From Hwanghaeella grinnelliae (GTDB lineage: Bacteria > Pseudomonadota > Alphaproteobacteria > UBA8366 > Aestuariispiraceae): DNA of 64,000 bases. The notes beneath the pieces were generated by a model. It saw only the letters and a program-made list of their open reading frames with translations. It did not search any database and was not told the origin of the DNA. The translations under genes and the position numbers were made by a program. Each line of letters opens with the position of its first letter. Within the stretch, counting starts at the first letter, position 1. The stretch covers positions 620,421-684,420 of the forward strand of contig NZ_SADE01000002.1 in assembly GCF_004005845.1 (NCBI RefSeq), given 5' to 3'. Below, piece by piece: positions 1 through 64,000 of the stretch.

Positions 1-1
1 G

Positions 2-1690
2 ATCGATGCACTCGATGGCATTATGGCGCGAGTCATTGACCAGGCAGGCATCCAGTTTCGAGTGCTGAACAAGAGCAAGGGACCAGCGGTCCAAGGTCCG
101 CGGTCGCAAGCCGATCGTTCTTTGTACAAAGCGGCGATGAAATCCGTCCTTGCGGAATATCCAAACCTGGACATCGTCCAGGGCGCGGTCGAAGACCTGA
201 TGCTCGACGAAAAGGGACGCCAAGTTGCCGGTGTGATCTTGGCGGACGGATCGGTCCTGAAGGCGCCCAAGATCGTTTTGACAACCGGCACATTCCTGCG
301 TGGGGTTATCCATATCGGACAAGAGACTCGACCGGCAGGCCGAGTAGGGGACGACGCATCCTATGGCCTTTCCGAGACGTTGGGCCGGTTTGGATTTCGC
401 CTCGGCCGCTTGAAGACCGGAACGCCGGCGCGTTTGGACGGACGCACGATTGATTGGGACGGCTTGGACAAACAATATGCCGATCCGGTGCCTGAACCAT
501 TTTCTTCCATGACTGAGAAAATTTCGGTCCCGCAGATAGCTTGCGGCATCACCTATACAAATGCCGAAAGCCACCAAGTCATCCGCGATCATATCCATGA
601 ATCTGCCCTGTATTCAGGAAAGATTGAAGGCATTGGGCCGCGATACTGTCCGTCGATCGAGGACAAAGTTGTGCGCTTTGCCGATCGGGACCGCCATCAG
701 ATTTTCTTGGAACCGGAAGGGTTGGAAGATCACACGGTCTATCCAAATGGTATTTCAACATCCTTGCCGGTTCATGCCCAGGCCGCTCTGCTAAAAACCA
801 TCAAAGGGTTGGAGCGTGCCGAAATGGTTCGGCCGGGTTATGCCATCGAGTATGATTATGTCGACCCGCGTGAGCTACGGCACAGTCTTGAGACTAAAAA
901 AGTAGGCGGTCTCTATTTTGCCGGACAGATCAACGGAACGACAGGCTATGAGGAAGCCGCGGCCCAGGGGCTTATTGCAGGGGTCAATGCGGCCCTGGCC
1001 GCCGGCGGTTCCGACGAACTGTTTCTGCCGGACCGGGCCGACGCCTATATCGGCGTTCTGATTGATGACTTGGTGACTCGTGGGGCGGATGAACCTTACA
1101 GGATGTTCACGTCCAGGGCAGAGTTTCGCCTACGGCTTAGGGCTGATAATGCCGATGAACGCCTTACCGATCTTGGATTGTCTGTTGGGGCCGTTGGGGT
1201 GCATCGGTCGTCCCATTGGTCAGAGAAAAAGCGAGCATTGCAAAGCGCGCGGGATATTCTTCGGGAACAGGCACTCTCTCCGACAGAGCTAGTGCGGCAA
1301 GGCATTAAAGTGAACCAGGATGGTGTGCGTCGTAGCGCCTTCGATATCTTGGCTCAACGGTTGGCGGATTGGCCAGTGCTAGAAGAAGTTTGGCCTGGAG
1401 TGCGTCAAATACCGTCGGCGATCCGGACGCGCTTGTCGGTCGATGCATCGTATCAAGGCTATCTTGCACGGCAGGAGGCGGAGATTTCCGCTTATCGCCG
1501 TGACGAGAATTTGGTCCTTCCCGTTGACCTGGATTATGGGGCCATCGGCGGATTGTCGAATGAAGTACGGCAAAAACTTGTGGCCAGCGCCCCGGAAACA
1601 ATTGGCTCCGCAGCGCGTATACAAGGCGTCACGCCGGCGGCCGTCGTCGCATTGCTCCGCCACGTGAAGAAGCGAAAATCGGCCGCCTAA
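2..1690 (+). CDS. mnmG: tRNA uridine-5-carboxymethylaminomethyl(34) synthesis enzyme MnmG (5' end outside window)
   Basis: With MnmE this FAD enzyme installs the cmnm5 group on wobble U34 of several tRNAs in the cytoplasm. The frame is open from base 2, so the gene starts upstream; by comparison with the roughly 630-residue family about 65 N-terminal residues, including the FAD dinucleotide-binding loop, are missing. Family landmarks are visible: [17 protein letters not shown] near the visible N-terminus, then [61 protein letters not shown] and [17 protein letters not shown]. The helical C-terminal MnmE/tRNA-binding part runs to the stop. rsmG, parA and parB follow on the same strand, the classic origin-proximal order. 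Identity is secure. Confidence 0.97.
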
Positions 1691-1776
1691 AGGCGTTAAC
1701 GCTCTTTCTGAGACCGCGCCGTCGCGGTATTCATTGACAATTGAAATACAGAGGGCCGGGTTATCCGGTAACTTTC

Positions 1777-2403
1777 GTGTCGGATTACACCTTAGATGAT
1801 TGTGCGGTGGATTTGGCTGTTTCACGTGAAACAGTTGAGCGCTTTAAGGCGCTTGGCGATCACCTGATCAAATGGAACGAGCGGATTAACCTCGTCTCCA
1901 AAACAACGCTGAGCGATATGTGGCGCCGCCATTTTCTCGATTCCGGGCAATTAGCTGCGCAGATACCGGCCTCGGCCCGCAGTTTGGCGGATCTGGGAAG
2001 CGGGGCGGGGTTTCCTGGCCTTGTCCTGGCTGCAATGACGGACTTGGAAATTCATCTTATCGAGTCAGATACACGAAAATCTGTTTTCCTACGTGAAGGC
2101 GCACGGGCGATTGGTCGAAAGGTCACGGTGCACCAGCAAAGAATTGAGTCATTACAAGGGTTAGCGGTCGATGTTGTCACCGCACGTGCACTTGCACCGG
2201 TGGAATCCCTGCTGGAATACGCTGAACCGCTGTTAAAAAAAGATGGAATCGCGCTCTTTTTAAAAGGAAATACGCTTGAAACCGAATTGACGGATTCAAA
2301 GAAGTCATGGCATATAGAATCCACGCAAAGCCGCAGCATATCCGATCCTTCAGGCTGCATCTTAAAAGTGGAGGCTTTTCGCCGTGTCAGAGATAGAAAA
2401 TGA
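1777..2403 (+). CDS. rsmG: 16S rRNA (guanine527-N7)-methyltransferase RsmG
   Basis: RsmG uses SAM to methylate N7 of G527 (E. coli numbering) in 16S rRNA. The SAM-binding loop DLGSGAGFPGLVLA and the upstream KWNERINLVS and RRHFLDS segments are diagnostic. I chose the GTG at 1777 (MSDYTLDD...), which gives 208 residues, the usual family length. A TTG at 1741 would add 12 residues, but neither start has a strong Shine-Dalgarno, so the start is uncertain. The codons for V-S-R-E-T (1819-1833) lie within a perfect parS palindrome, so this stretch is under both protein and DNA-binding constraint. The 3' end overlaps parA by 20 bases, which suggests translational coupling. Confidence 0.95.
   Translation: MSDYTLDDCAVDLAVSRETVERFKALGDHLIKWNERINLVSKTTLSDMWRRHFLDSGQLAAQIPASARSLADLGSGAGFPGLVLAAMTDLEIHLIESDTRKSVFLREGARAIGRKVTVHQQRIESLQGLAVDVVTARALAPVESLLEYAEPLLKKDGIALFLKGNTLETELTDSKKSWHIESTQSRSISDPSGCILKVEAFRRVRDRK
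1818..1833. promoter_or_regulatory. parS: parS centromere site (perfect 16-bp palindrome) inside rsmG
   Basis: The 16 bases TGTTTCACGTGAAACA form a perfect inverted repeat identical to the bacterial chromosomal parS consensus bound by ParB. The site lies 551 bases upstream of the parA start, within codons 14-19 of rsmG, where it encodes V-S-R-E-T. ParB would load and spread from here and ParA would move the complex. I found no second full-length copy in the 64 kb by eye. Confidence 0.92.
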
Positions 2404-3253
2404 CGTTGTTCTTAATGTGCCGTCTCAAGAAGGGCTCGCCCAACTTGCCGGGCACTCCGATGGTGGACGCGTAATCGCCATCGCAAATCAAAAGGGCGGC
2501 GTTGGTAAAACGACCACCGCTATCAATTTGGCCACGGCGTTGGCTGCTTGCGACAAGAAGGTGCTGATCATCGACATCGATGCGCAGGGTAACGCCAGCA
2601 CCGGGTTGGGCATCGACCGCAAGGCGCGCACCGTTTCCACCTATGACGTCATCATCGACCGTAAGCCGATTGAGGAAGCCACGATCTCTTCGGTCGTGCC
2701 GCGGCTCGACGTGGTGCCATCCTCCATCGACTTGGCTGGGGCCGAGATTGAGTTGATCGATCTGGACCGCCGGGAATTCCGCTTGAAAGACGCAATCCGC
2801 CGGATGAGCCGCCATTACGATTACGTTCTGATCGATTGCCCGCCCTCCTTGCAGCTGCTGACCTTGAACGCGCTCTGTGCGGCGGATTCGATCCTGGTGC
2901 CGCTGCAGTGTGAGTTCTATGCCCTTGAAGGTCTTAGCCTTTTGATGCGCACCATTGAACGGGTCCGGAAGGCGTTCAACCCGGCTCTGACGATCCAAGG
3001 TGTCGTCCTGACAATGTATGACAAGCGTAACAATCTCTCCGACATGGTCGCGTCCGATGTACGCGAGCATTTCGGGGACAAGGTCTACGAGACGGTTATT
3101 CCGCGGAATGTCCGCGTTTCCGAAGCACCGTCATACGGCATTCCCGTGCTCGTCTACGACATGCACTGCCGTGGCTCGAAGGCCTATATCAATCTGGCCA
3201 GCGAAGTGCTGCGCCGCGAACAGACACCGATGGCAGAGGTTGGAACAGCATGA
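2384..3253 (+). CDS. parA: Chromosome partitioning ATPase ParA
   Basis: ParA is a deviant Walker-type ATPase that binds DNA non-specifically and drives segregation of ParB-parS complexes. The deviant Walker A loop KGGVGKTTTAINLA follows an N-terminal extension of about 35 residues, then DIDAQGNASTGLG and the Walker B-like DYVLIDCPPSLQLLTLNAL, which is typical of chromosomal ParA/Soj. Translation begins at a GTG 20 bases before the rsmG stop. The gene overlaps parB by 4 bases (ATGA), so the two are one translational unit. Length, 289 residues, is slightly above Caulobacter ParA because of the N-terminal extension. Confidence 0.97.
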   Translation: MSEIENDVVLNVPSQEGLAQLAGHSDGGRVIAIANQKGGVGKTTTAINLATALAACDKKVLIIDIDAQGNASTGLGIDRKARTVSTYDVIIDRKPIEEATISSVVPRLDVVPSSIDLAGAEIELIDLDRREFRLKDAIRRMSRHYDYVLIDCPPSLQLLTLNALCAADSILVPLQCEFYALEGLSLLMRTIERVRKAFNPALTIQGVVLTMYDKRNNLSDMVASDVREHFGDKVYETVIPRNVRVSEAPSYGIPVLVYDMHCRGSKAYINLASEVLRREQTPMAEVGTA

Positions 3254-4161
3254 TGGCCGCAGCGGAAGAGACACGGCGCAAGGGTTTGGGACGCGGACTT
3301 TCCGCCTTGCTGGGGGACGACGAGGCGCCCGTCGTGGAAACGGCGGTGGCGGAGGAGTCAGCCACCCGCCCGACGAAGACCGTTCCGATTGAATTCATCA
3401 CCGCCAATCCTAAGCAGCCGCGTAAGCGGTTTGACGACGCGGCGATCGACGGCTTGGTCGAGTCGGTTCGGGAAAAGGGTATTCTTCAGCCCATTCTGGT
3501 TCGGCCGCATCCGACGGAAGCGAATGTTTATGAGATTGTCGCCGGGGAACGACGCTGGCGCGCCGCCCAGCGGGCTAAGCTGCATGAGGTTCCTGTCCTT
3601 GTCAGGGACCTATCGGATAGAGACACGCTTGAAATTGCCCTCGTCGAGAACATTCATCGGGAAGATCTGACCCCATTGGAAGAAGCAGAGGGTTATCAGC
3701 GCCTGATTGACGAGTTTTCTCACACGCAGGATGCCCTTGCGAACGCCATCGGGAAAAGCCGCAGTCACATCGCTAACATGCTCCGTTTGCTGTCTTTGCC
3801 GGAAGAAGTGAAGAGCATGGTCGATGACGGTCTGCTGACCGCCGGCCACGCCCGCGCCCTTCTTGGCACGCCGAATGCGGAAGACCTGGCCCATATCGTC
3901 GTCAAGAAAGAGCTGTCGGTCCGCCAAACCGAAAAACTTGCGCAAAACGCAAAGCAGGGGTCGGTTGGCAACGCGGTCGAAAAAATTGCCAAAGCCGTGG
4001 ACCAACGAGATGCGGACACGATCGCGCTGGAGAAAAGCCTGACAGATCATCTCGGTCTGAAGGTGGAATTGAAGGGGGCAGGGGAGACGGGCTCTGTCGT
4101 CATCCACTATAAAAGCCTCGATCAACTCGATGGGCTGCTTGAACGGCTTAATACTGAATAG
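3250..4161 (+). CDS. parB: Chromosome partitioning protein ParB (CTP-dependent DNA clamp)
   Basis: ParB binds parS, hydrolyses CTP and spreads as a sliding clamp. Visible in order: the N-terminal ParA-interaction segment KGLGRGLSALLG, the linker, the CTP-binding core with NPKQPRK, GILQPI and GERRWRAAQ, the box ENIHREDLTPLEEA, the helix-turn-helix around GKSRSHIANMLRLLSLP, and the C-terminal dimerisation domain. At 303 residues it is a normal length. The start overlaps the parA stop (ATGA). The next gene, holA, converges on it; no convincing terminator was seen in the 66-base gap. Confidence 0.97.
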   Translation: MMAAAEETRRKGLGRGLSALLGDDEAPVVETAVAEESATRPTKTVPIEFITANPKQPRKRFDDAAIDGLVESVREKGILQPILVRPHPTEANVYEIVAGERRWRAAQRAKLHEVPVLVRDLSDRDTLEIALVENIHREDLTPLEEAEGYQRLIDEFSHTQDALANAIGKSRSHIANMLRLLSLPEEVKSMVDDGLLTAGHARALLGTPNAEDLAHIVVKKELSVRQTEKLAQNAKQGSVGNAVEKIAKAVDQRDADTIALEKSLTDHLGLKVELKGAGETGSVVIHYKSLDQLDGLLERLNTE

Positions 4162-4227
4162 GCGAAAACCCCAAAGCTATCCTGGCTTGTTTCTTAATCG
4201 AAATAACGGGACGGAGCCCGGCGACGG

Positions 4228-5265
4228 TCAGCGCGCCTGGGCTCGTCTGCGGGCCAGGATCGCGACCTGATAAAAATGCCGTTCGCAGAGCAGACGGTCG
4301 GGACTGCCGGTCGATTTCAGTTCCGATTCCAGGCCGGCGAGTGCGGTCAACTGATCCTTGATGGATTTTTCCGGCCAAAGGCGATGTTGGCGCTTCATCG
4401 GTTCGACATTCTTGAAGAAAATCGGCGGGCGCATGCTTTTCATCGCCGCATCCACCGCCAAACCGCCCTTGGTCGCGGCATGGAGTTCGAGCAATTTGAA
4501 AAAATGGCCGATCAACCCACGAACCATGGCGACTGGGCTGAGATCTTCCATCGCAGCGCGTTCCAACCATTTCTCCAGTTGCGCGACATCCCCACCGCAG
4601 GCTGAAAAAATCAAGGAATCCATCGCGGCGCCACCGGCTTCCGCAGCCGCTTCAAGAACCATTTCCAGGGTCAACCGCTCGCCCGGTCCAGCGAACAGAC
4701 ACAGTTTCTCGATTTCACGACGGGAAATGCCGCGGTTCGCGTCCAAAGTGGAGGCGAGCCAGTCGAGCGCGTCATTATCAACCTGGACACCGGCTTCCCG
4801 GAACATTTGGGAAAACACGGCTTCCCGGTCCCGGTCACTATCGTCGTAACAGGCGAGGGAAGCGCCGGCATCATTCCCTTCGAGCAATTTGACGAGGCTG
4901 CTGCGCGACCGGACAAGCTCCTTCGCTTCCAATATGACCATGGCGGCGCCAGGCAGCGTATCGAGAAAATCTGCTATTACGGGTGTTATTCGATCCGTTG
5001 CATCGGTAATACGGACCAACCTGGACCCTTGATCAAGGGATTGGGCCGCGGCCGCGTCGGCCAACATGGCCTTGTCGCCCATGATCTGATCACAAGAAAA
5101 TTCATCTGTCCGAAATGGGTCGCCCGGTGGAATGCCAAGAGAGGTCGTCAACGTCTTGGCCCGTTCAGAAACAAGGGTTTGATCGGACCCATAGATCAAA
5201 ACGCAACGAATCCCGTCGCCCGGGTTTTTAAGAAAGCCTTCTACATTTCTAGGCTGGACGCGCAT
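4228..5265 (-). CDS. holA: DNA polymerase III subunit delta
   Basis: HolA is the clamp-loader delta subunit that opens the beta clamp. The N-terminal part carries the family pattern CVLIYGSDQTLVSERA followed by an AAA+-like fold without a functional Walker A, as expected for delta. The middle LLEGNDAGASLACYDD and the C-terminal helical collar around GLIGHFFKLLELH and ARRRAQAR fit the alphaproteobacterial version. At 345 residues it is a normal length. It follows lptE with a 6-base gap, so leuS-lptE-holA form one operon, an arrangement common in alphaproteobacteria. Confidence 0.93.
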   Translation of the reverse strand: MRVQPRNVEGFLKNPGDGIRCVLIYGSDQTLVSERAKTLTTSLGIPPGDPFRTDEFSCDQIMGDKAMLADAAAAQSLDQGSRLVRITDATDRITPVIADFLDTLPGAAMVILEAKELVRSRSSLVKLLEGNDAGASLACYDDSDRDREAVFSQMFREAGVQVDNDALDWLASTLDANRGISRREIEKLCLFAGPGERLTLEMVLEAAAEAGGAAMDSLIFSACGGDVAQLEKWLERAAMEDLSPVAMVRGLIGHFFKLLELHAATKGGLAVDAAMKSMRPPIFFKNVEPMKRQHRLWPEKSIKDQLTALAGLESELKSTGSPDRLLCERHFYQVAILARRRAQAR

Positions 5266-5271
5266 GCGCGA

Positions 5272-5775
5272 TTAACCCGCCTCCAGCTTGGTCAGGAAGC
5301 CCACCAATCTGACTTTTGCCTCATCCGCTATTTCCCGCAGGCTGCGTTCGGTCGCGTCTTGGCGCGCAACCAGCGTACCATAATCGGACAAAACGGTGCT
5401 GTAACTGCCAGCCGAACGGCTTACAAAACTGTAGCTATTATCTTGATAATAAAGGATAAAACGAGCGGACACGACAACCCGCGATCGCGTTGTCGTCGAA
5501 TCGAACGCCACACCGAGATTTTGTTCGGAGATAGTGAGCTCCGTCTTCAAGGTATAGCGATTGCTCCCGTCAGGTTGAAACCTGTCGATCAGGAAGTTCC
5601 GCAGCATCTGTCCTTCGCGATCCTCAATGAGCGCAATGGACACACCTTTCAGCGGGTTTTCCCCAATGAAGGAGGAATCGGACGAGCTTGCATATAGCGG
5701 ACGAAAGCCGCAGCCGCCCAGAAGCGAAACCGCGGTTATCGCTGATAGTCCGGTAAGGGCCTGTCGCCTGTTCAT
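5272..5775 (-). CDS. lptE: LPS assembly lipoprotein LptE
   Basis: LptE is the outer-membrane lipoprotein that plugs LptD and helps insert lipopolysaccharide. The N-terminus is a lipoprotein signal (MNRRQALTGLSAITAVSLLG then GC), with the lipobox cysteine at about residue 22 followed by the family signature GFRPLY. The rest (SIALIEDREGQMLRNFLIDR, YTLKTELTIS, RVVVSARFILY) matches the LptE/RlpB beta-sandwich pattern. At 167 residues it is normal. It begins one base after the leuS stop and is followed at once by holA. Confidence 0.93.
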   Translation of the reverse strand: MNRRQALTGLSAITAVSLLGGCGFRPLYASSSDSSFIGENPLKGVSIALIEDREGQMLRNFLIDRFQPDGSNRYTLKTELTISEQNLGVAFDSTTTRSRVVVSARFILYYQDNSYSFVSRSAGSYSTVLSDYGTLVARQDATERSLREIADEAKVRLVGFLTKLEAG

Positions 5776-5776
5776 C

Positions 5777-8359
5777 CTACACCACGATGTTCACAATACG
5801 GTTTGGAACGACAATGATCTTTCGCGGTTCCTTTCCCTCCATCGCGCGCTGAACATTCTCATGCGACAGCGCGGCCGAACGGGCATTCTCTTCGGAGGCG
5901 TCGCGCTCAACTTCTACCTTCGCGCGCATCTTCCCATTCACCTGAACAGCCAAGGTTACCATGTCGTCAACGACAAGGCCCGGATCAGCCACCGGCCAAG
6001 TGCTGCGTGCTACCAGGGTGTCATTACTCAGCGCCCGCCACAACTCTTCCGCCAAATGGGGTGTCATCGGACCAAGCAGTTGAACAAGGTGTTCGACCGC
6101 TTCCCGATATGCCCAACGGTCGCTGTCGTCACTGGGCGAGAATTCACCGATCGCGTTGGAAAGCTCGCGAATACGGGCCACCGCACGATTGAAATGGAAG
6201 CGTTCCAAATCACCTGTCGCGCCGTCCAATGCTTTGTGGGCCGCACGACGCAACGCATCGGCGGGTCCCGAAAAGGACGCCGGCAAGGGCGTATTGCGAT
6301 CGGGCAAACCTGCACCGATCGCATCCTGAACCTGGCGCCAAACTTTGTTTAGGAACCGCCAAGCGCCTTCCACCCCGGATTCCGTCCATTCCAAATCACG
6401 ATCGGGCGGACTGTCAGACAACATAAAGAGGCGCGCGGTATCCGCGCCATAGGTCTGAACGATATTCTCCGGATCGACCACGTTTTTTCGGGATTTGCTC
6501 ATTTTCTCTGAGCGGCCGATTTTTACCGGTTTGTCTGTTCCCAAAAGAAAGGCGCTGTCGGCACCGCGCCGGTCAATATCCACGGGGGACAGCCATTTCC
6601 CGTCTTCGCTGCGATAGGTTTCATGGCAAACCATGCCCTGGGTGAACAAGCCATCGAAGGGCTCGTCCAAATTCATATAACCGCACTGTGACAGGGCACG
6701 CACGAAGAACCGCGAATAGAGCAAATGCAAAACCGCATGTTCGATCCCGCCGACATATTGATCGACCGGAAGCCAATAATCGACCGCATCGCGACTGAAG
6801 GCTTCGTCCGGGTTATTTGCATCGCAAAACCGTGCGAAATACCAGGAAGACTCGAAGAACGTGTCGAAAGTATCGGTTTCCCGAACAGCATCCTTACCGC
6901 AATTGGGGCATGTTGTATGCTTCCAGGTCGGATGCCGGTCCAACGGGTTCCCAGGCTGATCGAAGTCCACATCATCCGGCAAGGCGACCGGCAAATCGGC
7001 GTCCGGAACAGGTACGGCACCACAGTCGGCGCAGTGAATGACGGGAACCGGGCAACCCCAATACCGCTGACGGGACACGCCCCAGTCGCGCAGACGATAA
7101 GTAACAGTCCCTTCGCCGGTACCCAATTCACCCAGCCGCGCAATGACCTTTGACTTGGCCTCGTCCACGCCGAGCCCGTCCAGGAAACCGGAATTGAAAA
7201 TTGTCCCATCCCCGACATAGGCTTCATTGACGATGTCGAAAGCCTGCGGATCCTCGCCCTTGGGCAAGACGACCGGCGTCACGGGCAGACCGTACTTCCG
7301 GGCAAATTCCAAATCGCGCTGATCATGGGCGGGACAGCCGAAGACCGCCCCGGTGCCATATTCCATAAGCACGAAATTGGCCGCATAGACCGGCAATTCC
7401 CACGAAGGATCCAACGGGTGGGCGACCTTCAATCCGGTATCGAAACCTTTTTTCTCGGCCTTTTCGATAACCTCTTCACTGGTCCCCAACCGATTACATT
7501 CAGAGACAAACTCGGCCAAATCCGGATTGTTTTCAGCCTGTTCGGCAATCAGCGGATGGTTGGCAGCCAAAGCGCAAAAGGACGCGCCGTAAAGCGTATC
7601 GGGCCGTGTGGTGAAAACCCGCAGGCTATCGTCCCGACCTACCAGGCTGAAATCAACATGCGCGCCTTCGGACCGGTTGATCCAGTTGGTTTGCATGGTG
7701 CGGACCTTGTCCGGCCAACGCTCCAGACTTTCGATCGCCTCAAGAAGTTCGTCCGCGAAAGCGGTGATTTTCAAAAACCACTGCGACAGTTTGCGTTTTT
7801 CGACCAGGGCCCCGGACCGCCAACCGCGCCCGTCGATCACCTGTTCATTCGCCAACACTGTGTTTTCGACGGGATCCCAGTTCACCCAGGACTCCTTGCG
7901 ATAGGCCAAGCCGGCGCGCATGAAGTCCGTGAACATTTTTTGTTCGTGCTTGTAATAGTCCGGTTCGCAGGTCGAGATTTCCCGGCTCCAATCCAAGGAC
8001 AGGCCGAGGGTCATCAACTGCGCCTTCATCGCCGCGATGTTTTCGCGGGTCCATTTGGCGGGATGAACCTTGTTCTCGATGGCTGCATTTTCGGCCGGCA
8101 GGCCGAAAGAATCCCAGCCCATCGGGTGCAGGACATTGAACCCCCGCGCACGCCGGTAGCGCGCCACGACATCGCCCAATGTATAGTTCCGAACATGGCC
8201 CATATGAATCCGGCCGGACGGATAGGGAAACATCTCCAGCACATAATATTTCGGCAAGGACCGGTCGGCACTCGGCTCAAAAGACTTGTCGGTTTCCCAT
8301 ACCTTTCGCCACTTTTCCTCGACCTCCAGGAAATTGTAACGGCCGGTTCCCTCGCTCAT
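5777..8359 (-). CDS. leuS: Leucine--tRNA ligase
   Basis: LeuS is the class I synthetase that charges tRNA-Leu. The HIGH-type motif is [15 protein letters not shown] near residue 50 and the KMSKS loop is [13 protein letters not shown] near residue 620. The CP1 editing domain shows [15 protein letters not shown], and the zinc-type insert has [10 protein letters not shown] and CPNCGKD. The C-terminal domain ends with the tRNA-binding [10 protein letters not shown] segment. At 860 residues it is full length. It sits between a DUF3576 lipoprotein gene and lptE, the usual alphaproteobacterial context. Confidence 0.98.
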
Positions 8360-8431
8360 CAGAAGATTCCCATATTCAAAGTTCGACCGGGAAAAACCGC
8401 CCAGGCCGATGTTCCAAATCCGGTTGTTGAT

Positions 8432-8953
8432 TTATTCCGGCTGAGAGATTGCCGCAACGCGCAATTCACGGGCTTTCGCCAGAATGGCGTTCTCAAGCGA
8501 CCGAACCGTTTCATTGGAAACGGGAACGTCCGACCAAACAGGGCTGCCCTGGATATGCTCCTGCTTGAACACGCTAACGCGCAAGCCATCCGCGCGCAGC
8601 TGGCGGCCCAGAATAAAGACGTTCAACTTGAACCGGGTGTTCGGGGTTTCCGGCGGCGTATACCAATCCGTGATGATCACGCCGCCAAAGGGGTCGGCCT
8701 GGCTAAGTGGAAAGAACGAGATCGTGTCGAGGGAGGCGCGCCACAGGAAGCCATTAACCCCCAGGCCTGCGCCGCCACTGTCGCTGCCCTTGTCCCCACC
8801 GAAGGTGAGTCCATCTTCCCCGAAAATGCTGCCTTCCGCCTTGCGGTCGCGCTCCTGTTGATCGGGAATCTCGTTGGAGGGCCCGGTCGCAAGTCCGCAA
8901 CCGGCCAGAAATGCCAAAGCTAGGAATAAAAGAACAAGGCGACGCACCGTCAT
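8432..8953 (-). CDS. DUF3576 lipoprotein of unknown function
   Basis: A small secreted lipoprotein: the signal peptide MTVRRLVLLFLALAFLAGC ends in a lipobox cysteine at residue 19. A Gly/Asp-rich linker follows, then the conserved family core (GVNGFLWRASLDTISFFPL, DPFGGVIITDWYTPPE, RFKLNVFILGRQLRADGLRV) and a C-terminal helix LENAILAKARELR. Length 173 residues. The start has a clear AAGGAAG Shine-Dalgarno 3 bases upstream. It is almost always found just upstream of leuS in alphaproteobacteria, which links it loosely to envelope biogenesis through lptE; no biochemical function is known to me. Confidence 0.85.
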   Translation of the reverse strand: MTVRRLVLLFLALAFLAGCGLATGPSNEIPDQQERDRKAEGSIFGEDGLTFGGDKGSDSGGAGLGVNGFLWRASLDTISFFPLSQADPFGGVIITDWYTPPETPNTRFKLNVFILGRQLRADGLRVSVFKQEHIQGSPVWSDVPVSNETVRSLENAILAKARELRVAAISQPE

Positions 8954-9086
8954 CTTCCTTCATTTTCTGCGTGGAGGGTTCTCACACGGTGAGCACGAAC
9001 GCGGCGAAATGCCAAGCGTATGCATCCTTTCCCTAGCAAGAATGCGGGGCGAGAGAAAGGCGAAAGACGCGCAGGGTTGCAGCGCC

Positions 9087-9122
9087 AAAAAAACAGGGGC
9101 CGCCCAAAAGGACGGCCCCTGC
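9087..9122 (-). terminator. Rho-independent terminator of the porin gene
   Basis: On the minus strand a GC-rich stem (CAGGGGCCGTCC pairing with GGGCGGCCCCTG, one G-T pair) with a TTTT loop is followed by seven T residues. It lies 22 bases beyond the porin stop. Confidence 0.9.
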
Positions 9123-9144
9123 CTAACGTCGAAAGTCGACGGTA

Positions 9145-10266
9145 TTAGAACGTCACGCGGGTACCGACGATAACAACCGTCGAATCCGGGTCGTTGGCAA
9201 CCGCAGTGCTTTCACCGCTGAGGTGATAGCCGTTGATGCGGGCCGACAGACCTTCCGCGACCTGGTAGTTCAGACCAGCGTGGAAGACGTCCAGTTCAAC
9301 GTCAGCGCCGTTGTTGAGCGTCTGATCAAACGTCTGCCAAGCAGCGGAAACCGCAGCCGGGCCGAAGCTGTACGCTGCACCGACGGACCAACCGTCACCG
9401 GCATCGCAAGTGGCGCTCGTGGCGTTACAGCTGGAGTCACCGTTGTCCAGGTAATCAGCCGCGAAGGAGAAACCAGCGACAGAGACGCTGGCACCAATGC
9501 GCCATGCTTCGATGTCTTCGATAGCAACACCGCTGGCGGTACCCGTACCGGAACCGTTCGCATCACCGAAACCATAGGAACCACCGATGCCGAAGCCGAC
9601 GCCGCTGAATTCACCGTTATAGGCAGCAGCCAATTCGGTCACGTTGTGAGCGGAACCCTTGGCGAAGTTCGCCTGGAATTCATCACCCGTGTCCGGGGCG
9701 AAGCTGACACCAGCCTGGAAGCCACCGAAGGACGGCGTCAAGTAACCGATCTTGTTCGAGTCACCAGCATAGTGAGCCGGATCGTGGTAGTAACCGGAAG
9801 CCGTGCTGACACCGATGACGTCCATCGTGGTTTCAGCGCGGGCTGCACCGTTACCGTCCGTACCCCAGGTACCGACCTGGATGCCGTTGACGTCCGGGAC
9901 GATCAGGCCGTCGACGCCGTCTTCGGCACCGAGGAACATGCGACCCCAGGAACCACGGAAGTCAAGATAGGCTTCATCGAAGTTGTGGTCGGCACGTGCC
10001 CAACGCCACTGGATGTTGGCACCATATTCCAGGCCGTTGTCCGCGGTACCGCGGGCGTCCCAGACGAGTTCCGACTGCTGTTCGTTGGCGGTGATGACGT
10101 GACCGTCATGACCTTCAGCAGCGCGGTTTTCGTTGTCGGTGAAAATGTATTCGTAAGCCAGAGCGCCGGAGAAGCTGACGACCGGAGCTTCACCCGCATT
10201 GGCCGCACCAGCAGCCAGAACGGACGCACCGATCAGCGCCGACGTGGCGAGAAGCGTCTTTTTCAT
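9145..10266 (-). CDS. Outer-membrane porin (general Gram-negative porin family)
   Basis: A trimeric-type beta-barrel porin for diffusion of small solutes. The signal peptide MKKTLLATSALIGASVLAAG is followed by the cleavage context AANA|GEAP. Alternating beta-strand patterns run through the 373 residues and the protein ends in Phe (GTRVTF), the usual BAM recognition signal. I start at 10266 rather than an upstream TTG because GGAGG lies 5 bases before this ATG. A CNATSATC segment (two Cys close together) could make a loop disulfide. The gene is monocistronic with its own promoter and terminator, and its restricted codon choice suggests high expression. Solute preference cannot be read from sequence. 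Confidence 0.9.
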   Translation of the reverse strand: MKKTLLATSALIGASVLAAGAANAGEAPVVSFSGALAYEYIFTDNENRAAEGHDGHVITANEQQSELVWDARGTADNGLEYGANIQWRWARADHNFDEAYLDFRGSWGRMFLGAEDGVDGLIVPDVNGIQVGTWGTDGNGAARAETTMDVIGVSTASGYYHDPAHYAGDSNKIGYLTPSFGGFQAGVSFAPDTGDEFQANFAKGSAHNVTELAAAYNGEFSGVGFGIGGSYGFGDANGSGTGTASGVAIEDIEAWRIGASVSVAGFSFAADYLDNGDSSCNATSATCDAGDGWSVGAAYSFGPAAVSAAWQTFDQTLNNGADVELDVFHAGLNYQVAEGLSARINGYHLSGESTAVANDPDSTVVIVGTRVTF

Positions 10267-10439
10267 TTGATCCTCCAAAAATTGAAGCCCCAGGCAGCCT
10301 CTGGATCAAGGCAGTTGGGGATTTCCCTCGTTTACGACCCTGGCCCTAATCTGCAAAGGCTTGCGTTATAGGACGCGCCCAGGTGTCTGGAGTGGATAAA
10401 ACATCGACCGCCTGTTCGCCGCAATTGTAAAACGCCATG

Positions 10440-10469
10440 ATTAGAGTGAATTGGAAGTTGATGTGACAA
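10440..10469 (-). promoter_or_regulatory. Candidate sigma-70 promoter of the porin gene
   Basis: On the minus strand TTGTCA and TCTAAT (each 5 of 6 consensus bases) are separated by 18 bases. Transcription from here would leave a 5' leader of about 165 bases before the porin ATG, long enough for post-transcriptional control. It was found by eye; other promoters are possible. Confidence 0.45.
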
Positions 10470-10501
10470 GAATGCAACAAGATCGCCACGCCCAGGATGG
10501 A

Positions 10502-11713
10502 TCAGGCCTTTTTCGCATGATCCACAAGGCCCATGCGCCGTACCTGGACCAGCAATTCGTTTAAGGAATGGGGCGTTTCGCCGGGGAATGCTTCTGCCAT
10601 TTCCCCCAAGGTGAAGGTTCGGCGCGACAGCATCCAGGCAACCGGCTTCTCAAATCCAGGCGGGATCGGGGTCACATTGTTGCCGCGGTACAGGCCGAAG
10701 CCGTTTTGGAAACGGGCGACCTGCGCGTCGTGGACAAGGCGTTCGTATAACGGGTCTTTGCCGACTGCCGGGATCTGGATGCCACCTCTTTTATAGTGAA
10801 AATCGCGCTGGAACTGAGTGAACCGGTCCAGGAAGTCCTGGCTCGTTGCGATCTTCGCGAATTCGGCGCTTAGCATCTCGATATGCTTTTTCAGCGCATC
10901 TTGGCCGTCTTCCAGCCGTGGGAAGTTCAACCGGTATTTCTCCGACCCAACGACCATGTCCGACATTGCGGCAAGGAAGTCCAAGCCGATCACGCCGGTG
11001 GCACTGAAAGCGATATGGATCGTCCCCTCACTGGAGGCGAGGGCGTCGTGATACTGGCCGCGCGGGAGGTATAAAAGATCCCCCGGCCTCATGGTAATTT
11101 CGGCGGCGACCGGCCCCCGGTTCTTTTCCTGAAACTCCGCGCTTACCGAAAAGGCGTCGTGGCGGATCGGACTGGGAACGCGGTTCTCATAAATCCGCCA
11201 GTTCTTTTCCCCCACCAGGTGGACCGCGAAGACGTCATGGGTGTCGAAATGGCTTGCGAAGGCTTGGCGCTGTTTCCAGGAATAATACAGGTTGCCCTGG
11301 GTTTTCACATTCAAGCCTTGTTCAAGGGCATTTGCGATGCCGGCGGCGCCGGCGGTCAGCGCATCGACGTCGTTGGCGACCAGGGACGCCCCTTGGCGCA
11401 GAAAGTCCATGACCTTGTCGGGGTCGGGTTTGAGGACGTCTTGTCCGTCGCGGTTCGGCGCTGAAACGCTATAGGCACGCGGGTCGACCCGCGCCCGATC
11501 GAGCACGACTTCCAGGGAATGAGCGGACCAGATAGAGGTCATGTTCAGGAGGCGCGCGAAGGAGTCGAAATCCATCACATCCGGGAATTTACCCGGCTCA
11601 CCCTGTATATGGATGAACTTCTTGCCGTAGTAATCCCTGAAGAATTCAGACACCGACAGTGGCGCCAGGATACTCTCCAAGGAAAAATGAGTGTCGGGTT
11701 TATCTGTATTCAC
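10502..11713 (-). CDS. JmjC/cupin-type 2-oxoglutarate Fe(II) oxygenase (ribosomal-oxygenase-like)
   Basis: Cupin_4/JmjC family proteins hydroxylate protein side chains; the bacterial example YcfD (RoxA) hydroxylates ribosomal protein uL16. The iron triad is visible as H155-x-D157 (in ASHFDTHDVFAVH) and H222 (in LPRGQYHDAL). A C-terminal helical region with a winged-helix-like tail follows, as in ribosomal oxygenases. Length 403 residues from a GTG start. It stands alone between the porin and the sulfotransferase genes. The substrate is inferred only from family; the N-terminal half differs enough from YcfD that another protein target is possible. Confidence 0.75.
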   Translation of the reverse strand: MNTDKPDTHFSLESILAPLSVSEFFRDYYGKKFIHIQGEPGKFPDVMDFDSFARLLNMTSIWSAHSLEVVLDRARVDPRAYSVSAPNRDGQDVLKPDPDKVMDFLRQGASLVANDVDALTAGAAGIANALEQGLNVKTQGNLYYSWKQRQAFASHFDTHDVFAVHLVGEKNWRIYENRVPSPIRHDAFSVSAEFQEKNRGPVAAEITMRPGDLLYLPRGQYHDALASSEGTIHIAFSATGVIGLDFLAAMSDMVVGSEKYRLNFPRLEDGQDALKKHIEMLSAEFAKIATSQDFLDRFTQFQRDFHYKRGGIQIPAVGKDPLYERLVHDAQVARFQNGFGLYRGNNVTPIPPGFEKPVAWMLSRRTFTLGEMAEAFPGETPHSLNELLVQVRRMGLVDHAKKA

Positions 11714-11795
11714 CGTTACCGCTGCCTTGTCTTTACTTCGTCGTTTAGCCGTTACTCTATAATAAGTATTCGCGGAAATTGACGACCATTTCGGT

Positions 11796-13631
11796 TTAGT
11801 CGATCCCGGCTTCGTCTCCCAAAGCCTCGATCAGGGCCGGCAGGTGCGCCTCATACCGTCGCCACCGGTCGACAGCCGTCGCATACAGGGGTTGGCGCAC
11901 CTGAAGGCGGCTCGCCGTGCCGACAGCACGCTGTGTTTCGTAGAACTTCTCTAGGCCGTCTTCCCAGGACAAACCCAATTTGTCGATGATCGGTCGAATT
12001 TGCGTCTGCATATCACTCGTCAATGCCTCGTAATCGACGGTCAGCAAACCCGCGTCCCAGTCCTGCCAAAGCCGCATCATCCGCCGATAAGCCCGATAGT
12101 TGTGGCCAATTTGACCAAGGTCATGGGCGAAAGTGTAACCGTTGGCAAATTTCTGCATGAAGATGGACAAGCAGGTGTCGACCGGGTTGCGTCGAATGTG
12201 AATGATTGTCGCGGCCGGGAAAATGATCCGGATCAAACCAAGGTATTGATAATTCGCCGGCATCTTGTCGACGACGAAGGGTGCGTCCGGATATTTCGCA
12301 TCTATGACGCGAAGATACTCATCCGCCATTTCCGCCAAGGCGGCCGGGTCCTTCAATGCCGGTGCGTCGGTCCAATGGGCACGTCCTTGCCCAAGCCGCG
12401 CGGCAAATTCGGTTATCGTCGTCAGTTCTCCCGCACCCTCGATTGCCGAATGGGTCGCCAGGATCTGCTCCAGCAGCGAGGTGCCGGAACGCATCATCCC
12501 GACGACGAAGATCGGTTTGCGCGTCGCAATTCCCGCTGGCCGGGCCGCCTCGCGATGGGAGTCGAACCAGGCGATCGTTCGGTCGACGGCGGCTTCAACG
12601 CGTTTTTCCGAATACGCCATGTTCAGGTTTTCAAGTTCCTGTTTCCAGGCGGCATGGGCGCGGGACCAGCATGTGAAGGCGTCGTCGAAACGCTTCAACC
12701 GATCATAGGCGCGGCCCAGCCGGTGCAGCAGTTGCGGACTTTCGATCGTGGACAAACCCCGACGCTCGGCAGCGGCCACGGCGTCTTCCATCAAGGATTT
12801 GCCGCGCGCCTTTTGGGTTTCTGCATCCCGGCCTGTTCTGGAGGATGCGATCTCCGCTAGCTCCAGAAGCGCTATAAGATTGTCCGGGTCGAGGTCTCGT
12901 GCCGCGCCCAGGCAGGTTTCCGCTTCCGCGCTCTGGCCCAATTCAGCGAGAACCGTGGATTTGTCGATCAGGATTTGCGGGTCGCGCGGGTCGAGCGCCG
13001 CTGCTTTGTCGAGCAACTCCGCAGCTTCCTCCAACCGGCCGTCGGCCCGGCACACTTGCGCCAATTCCGAATGGAAAGCGGCGTTGCCTTGTGTGTGAAC
13101 CAACCCTTCGCGCAGCACCTGCTCGGCCTGGTCCTTCCGTTCAAGGCGAAACAAGGCCTGGGCCAGGGACAATCGTGCGACTTCGTATCCGGGCGCTATG
13201 GCGATTGCCCTGCGGTAGTGGTCCAGCGCCTTGTCCATCTCGCCGCAGCGCTCGCAGGCAAGACCCATGTTGTTGTGTGTCGAGGGGTCGTTCGGCATCG
13301 CCTTCAGAACCTGCTCGAACAACCGGGCGGCTTCGCGGTACCGGCGCTGCTCCAGCCGGACGATGCCCAGGCCCGATATCGCGGCTGGATTATTTCGGTC
13401 GGCCTTGTGACTTTTCTCGAACCATTGCGCCGCTTTCTTGGCGTCACCCTGTTGATGGGCGACAATGCCCAGTAAATACAGGGCATTGGCCTCGCGCGGT
13501 TGAATTTTCAGGATGGCGTTGGCGGCGCGTTTGGCGTCATCCAACCGGCCTGCCTGGTTCAGGGCGAAAGCGTTCTGCAGCATGGATGCCAATCCGCCAG
13601 GACCTGTTCCGGGGCGGGATGACGTCTGCAT
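11796..13631 (-). CDS. TPR-repeat protein with C-terminal sulfotransferase domain
   Basis: The N-terminal half (about residues 15-300) is a run of tetratricopeptide repeats, e.g. ALYLLGIVAHQQGDAKKAAQ and NNMGLACERCGEMDKALDHY. The C-terminal half is a PAPS-dependent sulfotransferase: a 5'-phosphosulfate loop in FVVGMMRSGTSLLEQILA and a 3'-phosphate segment in IHIRRNPVDTCLSIFMQKF. Length 611 residues; AAGGAG lies 9 bases before the ATG. Proteins of this build are common in alphaproteobacteria. The TPR part suggests a protein or glycan partner, but the acceptor is unknown. No signal peptide, so it is probably cytoplasmic. Confidence 0.85.
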   Translation of the reverse strand: MQTSSRPGTGPGGLASMLQNAFALNQAGRLDDAKRAANAILKIQPREANALYLLGIVAHQQGDAKKAAQWFEKSHKADRNNPAAISGLGIVRLEQRRYREAARLFEQVLKAMPNDPSTHNNMGLACERCGEMDKALDHYRRAIAIAPGYEVARLSLAQALFRLERKDQAEQVLREGLVHTQGNAAFHSELAQVCRADGRLEEAAELLDKAAALDPRDPQILIDKSTVLAELGQSAEAETCLGAARDLDPDNLIALLELAEIASSRTGRDAETQKARGKSLMEDAVAAAERRGLSTIESPQLLHRLGRAYDRLKRFDDAFTCWSRAHAAWKQELENLNMAYSEKRVEAAVDRTIAWFDSHREAARPAGIATRKPIFVVGMMRSGTSLLEQILATHSAIEGAGELTTITEFAARLGQGRAHWTDAPALKDPAALAEMADEYLRVIDAKYPDAPFVVDKMPANYQYLGLIRIIFPAATIIHIRRNPVDTCLSIFMQKFANGYTFAHDLGQIGHNYRAYRRMMRLWQDWDAGLLTVDYEALTSDMQTQIRPIIDKLGLSWEDGLEKFYETQRAVGTASRLQVRQPLYATAVDRWRRYEAHLPALIEALGDEAGID

Positions 13632-13807
13632 GATGTTCGCTCCTTCGGTACGCGACCGCTTTTACGGCGCGGCGCGCTCGGATAATGTCTTCTGTGCCCC
13701 GGTCGGACAGGCTTCCAGTGTTAGGGTGGATTGCCCGGCCTTTTCAAGCATTCCCGGCCGACCGCGCCGGTTTTCTGTTTTTTCGGTCTGTTCAGTTTGG
13801 AGGAGTT

Positions 13808-14479
13808 ATGGGAGGCGTCACGGAGAATCTCGCCACTGTCCGCGGTGAAATCGAAACCGCGGCCAATTCGGTGAACCGCGATCCGACTGCGGTTACATTG
13901 ATCGCCGTCAGCAAGACCTTCGATGCGCATGACATCCGTCCCGTCCTGCAGGCGGGCCAGCGCGTCTTCGGTGAGAACCGGGTTCAGGAAGCGGAAGGAA
14001 AATGGCCCCAGTTGCGGGAAGAGTTTTCGGATGTGGAACTCCACCTGATCGGACCGTTGCAAACCAATAAGGTGAAGCACGCCCTGCCGTTGTTCGACGT
14101 CATTCAAACCGTCGATCGCCCGAAACTGGCCAGAACGCTGGCCGATCACATGGATAAGACGGGCCATCGCCCGGACTGCTTCATTCAGGTGAATACCGGT
14201 GAAGAAGACCAGAAGGCCGGCATCGCGCCCGCGGATGTGGATGCTTTCGTGGCCCAATGCCGGGACGAGTTCGGCCTGCCGATCATCGGGCTGATGTGCA
14301 TTCCGCCGGTGGACGAGCAGCCCTCGCCGCATTTCGCGCTATTGTCGAAGATGGCCGAACGCAATGGCCTGGAAGGCCTCAGCATGGGGATGAGCGCCGA
14401 TTATCAAACAGCCGTCATGCTGGGCGCGACGCATGTGCGCGTCGGATCGGCGATTTTCGGCAAACGGGACTATCCCTGA
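13808..14479 (+). CDS. YggS/PLPBP family pyridoxal-phosphate homeostasis protein
   Basis: PLP-binding proteins of this family (YggS, PROSC/PLPHP) keep free pyridoxal phosphate and amino-acid pools in balance; no catalytic reaction is established. The PLP lysine lies in TLIAVSKTFDA, followed by FGENRVQEAEGKWP, LIGPLQTNKVKHAL, IQVNTGEEDQKAGI, LSMGMSADYQTAVMLGATHVRVGSAIFG. The ATG at 13808 has a GGAGGAG Shine-Dalgarno; upstream in-frame codons are not used by the family. Length 223 residues, normal. The next gene is convergent. Confidence 0.95.
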   Translation: MGGVTENLATVRGEIETAANSVNRDPTAVTLIAVSKTFDAHDIRPVLQAGQRVFGENRVQEAEGKWPQLREEFSDVELHLIGPLQTNKVKHALPLFDVIQTVDRPKLARTLADHMDKTGHRPDCFIQVNTGEEDQKAGIAPADVDAFVAQCRDEFGLPIIGLMCIPPVDEQPSPHFALLSKMAERNGLEGLSMGMSADYQTAVMLGATHVRVGSAIFGKRDYP

Positions 14480-14495
14480 ACCGCGCAACCAGGCG

Positions 14496-15002
14496 TCAGG
14501 ACCCCAGGAAGGCGACCGCATCGCCTTCTTTCACCCCGGCCAGGACCTGTTCCAGATCTTCGCGTTTCAGCGCGACGCAGCCTTCTGTCGGCCGGTATCC
14601 GTCCCGTGCGACATGCATGAAAATGGCGCTGCCCAGGCCGGGCATGGGCGGGTCGTCATTATGGCCCAGTACCACCACGATGTCGTAGAGCTTGTCGTCA
14701 CGCCACATCAATTCATGGCTGGCTGGGTAGGGCAGTTTGACAGGCCGGTTATAGGCCGGGTCGTCGGGGGCGTCGCACCAGCCGTCGGTTTTGGTTAGCG
14801 GCACGGTCTTTAGACCTGTTTCCGGAGCCGGGCCGCGATCCGGCCGGAAATAGACCATCCTGAACGGCCAGGTGCCAATCGGGGTCGCGCCATCGCCCTC
14901 CCGCTTGTCCACGGCATAGCCCCCGCGTCCGATGGCGCATCGGAACCGTGTTCCGTCCGGCAATTCCAAAAATTCGCCTTTAACCTCAATCACCACCGAC
15001 AT
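14496..15002 (-). CDS. Small L,D-transpeptidase (YkuD) family protein without signal peptide
   Basis: A compact YkuD-fold protein of 168 residues. The active-site pattern is complete: H130 in FMHVARDG and C142 in YRPTEGCVAL, the form H-x(8)-T-x-G-C. The N-terminal part has RCAIGRGGYAVDKREGDGATP, where the GDGATPxG motif is typical of the single-domain branch. No signal peptide or membrane segment is visible, unlike most peptidoglycan L,D-transpeptidases. It may work in the cytoplasm, be exported by other means, or have a non-crosslinking role. It is near the QA-rich unknown on the same strand (45-base gap), but no functional link is evident. Confidence 0.82.
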   Translation of the reverse strand: MSVVIEVKGEFLELPDGTRFRCAIGRGGYAVDKREGDGATPIGTWPFRMVYFRPDRGPAPETGLKTVPLTKTDGWCDAPDDPAYNRPVKLPYPASHELMWRDDKLYDIVVVLGHNDDPPMPGLGSAIFMHVARDGYRPTEGCVALKREDLEQVLAGVKEGDAVAFLGS

Positions 15003-15047
15003 TTCCCCTGATCGGCCGCGGCACCAATCGCTGTATCAACTGCTCGG

Positions 15048-16331
15048 TCACCCTTGCTGTTTCATCGCCTGATACCGGTTCAAGGCGTCCATCATCGCGG
15101 AGGGCACGGCGGCGCCCGGGGGAGCCGTGATGCCGGCCGCTTCCGCCAGGTTCGCTGTCTGGGACTGTCCCGGCCCGAACGCGGCTTCCATCACCTTGCT
15201 CTGTGTATCCTCGCCACCCCGTGTCTTCACGGTCGGCGGATTGAGCCCCAGGCGATTCATTGCGGTTTCGAAAGGATCTGGCTCGTCCGCTTTGGCTTGA
15301 AGGGCGGCAAAAGGATTGGCGGCCGGTGCGGCGCCATCGATGGAAAGCGGCAGGGCTGCGCTGTATTTCGCACTGGCTGCCCGCATATCCTGTTGTTCCG
15401 ATGCCCGGGCTTGCGAGCCGGCAGGGCGGGTGCCCTGTGTTTGCTGCGCGGCGGCCTGCTGCGCCAAGGCCTGACTTGGTGAGCCGGCCTGCGCCAACAT
15501 CGCCAGGTGTTGCGCCATTTCGGGGCTGAGGCGTGCGACCCCGCGGTAATCCTTGCGGCCCGAGCCTTTCTCCACGGCCGCCGTTTGCTGCCCGGCCAGA
15601 AGTGCGTCCAGCGGCTCGGCATCGGTTTCGGCCTGGATTGCTCCCGCCGCATTGGAACCCCCGGATGCCTTGGCGGCGAGCCGCTCCAGAAAGGCGGCCT
15701 GGGCCTGGTCGAGCTGCCGTGCACCGCCCCCGTTTGACGTGCCGGGGTTTGACATGCCCGCGGCCATCGCCATCGCCGCTAGCTCCGCTTCCGAGCCGAC
15801 CGGGATGGTTCCGGGCGGCAGGGTCGGGCCGGTTGTGCCCGCGTTGGCGCCGGCGGGGCCCGCTGCGCCGGAATCGGCAAGCGCGTCACCCGCCGCAATG
15901 CCATCGCCGCCTTCGCCACCATCCTCGCCAAGCCCGACCATGGCCAGCATATGGCCCATCACGTCGTCGCCGGTCGTCTCCTCGATGGCATTGTTGATCA
16001 TCGCGGACGCAAAGCCGAGCGGACCGCCATAGATTGCGCCGCCGGCCATCTTCGCGCCGGGCGATGCCTCGTCCCCGGTGATCGAACGATAAAGGGCGCC
16101 GACCACGGGCAAATGTTGCAACGGGTTCACGATATCCAGTACGTCGCCGAAGGACAGCCCGTCATCGCCGAACAAATAGCCGTCATCCGGCGCCATTTCC
16201 GGCGCGCGCTTGTCTTCGTGGACCCTGGCGGCCGTTTGGACCTGTGGCCTGGTCGCGCGGGCCTTGGCGGGGTCCGGTGTCATCAACGACCACGGCGCAA
16301 AGCCCGTATCAATACGGTCTTGTGGTGTCAT
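15048..16331 (-). CDS. Uncharacterised Ala/Gln-rich protein with a short conserved N-terminal domain
   Basis: I do not recognise a characterised family. Residues about 45-130 look like a folded domain (DDGLSFGDVLDIVNPLQHLP, VVGALYRSITGDEASPGAKM, AGGAIYGGPLGFASAMINNA), Gly-rich and weakly amphipathic. The remaining 300 residues are low-complexity Ala/Gly/Gln/Pro segments, e.g. ALAQQAAAQQTQGTRPAGSQ, likely disordered. No signal peptide. GAGGAG lies 7 bases before the ATG. It is divergent from the orphan response regulator at 16636 with a 304-base shared intergenic region, so it could be a target of that regulator; this is inference only. Confidence 0.7.
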   Translation of the reverse strand: MTPQDRIDTGFAPWSLMTPDPAKARATRPQVQTAARVHEDKRAPEMAPDDGYLFGDDGLSFGDVLDIVNPLQHLPVVGALYRSITGDEASPGAKMAGGAIYGGPLGFASAMINNAIEETTGDDVMGHMLAMVGLGEDGGEGGDGIAAGDALADSGAAGPAGANAGTTGPTLPPGTIPVGSEAELAAMAMAAGMSNPGTSNGGGARQLDQAQAAFLERLAAKASGGSNAAGAIQAETDAEPLDALLAGQQTAAVEKGSGRKDYRGVARLSPEMAQHLAMLAQAGSPSQALAQQAAAQQTQGTRPAGSQARASEQQDMRAASAKYSAALPLSIDGAAPAANPFAALQAKADEPDPFETAMNRLGLNPPTVKTRGGEDTQSKVMEAAFGPGQSQTANLAEAAGITAPPGAAVPSAMMDALNRYQAMKQQG

Positions 16332-16635
16332 AACAATTCTCCTCTCACCGAGGATGGAAAGCAGGATTGATGCCAGACTCCGTCAATACGGTCTTCCGGT
16401 GAGGGCGCCGAACAGCCGCTATCCCATGGTACCGGTGCGCAAAAGGCGGTCGTTGGAGCCTTGAAAGCGGAATCCCTTTGCGGTCACAATCACTTCACAG
16501 TGTTGGCATCGGCGTTGAAAATCAGTCGGATATGCCTCAGGTGATTGCGGGTTTGCGGGGACTTACGATAATACTTATTCAACATTCGCGGCCATCCCGA
16601 CAGGCCGCAGCAATCTCGGGGGTGAAAAACCATCC
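16332..16635. other. 304-base divergent intergenic region
   Basis: No open frame or RNA gene is apparent. It must hold the promoters of the Ala/Gln-rich gene (leftward) and the response regulator (rightward). Apart from the candidate promoter at 16545-16572 I see no recognised operator. Confidence 0.6.
16545..16572 (+). promoter_or_regulatory. Weak candidate promoter of the response-regulator gene
   Basis: TTGCGG (3 of 6 consensus) and GATAAT (5 of 6) are spaced by 16 bases, giving a leader of about 57 bases. The poor -35 suggests either an activator or a false match. Confidence 0.3.
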
Positions 16636-17322
16636 ATGGTCGGCAAAAAGATCCTGCTGGTGGACGACGACGTCGAACTGCGCGACTCCTTGTCCGAACA
16701 GCTGCAGCTGCATGAAGAATTCCAGACTGTCTGCGCGGGGACCGCGAAAGAAGGTTTGGAAGCCACGAAGGGCGAACATTACGACGCCATCCTTCTGGAT
16801 GTCGGCTTGCCGGACATGGATGGGCGGGAAGCCTGTCGGCTGTTCCGCCGCGGCGGCGTCAAATGTCCGATCGTGATGCTCACCGCGCATGACACCGATT
16901 CCGACGCCATCCTGGGATTGGATGCCGGCGCGAACGATTACGTCACCAAGCCTTTCCGGCTAAATGTGCTTTTGGCTCGGTTGCGTGCGCAGTTGCGCCA
17001 GCACGAACAATCCGAAGACGCCGTCTTCACCATCGGCCCCTATACATTTAAGCCGTCGGCGAAGCTGCTTCTGGACGAAGAAAAGAACAGCAAGGTCCGT
17101 CTGACGGAAAAAGAGACGGCAATCCTAAAATATTTGTATCGCGCGGGTGACAAAGTCATAGCCCGCGATACACTGTTGGGGGAGGTCTGGGGCTACAACG
17201 CGGGCGTTACGACGCATACGTTGGAAACCCATGTCTATCGGCTGCGGCAGAAAATCGAGAGGGATCCGTCCAATGCGGAACTCTTGGTGACCGAGCCGGG
17301 AGGCTACCGGCTCGTCCCTTAG
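16636..17322 (+). CDS. Orphan OmpR/PhoB-type response regulator
   Basis: A two-component transcription factor of 228 residues. The receiver domain has the acidic pocket D10-D11-D12, the phospho-acceptor D55 (ILLDVGLPD), T83 and K105 (VTKPF). The C-terminal winged helix is typical: LTEKETAILKYLYRAGDKVI, then TTHTLETHVYRLRQKIE and VTEPGGYRL. No histidine kinase is encoded nearby, so the partner lies elsewhere. The metallo-hydrolase at 17414 follows after 91 bases and may be cotranscribed. The target genes are unknown; the divergent gene at 15048 is the obvious first candidate. Confidence 0.93.
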   Translation: MVGKKILLVDDDVELRDSLSEQLQLHEEFQTVCAGTAKEGLEATKGEHYDAILLDVGLPDMDGREACRLFRRGGVKCPIVMLTAHDTDSDAILGLDAGANDYVTKPFRLNVLLARLRAQLRQHEQSEDAVFTIGPYTFKPSAKLLLDEEKNSKVRLTEKETAILKYLYRAGDKVIARDTLLGEVWGYNAGVTTHTLETHVYRLRQKIERDPSNAELLVTEPGGYRLVP

Positions 17323-17413
17323 GCCCGCCCCTTGTGGAGCACCTTCGCGCGCGGATGAACGTTCGGTGCGGCGGCGTTTCGCCAGGACGGGGTGACTCTT
17401 ACAACCGAATGGG

Positions 17414-18259
17414 ATGCCCGTGGCCGGAGGTAGCCGTTTCTCAGTGACGTTTTGGGGTACGCGCGGCAGCATTGCCTGCGCCGGACCGCATACAGTCAAA
17501 TATGGCGGCAACACTTCTTGCCTGGAGGTATTGTGCGGTGACGAAAGACTGATTTTCGACGCCGGATCCGGTCTTCCCATGCTTGGCCGTCACGTTCTGG
17601 CCAATGAAGGGCCCGTCGATACCCAGGTTTTCCTGACCCATACGCATCTCGACCACATCATCGGAATGCCGTTTTTCGCGCTGTTCCATATTCCGGGCCT
17701 GACCGTGCCGGTCTATGCCGGGCATTTGAAGCCGGTCGGGATGTCCCTGCACGGCGTCTTGTCGGACATGATGCGCGCGCCGCTGTTTCCGGTGCCGCCG
17801 GAGATTTTCGGCGCGAATGTCTCGTTCAACGATTTCGAGGCCGGTGAAGTACTGCACCCGTTGGACGGCGTATCCCTGCGCACCGCGCCGCTGAACCATC
17901 CGAACGGGGCTTGTGGTTACCGCATCGAATATGACGGTAAGGCGATCGCGTACATTACGGATACGGAACATTATCCCGACCGGATGGACGACCGGGTCCT
18001 TGACCTGATCCAGGGCGCCGGGATCATGATCTATGATGCGACCTATACGGATGAGGAATACGAGAAATTCGTCGGCTTCGGCCATTCCACCTGGCAGGAA
18101 GGGATCAGGCTCGCCGACGCGGCGAATGTGGAAACCCTGGTGATTTTCCATCACGACCCCAGCCATACGGACGACATGATGGACGAAATCGCAGCCGATG
18201 TGGAAAAGGCCCGTCCGGGCACGATCGTCGCGCGCGAAGGGATGACCCTGACTCTGTGA
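17414..18259 (+). CDS. MBL-fold metallo-hydrolase
   Basis: A metallo-beta-lactamase-fold hydrolase of 281 residues. The metal motif is LTHTHLDHIIGMPFF, preceded by FWGTRGSIACAGPHTVKYGG, the pattern seen in the PhnP/RNase Z-like branch of phosphodiesterases. Later ligands fit NHPNGACGYRIEY, ITDTEHYPD and FHHDPSHTDD. The substrate is unknown; a phosphodiester is likely from the branch. The first ATG at 17414 was taken, but a GTG at 17420 or 17444 is possible. The stop overlaps the start of the methyltransferase gene by 4 bases (GTGA), so the two are coupled. Confidence 0.85.
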   Translation: MPVAGGSRFSVTFWGTRGSIACAGPHTVKYGGNTSCLEVLCGDERLIFDAGSGLPMLGRHVLANEGPVDTQVFLTHTHLDHIIGMPFFALFHIPGLTVPVYAGHLKPVGMSLHGVLSDMMRAPLFPVPPEIFGANVSFNDFEAGEVLHPLDGVSLRTAPLNHPNGACGYRIEYDGKAIAYITDTEHYPDRMDDRVLDLIQGAGIMIYDATYTDEEYEKFVGFGHSTWQEGIRLADAANVETLVIFHHDPSHTDDMMDEIAADVEKARPGTIVAREGMTLTL

Positions 18260-19134
18260 GTGTTGTGCCCGTGTTTTCACGCATTGCCCTGCGCCGCCTG
18301 AAGCTTGGCCTGGAAACAGTGCTGGGCATCCGGAAACAGGGCTTTTTCATACCCTATCGCTATGCCGGGACAATCGAACCGGCGGATGAAGCCCGTCCTG
18401 CCTATTCACGGTTGGAAAAGACGTTTCTGGGCGCCGAACCGGATTTTCGGGAATTGCTCGATGCAATGGCCGGGCTTTGCGGCGACCTCGACGCCATCGG
18501 GGAAGACGGGCCGCCGGAACCGCGCTGGCGTCAGGACTGGTTTCCGGGGCTCGACGCGGCGGCGGCCTATGCGATGGTTCGGACGCGCAAACCGTCCCGG
18601 ATCTTGGAAATCGGGTCCGGCCATTCGACGCGTTTTCTGGCCCGCGCCGTCCGCGATGGAGGATTGAACACCCAAATCACCGCCATCGACCCGGCGCCCA
18701 GGGCGGACCTTTCGCGGCTTCAGGGCATAAACCTCATTCTTTCGGTGGTTCAGGATGCGGACCCGGCGATCTTCGCCACGCTTCGGCCCGGTGATATCCT
18801 CTCGATCGATTCAAGCCATATCCTGATGCCGGGCACGGATGTGGATATGTTTTTGTCCGAGGTGGTGCCGGGTCTGCCGGCCGGCGTGCTGCTGCATATC
18901 CACGACATCTTCCTGCCCTGGCCCTATCCGGCGGCCTGGGAATGGCGCGGCTATAATGAGCAGCAGGGCGTGGCCGCTCTGATCGGGTCGGGGGGATGGA
19001 CGCTGCTGTGGTCCAGCGCCTATGCACGGCGGCGGCTGTTGCCCGGCATGCCGGACCATCCGGCCAAGGCGCTGCCGGTGCCCAGCGGCGCGCATGAAAG
19101 CAGCCTGTGGATAGAAAAAAAGGCCCCGGCGTAG
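18256..19134 (+). CDS. Class I SAM-dependent methyltransferase (Methyltransf_24-like)
   Basis: The Rossmann motif RILEIGSGHSTRFLARAV (about residues 115-132) binds SAM; the acidic residue after beta2 is in ITAIDPAPR, and GDILSIDSSHILMPGTD and LHIHDIFLPWPYP follow, with a His/Asp-rich end like that of the O-methyltransferase branch used on sugars or small metabolites. Length 292 residues. A GTG start overlaps the preceding stop. The 3' end, including the TAG stop, sits inside the terminator hairpin at 19115-19145. The substrate is unknown. Confidence 0.8.
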   Translation: MSVVPVFSRIALRRLKLGLETVLGIRKQGFFIPYRYAGTIEPADEARPAYSRLEKTFLGAEPDFRELLDAMAGLCGDLDAIGEDGPPEPRWRQDWFPGLDAAAAYAMVRTRKPSRILEIGSGHSTRFLARAVRDGGLNTQITAIDPAPRADLSRLQGINLILSVVQDADPAIFATLRPGDILSIDSSHILMPGTDVDMFLSEVVPGLPAGVLLHIHDIFLPWPYPAAWEWRGYNEQQGVAALIGSGGWTLLWSSAYARRRLLPGMPDHPAKALPVPSGAHESSLWIEKKAPA

Positions 19135-19145
19135 AACCGGGGCCT
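19115..19145 (-). terminator. Rho-independent terminator of the ABC-importer operon, overlapping the 3' end of the convergent gene
   Basis: An inverted repeat AGGCCCCGG / CCGGGGCCT with a 7-base loop is followed on the minus strand by seven T residues. The loop holds the TAG stop codon of the plus-strand methyltransferase gene. On the plus strand the following sequence is only moderately T-rich. Confidence 0.88.
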
Positions 19146-19171
19146 ACTCGTTTCTCGTTTTGGCCGGACGC

Positions 19172-20359
19172 CTATTTGTACGGGTCCGCCGCGTCGCGCA
19201 GGCCGTCGCCCAGGAACTGGAAGGCCAGCACCACCATGATCACCGGGATCGCCGGATAGAGCAGCCAGGGATACAGCGCGACCGCGCTGAAGTTCTGCGC
19301 TTCGTTCAGAAGCACGCCCCAGCTGGTGATTGGCGGGCGCAGACCGAGGCCCAGGAAACTCAGCGCCGTTTCGCCCAGGATCATGCTGGGAATGGCCAGC
19401 GTGGCCGATGCGATCAGGTGGCTCATGAAGCTCGGCATCAAATGCTTGCCGATGATCCGCGACGGTTTCGCGCCCATCAACTGGGCGGCAACCGCGAAGT
19501 CCTCCTCACGCAGGGCCAGCAATTTCGACCGCACGGCGCGGGCAAGGCCCGGCCAATCGAGCAGTCCCAGGATCACCGTGATACCCATGAAGACCAGAAT
19601 GGGCGACCAGGTCACCGGCATCGCCGCCGACAAGGCCATCCAAAGCGGCAGTGCGGGGAAGGACCGGATGACCTCGATCACCCGCTGCACGACGGAATCG
19701 ATCCAGCCGCCGTAATACCCGGCCATGCCGCCGATCACCAAGCCCAGTGTGAAACTGATGATGATGCCGATCATGCCGACGGTCAGTGAAATCCGCGCGC
19801 CTTGAATGATGCGCGATTGAATATCCCGGCCCAGCCGGTCGGTGCCCAGGAAGAAGAACTGGCTGTCCTTGGCGGGGCAGACGATGTGGAAATTGGATTC
19901 CCAGATCCCCCAGAATTCATACGTCGACCCGGCATAGTCGTCGCTGGTGCAGAAAAAGCGCAGTTGTTTGGGCCTAGCCGTGTTTTCCGTATAGACCCAG
20001 CGTAACTCCTCCAAATTCAGGCTGACATCGTATTCATAGACGAAGGGTCCCATGAATTCGCCATTGTGGAAGAACCGAACATCCTGCGGCGGGGCATAGA
20101 GGAAATCCGTATGGCGGTGGGAAAAGCTGTACGGCGCCAGGACTTCGGAAATGACGACCGACAGGTAGACCAGCACCAGGTAGATGCCGCTGATCAAGGC
20201 CAACTTGTGGCGCTTGAACTTCATCCACATCAACACCCATTGGGAGGCGAGGTAGTATTTCTCCTGCTCCGGCGACAGCGTAACCGCGGAATAGGGGTCG
20301 AACGGGCGATCGTTCACATAGTGCTTCAGATCGGATGTGCCCTGGGTAGCATCGGACAT
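19172..20359 (-). CDS. Peptide-type ABC transporter permease (OppC/YejE-like)
   Basis: Inner-membrane permease of a class C (peptide/opine/nickel) importer. An OppC_N-like helix at about residues 50-75 (KRHKLALISGIYLVLVYLSV) is followed by an unusually long periplasmic segment of about 100 residues, then FFLGTDRLGRDIQSRIIQGA, the classical start of the second helix, and four to five more helices. The ATPase-coupling EAA loop is AAQLMGAKPSRIIGKHLMP. The long loop resembles the YejE branch more than DppC. Length 395 residues; GGAAGGAG precedes the ATG by 9 bases. Last gene of the operon, followed by a strong terminator. Confidence 0.92.
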   Translation of the reverse strand: MSDATQGTSDLKHYVNDRPFDPYSAVTLSPEQEKYYLASQWVLMWMKFKRHKLALISGIYLVLVYLSVVISEVLAPYSFSHRHTDFLYAPPQDVRFFHNGEFMGPFVYEYDVSLNLEELRWVYTENTARPKQLRFFCTSDDYAGSTYEFWGIWESNFHIVCPAKDSQFFFLGTDRLGRDIQSRIIQGARISLTVGMIGIIISFTLGLVIGGMAGYYGGWIDSVVQRVIEVIRSFPALPLWMALSAAMPVTWSPILVFMGITVILGLLDWPGLARAVRSKLLALREEDFAVAAQLMGAKPSRIIGKHLMPSFMSHLIASATLAIPSMILGETALSFLGLGLRPPITSWGVLLNEAQNFSAVALYPWLLYPAIPVIMVVLAFQFLGDGLRDAADPYK

Positions 20360-20387
20360 CGTGAAGGTCTCCTTCCCTAAGCCCGGG

Positions 20388-21386
20388 CTATTTCGCCAGG
20401 TCCGCGCCGAGGCGGATGCGTGGATCGAGTGCCGCCAGCGCCAGATCCGAGATCAGGGTGCCGAGGACGGTGAGAAGCGCCAGAAACATCAGGAAGCTGC
20501 CAGCCAGATACATGTCCTGGCTTTGCAGCGCCCGCAGCAGCATCGGGCCGGTGGTTTCCAGGCTCAAGACGATCGATACGATGGCGGATCCGGAAATGAT
20601 CTCCGGCAGGATATTGCCGATATCGGCGATGAACGGGTTCAACGCCATGCGCAGCGGATATTTGATCAGCGCCTTGCCCGGGGGAACGCCCTTGGCCCGC
20701 GCTGTGACCACATATTGCTTGTGCAACTCGTCCAGCAGGTTCGCGCGCAGCCGGCGGATCATCCCCGCCGTGCCGGAGGTTCCGATAACGATCACCGGCA
20801 CCCACAGATGCTCCAGAATGCTGACCATTTTCGCCCAGGACATGGGCTGGTCCTTGAAGTGGTCGTCCATCAAGCCGCCGATGGATGTACCGAAATACTC
20901 GTTCGCCAAATACATCAGCACCAGGGCCAGCAGGAAGTTCGGCGTCGCCAAACCGATGAAGCCGACGAAGGTCAGCGCGTAATCGCCCGCGCTGTATTGG
21001 CGGACCGCGGAATAGACGCCGATCGGGAAAGAAACCACATAGACGAAAATGATCGTCCCCATGGACACGACGATCGTCAGCAAGGCGCGGTCGCCGACAA
21101 CATCCGCCACCGGCTGTTCGTGTTCGAAGGAATAGCCCAGATTGCCTTGCAGCAGGCCCCACAGCCAGTGCAGGTATTGCAGGACGACCGGTTCGCCGAA
21201 GCCATATTCCTGGCGGTAAAACTCCAGTTTTTCCTGGCTGATTTCCTCACCCTGGGCCTGAAGTTCCGTGACCAGCGTGGTCAGATAGTCGCCGGGCGGC
21301 AATTGGATGATGATGAAGACGAAGACGCTGATCACCAACAATGTGGGGATCATCATCAACAACCTGTGGGCCAAATATCCCAACAT
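20388..21386 (-). CDS. Peptide-type ABC transporter permease (OppB-like)
   Basis: The second permease of the importer: six predicted helices starting with LAHRLLMMIPTLLVISVFVF, and the EAA coupling loop VVTARAKGVPPGKALIKYPL. The C-terminal GSFLMFLALLTVLGTLISD helix is typical of OppB/DppB. Length 332 residues. GGAGG lies 10 bases before the ATG. It sits between the binding protein and the OppC-like gene; gaps of 50 and 28 bases fit one transcript. Confidence 0.94.
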   Translation of the reverse strand: MLGYLAHRLLMMIPTLLVISVFVFIIIQLPPGDYLTTLVTELQAQGEEISQEKLEFYRQEYGFGEPVVLQYLHWLWGLLQGNLGYSFEHEQPVADVVGDRALLTIVVSMGTIIFVYVVSFPIGVYSAVRQYSAGDYALTFVGFIGLATPNFLLALVLMYLANEYFGTSIGGLMDDHFKDQPMSWAKMVSILEHLWVPVIVIGTSGTAGMIRRLRANLLDELHKQYVVTARAKGVPPGKALIKYPLRMALNPFIADIGNILPEIISGSAIVSIVLSLETTGPMLLRALQSQDMYLAGSFLMFLALLTVLGTLISDLALAALDPRIRLGADLAK

Positions 21387-21436
21387 TTACTTTCTTCCTC
21401 CCCCGCAGCCGACAAGCCGGCGCGCGACCTTTGCCG

Positions 21437-23455
21437 TTATTGCTGGGTCAGTTTCAAGGCGTCCCGGTCCCACCAGAACGTATCCATGCCATAGATGCCG
21501 AAATGCGCGCCAGGATCCCAGTTCCACAGACCTTCCTCCGGCACGTTGTTCAACCCGTTGCGAACGACGATGGGCTGCAGCACGCCGGCCACCAGGCCGA
21601 TGGAAAAGACGTTTTCGGACTGGATCTCCAACATTCGGGCCCAAATTTCCCGCTGCTCGACGATGGTCTTGGCGCGGTACCACTTCTCCAACAGATCAAG
21701 CAATTCCTGGGGTGCCGGCATATCGACAGGCTCACCCGCATTGCCGTTGGTTTCGTGGTACTGACCCCACATTGGCCATTGCAGCTGCACCTGACTGATC
21801 GGCGCCAATTCAGTTGGCGACATCGCAGCCGTTGCCAAACCGTTTTCCCATCCCGATGAAATCGAGACCTGGGTTTCGCCGGCGAAGACGCGGCGGCGCA
21901 TGTTGTCCAGGCTCAACGGTTTGATGAACATCTTCACGCCGATTTCGCGCCAGCCATCGGTGATCAACTGCAGAACATCGGTTTCCTCGGTAGAGGTGCC
22001 GCCCGTCTCGACGATGATCTCAAGCGGTTCCCCGTTGGGCAGCATGCGCATGCCGTCCATTCGCCGGCGCTTCAGGCCCAGGCGGTCCAACATCGCGTTC
22101 GCTCTCTTGATGTTGAACTCGGTCCAAGCTTCCCGATATTCCGGCTTATACAGCGGGCTGCCCGGCAGCAGCGTGTTCTGCCCTTCCAGCGCAAGGCCGA
22201 AATAGACGACACGATTGATCTCGTACCGGTTGACCGCAAGGGACAGGGCGCGGCGGAAATCCACCTCACGAAACAAGTCCCGCCAGACCGGATCCTTGTG
22301 GTTCATATTCGGGAACAGGGCCAGATGCGCGCCCTTGGCGATGCGCCACAACAGCGTCTTGTAGCCGTGGGACTTTTCATTCTGCTTCAACAGGGTGAAG
22401 TCATCGAACCGCAAATACCGGCCTTGCAGGTCCAAATCGCCGGTCGCGGCCTTACCCCCCACAAGCTTCTTTTCGGTCAGGTTGATGATGACCCGGTCGA
22501 TATATGGCAGTTGCAGGCCGTTCTCGTCGATTTTGTGGAAATAAGGGTTCCGCAGGAAGACATAGCGGTCGCTGGGCGAGGGTGTGTCCACATACCAGGG
22601 TTGGAGCACTGGAAGATCGGGGTTTTCGTTGCGGTAGAGCCGCCCAAGCCGTGTGTGGAGAGAAGCCCAGCTGCGCTGGCCTTCTTCTTCCACCATTGCC
22701 TGCAGCTTGTCCTTATCGGCGTATTTGATGTGGAACTGCTTCAAGTAATGCGCCGGGGCGTAAATATAATTCGGCGATGCGCCCGCAAGGCCGGGCAGGA
22801 AGTCCGGGTTGGGATCGGGCCACGTGTAACGGATCGTTACCTCGTCCAGTATTTCCACGTCCGGGTAGGAATCGCGCACCTTCATGAAGGCGGGCGGACC
22901 GACGGGATACAGCTCTTCGTTATGGGCCATATCCTCCCACCAATAGCGGAAGTCTTCCGTCGTGAAAGGCGCGCCGTCCGACCAGCGGTGGCCGCGCCGA
23001 AGCGTCAGCGTGAAGGAACGGCCGTCCTCCACGTCGACGGATTTCAGGATATCGGCGACGAGTTCGAAATCTTGATCGTATTTGACCAGCCGCGCATAGC
23101 CGTAAACGGTCATCTGCCGCATGTCTTTGGCGCGCGTCATCAAGGTGCGGATATCGCCGCCATGCAGGCCGATCTTTTGACCCGGCCTGTCCATCCGGAC
23201 AACCAGCGGCTCCTGCGGCGCCCGAAGCGAAACCGGGGGCAGGGTGCCGTTGCCGACAGCCTCTTCCAGGAAGGGCGAGTCGACGATATCCAAGGCCCGC
23301 GCACTTCCCGCGGTCAAACCCCAGATCAATGCGCCCGTCAAAAGGGTCAGGCCCGCCGCGGCGGCCAAGGCGGTCGATTGCCACCGGGCTGTTTCAGAGC
23401 GGGCCGTTTCGGCGCGGGCTCTTTCGGCACAGGTAGCGGTGCGCAAGGTTTTCAT
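21437..23455 (-). CDS. ABC transporter extracellular solute-binding protein (SBP_bac_5)
   Basis: A large periplasmic binding protein of 672 residues. The N-terminus is basic with a repeat-derived segment (AERARAETARSETARW) before a hydrophobic signal or anchor (ALAAAAGLTLLTGALIWGLT) and a likely cleavage at SARA|LDIV. Family features are YGYARLVKYDQDFELVADIL, LTLRRGHRWSDGAPFTTEDF and RRALSLAVNRYEIN. The size and the YejE-like partner suggest peptides or peptide-like conjugates, but the ligand cannot be read. The ATG overlaps the ATPase stop by 4 bases. The position between ATPase and permeases is unusual for opp loci, where the binding protein usually comes first. Confidence 0.9.
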   Translation of the reverse strand: MKTLRTATCAERARAETARSETARWQSTALAAAAGLTLLTGALIWGLTAGSARALDIVDSPFLEEAVGNGTLPPVSLRAPQEPLVVRMDRPGQKIGLHGGDIRTLMTRAKDMRQMTVYGYARLVKYDQDFELVADILKSVDVEDGRSFTLTLRRGHRWSDGAPFTTEDFRYWWEDMAHNEELYPVGPPAFMKVRDSYPDVEILDEVTIRYTWPDPNPDFLPGLAGASPNYIYAPAHYLKQFHIKYADKDKLQAMVEEEGQRSWASLHTRLGRLYRNENPDLPVLQPWYVDTPSPSDRYVFLRNPYFHKIDENGLQLPYIDRVIINLTEKKLVGGKAATGDLDLQGRYLRFDDFTLLKQNEKSHGYKTLLWRIAKGAHLALFPNMNHKDPVWRDLFREVDFRRALSLAVNRYEINRVVYFGLALEGQNTLLPGSPLYKPEYREAWTEFNIKRANAMLDRLGLKRRRMDGMRMLPNGEPLEIIVETGGTSTEETDVLQLITDGWREIGVKMFIKPLSLDNMRRRVFAGETQVSISSGWENGLATAAMSPTELAPISQVQLQWPMWGQYHETNGNAGEPVDMPAPQELLDLLEKWYRAKTIVEQREIWARMLEIQSENVFSIGLVAGVLQPIVVRNGLNNVPEEGLWNWDPGAHFGIYGMDTFWWDRDALKLTQQ
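23385..23429 (-). repeat. Three imperfect 15-bp tandem repeats in the binding-protein signal region
   Basis: Three adjacent units (CGGGCTGTTTCAGAG, CGGGCCGTTTCGGCG, CGGGCTCTTTCGGCA on the plus strand) encode the pentapeptide series AERAR-AETAR-SETAR just before the hydrophobic segment. Confidence 0.75.
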
Positions 23456-25341
23456 GCCGCCAACTCCGACAGGTTGGCATCGGGCAGGGCACGAACATAG
23501 TGCCCGTCACCCAAGTCTCGGAGCACCGGTGAGACACCGTCGACTTCCGCGAACGGGAAGGGCCAGACGGTCGGCTCGGACGCTTTTTCGGACATCAGGT
23601 GACCGAAATCCAGGGGATGGTCCAGGTTCGGGTCCGGTACCGCGGTCAGCAGGCCGCGCGTATAGGGATGGACCGGATTCCGGAACAGCAGGTCGCGCGG
23701 CGCCATTTCAACCAATCGGCCGCGGCACATCACCATGATCCGGTCGGCGATATAGTCGACGACGGCCAGGTTGTGCGAAATAAAGATATAGGTCAGGCCC
23801 AAGGTATCTTTCAGGTCCTTCAACAGGTTCAGGATCTGGGCCTGGATCGAAACGTCCAGCGCGGAAACCGGCTCGTCGCAAATCAGGATTTCAGGTCGCA
23901 GGGCCAAGGCACGGGCGATGCCTAGGCGTTGCCGCTGCCCGCCGGAAAAACTGTGCGGGTAGCGCTTCAGATGCCGCGTATCCAGGCCGACCAGCTCCAT
24001 CAATTCCTGAACCAGTTCCTGGCGCTCGCGATGGGTCCCGACATCGTGGATTTCCAACGGTTCGGAAATCAGATCCAGCACGGTCATTCGCGGGTTGAGG
24101 GACGAGAAGGGGTCCTGGAAGATGAACTGCATCTTCCTGCGAAACTCCAGAAGGTCCTTACCTTCCAGGGCCGGAATGTCGATGTCGCGGTCATGGTCGT
24201 GGAACCGGATTGATCCGGTATCCGGCGTCAGCGCGCGCATCAAGATTTTGCTAAGCGTGGTCTTGCCGCAACCGGACTCCCCGACCAGGCCCAGGCACTC
24301 GCCCCGACGCAGCTCGAAGCTGACATTGTCGACGGCTTTGATTTGGTTGCGTTCCTGTTTGCCGAACAGGCTGCCTTTTTTGATCGTATAGGTCTTGTTG
24401 ATCCCGTCCACCGATAGGATCGGCTCACCCAGCTTGCCCTGTTCGCCTTCCTTCTGAAGGGTCAGGTGCCCGCCGATGCGCGGCTTGATCTCCCGGATCG
24501 GGATCAGGCGTTCGCCCGGCTCCATGTTGAAACGGGGCACCGCCTTCAAAAGCGATTTCAGGTAGGGGTGCTGGGCGTTGCGGAAAATATCCGTCAGCGA
24601 GCCGTGTTCCATGACCTCGCCGTGATACATGACGACGACTTCCTCGGCCATGTTGGCGACGACGCCCAAGTCGTGGGTAATCATCAGGATCGCCATGCCC
24701 AGGTCGTCTTGCAGGTCCCGGCACAGTTTCAGGATTTGCGCCTGGATCGTCACGTCGAGGGCGGTGGTCGGTTCATCCGCTATCAGCAGTGCCGGATTGC
24801 AGACCAAGGCCATTGCGATCATCGCGCGCTGACGCAGGCCGCCGGACAATTCGAAAGGATAGGTTCGGATGGCGCGGAGGGGATCGGGAAATCCGACGCG
24901 GGCCAGCATTTCCTCCGCCATGGCGATCGCTTCCGCGCCGCCGACATTGCGGTGCAGTTCCAGCGCTTCGCAAATCTGGTTGCCGACCGTGTGCAGCGGC
25001 GACAGCGAGGTCATCGGTTCCTGGAAGATGATTGAAATCCGCCCGCCGCGCAGGGACCGCATATCCGGACCATCGCGATCCATCGCCGCGATATCCAACA
25101 CGGTGCCCGGCTTGTTCGGGTCGCGGAACAGGATCTGTCCGCCGGTGATATGCGCGGATTTCGGCAGGATGCCCATGATCGATTGGCTGACGACGGATTT
25201 GCCGGAACCGGATTCACCGACCAGCGAAACCGTCTTTCCGGCTTGAACCCGGAAAGAAACGCCCTTTACGGCCTGGATCTGCCCTTCCGGCAAATCGAAA
25301 CTGACTTTCAGGTCGCGAACTTCGATTAAGTTTTCGGACAT
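23452..25341 (-). CDS. Peptide ABC transporter ATPase with two fused nucleotide-binding domains (DppD-DppF type)
   Basis: One chain of 629 residues carries both ATPase domains. Domain 1: Walker A GESGSGKS, signature [10 protein letters not shown], Walker [15 protein letters not shown]-loop ITHDLGVVA. Domain 2: Walker A GESGCGKT, signature [12 protein letters not shown], Walker [15 protein letters not shown]-loop ISHNLAVVD. Each is followed by the oligopeptide-transporter tail ([26 protein letters not shown]). All catalytic residues look intact. It is the first gene of the ATPase-SBP-OppB-OppC operon and its stop overlaps the next start (ATGA). No clear promoter was found in the 196 bases upstream. 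Confidence 0.95.
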
Positions 25342-25537
25342 GGACCCGGACGGCTCCCCCTGCTGACGATCACCTGTTCACGGCACTCCGGGCATTCTTA
25401 TACGGTCCGGTTACTTTGCGCCGGTTAAATATTACGGAAGAAAATGTTCACAACTGGTTAAGAGCCGTCAACTGAAACGACCAAAAACACCAACTTTCAG
25501 ACCGGAAAAGACGACCTGTTCCTCTTCCGGCTACTTC

Positions 25538-26050
25538 TCAACCTTCCGTATCGGTATTTCGATCCAGTCGAATGCCCAGTGCAAGGAAATTCTCCCGGCT
25601 TGGGATGTCCAACTCTATGCCGTTTTCCAGAATCCAGCGCGCGGCGTATTTCGCGACTGTATCGAAGTCCTGCAATGCGGAATCCAGAACGATGCGGGTC
25701 CGCCCATCCTTCAAGGTCAACTGCATCCAACCTTTCCGGCTTTTCCGTCTGGTCGCGTAGAAGCGCAGCTTCACCGTTTGAAGGTCTTTCCATGCAAGGC
25801 TGGCACTGAACGGTGTGGAAACGGTCAGGGTATCGGCCGTCATGGAGACTTTCGTGACCCATTTTTGGGCTGTTTTCACACCAAAGGCCAAGAACAGCAT
25901 GCCGGCCGCCAGAAATATCCAGAACAACGCGGGGATCGGGTTCAAGAAAAGCGCGGGGCCGAGGGTGAACAGAAGGCCCGCGGCACTGCGGGCGAAATCG
26001 GCCAGAAGAGGCCGGCGCTCATAGGCGGTATGAAGGGTCTGGTCCGTCAT
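25538..26050 (-). CDS. Uncharacterised two-helix membrane protein
   Basis: I do not recognise a family. The 170-residue protein starts MTDQTLHTAYERRP, has two adjacent hydrophobic helices (about residues 20-60, SAAGLLFTLGPALFL and PALFWIFLAAGMLFLAFG) and a cytoplasmic beta-rich domain reminiscent of the bacterial PH fold (VTKVSMTADTLTVSTPFS, LRFYATRRKSRKGWMQLTL). I start at 26050 because this ATG overlaps the deacetylase stop (ATGA); a longer upstream reading runs into that gene. Last gene of the glycan operon; it may anchor or regulate, which is guesswork. Confidence 0.7.
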   Translation of the reverse strand: MTDQTLHTAYERRPLLADFARSAAGLLFTLGPALFLNPIPALFWIFLAAGMLFLAFGVKTAQKWVTKVSMTADTLTVSTPFSASLAWKDLQTVKLRFYATRRKSRKGWMQLTLKDGRTRIVLDSALQDFDTVAKYAARWILENGIELDIPSRENFLALGIRLDRNTDTEG

Positions 26051-26802
26051 TTGGGTGCAAGGTCCGAAAAGGGGTCGACCCAGCGCACCGCCGGATGTGC
26101 GGCAACCAATGCCGCCAGCGCATGCAGGAACGTCCAACAGGCGTCGTCATGAACGATATGATGGGTCATGATGCCTGTGGGCTCCTCCAAGGCGGCACCG
26201 ATGCGCCGGGCATGCAGATGGTCTGTGATCAGGGCCAAGGCTTCCCCGTCGCCAACGAAACCCCGGCTCCCCCGCCAGGCGATGATGTCGCAATGGGTAT
26301 CGATCCAACAGCGTGGTCCGGCCGGTCGGTCCGACCGGCGATAGGTCGACAGGCCCGACAGACCGATATCTTCCAACTGGGCAGGCAGACTGTCCGCGAT
26401 ACGGTTCCAGGGGGGGGCCAGGGCGGGTCGGAACCGGGTGCCGAAAATGGCCGTCAGTCTCTCCCGCCCCGTAGTGAGGTCGGCGAGCATCTCTTTGGCG
26501 TCGCGGCTTTCCGGAAACTCGCTTTTCTTCTCACCGGGCCCGGCATGGCTGCGATGCGCATAGCCGTGTTGGATGACGGAAAAGCCTGGGTGCTTGTCCA
26601 GGAACGCGGTCAACGACGGGTCGGCCAGGGCCGCGATCACGGCAAGCGACACCGGCGCGCCCGAAGCCGTTTGCGCCAAACGCTCCAGAAGGGGGCCCGG
26701 CTTCACGGTATCGTCGTCGCGCCACCACAAGGTCGCGGTACGGCCGGCCTCGGCCCATAAGTCCAACTCGTCCCGCAAATCCTGCCAGGGCTGCGTATTC
26801 AC
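26047..26802 (-). CDS. Polysaccharide-deacetylase-family protein
   Basis: A 251-residue NodB-fold carbohydrate-esterase-like protein with no signal peptide. The catalytic/metal pattern is recognisable as WWRDDDTVKPG (Asp pair), VIQHGYAHRSH (the H-x3-H pair) and RFRPALAPPWNRI (substrate-groove RxxxxPP). It probably removes an acyl group from a sugar carrier or nucleotide-linked intermediate in the cytoplasm. A GTG start overlaps the glycosyltransferase stop (GTGA) and its stop overlaps the next ATG. The substrate is unknown. Confidence 0.82.
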   Translation of the reverse strand: MNTQPWQDLRDELDLWAEAGRTATLWWRDDDTVKPGPLLERLAQTASGAPVSLAVIAALADPSLTAFLDKHPGFSVIQHGYAHRSHAGPGEKKSEFPESRDAKEMLADLTTGRERLTAIFGTRFRPALAPPWNRIADSLPAQLEDIGLSGLSTYRRSDRPAGPRCWIDTHCDIIAWRGSRGFVGDGEALALITDHLHARRIGAALEEPTGIMTHHIVHDDACWTFLHALAALVAAHPAVRWVDPFSDLAPK

Positions 26803-27989
26803 GTGTTCGTCCTTTCCGCGCCGCGCAATCCGGTTTGAATTGCGGCGGCGGTATCGCCTTCATGGCATAGGCTTAATATCCTTGCCGTCCGGTCCGCGCC
26901 AGCCAGGTCAATCGCGGGTGACCGCCGCGACCGGTTCGCTTGTGTCCGGACGGCGTCGAACAAGGAATCCGCCGTCACACTCCCTTCCGAAAGGACGGTC
27001 GCGCCGATAACGGAAGCCATGCGGTCGGCCCGCATTGCCTGTTCCTTCTGGCCGCCATCCGCGAAAGGGCACAGCACCGCGGGCGCGCCGGTGGCGAAAA
27101 GATCGACGGCGGTGTTGTATCCCGCCTGACTGACGGAGACGGCGGCGCGGGACAACATCGCCCGGAAGTCGGCCCGGGCGGGCTCTATCGTGACATGGGC
27201 GGGTGCCGCCAAGCCGGCGGCATCAATGTCCATATTGCGGCCGACCAGCAGCCGCCAATGCCATCGTTCCGCACCGGGCAGCCGGGACGCCGCCAGGGCG
27301 GCATCGAACAAGGATGCGCCGACCGCCCCGCCGCCGGCGGAAACGATCACCTCGTCCTGTCCGGCGGCACCGTCATCCGGGCCGTCGGGCTTCGCGACAT
27401 AGCCGGTATAGGCGATGGGGGTGGTAAGACGGCCCGCTGCCAGAAAGGAATCCTCAAGCCGCGCAATCGAAGGATCGCCATGCACCAGGATCAGATCGAA
27501 ACAGGTATTCGCCCAAGTCAGGCATTCTTCGATCCGTTTCGGGTCGTTCTTCGGCTGCAGGATATCGCGTATGGAACAGACGATTGGAACGCCGGCCTGC
27601 CGGGCCAGGGATATCAGCGGCAGCAGTTCGAACCGGAACCGGCGGCGGGCGAAGGGGAACCCCTCGACCAGCAGCAGGTCCGGTTCGGCCCTCTGGAACC
27701 CGTCGAGCAGGATGTCCCGGCGTTCGGCCCATAGGGAGTCCGTGGCGGGCGCACCCGCTTCGTCGAGCAGCACGGAAAACCCGGCATCGGCCGAGCGAAG
27801 ATCGGGCAAGGGGACCCATTGATACGGGTGTTCATCGGCGCAGGACCGGCGGCCCGTCGCCACGGTCACCGCGAAACCCAGGTCCCGACAGGCCGATGCA
27901 ATGGCAAAGGCGCGCTCCATATGTCCGATGCCGAGCAGGTGCTGCACATGGATGAAGAGATGCGGAGTCATTCCGGGTTTAGCGGTCAT
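26799..27989 (-). CDS. MurG-like glycosyltransferase (GT28/COG4671 type)
   Basis: A GT-B-fold glycosyltransferase of 396 residues. The N-terminal loop LFIHVQHLLGIGHMERAFA matches the Gly-rich acceptor loop of MurG-like enzymes. The C-terminal nucleotide-sugar side shows VIVSAGGGAVGASLFDAALA and SQAGYNTAVDLFATGAPAVLCPF, the donor-binding pattern with GYNT. It is part of the seven-gene operon: the histidine phosphatase ends 7 bases upstream and the deacetylase start overlaps its stop. Donor and acceptor are unknown. Confidence 0.83.
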   Translation of the reverse strand: MTAKPGMTPHLFIHVQHLLGIGHMERAFAIASACRDLGFAVTVATGRRSCADEHPYQWVPLPDLRSADAGFSVLLDEAGAPATDSLWAERRDILLDGFQRAEPDLLLVEGFPFARRRFRFELLPLISLARQAGVPIVCSIRDILQPKNDPKRIEECLTWANTCFDLILVHGDPSIARLEDSFLAAGRLTTPIAYTGYVAKPDGPDDGAAGQDEVIVSAGGGAVGASLFDAALAASRLPGAERWHWRLLVGRNMDIDAAGLAAPAHVTIEPARADFRAMLSRAAVSVSQAGYNTAVDLFATGAPAVLCPFADGGQKEQAMRADRMASVIGATVLSEGSVTADSLFDAVRTQANRSRRSPAIDLAGADRTARILSLCHEGDTAAAIQTGLRGAERTNT

Positions 27990-27996
27990 TCGCCGG

Positions 27997-28581
27997 TCAG
28001 GTCAGCGCTTCGTTCAAGGATATCACACTGACGGAGCCGTCCGCCGACAGATCGAAGCGATGCAAACAGGCATTCTTCAGCTTTTCCGGCGCGTCCGCCG
28101 TCATGTCCCATCCAGTTGCCATCGCATAAAGCGCCCGAATGACGGCCTTATGGGCAATGACAAGACAAGGCTCATTCTGTTCCGCAAGCTCGGCCAGAAG
28201 CGGGCGTAGCCGGTCCATCACCATGCGCGGGCTTTCCCCGCCGGGTGGCGTGAAGTCCAACCCGCGTGCTTCGTTCACGCGCATTTCTTCGCCAAGGCGT
28301 TCGCGCAGTTCCGCCAGTTGTTCGCCTTCCCATTCGCCGAAATCCATTTCGATCAAACGCGGGTCGATATCCGGCTCCCGCCCGGTCAGCAACATGGCCG
28401 TTTTCCGCGCGCGGGACAGGGGGCTGGCAAGCACCCGCCATGTCTTGACGTCATCGGGAAGACGCCAACTGGCAACGTCCAGCCGTCCTTCCTCGCTCAG
28501 GAACCTGTCGGCGCGGCCCTGGAACCGCCCTTCCGCGTTCCAGTCGGTTGGGCCGTGCCGAATTATGGCGAGCTGCGTCAT
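27997..28581 (-). CDS. Histidine phosphatase family protein
   Basis: A phosphoglycerate-mutase-like phosphatase of 194 residues. The phospho-histidine motif is LAIIRHGPTDWNAEGRFQG (H9), followed by ASPLSRARKTA, the acid/base region MDFGEWEGE and the second histidine VIAHKAVIRAL. CobC/alpha-ribazole-phosphatase-like enzymes share this pattern, but the setting between glycosyltransferases favours a sugar phosphate or lipid-linked phosphate. The start overlaps the upstream glycosyltransferase stop by 4 bases. The actual substrate is not visible. Confidence 0.88.
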   Translation of the reverse strand: MTQLAIIRHGPTDWNAEGRFQGRADRFLSEEGRLDVASWRLPDDVKTWRVLASPLSRARKTAMLLTGREPDIDPRLIEMDFGEWEGEQLAELRERLGEEMRVNEARGLDFTPPGGESPRMVMDRLRPLLAELAEQNEPCLVIAHKAVIRALYAMATGWDMTADAPEKLKNACLHRFDLSADGSVSVISLNEALT

Positions 28582-29732
28582 CGGCGATACTCCTCCATTA
28601 TTGTATTTATTATACTGAAAAGAACCCGCTGCGCATGGTTCATGTCATGCCGGCAACTCACATTCGCGGCAGCCGCCAATCCCATCATACGGCGTGCCTC
28701 CGGATTTCGAAGGTAGTAGGCCACCGCCTCGGCAAATGCTTTGGCGTCGCCCATTTCGGTCAGAAGTCCGGTCCTGCCGTCGATGATCATATTGGCGACG
28801 CCCGGATTACCACCGGACACGACGGGCAGGCCGGCCGCCTGCGCTTCCAGCACGCCAAGACCGAAAGCTTCGTTCAGGCTGGGCCAGACGGCAAGATCGC
28901 ACGCCGCTTGAACCCGCGCGAGGTCCTCGGCGGAGAGAGAGCCCAGAAAAGCCGTCTGCCCGAAATCCGATTTTGGAATACCAGTGAACATTGCCTCCAC
29001 CTCTTCCCGGGCGGGACCATCCCCGACGACGACCAGGGACCAGTCCGGGGTATCCACCCGGCCTAGAGCGTCGGCCAAAAGCCGGTAGGATTCCTTCTTC
29101 ACGTCCTGCCGCATCATGGCGGCCGCAAGCAACCAGGGCCTGTCCATGTCCAAGCCATGGGCCTTGGCGATCCTGGCACGCGTCTCTTCCCGGGCGGCGG
29201 CAGCGGCGGAATAGGGCGCGGTGTCGACAAAGGGGGGAAGGTCGACGGCTTGGCACCGGGTTGAAAGCAAAGGGATTACGCAATCCCGATCTGTGGGATT
29301 AAGAAAAAACGCGGCATCGGCACGCGCCAAAGCTTTCCGAACCGCCGCGTGTCCCGTCGCCCAGGGACCTTCTTCCTGTTTCGGGGCGAAGCTTGGCTCC
29401 GCGACGCAATACGGTATGGCGAACATGTCGCACAGATCCGGGCCGATCAGGTCAGGCGCCTTGTGGTAAAGGTGATAGGTGAACCACAGGTCCGGCGCGC
29501 CATGGCGTTCGTACCAGGATGCAAGATCGGACCGTTCCAAAGCGGCGCGCTCCCAGATGGCGGCTTGCGCCGCCGCATCGCCCTTGCCTTCCCAGCACCG
29601 TGTGCTCGACGCCAATGTCACCTTGTGCCCGCCTTGCGCCAGGACCTGCATCAACAGTCGCGCCATGCGCCGGTCGCCTGACGGCACGGGATGAGTGGGG
29701 GCCTTCATCGGCGCATAGAATTCTATCCACAT
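28578..29732 (-). CDS. Glycosyltransferase family 4-type protein
   Basis: A GT-B enzyme of 384 residues starting MWIEFYAPMKAPTHPVPSGD, where the PSGD pattern corresponds to the acceptor-side Gly loop. The retaining GT4 E-x7-E signature is EAFGLGVLEAQAAGLPVV, with the donor phosphate loop in SLVVVGDGPAREEVE. The stop overlaps the phosphatase start by 4 bases and its start overlaps the upstream glycosyltransferase by 10 bases. Donor and acceptor are unknown. Confidence 0.88.
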   Translation of the reverse strand: MWIEFYAPMKAPTHPVPSGDRRMARLLMQVLAQGGHKVTLASSTRCWEGKGDAAAQAAIWERAALERSDLASWYERHGAPDLWFTYHLYHKAPDLIGPDLCDMFAIPYCVAEPSFAPKQEEGPWATGHAAVRKALARADAAFFLNPTDRDCVIPLLSTRCQAVDLPPFVDTAPYSAAAAAREETRARIAKAHGLDMDRPWLLAAAMMRQDVKKESYRLLADALGRVDTPDWSLVVVGDGPAREEVEAMFTGIPKSDFGQTAFLGSLSAEDLARVQAACDLAVWPSLNEAFGLGVLEAQAAGLPVVSGGNPGVANMIIDGRTGLLTEMGDAKAFAEAVAYYLRNPEARRMMGLAAAANVSCRHDMNHAQRVLFSIINTIMEEYRR

Positions 29733-31009
29733 GCGGCCGCTTTATCGCTTTCGGACGGGTTTCGCTTGCCCGAACCTTTCGGGTCTTCCGGCAAGCCGAA
29801 CCGCTGGGCCATGCCGGTGATGCAGACAGCCGCGTCGAATGCCGTGCGCACACGGGCTTCACCCGCCGCGCCATATTGGTCGCGCAGGTCCGGATCCGCG
29901 ATCAGCTGCGCCAAGGCGGCGGTCAGCGCGGGAACATCGCCCGGCTGCACCAGTGCGCCGGTTTCGCCATCCAGGATCAATTCCGGCACAGCGGATACCG
30001 CCGTCGATAATACGGCGAGGCCCTGGCTTTGGGCTTCCATCAGAACATTAGGCAGGCCGTCGCGGTCACCGTCATCTGCGATCTTGCTTGCCAGCACGAA
30101 CAGGTCGGACTGACGCAAGCGGTTCAGCACCGTCTGTTGCGGCTGCGCACCCAGCCATTCCACACGATCGGCAATACCAATTTCTTCGGCCTGACGTTTC
30201 AGCGCCTCGCGTTCTGCGCCGCCGCCGATATGGGTCAATCGCCATTGCAGGTTTTGTGGTATTTTCGACAAGGCGGTGAGAAGGTCGGGATACCCTTTCT
30301 TGGCAACGGCCCGGCCCACTGAAATCAACCGCACGGGGTCGGATGGGTCCGAACCGTCGCGTCGGGGTCTGTCCGTTTCCGTATGGGGAAAACGGGCCAA
30401 ATCCAAGCCATGATAGTCTAAACACACCTTTTCAGGATTAGGTTCGGCCAAATCACGTAGATGGTCCGCACCGACCCCGGTGCAGGTCGAAAGCCAATCC
30501 ATTGCCGCCAGTTTTTCCCGCTTTTCCCAATCGGAAATGGTCCAGATATCCTTGGCATGGGCAGACCCGCTCCAGGGCAGACCCAGCATCATCGCCGCAT
30601 ATCGGGTGACCGAGGCCGGTGTGTGCAGGAAATGAAAATGCAGGCGGTCTATCCGGCCTTCCAATTCCGCGGCAAGGACCAGGGCCTGTCCGAAGCGGCG
30701 GATTCGGTTTGGCGTTCGGTCCCGCATCAGATCCTTGAGCCAAACCTTCCGGGCTTCCGCATAGCCTTTCCGCTTGCGGATCTTCCACCAGGCGCAGAGC
30801 ACCCGCTTGGGTTCCTGGTATAGATATTCCGGCAGATAGAGGACGGGCGCCGATATTTCCGCGTGCACCGGATGGGTATGGCGATCAGTCGGGTGGCGTA
30901 GGGATACGATATGAATGTCCAGGCCGCGACGTTCCAACGCCAGAATTTCCTGTGCGATGAACGTTTCCGATAGCCGTGGATAACCTTTAAGGACGAACGC
31001 CGTCGTCAT
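29723..31009 (-). CDS. Glycosyltransferase family 4-type protein (colanic/exopolysaccharide type)
   Basis: A 428-residue GT-B enzyme. The N-terminus VLKGYPRLSETFIAQEILAL is the pattern of WcaL/AmsK-like exopolysaccharide transferases. SVGRAVAKKGYPDLLTAL, THIGGGAEREALK, FVLASKIADDGDRDGLPNV and LMEAQSQGLAVLSTAVS (E-x7-E like) follow. A GAGG Shine-Dalgarno lies 4 bases before the ATG. It overlaps the next transferase by 10 bases. An exopolysaccharide or lipooligosaccharide role is likely from the family; linkage is unknown. Confidence 0.88.
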   Translation of the reverse strand: MTTAFVLKGYPRLSETFIAQEILALERRGLDIHIVSLRHPTDRHTHPVHAEISAPVLYLPEYLYQEPKRVLCAWWKIRKRKGYAEARKVWLKDLMRDRTPNRIRRFGQALVLAAELEGRIDRLHFHFLHTPASVTRYAAMMLGLPWSGSAHAKDIWTISDWEKREKLAAMDWLSTCTGVGADHLRDLAEPNPEKVCLDYHGLDLARFPHTETDRPRRDGSDPSDPVRLISVGRAVAKKGYPDLLTALSKIPQNLQWRLTHIGGGAEREALKRQAEEIGIADRVEWLGAQPQQTVLNRLRQSDLFVLASKIADDGDRDGLPNVLMEAQSQGLAVLSTAVSAVPELILDGETGALVQPGDVPALTAALAQLIADPDLRDQYGAAGEARVRTAFDAAVCITGMAQRFGLPEDPKGSGKRNPSESDKAAACG

Positions 31010-31093
31010 GGAACCTCATCGACCCTCGGCCGCATCCCTATTGCATGTTTTCTGACCAGCCGTCGATCCGGCATATCTCGAAAGGCCGCGCGG

Positions 31094-32311
31094 TTATTTG
31101 GAACTGGCGACGCGAACCTTGTTCCGGGGGCGCGCGGCCAGACGCGCGGCCAGGATATTCACGCTTTCCAACCCGTCCAACAAACCGGGGATGATCACTT
31201 CCGAAGGGGGGTTTTGCTGCGGCAGATGACGCAACGCCGTCGCCATGTCCTTTGGCAGTTTGGTCTCTTCCGGGTCCAGCATATTCAGCAGGCCCAATTC
31301 CTGCGCCCGTTTGGCGCGGATATATTGCTCGCGCCGAGGATAACGGCGCGGCACGATGACCGCCGGTTTGTCGAAGGACAGGATTTCACAGAAGGTGTTG
31401 TATCCACCCATCGCGACCATGCCGACCGCGTCGACGATCAATTGTTCCAAATGGGCGTCGAAGGTGATGATTTCCACATCGTCCAATTTTTCCGCGCGGC
31501 CTTTGAACGCGGCCTGGCTTTCGGTCGACATGAACGGACCAAGCACCACCAGCGCCGGATAAGGCAGCTTGCGATCGGTTTCGTATGCCTGAAGGACCCA
31601 GTCGACCAGTTCCTCTCCATCGCCGCCACCGCCGGGCGTTACCATGATATAGGGCTTGTTGATTTTCGAGGTCGCGAAGGCGGAAGTTGGAAGATCGGCC
31701 GGTTCGCTGCGCTGCAGGTAGCCGGTATAGACCATCTTGCGACGGACCGATTGCGGGATTTCCAAGCCTTCAAGCGGGTCGCAGAATTGCGGCAGGCCAT
31801 AGACCCAAAGCTCGTCGTAATATTGCGACAGGGCCGGGATGGCGCGCTTGCGCTTCCATTCCGGTTCCAGCAGGGCCGGCTCATCCATTACATCGCGCAG
31901 ACCCAGAACGCAGGGAATGCCCTTTTCGTTCAGGTCTTGCAGCGTGGATTCCACTTCGCCATGCAGCCCCAACGGTTCCTTGTCGACGATGAAAAGGTCC
32001 GGATCGAAGGTTTCGGCGGTATGGCGGATGATCGATTCCCGGATCGCCAATGTGTCCGCGATATTCATATGCAGCTTCAACGGCGTGTACTCGCCATTGC
32101 GCAGTTTGATGACGCCGGGCACACGAACGAAGTCCACACGGGTGCGGAAATCGAAACTGCCGATGATGGAAGACCCGGTCAGGATCAGGACGGATACATC
32201 CTTGGATTCTTCAACCAAGGCATGCGCAATCGCCCGCACGCGCCTCAGGTGACCAAGCCCGAAGGTGTCGTGGCTGTACATCAGCACGCGTTTATGGTGG
32301 CCCCGGCTCAT
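31094..32311 (-). CDS. MurG-like predicted glycosyltransferase (COG4671 type)
   Basis: I start at the ATG at 32311 (MSRGHHKRVLMYSHDTFG), giving 405 residues; a longer frame upstream adds over 100 residues of non-homologous sequence. The N-terminal SHDTFGLGHLRRVRAIAHAL is the acceptor Gly loop, with a Lys/Arg-rich start. The C-terminal donor side has IMVTPGGGGDGEELVDWVLQ, MVAMGGYNTFCEILSFDKPA and VIVPRRYPRREQYIRAKRA. It appears to be the first gene of the seven-gene minus-strand operon, 84 bases ahead of the next. Architecture parallels the gene at 26799, so the two may act on the same carrier. Confidence 0.85.
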   Translation of the reverse strand: MSRGHHKRVLMYSHDTFGLGHLRRVRAIAHALVEESKDVSVLILTGSSIIGSFDFRTRVDFVRVPGVIKLRNGEYTPLKLHMNIADTLAIRESIIRHTAETFDPDLFIVDKEPLGLHGEVESTLQDLNEKGIPCVLGLRDVMDEPALLEPEWKRKRAIPALSQYYDELWVYGLPQFCDPLEGLEIPQSVRRKMVYTGYLQRSEPADLPTSAFATSKINKPYIMVTPGGGGDGEELVDWVLQAYETDRKLPYPALVVLGPFMSTESQAAFKGRAEKLDDVEIITFDAHLEQLIVDAVGMVAMGGYNTFCEILSFDKPAVIVPRRYPRREQYIRAKRAQELGLLNMLDPEETKLPKDMATALRHLPQQNPPSEVIIPGLLDGLESVNILAARLAARPRNKVRVASSK

Positions 32312-32633
32312 CCTCGTGCACCTTCCTCGCGGCAGCGGTTTCTTTTCGTCCGCCAATTGCCGGTTTGCGCCCCCCCGCGAACGAATCCCGGGACAATTGA
32401 ACTCCCCGATTCGAACTATTACATGGAAAAGTCCTACCGTCACAATGGATTTCCGACTCAGCCCGGCATGTCCAAATCGCCGTGAAGACCGCTGATAGGC
32501 ATCCAAACCCGGAAATCGCGTCATTTTTTGCCGGTTCGCGATAAAGTGTGACCGTAGCGGTTGGTTTTGCGGGGCGCCCGCACACATAAAGGGGTAGGGA
32601 AATCGCCTCTGACCGCACGAACAAGGAAAAGCA
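32312..32633. other. 322-base divergent intergenic region
   Basis: This separates the glycan operon (leftward) from the methyltransferase gene (rightward). It has no convincing open frame or RNA gene. It presumably holds both promoters, but I could not pick a convincing pair of boxes in either direction. Confidence 0.55.
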
Positions 32634-33128
32634 TTGTCCCGATTGGATTCATTCATCCGCCGCGTGACTGCCCAGCGCGCCTGCTTGGACTATGCCGCCC
32701 AGTTGATTGATGGGCAGGATGGCGTGGTTTTGGAGGTCGGCCTCGGCAACGGTCGGACTTTCGATCACCTGCGTGAAATTATGCCGGATCGCGAGATTTT
32801 CGTCTTCGACCGGCAGGTGGCATCCCACCCCGACAGCACGCCGGACGAGGATCACCTTTTCCTCGGCGATCTTCCCGATACCCTGGCGAGGGCGGCGGAA
32901 GACCTGCCGCAGCCCGCCATTTTGGTGCATAGCGATATCGGCACGGGCAATGCGGAATGGGATGCCAGGATGGCGGAGATGATGGCCGATGTGTTGCCCC
33001 GGGTCCTGAAACCAGGGGCGGTTGTCGTCAGTGACCAAAAGATATCCCTGGCCGATGCGGAAGACATTTCTCTGCCCGCAGGCGTGCAAAAGGGGCGATA
33101 TTTCTTCCAGACGTATCGCGGCCGATAG
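32634..33128 (+). CDS. Small class I SAM-dependent methyltransferase
   Basis: A 164-residue Rossmann-fold methyltransferase. Motif I is VLEVGLGNGRTFDHL (about residues 32-46), motif II is EIFVFDRQVA, and VLKPGAVVVSDQKISL is the strand-5 region. The TTG start is supported by AAGGA 6 bases upstream. The short single-domain form leaves no room for a substrate domain; the target is unknown. It is divergent from the glycan operon and could modify its product, but nothing in the sequence shows this. Confidence 0.8.
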   Translation: MSRLDSFIRRVTAQRACLDYAAQLIDGQDGVVLEVGLGNGRTFDHLREIMPDREIFVFDRQVASHPDSTPDEDHLFLGDLPDTLARAAEDLPQPAILVHSDIGTGNAEWDARMAEMMADVLPRVLKPGAVVVSDQKISLADAEDISLPAGVQKGRYFFQTYRGR

Positions 33129-33200
33129 AATAATCCGAAACGTCCGGCCTTTTCCTGATTCCGCGGCCTGTGCCGCACTCGGCCCAAAGGTGGTGGACGG

Positions 33201-33992
33201 TCAGAGGTTGAAATCGACAATGACGGGCACGTGGTCGGACGGCTTTTCCCAACCGCGCGCGTCCTTGACGATATCAACGCCGGTGACCGCGCCGGCCAAT
33301 GGCGCCGTTACCCAGACATGGTCCAGGCGGCGGCCCTTATTCGCGGCCTGCCAGTCGCGGGACCGGTAGCTCCACCAGCTATACAGCTTTTCCGGTTCCG
33401 GAATTTGGGCGCGAACCGCGTCCACCCATTTCAAGCCGTTTTGAAAAGCCGTCAGTTTCTCGACCTCAATCGGCGTGTGGCTGACGACCTTAAGAAGTTG
33501 TTTGTGCGACCAGACGTCGTTTTCCAAGGGCGCGATATTCAGATCGCCGACCAGCACCATCGGCTTGGTCGCCTTTCGGTCGGACTTGAACCAATCGCGC
33601 ATTTCATCGAGGAAACGCAGTTTGTGATCGAACTTCTCGTTCACCTCCGGGTTCGGTTCGTCGCCGCCGGCGGGAATGTAGAAATTGTGCAGCTCGAACT
33701 TACCGTCGACATCGACCGCCACATGCCGGCAATCCTCCTTGCCCGCCCAATCGCGGCTGCCCGTGTCGGTAAGCGGCAGGCGGGACAGGATGGCGACGCC
33801 GTTATACCCTTTCATGCCGCGAAAGATGACATGCTCGTAGCCCAGCGCTTTGATGTCCTCCAGCGGGAATTTCGAATCCTCGACCTTGGTTTCCTGCAGG
33901 CACAGCACATCCGGCTTATGGCTCTCCGTGAACTGCGCGACAATGGGCATGCGAAGTCGGACGGAGTTGATATTCCAGGTAGCCAGACGCAT
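33201..33992 (-). CDS. xthA: Exodeoxyribonuclease III
   Basis: A Mg-dependent AP endonuclease and 3'-5' exonuclease of base-excision repair. Family residues are in order: N in LATWNINSVRLR, E in LCLQETKVEDSKFP, YNGVAILSR, RHVAVDVDGKFELHNFYIPA, the D-x-N pair in LVGDLNIAPLENDVW, RLDHVWVT, and the catalytic SDHVPVIVDF at the C-terminus. Length 263 residues, normal. The ATG is preceded by GGAAGGA. Neighbours give no further hint. Confidence 0.95.
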   Translation of the reverse strand: MRLATWNINSVRLRMPIVAQFTESHKPDVLCLQETKVEDSKFPLEDIKALGYEHVIFRGMKGYNGVAILSRLPLTDTGSRDWAGKEDCRHVAVDVDGKFELHNFYIPAGGDEPNPEVNEKFDHKLRFLDEMRDWFKSDRKATKPMVLVGDLNIAPLENDVWSHKQLLKVVSHTPIEVEKLTAFQNGLKWVDAVRAQIPEPEKLYSWWSYRSRDWQAANKGRRLDHVWVTAPLAGAVTGVDIVKDARGWEKPSDHVPVIVDFNL

Positions 33993-34067
33993 TGCGGAAA
34001 TCCTTCCAGGTAAGAAAAAGCCGGTTCAGAAAGTGAAGGGGAGACCCCGTTGACGGAACGAGGTCGT

Positions 34068-34847
34068 TCAGGCCGCCGCACCCCGCGACACGCGTTTCGC
34101 GGCATAGGCCCGGGCGGCGTCCCCAAAGGCGCCGAACATTGCCTTGCTCAACGGCCAGGTCAGGGCGACGGGGTGTTCCGGATGCCATTGAACGCTGAGC
34201 AGGAAGCCCTTGGCGGACGGCATCGAGACGGCCTCGATAATGCCGTCGGGGCTCTCCGCTTCGACAACAAGATCGGGGGCCAGGCGGTCGATGGCCTGGG
34301 AATGCAGGGAATTCACGTCCGCCTCGGTCGCGCCGCCGGCCAAATCCGCCAGCGGCCCGTCCGCACGGATCGAAATCGAATGGGCGACGTCGTATTGCCC
34401 GGAATAATCCAGATCGTTGTTCACCCGGTGATCGCGCTTGCCCGGCAGTTCCTGAACATGCTGATGCAAGGTGCCGCCCAGTGCGACATTCAGTTCCTGG
34501 TGACCCCGGCAAACGGCGAAAAGCGGCATGCCGCGTTCAATCGCCTTTTTGATCAGCGGCAGGGTGGTGCTGTCGCGGCGCGGGTCGCGCTTTACGCCTT
34601 CGCGGAAAGACGGGCCTTCGTAGTGATGCGGCTCCACATTCGACGGACTGCCAGTCAGGAACAATCCGTCCAGCCGGTCCAGCAACATGTCCAGGTCCAA
34701 CACATCGCCCAGCGGCGGAACGATCATCGGCGTCGCCTGCGCGGCATTGGCGATGGCGTTCACATATTTGTCGCCGACCTTCACGTAGAAGCGGTTGCCT
34801 TCGTCTTCGATGGCGCAGCCTGAAACACCGATCAGTGCGCTTTGCAT
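34068..34847 (-). CDS. Class I glutamine-amidotransferase-like hydrolase (gamma-glutamyl-GABA hydrolase PuuD-type)
   Basis: Peptidase C26 family, acting on gamma-glutamyl amides. The nucleophile cysteine is in FAVCRGHQELNVALGG, and the catalytic His-x-Glu is in LLSVQWHPEHP. The upstream LFLTGSPSNVEPHHY and the C-terminal segment fit PuuD-like enzymes. I start at the ATG at 34847, 5 bases after AGGTGA, giving 259 residues; a GTG at 34856 adds three residues. No putrescine-pathway genes are adjacent, so the true substrate may be another gamma-glutamyl compound. Confidence 0.85.
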   Translation of the reverse strand: MQSALIGVSGCAIEDEGNRFYVKVGDKYVNAIANAAQATPMIVPPLGDVLDLDMLLDRLDGLFLTGSPSNVEPHHYEGPSFREGVKRDPRRDSTTLPLIKKAIERGMPLFAVCRGHQELNVALGGTLHQHVQELPGKRDHRVNNDLDYSGQYDVAHSISIRADGPLADLAGGATEADVNSLHSQAIDRLAPDLVVEAESPDGIIEAVSMPSAKGFLLSVQWHPEHPVALTWPLSKAMFGAFGDAARAYAAKRVSRGAAA

Positions 34848-35072
34848 GGCGTTCACCTATATCTGATATGTCTTGTCGCCGGCGCGTCTGGCAAAACCCG
34901 TGCCGATGGCTTAGGCCAACGAGGGCAGGGTGCGATCCGGCTTCCGGAATTTGTAGCGGAAGCCGCCGAAGAGGGCACCCCGGAAATTGCGGTGTATTGT
35001 CGCCGAACGAAAAATTGAGCAGTTCGATCCGATAGTAAATCGACGGCTCAGGAAACAGGGTTTTACGATCAC

Positions 35073-35924
35073 GTGGACGCAACGATTGAAACCATCGTGC
35101 TGCTCAAGGGCGCTGTCGTCGGGGCATGGTTCCTGGTCTGGTTCGCACTGGAACGGTTCCGCCCGGCGGCTCGGGAATGGGTTCAATCGCCATCCCAATC
35201 CTCATCGGTCGGCGCGGCGGCAACGTCCGAGGATGACAAGCGAATGGGGCGGTTTAACCGTTGGTTCAGGAACGGTGCGCTCTTCGCCATCAACACGCTT
35301 TTGTCCCCGGCGATCGTTATTCCGATCAGTACCGTCATGGCGGCTTATGGCCCCGATTGGCGTCCCGATTGGGTTGGGCAGGCCTATGGCGGCTGGGCCG
35401 GTTTGGCGCTTGATATCCTGTTGCTCGACCTCTTCATCTACGTTTGGCACCGGGCCAACCACGTTCTTCCCTTCCTGTGGCGTTTTCATCAGGTTCATCA
35501 TTTCGACCGGCATCTGGATACGACGAGCGCGGTGCGGTTTCATTTCGGTGAGGTCGTTCTCTCCGCCGTGACGCGCGGGCTTTATGTGGGGCTGTTGGAT
35601 ATTCCTCTGACCTCTGTTCTGGTGTTCGAAGCGGTGGTGCTGCTCTGTTCCATATTCCATCATTCGAATGCGCGCCTGCCGGCGGGTGTGGAGCGCGCGC
35701 TCAGCATGGTCATCATCACGCCGGGCATTCATTGGGTGCATCACCATGCGGTCCGCAAGGACACGGATTCGAACTACGGCACGCTGTTCAGTTTCTGGGA
35801 CAGGGTGTTCGGGTCCCGTTCGAAAACCGCCCGCTGGGCCGAGATGCCGATCGGGCTTGAAGGCGAGACGGTCGATAAGTCGCTCGTCGGTCTGCTGCTG
35901 GCGCCGATCCAAAGGCCGCGATAG
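35073..35924 (+). CDS. Sterol desaturase / fatty-acid hydroxylase superfamily membrane protein
   Basis: An integral-membrane di-iron oxygenase of 283 residues. The histidine clusters are visible: HRANHVLPFLWRFHQVHHFDRH (shown in two parts: HRANH and FHQVHH), FHHSNAR and IHWVHHHAVRKD, with YGTLFSFWDRVFGS, the usual end signature. Several hydrophobic helices precede the boxes. The GTG start is preceded by a poor Shine-Dalgarno, so an alternative start is possible. It converges on the fatty-acid desaturase gene with a 6-base gap. The bacterial substrates of this branch include lipids and carotenoid-like or hopanoid-like molecules; the substrate is unknown here. Confidence 0.87.
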   Translation: MDATIETIVLLKGAVVGAWFLVWFALERFRPAAREWVQSPSQSSSVGAAATSEDDKRMGRFNRWFRNGALFAINTLLSPAIVIPISTVMAAYGPDWRPDWVGQAYGGWAGLALDILLLDLFIYVWHRANHVLPFLWRFHQVHHFDRHLDTTSAVRFHFGEVVLSAVTRGLYVGLLDIPLTSVLVFEAVVLLCSIFHHSNARLPAGVERALSMVIITPGIHWVHHHAVRKDTDSNYGTLFSFWDRVFGSRSKTARWAEMPIGLEGETVDKSLVGLLLAPIQRPR

Positions 35925-35930
35925 GCCGCC

Positions 35931-36836
35931 CTATCGGACGAGCCCCTTGGTGAATTCCCGATGGAAACGGAAATAGCCGTCTTCCGTCACTTTCAGATGC
36001 TCTTTGATCAAGGCGTGAAGCTGCGGAAGACGGTGAAACGGCACGCCGGGGAAGGAATGGTGTTCCGCATGATAGGGCATGTTCCAGGCCAGTTTGCGGA
36101 CAAACCAGGTCGTCCGTGTCGTCCGGCTGTTTTCCAGCATGTTCGGCGAATAGGGGCAGCCGCCATGCTCGGCAAGCAGATAAAGCCTTAGAAACGGCTG
36201 GCCGAGCAGAAGCGGCACCAGCCAAACGAAAATCAAGACGGTCGATCCGGTGGCCAGCGATGCCGCGGCGAGCAGGCCATAAAGCATCACCATGACCCGC
36301 GCCTCCCAAGCAATCTTTTTCCGTTCCGGTGTCGGAATGAAATGCCCGGCATCCCCGTCGCACGCTCGACCACAAGCATTGCGCGCCAAGGTTTTCAAAT
36401 GGCTGAACCACACGGGCAGTCCGGTGATATGGACCAAATATTGGCCAAGGGTCTGCGGTTTGGGCGATTGAAGTTCGGGGTCTTTCTCTGGATCCTGGGT
36501 GTAGCGATGGTGTTCGAAGTGGAAATGCCGGAACCAGTCGGGCGGCAGGATGATCAGGAATCCGCAAATCCAGGCGACCGCCTTGTTCAGCCACGCCGTC
36601 GCGAACACGGTGCGGTGCGATGTCTCGTGCAGCAGGGTGAAGAGGAAGACCAGCAGAATACCCTGGGGCAGCATCAGCGCGGGCCAACAGGGAACCCGTG
36701 CGGCGATCAACCCGCCGAGCAACAGGATCAATCCCCAATGTCCCGCCAAATGCAGCAATCCTTCCCGATCCGACTTCCGGGTCAGGTCGGCGCGTTGTTG
36801 CGGCGGCAACGAGCGGATAAAGGCGCGGTGATCCAT
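35931..36836 (-). CDS. Fatty-acid desaturase (membrane di-iron type)
   Basis: The three histidine boxes are complete: LHETSHRT, FHFEHHRYTQD and YHAEHHSFPGVPFH, typical of the membrane FA_desaturase family. Hydrophobic helices at about residues 32-75 and 180-215 fit the topology. Length 301 residues. AAGGAACC lies just before the ATG. The enzyme needs O2, which agrees with the FNR-type box overlapping its candidate -35 element. The desaturated lipid and its position are unknown; carotenoid-ketolase-like members share the boxes, so the substrate is inferred. Confidence 0.88.
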   Translation of the reverse strand: MDHRAFIRSLPPQQRADLTRKSDREGLLHLAGHWGLILLLGGLIAARVPCWPALMLPQGILLVFLFTLLHETSHRTVFATAWLNKAVAWICGFLIILPPDWFRHFHFEHHRYTQDPEKDPELQSPKPQTLGQYLVHITGLPVWFSHLKTLARNACGRACDGDAGHFIPTPERKKIAWEARVMVMLYGLLAAASLATGSTVLIFVWLVPLLLGQPFLRLYLLAEHGGCPYSPNMLENSRTTRTTWFVRKLAWNMPYHAEHHSFPGVPFHRLPQLHALIKEHLKVTEDGYFRFHREFTKGLVR

Positions 36837-36862
36837 AAGGTTCCTTTGGCGGGCCTGAATTC

Positions 36863-36891
36863 TTTAAACCGTTTTAGTTGATCAGGATCAA
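36863..36891 (-). promoter_or_regulatory. Candidate promoter of the fatty-acid desaturase gene
   Basis: On the minus strand TTGATC and TTTAAA (4 of 6 consensus matches each) are spaced by 17 bases, predicting a start about 20 bases before the ATG. The -35 is one half of the FNR-type palindrome. Confidence 0.45.
36878..36891. promoter_or_regulatory. FNR/FixK-type (anaerobox) operator
   Basis: TTGATCAGGATCAA is a perfect match to the TTGAT-N4-ATCAA consensus and to the extended TTGATC-N2-GATCAA palindrome. It lies between the divergent desaturase and ppk2 genes, 41 bases before the desaturase ATG and 53 before the ppk2 ATG. Overlap with the desaturase -35 predicts repression of that gene when FNR/FixK is active (low O2); the effect on ppk2 is not decided by spacing. 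Confidence 0.72.
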
Positions 36892-36944
36892 TGACGTCGT
36901 TCTAACTTTTTGTTTTGCTTTGCATATTAGTGTGGGGAAAAGCG

Positions 36945-38042
36945 ATGAGCACAGATACAAAGCAAGCACCGTCGGATGTTGGCGCGGTGTTGGATGCGCA
37001 GGCTGAACAGGCTGCGGTGAAACCGGCAGCGAAAACGCCGACCCAGGCAAAGGCGAAATCAGCGAAGCCGAAAACCGCAAAAACCCGTGTTGCCAAAACG
37101 GGTAAGGCCAAGCCCGTGGGCGTTGAACCCGGCAAAACGGATCGAGCCGGGGCACCGCAGCATGATGGCGGTGAGCAACTGCACCACCTGGCTGAGATGC
37201 GGCACGATCCCGAAACCATTCGCCGCCTCTTCGAGAATGGCGAATATCCGTATCACACAAAGATCAAGCGGCAGGTCTATGAACAGCACAAGGCCGACCT
37301 TCAGGTCGAATTGCTGAAGGTCCAGCGCTGGGTGAAAGAGACGGGACAGAAAATTGTCATCCTGTTCGAAGGGCGCGACGCGGCCGGCAAGGGCGGCACC
37401 ATCAAACGCTTTATGGAACACTTGAACCCCCGCGGTGCGCGTGTCGTCGCATTGGAAAAACCCACCAACCAGGAACAGGGCCAGTGGTATTTCCAGCGCT
37501 ATGTCGAGCATTTGCCGACGGCGGGTGAAATCGTGATGTTCGACCGGTCCTGGTACAACCGGGCAGGGGTCGAGCGCGTCATGGGCTTCTGCAACGGCAA
37601 CGACTATCTGGAATTCATGCGACAGGTGCCTGAGCTTGAGCGGATGTGGACGCGGTCGGGCATCCGGCTTTACAAATACTGGTTCTCGGTCACCCAGGAC
37701 GAACAGAAACGCCGCTTCGCCCAGCGCAAGAAAGACCCGTTGAAACAGTGGAAGCTATCGCCGATCGACATCGCCTCGCTGGAAAAGTGGGAAGACTATA
37801 CCGAGGCGAAGGAAGCGATGTTCTTCTATACGGATACGGCGGACGCGCCGTGGACCATCGTAAAGTCATCCGACAAGAAACGCGCGCGCTTGAACTGCAT
37901 GCAGCATTTCCTCTCCACATTGTCCTATCCCGGAAAGAACGAGCATGTGGTTCATGGACCGGACCCGTTGATCGTCGGCTCCACCCATCATGTGATCGGT
38001 AAAAGTGAGCACATCCTGGGGGCAAGCCTGCAAGGCGATTAA
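36945..38042 (+). CDS. ppk2: Polyphosphate kinase 2 (class I-like)
   Basis: PPK2 transfers phosphate between polyphosphate and nucleoside diphosphates. Walker A is ILFEGRDAAGKGGTIKRF, Walker B FDRSWYNRAGVERVMGF, and the lid arginine/lysine region is RFAQRKKDPLKQWKLSPID; EDYTEAKEAMFFYTDT, WTIVKSSDKKRARLNCMQ also match. I start at the ATG at 36945 (GGGG 8 bases upstream), giving 365 residues. The first 75 residues are a Lys/Ala/Pro-rich extension, e.g. AKTPTQAKAKSAKPKTAK, reminiscent of histone H1-like tails, so DNA or polyP association is possible. Divergent from the desaturase with a shared FNR-type box. Confidence 0.94.
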   Translation: MSTDTKQAPSDVGAVLDAQAEQAAVKPAAKTPTQAKAKSAKPKTAKTRVAKTGKAKPVGVEPGKTDRAGAPQHDGGEQLHHLAEMRHDPETIRRLFENGEYPYHTKIKRQVYEQHKADLQVELLKVQRWVKETGQKIVILFEGRDAAGKGGTIKRFMEHLNPRGARVVALEKPTNQEQGQWYFQRYVEHLPTAGEIVMFDRSWYNRAGVERVMGFCNGNDYLEFMRQVPELERMWTRSGIRLYKYWFSVTQDEQKRRFAQRKKDPLKQWKLSPIDIASLEKWEDYTEAKEAMFFYTDTADAPWTIVKSSDKKRARLNCMQHFLSTLSYPGKNEHVVHGPDPLIVGSTHHVIGKSEHILGASLQGD

Positions 38043-38059
38043 CCCGTGCGGCCGGACGG

Positions 38060-38296
38060 TCAGGGTTCGTCGTGATCTTGGCGGTGGAAAGCCAATCCGT
38101 AGAGCCATTCCGCAAGTGTCAGGATCAGGAATCCACCGACGGCGAAGATCGGCAACCGCCATTCGACCAGATAGCCGCGATAGGGGCGGATTGGTTTCCA
38201 CCCGGTGAAATCGGGGAAATAGGTCCAGGCCGCCCAAAGCGCCGCGCCCAGCAGAACGGCGACGGACAGGCCCAGAATGTGGCGGAATGTCGTCAT
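38060..38296 (-). CDS. Small two-helix membrane protein of the Rieske operon
   Basis: A 78-residue protein I do not recognise. Two helices are evident (HILGLSVAVLLGAALWAAWT and LPIFAVGGFLILTLAEWLYG) around a conserved-looking periplasmic loop FPDFTGWKPIRPYRGYLVEW. It is the last of five minus-strand genes that begin at 41054, 13 bases after the preceding gene. A role as a small subunit or assembly factor of the heme/Rieske protein is plausible but unproven. Confidence 0.65.
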   Translation of the reverse strand: MTTFRHILGLSVAVLLGAALWAAWTYFPDFTGWKPIRPYRGYLVEWRLPIFAVGGFLILTLAEWLYGLAFHRQDHDEP

Positions 38297-38309
38297 CTGG
38301 CCTTTTCCT

Positions 38310-39071
38310 TCACCGCCTGCGAAGGCCGGTGGCGTCGACCGCCAACACCGTCAAATTGCCGATGCGGGTCAGCGCACCGTCCAGGGTGACCGGTTCCGCA
38401 GTGTGCCGCAGGATTTCCGGCGACAAGGCTTCTCCAGCCGGTCCGGTCATCAGAAAGAAGCTCTCCCCTTCCACCGGCGCGGCGGAGACGAAGACCGGCG
38501 GCTGTCCGCCCGCGATACACAGATTTGCGCAGGCCTTGTGGGCAAGGCCGGTGCCCGGTCGCATCGCACCGGCCGCGCATCGCCCGTCGCAGATTTCGCC
38601 GGACAGGCGCCAACGGCCTAACGGTTCGGCTTGCGGGATTGCCGCGGCGTCGCCCTCAATCGCGGCCAGGCCCTGTTTGCCGTTGCCCAATTGCAGCATG
38701 CGGAGCGAGCCGCGCTCCATCAGAATGCCGCGCACCGCGACCGCTTTGCCCGCCAGGGGTTGCACACGATCTTGCACGCCGGTCTTGCCGTTGCCGTTCA
38801 GCAGAATGACCTTTCCGGCCGGAATCGCCTCTGTCCCCTTGGTGACCCATAGCGCCGGATAGGCCCCGCCGATCACCGTGCCTTCAAGATTCTGGGGGCC
38901 GATATCGAAACGGAAACGACCGCCGTCGGGATCTGCCTGCGTCGCACCGACCAGCACGGCAGCGCCAGCGAAACCGACAGTCATAATCACGCAAACCGCA
39001 GCCAAGAAAGCCCGCAGGGGTTTCGGGATCTTTGCCGCCCAGCCGACGAAGAAGGGTTGTGCCGATGTCAT
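38310..39071 (-). CDS. Membrane-anchored protein with two CxxxC pairs, Rieske operon
   Basis: An unrecognised 253-residue protein. One N-terminal helix (about residues 18-42, PLRAFLAAVCVIMTVGFAG) anchors a periplasmic part with two OB-like beta halves (QNLEGTVIGGAYPALWV; LGRWRLSGEICDGRCAAGA). Cysteines form CDGRC and ACANLC, the second in the motif GLAHKACANLCIAGGQPP. Such spacing with a nearby His suggests a metal or redox site or a cytochrome-assembly role. It overlaps the Rieske gene by 4 bases (ATGA). No database family can be asserted from memory. Confidence 0.68.
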   Translation of the reverse strand: MTSAQPFFVGWAAKIPKPLRAFLAAVCVIMTVGFAGAAVLVGATQADPDGGRFRFDIGPQNLEGTVIGGAYPALWVTKGTEAIPAGKVILLNGNGKTGVQDRVQPLAGKAVAVRGILMERGSLRMLQLGNGKQGLAAIEGDAAAIPQAEPLGRWRLSGEICDGRCAAGAMRPGTGLAHKACANLCIAGGQPPVFVSAAPVEGESFFLMTGPAGEALSPEILRHTAEPVTLDGALTRIGNLTVLAVDATGLRRR

Positions 39072-40123
39072 GTCATTCCCCCTTCCATCAACCGAACGGG
39101 TTCCTGATAGGTGCCGGGCGGATTCGCTTTCCCATGAATGAACAGCATGCCGTCCGTCAGGCGTAGCCGATAGGTCGGGATCATTTCGGTAAAGGGCGGC
39201 GGGGAGCGCCCATCCTCCATCCGGTAGCCGAAACCGTGCCAGGGGCAGGTGATGCAGCCGCCGACAATCTTGCCTTCGCCGAGCGGTCCGTTCTGGTGGG
39301 CGCAGGCATTGGCGACCGCGGCCAGGGTATCGCCGTTGCGGAAGACCGCGACGCGTTCGTCCGGTGACAGCACGACGATCCGTCCGCGTTTGTCGGGGAT
39401 TTCCATCGGCGGGCAGACGGGGACCCAGTCGTCATCGGGTGAGGCTGTCGATGTCATCCGCCTTTCCTTCACAGCCGCCAGGACGTGCAGCACCGCCACC
39501 GCCCCCGCGCCGCCGAAAAGAAGCAGGGTCAGCCCAACCGTTGCCTGATCCAACCAGGCGCCGAAGGCCAGATGCCCGGTCGCCGCCAGGTAGCCCGCAT
39601 AGACCAGCAGGTGCAGCCGCTTCCACAGTTTGGGTCCCAGAAAACTGAGCCAGAAGTCATGACTGGTGAAGGCCATGACCGCCATGACCAGAAGCGCGAG
39701 GATGCCCAAAGCCTCGAACGGAAATCCGACCACATGGCCGAAGGCGGTGTTGGAACTCAGCAGGGCTTCCAGCATCGGCGTGCGGCTGAAGGCAAAGTAC
39801 CAATCCAGAACGAACAATGCATGACCGATTGCGATGAAAAAGGTCAGAACTCCAAAATGCCGCCGGTTGTACAAGAGCGGTAGGAACCGCGAATCCAATC
39901 GGGCGAGGGGGCCGATCAGCAGGATGACCGTCAGCATCAGATAGGCGCAGGTCCCGAAGGCGCGCGCCCGCCAAATCGGTGCGTCGACCGGCCTCGCATG
40001 GTCGGCAAGCGGCGGCGCGACATAGAGGAAAAGCGCGATATACAGGATGGCGGCCGCCAGCAAGACACCGTCATAGAACCATTTGTTTCGGTTCCACTGG
40101 ACGGGGATGTAGCGGACGCTCAT
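39068..40123 (-). CDS. Fusion of ferric-reductase-like heme membrane domain with a Rieske [2Fe-2S] domain
   Basis: Residues about 15-215 are a multi-helix b-heme domain like the ferric-reductase/YedZ (MsrQ) superfamily: RRHFGVLTFFIAIGHALFVL gives one histidine pair and LWKRLHLLVYAGYLAATGH the other. The C-terminal part (about 235-340) is a Rieske domain with Cys-x-His and Cys-x2-His ligands in ACAHQNGPLG and CITCPWHGFGY; the Rieske type is the oxygenase-ferredoxin form rather than bc1. The linker is cytoplasmic by the positive-inside rule. The chain could move electrons from a cytoplasmic donor across the membrane. The acceptor is unknown. Overlaps genes on both sides by 4 bases. Confidence 0.82.
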   Translation of the reverse strand: MSVRYIPVQWNRNKWFYDGVLLAAAILYIALFLYVAPPLADHARPVDAPIWRARAFGTCAYLMLTVILLIGPLARLDSRFLPLLYNRRHFGVLTFFIAIGHALFVLDWYFAFSRTPMLEALLSSNTAFGHVVGFPFEALGILALLVMAVMAFTSHDFWLSFLGPKLWKRLHLLVYAGYLAATGHLAFGAWLDQATVGLTLLLFGGAGAVAVLHVLAAVKERRMTSTASPDDDWVPVCPPMEIPDKRGRIVVLSPDERVAVFRNGDTLAAVANACAHQNGPLGEGKIVGGCITCPWHGFGYRMEDGRSPPPFTEMIPTYRLRLTDGMLFIHGKANPPGTYQEPVRLMEGGMT

Positions 40124-40509
40124 GACCAGCCCCGTATATCGGCAAGGCTCAGTTTTTCAGGGGGCGGCGGGGTCGATCCATCCGGTCGAACCATAAGGGC
40201 GGTCAGAAGGATCGCCGCGATGCAGGCGGCCAGACCGAAACCCAGCCGGCCGATCGCCTTGCGCTGCGGGGTGTGGCGGTTGCGCCAGGCCTCGCGACCC
40301 GACGCGGCCAATCGCCAACGCCAAAGGACGATGGGCCAAAGCAGGACAAGACCCGGTGCGATGAGCACGCGGAAAACATAGCCGCCCCTGGCGTTCGGCT
40401 CTACACGGTCCAATCCGAAAAGCAGAAAAGCGATTGCGATAACAGCGCCCGCGCCGAGCCAAAGCTGTGCCGCGGCAATAAGGAACTGGGCGGTTTCGGC
40501 CGCGTTCAT
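40120..40509 (-). CDS. Three-helix membrane protein of the Rieske operon
   Basis: A 129-residue protein with no family I recognise. Helices lie at about residues 8-32 (LIAAAQLWLGAGAVIAIAFL), 44-63 (YVFRVLIAPGLVLLWPIVLW) and 88-108 (LGFGLAACIAAILLTALMV). The basic loop WRWRLAASGREAWRNRHTPQ sits between helices 2 and 3. Its stop overlaps the Rieske fusion start and its ATG overlaps the FMN reductase stop, so the five genes are one translational chain. Likely a subunit of the same membrane complex; function unknown. Confidence 0.65.
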   Translation of the reverse strand: MNAAETAQFLIAAAQLWLGAGAVIAIAFLLFGLDRVEPNARGGYVFRVLIAPGLVLLWPIVLWRWRLAASGREAWRNRHTPQRKAIGRLGFGLAACIAAILLTALMVRPDGSTPPPPEKLSLADIRGWS

Positions 40510-41054
40510 TTTGCCTCTTTGACCAAGGCAACCAGCGCAGCGACATGGCGGTTGAGCGCCTTGTCGGTCCGTTCATCCACAAGATTGCCTGCCTCGTCGA
40601 AAGCCTTGCTCGCTTGGGCGACCATCAGTTCGGGCAATTGCATGATCCGTGGATTGAAAGGGGTCAGGCAATGGCGCAGTGAATACTGCGACCGCTCGCC
40701 GCCGGCGCGCCCGGCCGCCGCCGACATGATGACGACGGGCTTTTCATTCAGGGGTTGGTTTTCGTCCCGGCTGATCCAATCGAGAGCGTTCTTCAAGCCG
40801 CCCGGCAGGTTCTTGTTGTATTCGGGGGTTGAGATCAGCACGCCGTCGGCCGCGCGGATCTGGTCCACCAGCACGGTAACGCCGGGCGGGGTGCCTTCTG
40901 CCTCAAGATCCTCATCGAACAACGGCAGGCGAATATCGGCCAAGGTGCACGCGGCATTGAAGTCGGGCCCGGACAGTTTTTGGAAGGCCAGTCGGATCAG
41001 CGCGGTATTGAACGAAGCACGGCGCAGCGACCCGGAAATCCCTAGGATTTTCAT
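40506..41054 (-). CDS. NAD(P)H-dependent FMN reductase (flavodoxin-like)
   Basis: A 182-residue member of the FMN_red/WrbA-like branch. The phosphate-binding loop of FMN is ILGISGSLRRASFNTALIR near the N-terminus, and ISTPEYNKNLPGGLKNALDW is the flavin-contact signature. The C-terminal helical part (QYSLRHCLTPFNPRIMQLPE) fits. I start at the ATG at 41054 with GGAAGG 10 bases upstream; a TTG at 41072 adds six residues. It is the first gene of the Rieske operon and may supply reduced flavin or electrons to the membrane protein. Confidence 0.85.
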   Translation of the reverse strand: MKILGISGSLRRASFNTALIRLAFQKLSGPDFNAACTLADIRLPLFDEDLEAEGTPPGVTVLVDQIRAADGVLISTPEYNKNLPGGLKNALDWISRDENQPLNEKPVVIMSAAAGRAGGERSQYSLRHCLTPFNPRIMQLPELMVAQASKAFDEAGNLVDERTDKALNRHVAALVALVKEAK

Positions 41055-41194
41055 TTGATGACGACCTTCCAATCAAAGCTCATTAAATCGCGACCCAGTT
41101 GGAAACCGCGTCCGGCTTCATATACCCATACCGCATTTTGCGCCAGTAACGTCCGGTCCCAGGGGCGTGAAGTCCACGTGACCCTGGAAAGGCC

Positions 41195-41914
41195 CTATAA
41201 CAAAAAGGTGGCGATCAGCGGCAGCAGCACGGCGGTCGCCAAACCGTTCAGCCCCATGGCAAGGCCTGAGAAAGCAGCCGCGGTTTCCCCCAATTGCACC
41301 GCGCGCGCCGTGCCGATCCCGTGGGAGGCGAGGCCGAGCGCGAAACCCTGCACGCGCGGATCGTGGACGCGGATCAAGTTCAGCACGCCGGTCCCGAACG
41401 CCGCCCCGATGATGCCGGTCAACATGACCAGCACGGCGGTCAGCGTCGGCAGCCCGCCCATATCCTCCGCAATTGCCATGGCGATGGGCGCGGTCGCCGA
41501 TTTCGGGGCCAGCGAGACAAGCAGCGCCGTCGACCCGTCCAGCAGCCAGGCGATGCCCACCGCCGATCCCGCCGCGGTCAGCGACCCCACCACCAGGGCC
41601 ACCGCCAGCGCGGCCGCGGACCGGCGCACATGGGCGAATTGTCGATAGAGCGGCACGGCAAGCGCCACCGTGGCGGGGCCCAGCAAGAAATGAACAAACT
41701 GCGCGCCCTCGAAATAGGTGCCGTATTCCGTATCGGTCAGGATCAACAAGGTCGACAGCAGCGCGACCGCGATCAGCACCGGGTTCACCAGTGGGTGGCG
41801 TTTGCATTTCCCGTGTATCCACAGGCCCACTTGATAGGCGACAAGGGTGAAGGTCAGCCCGGCCAGCGGACTGGCCGACAGATAGACCCAAATGTCACGC
41901 GCGGTGTCGGTCAT
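41195..41914 (-). CDS. lrgB: LrgB family membrane protein
   Basis: LrgB/CidB partners LrgA in holin-like or pyruvate/glycolate transport functions; the role differs between organisms. At 239 residues it has multiple helices and the family segments LVSLAPKSATAPIAMAIAED, MGGLPTLTAVLVMLTGIIGA and ALGLASHGIGTARAVQLGE. Its start overlaps the lrgA stop by 4 bases (ATGA), so the pair is coupled. No regulator such as LytTR is seen beside it. Confidence 0.93.
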   Translation of the reverse strand: MTDTARDIWVYLSASPLAGLTFTLVAYQVGLWIHGKCKRHPLVNPVLIAVALLSTLLILTDTEYGTYFEGAQFVHFLLGPATVALAVPLYRQFAHVRRSAAALAVALVVGSLTAAGSAVGIAWLLDGSTALLVSLAPKSATAPIAMAIAEDMGGLPTLTAVLVMLTGIIGAAFGTGVLNLIRVHDPRVQGFALGLASHGIGTARAVQLGETAAAFSGLAMGLNGLATAVLLPLIATFLL

Positions 41915-42264
41915 TTGGTGCCGTCGCTTTTCGGCATCAACCAGTGCAGGACCAGGGCGGTGACGACAATCGCGGCCAAGGTGCTACCGACCAACGCCGC
42001 GGCGACGGGTCGCCATTCCGCTTGCAATAACCCGATATGGGTAATAACCCCGACGCCCGCCGGCACGAACAACAACGCCAAGTGTTGCAGCAAGCCGGAA
42101 GATGCCGAAGCCAACCCGTCCGGAACCGATCCTTTGATGACCAACCCGCCGAACAACAATGCCATCCCGATCACAGGCCCCGGCACGGGCAGGTCCAGCG
42201 CCAGCCTTATTACTTCGCCGGCAAGCTGACAGACGAGGAGTAGGGTTATGAAGCCTAAGGGCAT
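41911..42264 (-). CDS. lrgA: CidA/LrgA family protein
   Basis: A small holin-like membrane protein of 117 residues with four helices. Family segments: LLLVCQLAGEVIRLALDLPVPGPVIGMAL (the PGPVIGM core) and LLFVPAGVGVITHIGLL. It precedes lrgB with a 4-base overlap. In plants and some bacteria LrgAB homologues transport glycolate/glycerate or pyruvate, which may be more relevant here than murein-hydrolase control. Confidence 0.92.
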   Translation of the reverse strand: MPLGFITLLLVCQLAGEVIRLALDLPVPGPVIGMALLFGGLVIKGSVPDGLASASSGLLQHLALLFVPAGVGVITHIGLLQAEWRPVAAALVGSTLAAIVVTALVLHWLMPKSDGTK

Positions 42265-42528
42265 GAGGTTTCCTCACCAGTTCGGCGCGTGGCCGCCGGA
42301 TGGATTTTGCTGTTAGAGTTCAGTATGGCGGAAGAGAACCCGGACGCAATGGAAAGGGGATGTTTTGCGGCGGGTTGGTCGGCCTGCCATATGGACAAGC
42401 CTTGGGTTGAATATTGCGACGTGTCGTAAACGGACGCGCACGTGGCGCTCAGACGAGGGCTGAGACGGCATGGTCCGTGCGACTCGACGGGCACCGCGAG
42501 GACCCTTCATGTCTTGAAAGGACGGGTA

Positions 42529-43830
42529 ATGATTCAAGTGCTGGGCAGCATCTGGGCGCTTCTTACCGGAATCGTGTTGATCATGTTGGGCAACGGCATG
42601 CACTTCACCCTGATCGGTCTGCGCGGCGGGATCGAGGGATTCTCGGCATCGGAATTGGCCATCGTCACTTCCGGCTATTTCATGGGTTTCCTGTCGGGCG
42701 CACGGTATACGCCGAAACTGATCCAGCGCGTCGGGCATGTGCGCGTTTTCGCGGCATTGGGCAGTTTCATGTCGGCGGGGTTGATCGCTTTTCCGCTGGT
42801 GACCGAACCCTGGGCCTGGACAATCCTGCGCCTGCTGGTGGGCTTTTGCATGTCGGGCATTTATGTCGCGGCGGAAAGCTGGCTGAACGATGCCGCCACC
42901 AATGAGTCGCGCGGGAAGGTTCTGTCGGCCTACATGATCGCCCAGACGCTGGGCATTATCGGGGCGCAAGGTCTGCTGACGCTGGGCGATGCCGGGACGT
43001 CCGTTCTTTTCATCGGCGCGTCGATCCTTGTGTCGGTATCCTTTGCCCCGATCCTGCTTTCCGCCAGCCGCGCGCCGGCCACCGACGTTGTCCGCCCCAT
43101 GTCCCTGCGGAAGCTTTTCTCGCTCTCGCCGCTCGGGACCATCGGGATATTCGTCCTTGGCGGCGTGTACGCGGCGCAATCGGGCATGGGCGCTGTTTAC
43201 GGATCTCAAATTGGACTGACGGCATCGCAGATCGCCTTGTTCATTGCGATGCTTTTCGGCGGCGCGCTGTTGCTGCAATACCCGATCGGTTGGCTTTCGG
43301 ACCGTGTGGATCGTCGGAAACTGATCTTCGGCGCGGCTCTGCTTGGTGCTGTTTCCTGCACTTTGGGCTGGCTTGCTGACGGACGGCTTGAGTTCATGAT
43401 GGCCGCGGCCTTCCTGGCCGGCGGGGTGACGACACCGCTTTACGCTCTGTTCCTGGCCTATACCAATGACTACCTGTCGGTTGAGGATATGCCGGCTGCC
43501 TCCGGTGGGCTGATTTTCATTTTCGGCTTGGGCGCCATTTTGGGGCCGCTTGCCACGGGTGGGGCAATGGAAAGCCTTGGACCCTTCGCATTCTGGCTGG
43601 TGCTCGGCGCGATGTTCGGCGTCATCGCGCTCTATGCCCTCTATCGCATGTCGCAACGCGCGGCGGTCTCGGTGGAAGAGACCGAAAGTTACCTCAGCGT
43701 CCTGCCCACGGCGTCGCCGGTCGCGGTTGAGGCCGCCGGCGCCTGGGCCGCCGAAAACGCCGAGGCCGAGCGCGAGGCTGAAGCAGAAGCAGAGAAGGAC
43801 GCCGAGGAGGACGCCGGCGACAAACCTTGA
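42529..43830 (+). CDS. MFS transporter (YcaD/UMF-like) with acidic C-terminal tail
   Basis: A 12-helix major-facilitator protein of 433 residues from the ATG at 42529, which has AAGGACGG upstream; a longer in-frame extension begins at 42442 but lacks support. Helices begin SIWALLTGIVLIMLGNGMHF, and the motif-A-like loop appears at YPIGWLSDRVDRRKLIFGA. AESWLNDAATNESRGKVLSA is typical of the YcaD group. The last 45 residues are an Ala/Glu tail (AENAEAEREAEAEAEKDAEE), cytoplasmic and disordered. Substrate unknown. It is divergent from lrgA. Confidence 0.88.
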   Translation: MIQVLGSIWALLTGIVLIMLGNGMHFTLIGLRGGIEGFSASELAIVTSGYFMGFLSGARYTPKLIQRVGHVRVFAALGSFMSAGLIAFPLVTEPWAWTILRLLVGFCMSGIYVAAESWLNDAATNESRGKVLSAYMIAQTLGIIGAQGLLTLGDAGTSVLFIGASILVSVSFAPILLSASRAPATDVVRPMSLRKLFSLSPLGTIGIFVLGGVYAAQSGMGAVYGSQIGLTASQIALFIAMLFGGALLLQYPIGWLSDRVDRRKLIFGAALLGAVSCTLGWLADGRLEFMMAAAFLAGGVTTPLYALFLAYTNDYLSVEDMPAASGGLIFIFGLGAILGPLATGGAMESLGPFAFWLVLGAMFGVIALYALYRMSQRAAVSVEETESYLSVLPTASPVAVEAAGAWAAENAEAEREAEAEAEKDAEEDAGDKP

Positions 43831-43937
43831 TTTTCGGGTGTTCAGTTCGAGCGGGTCACCCTGTCACGATTATTCCGCGTGACAGTGGCCACAAGATCGA
43901 AAACGCTTCGACGGAATTTGAAGGCTGTGGACGAAAC

Positions 43938-45458
43938 CTAGCCACTCGGCCTGACGCGCCGGTAGGCGAGGGCTTCGGCGATGTGCTGGCGGCGGACTTG
44001 GGGTGCGCCTTCCATATCGGCGATGGTGCGGGCGACGCGCAGGACGCGATGGTAGCCCCGTGCGGTGAGTTTCAGTTTTGTCGTGGCGTCGGCCAGCAGG
44101 GCCCGGCCGGGATCGTCCGGCGCGGCGACCTCTTCCAACAAGGTGCCGTCGACATCGGCGTTGGTGCGGATTGGTTTGGATGCTTTCACATCGGCGTAAC
44201 GCGCGGTCTGGATGTCACGGGCGGCGCGGATGCGGGCGGCGACCTCCGCCGATCCTTCCGCCGGCGGCGGCAGGGAAAGGTCCATCGGGTTCACGGCCGG
44301 CACATCCACATGAATATCGATCCGGTCGAAAAGCGGTCCTGAGATCTTGGCTTGGTAGTCCAAGGCACAGCGCGGCGCGCGGCTGCAGGCCATGTCCGGG
44401 TCGTCCAGATGGCCGCAGCGGCAGGGGTTCATCGCGGCCACCAGTTGGATGCGTGCCGGATAGGTCACATGCGCATTGGCGCGGGCAACGACGGACTTCG
44501 CCGTCTCCAACGGTTGCCGCAAGGATTCCAAACTTTGACGATTGAACTCAGGCAATTCGTCCAGAAACAGCACACCATTGTGGGCCAGGCTGATCTCCCC
44601 CGGCCGGGCGCGCTGGCCGCCGCCGACAAGCGCGGGGGTGCTGACCGTATGGTGCGGGTTGCGAAACGGCCGGCGCGTGGCGAGGCCCTGTTCCATCAAT
44701 ATGCCCGCGACGCTTTGGACGAGGGAGAGTTCCAACGCTTCCTTCGGCTGAAGCGGGGGAAGGATGCCGGGAAGCCGTTCGGCCAACATGCTTTTGCCCG
44801 CGCCCGGCGGGCCGACCATCAAAAGGTTATGGCCGCCGGCCGCCGCGATCTCCAGCGCCCGTTTGGCCGCTTCCTGACCTTTGATATCCTTCAGGTCGGG
44901 ACCGGCCAATTCATCGGCGGCGACAATTCCTTCCGGCCGCGCGAGGGCGACCCGGCCCTTGAAATGGTTCACCAGGGTCAACAGATCGGCGGGCGCCAAG
45001 ACTTCCAGGTCGCCTGCCCAAACCGCTTCCGACCCACAGGGCGCGGGACAGACTAGGCCCTTGTCCTGTTCCATCGCCGCCATCGCGGCGGGCAGCACGC
45101 CGCTGACCGGGGCAAGACGGGAATCCAACCCCAATTCGCCCAAGACGACGAAACCGTCCAGGGCGTCGCTGGGAATAACCTCCAGCGCCAGCATCAGGCC
45201 CAATGCGATGGGCAGGTCGTAGTGGCTGCCTTCCTTCTGCAAATCGGCGGGTGACAGGTTGATGGTGATGCGTTTGGGCGGCAAGGCAAGGCCGATGGCC
45301 GTCAGGGCAGACCGCACCCGTTCCTTGCTTTCGGCCACCGCCTTGTCCGGCAGGCCGACAATCGCGAAGGACGGCAATCCGTTCGACAACTGAACCTGAA
45401 CATCGACGGGCCGCGTCTCAACCCCCTGAAAGGCGACCGTCGTCACATGCGCAACCAA
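43938..45458 (-). CDS. comM: YifB/ComM family magnesium-chelatase-like AAA+ ATPase
   Basis: ComM-type hexameric helicases promote branch migration during natural transformation. The N-terminal domain has FAIVGLPDKAVAESKERVRSA. Walker A is VGPPGAGKSMLAERLPG, Walker B GVLFLDELPEF, then RQSLESLRQPLE, and the zinc-finger-like NPCRCG, typical of the family. Length 506 residues, full. It stands alone. Competence genes are not seen in the window; the family is found in many non-competent bacteria. Confidence 0.95.
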   Translation of the reverse strand: MVAHVTTVAFQGVETRPVDVQVQLSNGLPSFAIVGLPDKAVAESKERVRSALTAIGLALPPKRITINLSPADLQKEGSHYDLPIALGLMLALEVIPSDALDGFVVLGELGLDSRLAPVSGVLPAAMAAMEQDKGLVCPAPCGSEAVWAGDLEVLAPADLLTLVNHFKGRVALARPEGIVAADELAGPDLKDIKGQEAAKRALEIAAAGGHNLLMVGPPGAGKSMLAERLPGILPPLQPKEALELSLVQSVAGILMEQGLATRRPFRNPHHTVSTPALVGGGQRARPGEISLAHNGVLFLDELPEFNRQSLESLRQPLETAKSVVARANAHVTYPARIQLVAAMNPCRCGHLDDPDMACSRAPRCALDYQAKISGPLFDRIDIHVDVPAVNPMDLSLPPPAEGSAEVAARIRAARDIQTARYADVKASKPIRTNADVDGTLLEEVAAPDDPGRALLADATTKLKLTARGYHRVLRVARTIADMEGAPQVRRQHIAEALAYRRVRPSG

Positions 45459-45592
45459 ACCACCACTCCGTCCTATGGTTGCGAAAACTATACCCGGTTC
45501 GCCTTATAAGGCACGCGGGAAATACCGCCTATTGCGGATGTGGTCCCCTACGGTGCGTTGTTTCCACGGGACGGCCTTGGGGATAGTCTTCT

Positions 45593-45706
45593 GAAAACGA
45601 CGCTACTGCCCGGCATTCGAAGGGAGCCATCGTGACCGAATTTCCATCGCCAGATTCCCATGCCGCCTGCCGCAGCGCCATCGTTCCCGGCCAAGGCGCT
45701 GTCCTC
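45593..45706 (+). repeat. Upstream copy of an imperfect duplicated leader (partner 46691-46807)
   Basis: From GAAAAC through an AAGGGAG Shine-Dalgarno and GTGACCGA start region to about codon 25, this stretch aligns by eye with 46691-46807 at roughly three of four positions with a few 1-2 base gaps. The encoded peptides align without gaps over 25 residues (identical at M1, T2, P5, S6, S9, A16, P19, G20, A23). Confidence 0.5.
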
Positions 45707-45727
45707 AACCGCGCGGCGTGGTCATGA
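45632..45727 (+). CDS. 31-codon upstream ORF, possibly a truncated remnant of an AMP-ligase 5' end
   Basis: GTG start with AAGGGAG 5 bases upstream; the peptide begins MTEFPSPDSHAACRSAIVPG and stops at 45725-45727, overlapping the ATG of the next gene (ATGA). It resembles the first 25 residues of the ligase-like protein at 46732 (MTDYPSTVSYIGYHAATAPG). It may be a decayed gene start now serving as a coupled leader for the downstream gene, or an accident. No expression evidence. Confidence 0.35.
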   Translation: MTEFPSPDSHAACRSAIVPGQGAVLNRAAWS

Positions 45728-46629
45728 ACGGACCAACGCGCGACTTTCTCGGCTATGCCGACGCGGCGCCCTTTGCGGATTGGCCGGAAGGGGCGCGCAT
45801 CGCGGTCAATTTCTGTATCAACTATGAGGAAGGGGGGGAGCTCTCGGTTCTCGAAGGCGACGCGCATTCCGAAACCAGGATTTCCGATGTGGCGGTCCCG
45901 CCGGTCGATGGTGGCCGCGACCTCAATATCGAAAGCTCATACGAATATGGATCGCGGGTTGGCTATTGGCGGCTGCTGCGTGCCTTCACGGATCGGGGTT
46001 TGAACGCGACGGTAAACCTGGTCGGTCGCGCGGGTGAGGTGAACCCAAGGGCCCTCTCGGCGATGATGGACGCGGGGTTCGACCTGCACCCGCACGGTTG
46101 GCGGTGGATCGACTATGCGAAACTATCCCGTGCGGAGGAAGCCGCGATGATCGCGAAGTCGATCACCCAGGTCCGGGACCTGACCGGCGCGGCGCCGCTT
46201 GGCTATTATGCCGGGATGCCGTCGATGAACACCCGCGCGCTCGTCCGGGAAGCCGGATTTCTATACAGTTCCGACGTCAATAATGACGACTTGCCCTATT
46301 GGTCGCCCGATCATCCGGGCTTGCTGCTGGTGCCTTACGCGCTGGACACCAATGACAGCCGGTTCGGCCGTGACGGCGGCGGCTATGTGCTGGGTGAGGA
46401 ATTCTTCATCTATCTGCGCGACACATTTGACCAGCTGTATGCCGAAGGCGGCGACCGGCCGAAGATGATTACGGTGGGTCTGCACGCGCGGTTGTTGGGG
46501 CGGCCTGGCCGCATTGGCGCCCTACACCGTATCCTGGACCACATGATGAAACAGGACCATGTCTGGATCGCGCGGCGGGACGACATCGCCCGCCATTGGC
46601 AGCAGCGCCACCCGGACCCAAGGACTTGA
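45724..46629 (+). CDS. PuuE-like (allantoinase family) polysaccharide-deacetylase-fold protein
   Basis: Related to the metal-independent allantoinase PuuE. Shared segments are IAVNFCINYEEGGELSVLEG, ESSYEYGSRVGYWRLLRAF, LLVPYALDTNDSRFG, MITVGLHARLLGRPGRIGAL and ARRDDIARHW. Two positions near the active site differ from the PuuE pattern I know: HPHGWRWIDY instead of SHGLKWIDY, and YYAGMPSMNTRAL instead of WYTGRCSPNTRRL, so it may not act on allantoin. Length 301 residues from the ATG at 45724. The degenerate AMP-ligase-like gene follows after 102 bases. Confidence 0.8.
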   Translation: MNGPTRDFLGYADAAPFADWPEGARIAVNFCINYEEGGELSVLEGDAHSETRISDVAVPPVDGGRDLNIESSYEYGSRVGYWRLLRAFTDRGLNATVNLVGRAGEVNPRALSAMMDAGFDLHPHGWRWIDYAKLSRAEEAAMIAKSITQVRDLTGAAPLGYYAGMPSMNTRALVREAGFLYSSDVNNDDLPYWSPDHPGLLLVPYALDTNDSRFGRDGGGYVLGEEFFIYLRDTFDQLYAEGGDRPKMITVGLHARLLGRPGRIGALHRILDHMMKQDHVWIARRDDIARHWQQRHPDPRT

Positions 46630-46690
46630 CGATGGATGCGTTGTTGACCCCGCGGGTTAGGGGCTAAGCTGATCCCATCCATAGGGCACC

Positions 46691-46807
46691 GAAAACCGGC
46701 GCTATCGTCCGGCGTTGTTAAGGGGAGCAAGGTGACCGATTATCCGTCGACCGTTAGCTATATCGGCTATCACGCCGCAACGGCGCCGGGGCATCCGGCC
46801 ATCATCG
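46691..46807 (+). repeat. Downstream copy of the duplicated leader (partner 45593-45706)
   Basis: Contains AAGGGGAG, the GTG start at 46732 and the first 25 codons of the ligase-like gene. See the partner entry for the alignment. The two copies are 1.1 kb apart and directly repeated. Confidence 0.5.
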
Positions 46808-48216
46808 AAGGGGGGCGCGGGGTATCCTATCGCGACTTCTACCGGGATATCGGGAAGATGGCGGGGGCCTTGGCGGATTTCGGCATCGGGCCGGGCGACA
46901 TGGTCGCCATCGAAATCACGGGGTTTTATCGCCATTGGGTGATGTTGTTGGCCTGCGAGGTTCTGGGCGCCGGGACCCTGTCTTTCAATCAATCGGAAGT
47001 CGATGCCCTGGGGCGGCATTTCAGGTTGATGGACCGGGTCATTTGTTCCTCGGCCTTGAACAGCGAAGCTTTCGAAGCAGCGAATGAACCTGGATATACG
47101 GAACAAGCCCCCAAGGTTCATGTCACTGACCAGGAATGGCTCTCGGCCGTCGCGCAGCGGGCAGTTGTGGACATATCCCCTTCCGTCCGGCTCGGCGCGG
47201 ATGCACCGGCGCGGATTGTGAAAAGCTATGGGACCATGGGCATGCTTCAACTGATGGTCCATACCGGCAGGGTGCATGATTTCTGGCTGCGCCAGTTCCG
47301 CTTCAGGACGACAATGGACCGGAACGCGCGTTATCTTTTGACGGCCGGTTTCGGCATCCAGGCTTTCCATGTTCACGCCACAAGCTGTATCCGCATGGGC
47401 GGCACCTGCGTCTGCGGGAATCCGAACGAGCTTGCCCAGGACATAGGGCGTTATGGAATCACCCATGCGACCTTCATGCCCAATCAACTGGAACAGCTTC
47501 TCGCCGCGCAGGGGGAGGAGCATCTGAAACCGCGATTGCGCCAGGTCTTCACGATTGGCGCGCCCGCGGCCAAGCAGGTCCGGGCCCGAGCGCGGCAAAT
47601 TCTGGTCGATGAAATTTCCGAAAGCTATGGAACCAACGAGGCCGGCGGCATCTGCAGCATGGATGACGATGGGGTGGGCGCCGCCTTCCCCGGCGTCGAG
47701 GTCGAGGCGGTGGGCGCCGACGGCAATGCCTGTTTCGGCTCCCAAGGGCAAATCAGGGTGAAGAGCGCCGGTGTCGTCGACGGCTATTTGGGCGATCCTG
47801 AAACCACAGCCCGTATGTTCCGCGACGGCTGGTTTTATCCCGGTGATATCGGCGTGCTCTATGACCGTCACCGTTTGACCTTGGCGGGCCGCATCGAAGA
47901 CTTTCTGGAGATCGACGGCACAAAATACTCGTTGAATGTATTGGAGAAGGCGTTGATAGACGCCTTGCCGGCGAAGGACATCTGCCTGTTGGCCGGCGGC
48001 GGACCGGACGTGGCGCTGACCCTGCTGGTCCTGACGGAGAGTCCGGAGGACACGGCCCGGATCCGGCAGGAAGCGCAATCCCTATTGCCGCCGGGTGTCG
48101 ACCGCATCACCGTCATCGAAGCGCGGAAAATACCCCGCGGGACGGATGGTACCGTGCAGCGCGCCAAACTGGGCTGGCAGTTGCAGCAGGCATTGACCGG
48201 CAACGCGTCCGACTAG
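46732..48216 (+). CDS. Degenerate AMP-binding (acyl-CoA synthetase-like) protein
   Basis: The ANL fold is clear over 494 residues: late motifs ESYGTNEAGGI (A5), GWFYPGDIGVL (A7) and GRIEDFLEIDG (A8) are present. The phosphate-binding loop near residues 164-180, normally SSGTTGxPKG, reads KSYGTMGMLQLMVHTGR and lacks the Lys-Gly. The A10 region, normally PKTxSGKxxR, reads IPRGTDGTVQR, with Thr474 where the catalytic Lys should be. Classical adenylation is therefore doubtful; it may be a pseudo-enzyme, a thioesterification partner or an unusual ligase. GTG start with AAGGGGAG upstream. Probably cotranscribed with the PuuE-like gene. Confidence 0.82.
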   Translation: MTDYPSTVSYIGYHAATAPGHPAIIEGGRGVSYRDFYRDIGKMAGALADFGIGPGDMVAIEITGFYRHWVMLLACEVLGAGTLSFNQSEVDALGRHFRLMDRVICSSALNSEAFEAANEPGYTEQAPKVHVTDQEWLSAVAQRAVVDISPSVRLGADAPARIVKSYGTMGMLQLMVHTGRVHDFWLRQFRFRTTMDRNARYLLTAGFGIQAFHVHATSCIRMGGTCVCGNPNELAQDIGRYGITHATFMPNQLEQLLAAQGEEHLKPRLRQVFTIGAPAAKQVRARARQILVDEISESYGTNEAGGICSMDDDGVGAAFPGVEVEAVGADGNACFGSQGQIRVKSAGVVDGYLGDPETTARMFRDGWFYPGDIGVLYDRHRLTLAGRIEDFLEIDGTKYSLNVLEKALIDALPAKDICLLAGGGPDVALTLLVLTESPEDTARIRQEAQSLLPPGVDRITVIEARKIPRGTDGTVQRAKLGWQLQQALTGNASD

Positions 48217-48329
48217 CCGGGAAATAATGGCGTACGGCCGGGACCGACTTGCAAAGCGGGGATACGGCAACTACTTCCTGCAGCGCCGACCCGTCCGATC
48301 CATAGCCCCACCAATTGCCGCCGGCCGCC

Positions 48330-49178
48330 ATGTTCATGCTCCAAGAAAAACTGGGAAAATTTGTCGAAGGCCGTCGGTTCCAGGGCTTCGTCATGGTCCT
48401 GATCATTACGAACGCCGTTACGCTCGGCCTCGAAACGATGCCGGGCGTCATGGCCGTGGCCGGCGACTGGCTGCACCTTTTCGACAAGGCGGTGTTGGCC
48501 GTCTTCGTTTTCGAGATCCTGGGCAAGCTGATTTACCGGCGGGCACGGTTCTTCCTGGACGGGTGGAACATATTCGACTTCGTCATTGTCGGGATCGCCC
48601 TTATCCCGGCCTCGGGACCGCTCGCCGTTCTTCGGTCCCTCCGTGTGCTGCGGGCGTTCCGGCTGCTGTCGGTCGTGCCGTCCATGCGCCGGGTGGTTCA
48701 GGCGCTGCTGCTCGCCATCCCGGGGATCGGGTCGGTGGGGCTTTTGATCCTGCTGATCTTCTATGTGGGGTCGGTCATTTCCACCAAGATCTTCGGTGCT
48801 GCCTTCCCGGAATGGTTCGGCACCATCGGGGCGTCCATGTATACGTTGTTCCAGGTGATGACCCTGGAAAGCTGGTCGATGGGCATCGCGCGGCCGGTCC
48901 TGGAACAGTTTCCGCATGCCTGGATTTTCTTCATCCCCTTCATCCTGGTCACCAGTTTCACGGTCCTGAACCTGTTCATCGGCATCATCGTCGACGCTAT
49001 GCAGTCCCAACATCTGGCCGAGCAGAAGGAATTGGACGCCCAACTCGACGCCCAGATGGATGCGCAGACACGGGCGATGCATGCGGATTCCGTTGCGCTG
49101 GAAAAACGGCTCGACGGCTTGATGACGGAAATCGCGGATATCAAGCGCTTGCTGGCCCAACGGGACCGGCAGTCCTAA
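48330..49178 (+). CDS. Bacterial voltage-gated sodium channel (BacNav, NavMs-like)
   Basis: A single-repeat six-helix channel of about 282 residues that forms tetramers. S4 has Arg every third residue in LRSLRVLRAFRLL, and S4-S5 SMRRVVQAL. The selectivity filter is TLESWS (in FQVMTLESWSMGIARPVL), as in NaChBac and NavMs. S6 is FTVLNLFIGIIVDAMQS, followed by a coiled coil (AQLDAQMDAQTRAMHADSVA then KRLDGLMTEIADIKRLL). The ATG at 48330 was chosen; it lacks a strong Shine-Dalgarno and the ATG at 48336 is possible. No operon partner is evident. Confidence 0.93.
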   Translation: MFMLQEKLGKFVEGRRFQGFVMVLIITNAVTLGLETMPGVMAVAGDWLHLFDKAVLAVFVFEILGKLIYRRARFFLDGWNIFDFVIVGIALIPASGPLAVLRSLRVLRAFRLLSVVPSMRRVVQALLLAIPGIGSVGLLILLIFYVGSVISTKIFGAAFPEWFGTIGASMYTLFQVMTLESWSMGIARPVLEQFPHAWIFFIPFILVTSFTVLNLFIGIIVDAMQSQHLAEQKELDAQLDAQMDAQTRAMHADSVALEKRLDGLMTEIADIKRLLAQRDRQS

Positions 49179-49349
49179 GCGTCTCACCCCGCGTCGACCG
49201 AATTCCGCATAGCCCCGAACGCGCTTGTGAATGTGAGGGATCGATTTTCCGCCTATACTGGCGATACCTCGGACAGGCGTATGACCGTGGGTTGGCCGAT
49301 ACCCGGTGATTCCGAATTGCGGCCCCGAATAACCACCTGAAGGTGCCCA

Positions 49350-50012
49350 ATGACGATGGAAAAACTCATCCGGTTCGCCGCACTCGCCTTTTTTTCAATT
49401 GCGCCGATGGCAGTTGCAACGGCGCAGGATAGTGCCGATTACCATGTGACCGTGACCTTGAATTGGACGGAAGCGGCGTTTCCCGTCGGTTTCCCGGAAG
49501 ACCCGCATTTTTCCCGTTTCATCGGCATGACCCATAATGAACGCTTTACCCTGTTTGCCGACGGGCAGACCGCATCGACCGGTTTGGGCCTTGTTGCCAC
49601 GAATGGCCGCGTCTCGATCCTGAAGGCGGAATTGGGCGAAATGACCCGGCGCAAACGGATCGGCTCGGTCGTTGAAGCCGACGCCTTGAAAGCCGGCGCG
49701 GGGGTGGTGCAAATGACCGCGACCCTGACCTCTGCGCATAACCGGTTTTCTTTCGCCACGATGGTGGCGCCCAGCCCCGACTGGATTACCGGCGCATCGG
49801 GCATCGTGCTCAATCCAGATGGACCATGGCTGGAGTCGTTGACCCTGCCGCTTTGGGTCTGGGATGCCGGCGTGGATGGGGGCCAGACCTTCACGTCGCC
49901 GGACGACCCCCTTCCGGTGAAGGAGAGCGTGCGCCTTGCCGCCACGCCCTATTTCCTCCACCCGGCAGGGCTGCTGCCGATCGGCACGGTCGTGTTCGTA
50001 CGGGTAAGGTGA
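49350..50012 (+). CDS. Secreted Spondin_N domain protein
   Basis: A 220-residue exported protein: signal peptide to about residue 25 (LIRFAALAFFSIAPMAVATA|QD). The rest matches the Spondin_N fold of extracellular F-spondin: YHVTVTLNWTEAAFPVGFPE, FSRFIGMTHNERFTLFADGQ, FATMVAPSPDWITGASGIVL and LWVWDAGVDGGQTFTSPDDP. GAAGGTG precedes the ATG. Bacterial members are secreted, possibly calcium-binding or surface adhesins; the function is unknown. Confidence 0.85.
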   Translation: MTMEKLIRFAALAFFSIAPMAVATAQDSADYHVTVTLNWTEAAFPVGFPEDPHFSRFIGMTHNERFTLFADGQTASTGLGLVATNGRVSILKAELGEMTRRKRIGSVVEADALKAGAGVVQMTATLTSAHNRFSFATMVAPSPDWITGASGIVLNPDGPWLESLTLPLWVWDAGVDGGQTFTSPDDPLPVKESVRLAATPYFLHPAGLLPIGTVVFVRVR

Positions 50013-50036
50013 CCGCCGCCAAACCTGTGCTTGGAA

Positions 50037-50453
50037 TCAGGTCCGTGTGTCCGGCGGGCCGACCCACATGAAGGGGTTGTAGCAAACCTCCCATAAATGA
50101 CCGTCGGGATCGGCGAAATAGCCGTGGTAGCCGCCCCAATGGGCAGGTTGGGGTTTTTTAACCTCCTTCGCGCCGGCATTCACGGCCTCCTCCATCAAAC
50201 GGCGGACGTCCCGTTCCGAGACGACGTTGTGGCACAGATTGATCGCCGTATAGCCCTGGCCTTGGGCGGAGACACCGGCATCCTTCGCCAGCGCCGCGCG
50301 CTCGCACAGGCCCAGCCAGGCGCCTTCCAGCTTGAAGAAGGCCACTTGCGGGGGCGACTCGATCTGCGGCAAGCCGAGCCCTTCACGATAGAAGGCGGCG
50401 GAAGCGGCGACGTCCTTGACGCCAAGCGAGACCATGCTGATACGGGGTTTCAT
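50037..50453 (-). CDS. VOC family (glyoxalase/bleomycin-resistance-like) protein
   Basis: A single vicinal-oxygen-chelate domain of 138 residues. Paired beta-alpha-beta-beta-beta modules are visible (ISMVSLGVKDVAASAAFYRE; AHWGGYHGYFADPDGHLWEV). Metal-ligand candidates are the Glu in HLWEVCY and a His in HWGGYHG; the first motif carries no His, so metal use is uncertain. A catalytic role cannot be assigned. Convergent with the Spondin_N gene. Confidence 0.88.
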   Translation of the reverse strand: MKPRISMVSLGVKDVAASAAFYREGLGLPQIESPPQVAFFKLEGAWLGLCERAALAKDAGVSAQGQGYTAINLCHNVVSERDVRRLMEEAVNAGAKEVKKPQPAHWGGYHGYFADPDGHLWEVCYNPFMWVGPPDTRT

Positions 50454-50681
50454 GGGGATGCCTCTCTCTCAATTGTTCTTGTTATGTTCCATTTAAGGAT
50501 TTCCGATGCAAGCGGATTCTTGATGCCTTTTGCAATCTGTGAAGGGGCGGCAAAAGACCCCACACGGATCGGCCTTGCTTATCCCACGGTTCACGCTGGC
50601 CTGCCCGGTGGCGGGCGCGCTACTCTCCCGCAAGATCAATTCGCCGGACGATGAACGGGCCGGCCTTTTCCAAGGGAGTGA

Positions 50682-51587
50682 ATGAACATGTCGGACCGGA
50701 TCGGATTTGTGGGCTTGGGCCGGATGGGTCAGCCGATGGCGCTGAACATGGCGCGCAAGGGTTTCGCCCTGAACGTGTTCGATACACGGCCCGAACAGCA
50801 GCAGCCTTTCACCGAATTCAACACCTGCGAACAGGTCGGTTCCGCACCGGAAGCGGCCAAGGGCGCCGGCTGCTGCATCACCGTCCTGCCCGGGCCGGCG
50901 GAAGTGGACGCCGTCGTGCTCGGTGCGGGCGGCATCCTCGACAATCTGGAACCTGGCTCGATCATGATGGACCTCTCAACCATCCTGCCGGAAGTGACGG
51001 ATAAGGTCGCGGCGGCCTGCAAGGAAAAGGGCGTTCATTTCGTCGATGCGCCGATCGGGCGTCTGGCCAGCCACGCGGATGCGGGCGAAAGCCTGTTCAT
51101 GGTCGGCGCGGAAAAAGAAATCTTCGACCGCGTGAAGCCGATGCTGGAAGCCATGGGCACGACCATCCTGCATTGCGGCGGGCCGGGGTCTGGCACCCGC
51201 GCGAAGCTGATCAACAACTTCCTGGCCATTACGTCCTGCTGGATGAACGCGGAAGCGATGGCGTTGACCAAGGCCTTCGGCCTGGACCTGGCCACCACGC
51301 TGGATGTCATCCACGGCACCAGCGCGACCAACGGCCAGCTGAAAATGAATTACGCGACCAAGGTCTTCCAGGGCGATATCGAACCCGGCTTCCAAATCGA
51401 TCTGGCGCATAAGGACCTGACCTTGATCGTCGAGTCCGCAAACAAGGCGAAGGTCCCGATGCCGGTCGCGGCAGCGGCCCGCGAAGCGCTTTCCAGCGCC
51501 CGCGCATCCGGCTGGGGCGGCAAGGATTTCTCAGGCCTTGCGGATTACTGCTGCGAATTGGCGGGTGTCGAGAAGGCACGGCTTTAA
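50682..51587 (+). CDS. Beta-hydroxyacid dehydrogenase family, sulfolactaldehyde-3-reductase-like
   Basis: A 301-residue NAD(P)-dependent dehydrogenase: GxGxxG in GFVGLGRMGQPMALNMARKG and catalytic Lys175 in GTRAKLINNFLA. The substrate loop is VDAPIGR (R127) rather than the usual DAPVSGG; a Gly-Arg at this point is the feature of YihU-type sulfolactaldehyde reductases. The C-terminus also follows YihU (QIDLAHKDLTLIVESANKAK, GWGGKDFSGLADY). No other sulfoquinovose genes are adjacent, so the substrate is inferred. AAGGGAG lies 3 bases before the ATG. A terminator follows. Confidence 0.82.
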   Translation: MNMSDRIGFVGLGRMGQPMALNMARKGFALNVFDTRPEQQQPFTEFNTCEQVGSAPEAAKGAGCCITVLPGPAEVDAVVLGAGGILDNLEPGSIMMDLSTILPEVTDKVAAACKEKGVHFVDAPIGRLASHADAGESLFMVGAEKEIFDRVKPMLEAMGTTILHCGGPGSGTRAKLINNFLAITSCWMNAEAMALTKAFGLDLATTLDVIHGTSATNGQLKMNYATKVFQGDIEPGFQIDLAHKDLTLIVESANKAKVPMPVAAAAREALSSARASGWGGKDFSGLADYCCELAGVEKARL

Positions 51588-51613
51588 GCCCAGGCCATGT
51601 TGCCAAACGAAAG

Positions 51614-51643
51614 CGGCCGGGCAAACGCCCGGCCGTTCTTTTT
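51614..51643 (+). terminator. Rho-independent terminator after the dehydrogenase gene
   Basis: CGGCCGGGC / GCCCGGCCG with an AAAC loop is followed by TTCTTTTT. It lies 27 bases after the stop and may limit readthrough into gshB from the plus strand. Confidence 0.88.
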
Positions 51644-51662
51644 CCAGTCTTGAATTCTTGTT

Positions 51663-52601
51663 CTAGAGCCGGTTTTCGATGGCGTCCCAGATTTCGGCTT
51701 CCAGGCTAACGCCGTCGAACCGGCCGATTTCCTGCAGGCCGGTGGGGCTGGTGACGTTGATTTCGGTCAGGTAGTCGCCGATCACGTCGATGCCGACGAA
51801 GATCAACCCCTGTTCCTTCAGGGTCGGGCCGATGGCCTCGCAGATTTCCAATTCCCGCTTGGTCATGCCGATCTTTTCCGGCCGCCCGCCGACATGCATG
51901 TTCGACCGGGACTCGCCCTCCGCCGGCACACGGTTGACCGCCCCCGCCGCTTTCCCGTCCACCAGGATGATGCGTTTGTCGCCCTTGCGGACCTCCGGCA
52001 TATAGCGTTGCGCGATGACCGGTTCGCGGAAAAGCTGGGTGAACAGCTCCAGCAGACTGTGAAGGTTCTCGTCCCCCGGCTTCAAGTGAAAGACGCCGGC
52101 GCCGCCGTTGCCGTAAAGCGGTTTGACGATGATGTCCTTATGCTCGGCCCGGAATGCCAGAATGTCGTCCTTGTTGCTGGTGATCAGCGTCGGCGGCATC
52201 AGGTCCGGAAAGTGGGTGACCAGAAGTTTCTCGGGCGCGTTGCGCACATAGAAGGGGTCGTTCACCACCAGGGTCTTGGGGTGGATATGCTCCAGGATAT
52301 GGGTCGCGGTGATGTAGGACATGTCGAAAGGCGGGTCCTGGCGCATCAGGACGACGTCCATATCGGCCAGGTTCATCGCCGCCTGTTCGCCCAGCGTGAA
52401 ATGGTCGCCCTTCTTGCGGCGCACCTCCAGCGGGCGTGTATGGGCGATGACCTGGTTCTGCTTCAGGCTCAAATCGCGCGGCAGATAGTGGTACAGCGTA
52501 TGCCCGCGCTTCGTGGCTTCAAGCGCCAGGGCGAAGGTGCTGTCGCCATCGATGTCGATGGCGTCGATCGGATCCATTTGGATGGCGACGGAAAGGGACA
52601 T
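51663..52601 (-). CDS. gshB: Glutathione synthetase
   Basis: ATP-dependent ligation of gamma-glutamylcysteine and glycine. From the ATG at 52601 ([20 protein letters not shown]) the protein has 312 residues; the longer upstream reading is not homologous. ATP-grasp landmarks: [67 protein letters not shown] and [15 protein letters not shown], all as in GshB. The gene stands alone; a plus-strand terminator lies between it and the dehydrogenase. Confidence 0.97.
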
Positions 52602-52723
52602 GAACGGGCGCTCCCACCAGGAAATACGTTTGGTTACCGGGTGATGTAGCGCCCCGTGCCTCACGGGTCCAGTGGGCCTAAGGCAAAAGACCCATGCCAA
52701 TTCGCATCATGCCGGGGTCGAGG

Positions 52724-53590
52724 TCAGTTCAGTTTCAGGCGCAATTCCCGCATCAGGGCCACGATCTGCCGGCGTTCCGAGCTTTCAGGAACGATATCGA
52801 CGTAATTGGTCAATGCCGCCAAGGCCGCGCGCATGTTGCTGGCATCCGCATGCAGCAAACCCGCTTCCCGCCAAAGCACCGCATCGCGCGGATTATACAT
52901 CAACATGGTTTCGCAAACGGTGGCGGCTTCCTGCTTCTTGTCCGCCTGCACCAGGCGCAGCTTGATATTGTTCTGCACCCGGTTCAGCACATCCATGTCC
53001 GGCACCGGTTCATAGTCGGCGGGGTCCAGCTCGGCATCCTGGCCCCGAACGGTTTTCAAAAGGTCGCGCAGTGCCGCCGCGTCCCGCTGAATGCCGCCGA
53101 AAAACGGATCCAGGATCGCGCGCCCGCCCGGCGTATCCAGACGGATCAGGAAATGGCCGGGAAAGGCGAGGCCGTCGACCCGATAGCCCAGCGCCCGTCC
53201 GACATGCATATAGATGATCCCCAGCGTCACCGGCAGGCCGCGGCGCCGTTCGATCACCCGGAACAGATTGGCGTTCTGAATATCCTCATAGGACTCGGAA
53301 TCGCCAGCATAGCCGGACTTGTCGAGGATCGCGTGATTAAGGGCCGCGGCAACGGCCTCGACATCGTCCTCGTCTTCCTCCAGCAGGGCAGCGGCATCGG
53401 CGGCCAGGGCATCCAAATGGCTCAACGCTTCATCCGGATGGTCGGCCGCCTTGACGGTTACCGGGTCCAGCAACGCAGCGGCGAGCGCTGCCTGCGCGAT
53501 CGGCAGGCGGCCGTCCGCATCGGGTCGAAGATGGCGAAGGACGGCCTTCGGGTCACTCGGCTTCCGGTTGCTCGGCGCGTCACCCGGCAC
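52724..53590 (-). CDS. SirB1/transglutaminase-like and TPR family protein
   Basis: A 288-residue protein of the SirB1 group, named after a Salmonella gene. The central conserved part is RRRGLPVTLGIIYMHVGRAL followed by GYRVDGLAFPGHFLIRLD, then a C-terminal TPR-like tail (RVQNNIKLRLVQADKKQEAA). The transglutaminase-like fold lacks an obvious Cys nucleophile in the segment visible. The GTG start overlaps the BON gene stop by 11 bases. Function unknown. Confidence 0.87.
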   Translation of the reverse strand: MPGDAPSNRKPSDPKAVLRHLRPDADGRLPIAQAALAAALLDPVTVKAADHPDEALSHLDALAADAAALLEEDEDDVEAVAAALNHAILDKSGYAGDSESYEDIQNANLFRVIERRRGLPVTLGIIYMHVGRALGYRVDGLAFPGHFLIRLDTPGGRAILDPFFGGIQRDAAALRDLLKTVRGQDAELDPADYEPVPDMDVLNRVQNNIKLRLVQADKKQEAATVCETMLMYNPRDAVLWREAGLLHADASNMRAALAALTNYVDIVPESSERRQIVALMRELRLKLN

Positions 53591-54194
53591 GGGAAGGATC
53601 GTCTTTCATGCGGACATAGTCTGGGACGATGCGCCGGACGTTTTCAATCGTGCGGGCATGGGCGACCACGCGCTTCAATTCGCTCTCATTCTGCGCGATG
53701 CCGAACAGATAGATGGTGCCGTCAACCACTTCGGCGGAATAGTTCACGGCCTTCACCTGGGAATCGAGCGTTATTTTGGTGCGCAACTGGGTGGCGATCC
53801 AGGCATCCTTGCCCCTGTCGGCCAAGGCGTCGTCGGAGGTGCCGACGCGGATTTCGTTGATGACCTCGACGACCTCTTCTTCCTGCCAGGCGAAGCGCAC
53901 GGCCTCCACCCGGTGTTCCGGCTTGTCGACACGGCCGGTCAACAGCACACGGCCCTCGACCACCTCTACGCCGACATCGGCGAAAGCGTCCAGGTTGTAA
54001 TCAAACAGGCTTTTGGAAATCGCGGCTTCTGTCACGCGGTCTTTCACACCCTGCTCGAAGCCCCGTTCCTCAAGCGCGACGGAGCCGACGGTTGCGCCGG
54101 CGCCGACAGCGACGCCCACCGGTGTGCAGCCGGCCAATGACAGGGGCAGCGCCAGGACAGCGGCGAGAACCAGACAGGAAGATGAGTGTCGCAT
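53580..54194 (-). CDS. BON-domain outer-membrane lipoprotein
   Basis: Envelope lipoprotein of the OsmY/DolP type. From the ATG at 54194 it has 204 residues; the signal ends in a lipobox (LALPLSLAGC). Two BON domains follow (SKSLFDYNLDAFADVGVEVV; RTKITLDSQVKAVNYSAEVV, each with a Gly-rich turn such as VEGRVLLTG and VDGTIYLFG). Such proteins help outer-membrane integrity under stress, an inference from family. It is upstream of the SirB1 gene and coupled to it. Confidence 0.88.
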   Translation of the reverse strand: MRHSSSCLVLAAVLALPLSLAGCTPVGVAVGAGATVGSVALEERGFEQGVKDRVTEAAISKSLFDYNLDAFADVGVEVVEGRVLLTGRVDKPEHRVEAVRFAWQEEEVVEVINEIRVGTSDDALADRGKDAWIATQLRTKITLDSQVKAVNYSAEVVDGTIYLFGIAQNESELKRVVAHARTIENVRRIVPDYVRMKDDPSRAG

Positions 54195-54295
54195 TGCGTG
54201 GGTCCGGAAAATGAATGTCGAACAATGCGCCATTAGGAGCCTGAGTCCCCGAAGGTTTCAAGGGTTTCACGCGAACCGGTATTCTCCGCAACAAG

Positions 54296-54322
54296 CAAAA
54301 AGGGCGGCCACAAGGCCGCCCT
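54296..54322 (-). terminator. Rho-independent terminator of the pnp operon
   Basis: On the minus strand AGGGCGGCC / GGCCGCCCT with a 4-base loop is followed by six T residues (the last stem base included), 63 bases beyond the pnp stop. Confidence 0.9.
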
Positions 54323-54384
54323 TTCCACATTATTTGGCAAACGCCTTTCGGCGTGCCCGTCCTTCGACGGAACCGCTCAGGCGA

Positions 54385-56562
54385 TTAGTCCCGGCGGCGC
54401 GGACGGCGCGGACGGCGTTCGCCGCCTTCGTCGTCACCGTCTTCCTTCGGCGGGCGCGTGTCTTCCAGTTCCTCGCCGGTTTCCTGGTTAACGACGCGCA
54501 TGGAAAGGCGAACCTTGCCGCGTTCGTCGATGCCCAGGCATTTGACGTAAACTTCGTCGCCTTCGTTGCAGACGTCGGTGACCTGGGCGGTACGCCCGTC
54601 GGCCAGTTCCGAAATATGCACCAGACCGTCACGGGCACCCAGGAAGTTCACGAATGCGCCGAAATCGACGACCTTCACGACCTTACCCTTGTAGATGACG
54701 CCCGGCTCCGGCTCGGCAACGATGGAGTGGATCCAATCCAACGCGGCCTGACCGGCACTTTCGTCGACCGCCGCGACCTTGATCGTGCCGTCGTCCTCGA
54801 TGTCGATCTTCGCACCGGTGGTTTCGGTGATCTCGCGGATCACCTTGCCGCCGGTCCCGATGACTTCGCGGATCTTTTCGCGGGGGATCGTGATGGTGGT
54901 GATGCGCGGCGCGGTGGAGGCGACGGATTCACGACCGGACGTGATGGCCTTGGACATCTCGTTCAGGATGTGGATGCGGCCGTCTTTCGCCTGCGCCAGA
55001 GCGGTCTTCATGATGTCCTCGGTGATCGAGGTAATCTTGATGTCCATCTGCAGCGAGGTGATGCCGTTTTCCGTACCGGCGACCTTGAAGTCCATGTCAC
55101 CCAGATGATCTTCATCACCCAGGATGTCGGACAGAACCGCGACGCCTTCCGCGTCCTTGATCAAGCCCATGGCGATACCGGCGCAGGGCGCCTTCAGCGG
55201 TACACCCGCATCCATCAGCGCCATGGAGGTGCCGCAGACGGTGGCCATGGAGGAAGACCCGTTGGACTCGGTGATCTCGGAAACGACGCGAACCGTGTAG
55301 GGGAAATCTTCCCGTTCCGGCAGCATCGGGTGGATGGCGCGCCAAGCGAGCTTGCCGTGGCCGATTTCGCGGCGGCCCGGCGATCCCATGCGGCCCGCTT
55401 CACCGACCGAATAGGGCGGGAAGTTATAGTGCAGCATGAAGTTTTCGCGGTATTCGCCTTCCAGGGCGTCGATGATCTGTTCGTCCTGGCCGGTGCCCAG
55501 CGTGGTGACGACCAGCGCCTGGGTTTCGCCGCGGGTGAACAGCGCGCTGCCGTGCGAACGGTCGAGAACGCCGACCTGGCAATCGATCTGACGGACATCG
55601 GTGGTCGACCTGCCGTCGATACGTTTGCCGGTTTTCAGGATGTTGCCGCGAACGACCTTGGATTCCAGACCCTTGAAGGCCTTGCCGGCGAGATCGACCG
55701 AAAGCTCTTCTTCCTCGATCTTGGCCAATGCGTCGGCCTTGACCTGGGAAATCGCGGCAACACGATCGACCTTGGTGGTGATCGTATAGGCCGCACGCAG
55801 GCCTTCTTCGGCGATTTCCGCCAAACGGGCCGCGACCTTTTCGGCTTCCGGATCGGCTTCCGGCAGATCGTAGGGTTCTTTCGCGCATTCTTCGGCAAGG
55901 CCGATGATCGCATCGATGACCGGCTGGAAGCTGCGATGGGCGGTCATGACCGCGTCCAGCATCTGCTCTTCACTCAGTTCCTGAACTTCGGATTCGACCA
56001 TCAGCACGCCTTCCTGGGTGCCGGCGACGACCAGATCCAACTGGCTGTCTTCCATCTGGTCCTGGGTCGGGTTCAGAACGGTTTCGCCGTCGATGTAACC
56101 GATACGCGCGGCGCCGATCGGGCCCATGAAGGGCGCGCCGGAAATCGTCAACGCGGCGCTGGCGCCGATCATGGCGACGATGTCCGGATTGTTTTCCATG
56201 TCATGCGCCAGGACGGTGCAGACAACCTGGGTTTCGTTGCGGAAGCCGCCGACGAAAAGCGGGCGGATCGGACGGTCGATCAGGCGCGACGTCAGCGTTT
56301 CCTTTTCGCTGGGGCGTCCTTCACGCTTGAAGAAGCCGCCCGGGATTTTACCGGCGGCGAAAGTCTTTTCCTGGTAGTTGACGGTCAGCGGGAAAAAGTC
56401 GATGCCGACACGTGGGGCCTTAGCGAACACGGCCGTGCAGAGAACCTTCGTGCCGCCATAGCTGGCAAGCACGGCGCCGTCGGCCTGGCGGGCGATCCGC
56501 CCGGATTCCAGGGTAAGCGTGCGCCCGCCCCATTCGATTTCTTTTTTGTGGATGGTGAACAT
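54385..56562 (-). CDS. pnp: Polyribonucleotide nucleotidyltransferase (PNPase)
   Basis: PNPase is a phosphorolytic 3'-5' exoribonuclease and degradosome partner. At 725 residues it has two RNase PH-like domains ([59 protein letters not shown]), a KH domain ([20 protein letters not shown]) and an S1 domain ([20 protein letters not shown]). It ends in a basic tail ([11 protein letters not shown]). It follows rpsO after 346 bases. A very long antisense frame on the plus strand is a shadow of its codon bias. Confidence 0.98.
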
Positions 56563-56908
56563 CTGTTCGTTTCTTCCTTCACATACCTACGTTTAGCCGC
56601 ATCGCCTCATTGCGATTGCGGCAGGAACGTCCCCTCATCTGCTTCCCCATCCGTACCCGGGCTTTGTAATCTGACAGCGCCCGAAATCCATATGCCGGCG
56701 ACCTTCGCCGGCGGCCACGAATGGCGTCGAACGCAACACGTCCGCCGGGGCCTTACACCGCGGCGGTACGAGGTTCGACAAAAGCCATGGGAGAGACTGT
56801 TCCTCCTGTTCGGCCCTATTTCCCGGCACGGAGGTCATAAAAATCGTGCGGCGAGGGCCATGCGAAAAGGGGCGCCGGTTGAACCGTGCGCCCCTTGCTA
56901 TCGGCGTA
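56563..56908 (-). other. 346-base rpsO-pnp intergenic region
   Basis: It contains the rpsO terminator at 56865-56896 and the likely promoter and 5' leader of pnp. A strong 8-base hairpin (GCCGGCGA / TCGCCGGC) is centred at about 56702. In E. coli a pnp-leader stem processed by RNase III mediates autoregulation; this stem is a candidate for that role. I see no gene. Confidence 0.6.
56865..56896 (-). terminator. Possible rho-independent terminator after rpsO
   Basis: AAGGGGCGC / GCGCCCCTT pair on the minus strand around a loop with further pairing, followed by a short T-run. The T-tract is weak, so attenuation rather than full stop is possible. Confidence 0.6.
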
Positions 56909-57178
56909 TTAGCGCCGAATTCCGAGTTCCCCGATCAGGGTCTTGTACTTCTCTTCACTATGCTTGCGGACATAGTCCAAAAGGCGGCGGCGTTTACCGA
57001 CCATCACCAACAGCCCGCGGCGGGAATGGAAATCTTTCGCATGGGTCTTCAGGTGTTCGGTCAGGTTCGTAATCCGTTCGGTCAGAATGGCGACCTGAAC
57101 CGCGGCGGAACCGCTGTCCTTTTCGTTGCCGGCGAACTTCTTGATTACTTCCGCTTTGCGTTCTGTCGTAATGGACAT
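56909..57178 (-). CDS. rpsO: 30S ribosomal protein S15
   Basis: A primary-binding protein of the 30S central domain. At 89 residues it is exactly the normal size; conserved segments include [40 protein letters not shown] and [10 protein letters not shown]. It follows truB after 32 bases with a good Shine-Dalgarno (GGAAG). The operon order truB-rpsO-pnp is typical. Confidence 0.98.
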
Positions 57179-57210
57179 ACTTCAAACTTCCTTTCGCGGC
57201 ATCGTGGATT

Positions 57211-58182
57211 TCATAAATTAAAAACGCGAACCGGGTGCAACGCGCCCTTCTCGAAACGGACCAGGGCAAGAGCTTTTTCCGCGGACGTCGCCAGGGCTAT
57301 GTCGCCCGGACCAATACCGCTGACTCTTTCGAGGTCCAGTTTGCGAAGAAGGGATACCGCCTGACCATTTCGCAGGCGCATCGCTTCCGCTTCGTTCAAG
57401 GCAATCGCCGGGATGCCGTCCAGCGCTGCCTGCAACGGCAATAAATGCCGCTGACGCGCGGCCTTATGCGCGTTTTCCCCTGAAGCTTCAAGTGAAAACG
57501 AAGCTTCTTTTGGCGATTCCAGAGTAATTTCGGCGAGTGGAACCGCATTTTCGGCCCTGAACGGCCCAACACGCGTTCGCCGCAATAGAGAGATATGCGC
57601 AAGGGTGCCGAGCGCTGCAGCCAAATCGCGGCCAATGGCCCGGACATAGGTGCCTTTTCCGCAGGTCATGGTGAAGCGCGCGTGGTCGTCGTCCGGCATG
57701 TCGATCAGCGACAGATCGACCACCTCGACTTCGCGGGATGTCAGTTCCGGCGCCTCGCCGGCACGGGCAAGGTCATAGGCCCGCTTGCCATCCACCTTGA
57801 TGGCGGAATAGGCGGGCGGGATCTGTTCGATAACGCCGATGAAAGCCGGCAATGCGGCTTCGATGGCGGCGCGATCGGGCCGGACGGGCGATGTGGCCGT
57901 GACCTCGCCGTCGATATCCAAGGTATCGGTCTCGACGCCCCAGGCGACGGTGAATTCATAGGTTTTCAGCCCGTCGACGATATGGGCCATGGTCTTGGTC
58001 GCTTCGCCAAGGGCCACGGGCAAAACGCCGCTGGCAAATGGGTCCAGCGTGCCGCCATGGCCTGCTTTCTGCGCGTTGAAGGCCCGACGCACCTGATTGA
58101 CTACCGGCGTGGAGCCAATGCCCGTCGGTTTATCGACAATGATCCAGCCGTTTACCGGGTCGCCTTTGCGTTTTCGCGCCAT
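57211..58182 (-). CDS. truB: tRNA pseudouridine(55) synthase TruB
   Basis: Forms pseudouridine 55 in the T arm of tRNAs. The catalytic Asp is in GHGGTLDPFASGVLPVALGE, and GWIIVDKPTGIGST, YEFTVAWGVETDTLDIDGEV and the PUA-like C-terminus are present. I start at the ATG at 58182 (MARKRKGDPVNGW), giving 323 residues; the frame runs on upstream only because it reads through the rbfA repeat out of frame. It follows rbfA after 13 bases. Confidence 0.97.
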   Translation of the reverse strand: MARKRKGDPVNGWIIVDKPTGIGSTPVVNQVRRAFNAQKAGHGGTLDPFASGVLPVALGEATKTMAHIVDGLKTYEFTVAWGVETDTLDIDGEVTATSPVRPDRAAIEAALPAFIGVIEQIPPAYSAIKVDGKRAYDLARAGEAPELTSREVEVVDLSLIDMPDDDHARFTMTCGKGTYVRAIGRDLAAALGTLAHISLLRRTRVGPFRAENAVPLAEITLESPKEASFSLEASGENAHKAARQRHLLPLQAALDGIPAIALNEAEAMRLRNGQAVSLLRKLDLERVSGIGPGDIALATSAEKALALVRFEKGALHPVRVFNL

Positions 58183-58195
58183 TATCGGTGAAAAC

Positions 58196-58702
58196 TTATC
58201 TGTCCTGGGTGCCGACGTCTTCGTCGTCCGCCCGATCAGCCTGGTCCGCCCGATCAGCCTGGTCCGCCCGATCAGCCTGGTCCGCCCGATCAGCCTGGTC
58301 CGCCTCGTTCCCGTCGTGATCGTCCGCATGAATATCATGGGCGACGGTGGGGTCCTTTAGCGCGGCATTGATCTTGGCGAATTCATCGAAAGACGTATCG
58401 GCCTTGAACGAGAATTCCGGCATGTATTTCAGGTGGACGCGCTTGGCGACCTCGCCCCGCAGAAAGCGGGACGCGCGATGCAAACCGGCCAGGATCGCCT
58501 TCGTATCACCGCCACCGAGCGGGCTGACGAAGACGGTCGCATTCCGCAGGTCCGGACTTGGGCGGACCTCGGTGACGGTCAGGATGACGCCCGTCAGGTC
58601 CGGGTCGCGAAACCCGCCACGCTGCAATACCTGCGACAGGGCGTGGCGAAGTTCCTCGCCGACGCGCAATTGCCGCTGGGACGGGCCTTTACCGCGATTC
58701 AT
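58196..58702 (-). CDS. rbfA: 30S ribosome-binding factor RbfA with a repetitive acidic tail
   Basis: RbfA binds the 30S subunit late in maturation of 16S rRNA. The KH-like core is SQRQLRVGEELRHALSQVLQ, LTGVILTVTEVRPSPDLRNA and LKYMPEFSFKADTSFDEFAK. From the ATG at 58702 the protein has 168 residues, about 30-40 more than usual; the extra part is a C-terminal tail with four tandem copies of D-Q-A-D-R-A, encoded by an 18-bp repeat, ending DDEDVGTQDR. The tail is charged and likely disordered. Confidence 0.94.
   Translation of the reverse strand: MNRGKGPSQRQLRVGEELRHALSQVLQRGGFRDPDLTGVILTVTEVRPSPDLRNATVFVSPLGGGDTKAILAGLHRASRFLRGEVAKRVHLKYMPEFSFKADTSFDEFAKINAALKDPTVAHDIHADDHDGNEADQADRADQADRADQADRADQADRADDEDVGTQDR
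58227..58304 (-). repeat. 18-bp tandem repeat, four copies, at the 3' end of rbfA
   Basis: Four identical adjacent 18-base units (TCCGCCCGATCAGCCTGG on the plus strand) and a 6-base partial copy. In frame they encode D-Q-A-D-R-A four times. The length is a multiple of three, so copy number can change without a frameshift. Confidence 0.95.
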
Positions 58703-58788
58703 GATGATTTTCCGTTTCTTTTCGGCGGTTTCGGGGGCGGCCCAGGCTGTTTTCCCGGGCGGCCCCCGATTGCCGTTGTCGAATGCGC

Positions 58789-61320
58789 TTAGAGTTCGCG
58801 GGCGATTTCCTCGACCTCGTAGCACTCGATGAAGTCGCCGACCTTGATGTCGTCGTAATTCTCGAACGCCATACCGCATTCATAGCCGTGCTGCACTTCG
58901 CGGACATCGTCCTTGAACCGCTTCAGCTGTTTCAAGCCGCCTTCATGGATGACGACATCGTCGCGCAGCAGACGCACCTTGGCGCCGCGCTTGACCATGC
59001 CTTCCGTGACCATGCAGCCGCCGATCTTGCCGACCTTGGTGATGTTGAACACTTCGCGGATTTCCGCGTAGCCCAGGAAGTTTTCCCGGCGTTCCGGCGC
59101 CAACAGACCACCCATGATCTGTTTCGCGTCGTCGATCACATCGTAGATCACCGAGTAGTACCGGATATCGACACCGTTGGACCGGGACAGTTCACGGGCC
59201 TGCGGATTGGCGCGGACGTTGAAGCCCACGATGATCCCGCCCGTGGAGTTGGCCAGGATAACGTCGGATTCGGTGATCCCGCCGACGGCCCCATGCAACA
59301 CGCGGACTTTGACTTCGTCGGTGCCCAGCTTGTCCAGGGACGCCATGATCGCTTCCAGCGAGCCCTGCACGTCCGCCTTGATGACGATCGGCAGTTCCTT
59401 GATCTCGCCGGCCTTAATCTGGCTGAACATCTGCTCCAGCGTGCCGCGCGCGGCGACGGATGTGGAGGCTTCCCGATGCTTGCGCTGACGGTATTCGGCG
59501 ATTTCACGGCATTTGGCTTCGTCTTCCAGCACGGCGAAGTCATCACCGGCGGACGGCGTCCCCTGAATACCCAGGACTTCGACCGGTGTGGAAGGACCGG
59601 CTTCCTTAATGTTCCGGCCCTTATCGTCGATCAGCGCGCGGACACGGCCCCATTCGGCGCCGGCCACGAACGTGTCGCCAACCTTCAGCGTACCGTGCTG
59701 GATCAGGACGGTCGCGACGGAGCCGCGGCCTTTTTCCAACTTGGCTTCGACAACCGCCCCTTCGGCGCGGCGATCGGGGTTGGCCTTCAATTCAAGCAGT
59801 TCCGCCTGCAGCAGGATCATTTCCTCGAGCTTGTCGAGGTTGGTGCCCTTCAGTGCGGAAACTTCGACGGTGATGATGTCACCGCCCATTTCTTCGGCAA
59901 CCAGCTCATGGTCCAACAGCTGAGTCCGGACCCTGTTAGGATCCGCGCCCGGCTTGTCGCATTTGTTGATGGCGACGATGATCGGGGCCTTCGCAACCTT
60001 CGCATGGTTGATCGCTTCCACCGTCTGCGGCCGGATGCCGTCATCGGCCGCGACGACCAGGATGACGATATCGGTCACGTTCGCGCCGCGTTGGCGCATG
60101 GCGGTGAAGGCTTCGTGGCCGGGCGTGTCCAGGAAGGTGATGTGATCACCGCCGGACAGTTCGACCTGATAAGCACCGATATGCTGCGTGATGCCGCCGG
60201 CTTCGCCGGAGACAACGTCGGTCGTGCGCAAGGCGTCGAGCAGGGATGTCTTCCCGTGGTCGACATGGCCCATCACGGTAACGACCGGCGGACGCGGCTT
60301 TTGCAGTTCTTCCGGATCGTCCTGATGCTGGATCAGGGCGTCCTCGACGTCGGATTCCGAAACGCGTTTCATCCGGTGGCCGAACTCGCTGATGACGAGT
60401 TCCGCCGTGTCCGCGTCGATCGTCTGGTTCACGGTCGCCATGACGCCCAGCTTCATCAGCGTCTTCACGACGTCGCCGCCGCGTTCCGCCATACGGTTCG
60501 CCAGATCGCCCACGGTGATCGCTTCGGGCACGACCACTTCGCGAAGGACCTTCTCGGACCGGGCCAGCATTTCCTTGTTCTGCTGCTTTTCCCGTTCACG
60601 GGCGCGGCGCAGAGCCGCCAGCGAACGGCCGCGTTCTTCTTCCTCGTCCGCTTCCAGCGCTTGGGTAATGGTAAGCTTGCCCTGCCGACGGCGGGGTTCG
60701 CCGCGCGGGCGGGCCGGCGTCTGGCGCTGCTTTTCGCGATCGTCCTGCTTCGGCGCCGCTTCCTTTTCCTTCGCGCGCTTGGCAGCGGCTTCGGCGGCTT
60801 CCGGGTCGAGAATCTCGGCCGGTGCCTCGGCAGGGGTCACATTGCGGTTGGACTTCGCGGCAGACGCCTGGCGGGCTGCTTCCTCTTCGGCAACGCGGGC
60901 GGCCTCTTCGGCAATCCGGCGTTGCTCTTCCTCGGCCTTGCGACGCTCTTCTTCCTCGCGGGCTTCGCGCTGTTCTTGCGCACGGCGCTCCTGCTCACGC
61001 AGGGCGGCCTGACGCTCTTCTTCAACCTTCGCGGCCCCTTCAAGGGCTTTCAGGCGACGATCGCGTTCCGCGGGCGACAAGCCATCCAGTGCATGCGGGT
61101 CGATCCCGCCACCCTTCAGGGTTCCGTCTGCGCCGACGCGTTCCATGCGACCGGACTCGTTCCGCTCGAAGGTCCGCTTACGCTTCTTCTCGACCTTGAC
61201 GGTTTTGGTCCGGCCATGGCTGAAGCTTTGCCGTACCTGTCCGCTATCGACGGTTTTCTGCAGCTCCAGGCGCCCCGGTTTACCCAGAGTCAATTTGCCG
61301 CTTTCCTTATTCTCACTCAT
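58789..61320 (-). CDS. infB: Translation initiation factor IF-2
   Basis: A GTPase that brings fMet-tRNA to the 30S subunit. At 843 residues the protein has a long charged N-terminal region ([18 protein letters not shown] and similar) predicted as helix, then the G domain: [19 protein letters not shown] (G1), [15 protein letters not shown] (G3), [12 protein letters not shown] (G4). The C-terminal domains end in [27 protein letters not shown] precedes the ATG, 2 bases after the ylxR stop. Confidence 0.98.
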
Positions 61321-61322
61321 AC

Positions 61323-62030
61323 CTACTTCCCTTCGCCTCCGGTCGGGTCGATCTCGACCGGCGTCCCGGCTGTCCGAAAACCGGACAACCTTTTCGCTTC
61401 ATGCAGAAAGGCGCCGGACAAGCCCCCCCGCATCAATACACAATGTACCGCATCGTCGCGTCCGAATGCGCGGCCGAGTTCTTCCCGGGCCAAGCAATCA
61501 ACATGAACCGCACCGCCACGCTGGCGGTCCAGTTTCCCGACACCGTCCAAACCGGCGTCTTTGGCGGATACGTAAATGGCGGCTTTGCCGCTTTTCAATG
61601 CGGCACCCGCTTTTTCAAAGCCGGTGACCGCTTCCCCCGCGCGCCTGGCAAGCGATAGCAGATCGATGCATCTGCGCGCCAGCAGGCTCTCTACCCGGTC
61701 GGTCAAATCACGGGGAATGTCAACCTGTCGACGCGCCGCACGGCTGAAAGCTTTCCGCTTGCATGCCTGGTCCAGTGCATCGCGGCCGGCGGCGACCCAA
61801 AGGCCGCGGCCCGGCAGTTTACCGGCGATATCGGGCGTGACCGTACCATCCGGCGCGATCACGAAGCGGATCAGCTCGTCTTTTGGACGCACCTCTCCCG
61901 TCGCGATGCATTTCCGCATCGGGCCGTCAGTTGAACATTGCGCGTCGGCTTCGGTGTCATGACCGGAATCATGACTGCCGGGTCCAATCGTCGCGTGTTC
62001 TAACTCTATATGTTGGTCGCCAGTCAGCAC
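61323..62030 (-). CDS. ylxR: YlxR (RnpM-type) plus L7Ae-like RNA-binding fusion
   Basis: This gene lies between nusA and infB. The N-terminal part (about residues 38-100) is YlxR-like: [19 protein letters not shown] and [20 protein letters not shown]. The C-terminal part (about 115-215) resembles the L7Ae/YlxQ fold: [20 protein letters not shown]. In Firmicutes the two are separate genes; alphaproteobacteria often carry them fused. A Bacillus YlxR (RnpM) binds RNase P; the role here is inferred. The GTG start at 62030 is uncertain. Length 235 residues. Confidence 0.88.
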
Positions 62031-62078
62031 GTTGTCCTGTAGTCCACCTCAAAAACACAAATTTCGCCGAGCCCAGCA

Positions 62079-63677
62079 TCAGGCGCCGGCCGGGGCTTCC
62101 ACCCCGCCTTCCTCTTCAGCACCTTCAACCTCGCCGGCATTCATGGCGTCCAGATCTTCTTGCGTGATCCAGCCGACGGCCACGCGGGCCTGCATGATCA
62201 TGTCGGTCGCTGTTTCGTCGCTCAACTTGAACTCCCGCAGGATGCCGTCTTCGCGGCTGGTCAGTTCGTCGGCGACGCAACCGGCAAAGTCTTCAAGCGA
62301 CTTGATGCCTTCCCGTCCGAGCGCGACCAGCATGGCGTTGTTCAAGCCTTCCACGGAAGACAGATCGTCGGTGATGCCGAGATCCACCAATTCCTGCTTC
62401 AACCGTGTCGATTCCTCTTCCAGGAAAGTCCGGGCGCGGCGGCGCAGTTCCTCGGCCACGTCTTCGTCGAAGCCTTCGATAGCGGCCAATTCGTCGACCG
62501 GCACATAGGCGACTTCGTCGATTTCGGTGAAGCCTTCGGTAACCAGCAGGCGGGCGATCACGTCATCCACGTCGAGCGCCGCCATAAAGCGTTCGCTGCG
62601 TTCGTTGAACTCGGCCTGACGCTTCTCGGATTCCTGCTCCTCGGTCATGATGTCGATATCGAACTCGGTGAGCATCGATGCGAGGCGCACGTTCTGACCG
62701 CGCCGGCCGATGGCCAGGCTCAACTGGTCGTCGGGAACGACGACTTCGATCTTCGACGCGTCTTCGTCCATCACGACCTTGGCGACTTCCGCCGGGGCCA
62801 AGGCGTTCACGATGAAGGTCGCTTCGTCTTCGTTCCACGGAATGATGTCGATCTTTTCACCTTGCAATTCCGCAACGACGGCCTGGACGCGGGAACCGCG
62901 CATGCCGACACAGGCGCCGACCGGATCGATCGAATTGTCGTGGGACAGGACGGCGATCTTCGCGCGGCTGCCCGGATCGCGGGCGACGCGTTTGATTTCG
63001 ATGACACCGTCGTAGATTTCCGGAACTTCCTGGCCGAACAGTTTCGCCATGAAGGTCGGATGGGTCCGCGATAGAAAAATCTGCGGTCCGCGCTGTTCGC
63101 GGCGGACGTCGTAAATGAAGGCGCGGACACGGTCGCCGCGCTTCAGGTGTTCGCGCGGAATGCATTCGTCCCGGCGCATGACGGCTTCGGCCCGGCCCAG
63201 GTCGATCGTGACATTGCCGAATTCGACGCGCTTGACGATACCGTTCACGATTTCGCCGATGCGGTCCTTGTATTCCTCGAACTGACGCTCGCGCTCGGCT
63301 TCGCGGACACGCTGCACGATGACCTGCTTGGCGGTCTGTGCGGCGATGCGTCCGAAATCGATCGGCGGCAGTGGGTCGACCAGGAATTCCCCGACTTGGG
63401 CGTCCGGCTTCTTCGCGCGGGCTTGGTCCAGGGTCAGCTGAGTGACTTCGTTTTCGACTTCGTCGACAACTTCCAAATACCGGGCAAGGATGATCTCACC
63501 CGACTTCCGGTCGATGGCGGCGCGGATATCGTGCTCGTGTCCGTATTTGGACCGGCCGGCTTTCTGGATCGCCTGCTCCATCGCCTCAAGGACCAACTCA
63601 CGGTCGATCCCCTTCTCGCGCGCAACCGCGTCGGCGACGTTCAACATATCCGTCCTGGTAATGGCGACTGCTTCCAT
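62079..63677 (-). CDS. nusA: Transcription termination/antitermination protein NusA
   Basis: Binds RNA polymerase and modulates pausing and termination. At 532 residues it has the N-terminal domain (ELVLEAMEQAIQKAGRSKYG), an S1 domain near residues 130-205, two KH domains (KIAVLSHDNSIDPVGACVGM; IIPWNEDEATFIVNALAP) and two C-terminal helix-hairpin-helix repeats (LLVTEGFTEIDEVAYVPVDE; GITDDLSSVEGLNNAMLVAL), the build with acidic repeats seen in proteobacteria. Confidence 0.97.
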   Translation of the reverse strand: MEAVAITRTDMLNVADAVAREKGIDRELVLEAMEQAIQKAGRSKYGHEHDIRAAIDRKSGEIILARYLEVVDEVENEVTQLTLDQARAKKPDAQVGEFLVDPLPPIDFGRIAAQTAKQVIVQRVREAERERQFEEYKDRIGEIVNGIVKRVEFGNVTIDLGRAEAVMRRDECIPREHLKRGDRVRAFIYDVRREQRGPQIFLSRTHPTFMAKLFGQEVPEIYDGVIEIKRVARDPGSRAKIAVLSHDNSIDPVGACVGMRGSRVQAVVAELQGEKIDIIPWNEDEATFIVNALAPAEVAKVVMDEDASKIEVVVPDDQLSLAIGRRGQNVRLASMLTEFDIDIMTEEQESEKRQAEFNERSERFMAALDVDDVIARLLVTEGFTEIDEVAYVPVDELAAIEGFDEDVAEELRRRARTFLEEESTRLKQELVDLGITDDLSSVEGLNNAMLVALGREGIKSLEDFAGCVADELTSREDGILREFKLSDETATDMIMQARVAVGWITQEDLDAMNAGEVEGAEEEGGVEAPAGA

Positions 63678-63740
63678 AACGACCTCTGGACTCTCTTTTA
63701 GACTTCTTTGTGACTTCTATAGATCGATCGGCGCCGGACC

Positions 63741-64000
63741 TTAGCCCGAAACCTCTTTTACTTCCATCATGCCGCCTTCGACGGCGTTTTCGTCCGCATC
63801 CGACCCGGATTGCGCGGCCGCAATCAATTCGTCGGTCAGGATAAGTTTGGCATTGCGAATTTCCGCGAACGGCAGGTCCACCGGCGAGCCGTCATGCTCA
63901 AGCCGGACCTTGTCGCCATCCACGCCCAGCAGCTTGCCGCTGAACCGTTTCCTGCCATCAATCATGTGATACATTTCGACCTTGGCCTCGAAACCGGCAT
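63741..64000 (-). CDS. rimP: Ribosome maturation factor RimP (5' part outside window)
   Basis: The C-terminal end of RimP, which helps 30S maturation. The frame is open to the window end; the visible part reads AGFEAKVEMYHMIDGRKRFS, then KLLGVDGDKVRLEHDGSPVD, LPFAEIRNAKLILTDELIAA and a short tail. This is the SH3-like C-terminal domain. Position just upstream of nusA agrees. The start lies beyond base 64000. Confidence 0.93.
   Translation of the reverse strand, partial: AGFEAKVEMYHMIDGRKRFSGKLLGVDGDKVRLEHDGSPVDLPFAEIRNAKLILTDELIAAAQSGSDADENAVEGGMMEVKEVSG

Follow-up and report, generated by a model that had tools for sequence, protein, structure and literature searches.

A conserved gene unit around a haem/Rieske fusion protein in Alphaproteobacteria: a candidate transmembrane electron conduit

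Introduction

In Escherichia coli, the haem protein MsrQ is fed by the flavin reductase Fre. Meheust et al. 2021 (PMC8238504) described gene clusters in which an MsrQ-like protein is accompanied by flavinylated acceptors. According to Zhang et al. 2013 (PMC3591440), YedZ/STEAP proteins carry an arginine at the first canonical histidine, and a figure legend of the same paper lists the combination of a ferric reductase domain, a Rieske domain and FMN as architecture M4. The present analysis concerns a run of five genes (A to E) of Hwanghaeella grinnelliae, which an earlier note had regarded as an undescribed transmembrane electron-transfer unit. "Undescribed" does not hold for the fusion architecture of the central protein, which had been noted in 2013 (PMC3591440), whereas neither the operon B-C-D-E nor its Rieske-fused partners were found described in the open-access papers searched, a limited set.

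Gene organization of the locus

The window, i.e. the whole stretch of 64,000 nucleotides that was analysed, contains genes A to E as consecutive minus-strand genes at 38060-41054 (Table 1). The ORF list and the DNA bore out the layout proposed earlier, with overlaps of 4 bases at A/B, B/C and C/D and a gap of 13 bases between D and E. The same-strand genes lrgA/lrgB were located 140 bases upstream of the run. A PPK2 polyphosphate kinase gene (36915-38042 of the window) is convergent with gene E, and the two stop codons are 17 bases apart. A promoter and terminator scan yielded no signal exceeding chance.

In profile searches with each protein, A and C matched Pfam families, whereas B, D and E reached no curated family. 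Gene A was assigned to FMN_red (PF03358; 2.9e-38, 131 bits against a cut-off of 24). Helix prediction agreed with the counts claimed previously for B (three) and E (two), and with a membrane anchor of one helix in D.

Table 1. Features of the gene A-E run (positions refer to the window)
Feature	Position	Strand	Description
Gene A	41054-40506	-	182 aa; NAD(P)H-dependent FMN reductase, flavodoxin-like fold
Gene B	40509-40120	-	129 aa; small membrane protein, three helices
Gene C	40123-39068	-	351 aa; MsrQ/STEAP-type six-helix haem domain plus Rieske domain
C, haem membrane domain	39455..40090	-	residues 12-223; R87, H89, H101, H155, H171, H184, H213
C, ferredoxin-type Rieske domain, predicted cytosolic	39116..39430	-	residues 232-336; C274-x-H276, C293-x2-H296
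Gene D	39071-38310	-	253 aa; predicted membrane-anchored periplasmic protein, one helix and two OB folds
D, Cys/His motif	38517..38591	-	residues 161-185; C165-x12-H178-x2-C181-x3-C185
Gene E	38296-38060	-	78 aa; small membrane protein, two helices

Conservation of the gene unit

The alphaproteobacterial sample comprised 385 genomes, and a profile of C detected full-length relatives in 18 of them. A phylum sample of 398 genomes gave 7 hits, every one in the same class, and the best 80 named C loci were alphaproteobacterial throughout (Rhodobacterales, Hyphomicrobiales, Rhodospirillales and unclassified). The module is present in cultured strains of Roseobacter, Labrenzia/Roseibium and Rhizobium.

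A homologue of B was encoded directly upstream of C at all 85 loci compared, and D followed downstream at 82 of them, so that the core genes are not scattered in relatives. An E-type homologue, recognized by HMM, was found after D at 63/85 loci, and most of the remaining loci have other small ORFs at this place. The core gene order was kept despite divergent C proteins (about 45-60% identity). On Rhizobium plasmids an SDR is followed by two small genes of 71 aa and 53 aa, which correspond to a split B, and then by C, D and E. Invariant residues of B are R35, F46-R47, P52 and W58-P59; the sequence of E is poorly conserved.

Gene A adjoins C in this order at a single locus of the 85, namely in the window. 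A conserved five-gene operon, as the earlier note had it, was therefore rejected: since B, D and E recur as neighbours of C and A is in place only here, the conserved unit, judged by gene neighbourhood, is B-C-D-E with A excluded. By the same comparison gene A is lineage-specific, and other lineages place other redox enzymes at that position. At locus L092 a homologue of A (39% identity) is found next to the unit in convergent orientation, which is not significant by itself.

In the tree, C of the window was placed inside a clade of the Rhodobacterales type (97/91), and the L048 copy, which belongs to a different species of the genus, fell outside. The window copy may, tentatively, originate from horizontal transfer; its branch is long. 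At two loci C is split between reading frames, by decay or sequencing error: L049 (8101-9201), from a genome of the same family, and L077 (9001-10090), on a plasmid of Rhizobium laguerreae.

The haem/Rieske fusion protein C

Pfam matches of C were Ferric_reduct (PF01794; 1.7e-11, 44.7 bits against a cut-off of 28, residues 57-181) and Rieske (1.2e-13, residues 232-306); no FAD- or NAD(P)H-binding domain was detected by Pfam. H101, H155, H171, H184, C274 and H276, positions not used for sequence selection, were invariant in 101/101 C proteins. R87, H89, C293 and H296 were likewise kept in 101/101, and H213 in 99; as R87, R88, H89, C293 and H296 lay within the search patterns for most homologues, their invariance is partly by construction, and all five also hold in the 18 genomes that were detected with the profile only. 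The full and conserved set of Rieske ligands expected for C was thus confirmed, for C293 and H296 partly by selection.

R87, H101, H171 and H184 of C align with R77, H91, H151 and H164 of E. coli MsrQ. An arginine (R87) hence occupies the position of the first canonical haem histidine, as in MsrQ and STEAP, and H89, H155 and H213 are extra histidines. The four b-haem histidines previously attributed to C are accordingly reduced to the three of MsrQ (H101, H171, H184), the remaining canonical one being R87.

Cysteines of the Rieske domain were found at positions 237, 274, 290 and 293 only (motifs CAHQNG and CPWHGF); the extra disulfide cysteines beside the ligands, as in the Rieske protein of the cytochrome bc1 type, are absent from C. 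By HMM the domain matched dioxygenase ferredoxins. An AF2 model of C was obtained with a pLDDT of 81; rows from plasmid records were excluded from the alignments used for structure models. In a fold search the membrane part resembled STEAP4 with Z 18.3 over 203 residues (STEAP/NOX range, Z about 14-18), and the Rieske part resembled the CarAc ferredoxin with Z 15.4 and rmsd 1.8 over 104 residues. Haem and a Rieske cluster are predicted as cofactors of C from these ligands and folds. Positive charge is concentrated in the predicted loops 2 and 4 and in the tail after helix 6, which by the positive-inside rule would make the Rieske domain cytosolic.

Against the curated MsrQ model, C scored 33 bits (cut-off 130) and another gene of the same genome 145; C was therefore rejected as the MsrQ of this genome. 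The operon contains no MsrP; one is encoded on another contig of the same genome.

The OB-fold protein D

The AF2 model of D (pLDDT 86) consists of a helix (residues 17-44) followed by two OB folds, with OB-fold matches over residues 49-144 and 147-253. The N-terminus ahead of the single helix is basic, which would position the D domains outside the membrane. A PDB sequence search for a known family returned a weak match over residues 75-135 only; Foldseek gave no match at E 0.001, and a second fold comparison returned common OB folds, which does not imply a novel fold. The flavinylation (ApbE) motif was present in 0/97 D proteins and absent from A-E as well, and no ApbE was seen among the neighbours examined.

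C165, H178, C181 and C185 were kept in 95-97 of 97 D homologues, and ten of the 97 have V or I at the position of C161. Of the CxxxC pairs pointed out earlier, the second cysteine of the first pair is thus invariant but the first is not, and the kept set is the motif given in Table 1. Metal binding by these ligand-like residues is predicted. D shares this motif with secreted proteins that are encoded in relatives and are about 145 residues long; only two matches outside D and D-like proteins were found among 12,018 ORFs of the examined loci.

In several genomes, including that of Hwanghaeella grinnelliae, the small D-motif proteins lie next to SCO1/SenC and another Cys protein. In Hwanghaeella grinnelliae (L050, contig C4, 6805-8570) two small secreted Cys proteins, one of them with the D motif, directly precede SCO1/SenC. 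At L051 and L052 the trio of Cys proteins and SCO1 is followed by MsrP, identified with the curated model, and a similar gene is present at L053. The D domain family hence adjoins MsrQ-like and MsrP-like systems, and this is the main clue that D may be the partner of C for electrons or metal on the outer side, for which the case is circumstantial. A C-D fusion at L114 was dropped as proof of contact; it stems from a thin MAG (coverage 4.75), and its junction resembles a frameshifted form of the usual overlap.

The association with the copper protein SCO1 would also suit a quite improbable alternative, in which C is a STEAP-like ferric/cupric reductase and D a periplasmic metal-binding protein that donates or chaperones metal, either for uptake or for the copper centres of oxidases. 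STEAP4/STEAP2 are the top fold match of C, and the first OB fold of D resembles the metal chaperones CusF/SilF, among many other OB folds. Neither an OB fold nor likeness to STEAP demonstrates function, however; no metal transporter or regulator was prominent among the recurrent neighbours examined, and the partner enzymes are metabolic.

Rieske-fused partner enzymes and other neighbours

Two large Rieske-fused enzymes recurred near C: a flavoprotein of 536 aa with Rieske and Glu_synthase domains at 38/85 loci, and a Rieske-TPP enzyme of 660 aa at 32/85 loci. The latter is most like pyruvate oxidase or ubiquinone-dependent pyruvate dehydrogenase; pyruvate oxidase was its best curated model, below the cut-off, and the match ends about 44 positions short of the model end. 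In the sample of 385 genomes, which is independent of these loci, C was present in 7 of the 8 genomes with a full-length Rieske-Glu_synthase protein (Fisher p 1e-9), as compared with 18/385 overall, and in 6 of 13 with a full-length Rieske-TPP enzyme (p 6e-6; the other 7 lack C), both p values being too small because the sampled genomes are related. The assembly of Hwanghaeella grinnelliae contains no full-length copy of either enzyme, and use of these partners by the genome of the window was therefore rejected.

At L156, L175 and L176 a Rieske-FMN_red fusion directly follows C, and D is missing. Since a flavin-reductase domain thus recurs beside C in Rieske-fused form, the assignment of gene A as the likely local electron donor to C in the window gains some support.

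Other neighbours of the unit were SDR dehydrogenases, malic enzyme and an FAD oxidoreductase-aminomethyltransferase. A pteridine reductase-like SDR lies directly upstream of B at the related loci L079 (6809-7597; NF006597 over cut-off), L082, L083 and L153. Where a Rieske-Glu_synthase gene lies upstream of the unit, a Na+/H+ (K+/H+-type) antiporter recurs beside that gene (L155, 2608-3888, and other loci). In relatives of the Rieske-TPP enzyme at L206 (5988-8648) and L208 (5358-7991), the Rieske and TPP domains are preceded at the N-terminus by an additional iron-sulfur motif that is CDGSH-like (CRCGAS...KPYCDGSH); the two genomes are small, at about 1.4 and 1.8 Mb.

The partner enzymes bear on the direction of electron flow. 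An inward flow, in which C would draw on quinol or the periplasm and its Rieske domain would give low-potential electrons to reductive enzymes of the cytosol, for example the Rieske-glutamate-synthase-like protein, is considered highly improbable. It would account for the presence of C in 7/8 genomes with this protein, as glutamate-synthase FMN domains normally receive electrons; the pyruvate-oxidase-like enzyme and the dehydrogenases among the neighbours are, on the other hand, electron producers, and quinol is a poor donor for a Rieske centre of the dioxygenase type.

Proposed electron path

The unit B-C-D-E is interpreted, with about even confidence, as a transmembrane electron conduit of the same kind as MsrQ, STEAP and NOX, in which a cytosolic Rieske [2Fe-2S] input replaces the FAD/NAD(P)H domain and electrons pass outward to D. 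Soluble redox enzymes would reduce the Rieske domain of C, probably gene A in the window and Rieske-fused flavin or thiamine-diphosphate enzymes elsewhere. The electron would then cross to the outer face via one or more b-type haems on H101/H184, perhaps also H89/H171. The next carrier would be periplasmic D with its C-x12-H-x2-C-x3-C site, an acceptor step that we infer, and D would reduce a further partner. B and E would be small structural subunits. The core proposal of the earlier note, a transmembrane electron-transfer unit built around a haem/Rieske fusion, is well supported by gene order, invariant ligands and the folds of STEAP/NOX and of Rieske ferredoxins, but not in its five-gene membership. 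The linkage to Rieske-fused enzymes and the recurrence of the D motif beside SCO1 and MsrP also speak for the conduit.

A wider reading, tentative and somewhat doubtful, takes C as an alphaproteobacterial Rieske bus: Rieske-bearing TPP, Glu_synthase-like FMN and FMN reductase enzymes would dock on the common membrane Rieske-haem protein, which would export electrons via D, as a new OB-fold C3H metal protein, to a periplasmic substrate.

Against a conduit that includes D stands its absence where a Rieske-FMN_red protein follows C; judging from these three loci, D is not always needed. The conduit reading is also weakened by the lack of conservation of gene A as a neighbour and by the 7 of 13 genomes that have the Rieske-TPP enzyme but not C. 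The loci without D would fit the main rival, held to be unlikely, in which C moves electrons from soluble Rieske-coupled dehydrogenases via its haems to ubiquinone, with B, D and E as assembly or structural proteins and D electron-free. Quinone coupling takes this rank because MsrQ has been described as the subunit through which MsrPQ binds quinone (PMC8238504). The early end of the pyruvate oxidase-like match could likewise mean that a Rieske route replaces direct quinone binding in the Rieske-TPP enzyme. The occurrence of D at 82/85 loci and the strict retention of its Cys/His motif argue against this, as they suggest chemistry over structure.

If the conduit mechanism is true, Rieske ferredoxin modules, known mainly as partners of oxygenases, would also be the point at which electrons enter a transmembrane haem conduit, and enzymes of metabolism could be wired to the membrane through a Rieske domain of their own. 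The module offers a testable role for two uncharacterised families of Rieske-fused enzymes and for an uncharacterised OB-fold Cys/His family.

Comparison with known systems

MsrPQ with Fre of E. coli resembles the C unit in its six-helix haem protein, the same histidines, a possible flavin-reductase donor and a periplasmic partner, and D-like proteins are encoded beside MsrP in other genomes. Unlike MsrQ, C is fused to a Rieske domain and shows the extra H89, H155 and H213, and its partner D is no molybdoenzyme; Hwanghaeella grinnelliae encodes a true MsrQ and an MsrP elsewhere in its genome. With the MsrQ-like flavinylation systems (PMC8238504) the unit shares a PF01794 haem protein, a cytosolic donor module and an extracytosolic acceptor next door; it differs in that Rieske replaces the NAD-binding domain and D has no flavinylation motif. 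STEAP metalloreductases and NOX have the membrane fold in common with C, and STEAP also the arginine at the first canonical histidine, whereas the C chain has no NAD(P)H/flavin domain, unlike STEAP/NOX and the bacterial long-form FRE. The Rieske ferredoxins CarAc and BphA3 show the same Rieske fold with single CxH/CxxH ligand pairs, but the Rieske domain of C is membrane-tethered and no oxygenase is adjacent in the annotated loci. Architecture M4 (PMC3591440) likewise joins a ferric reductase domain with Rieske, and B, D, E and the partner enzymes are not mentioned alongside it in the legend and excerpted text of that paper.
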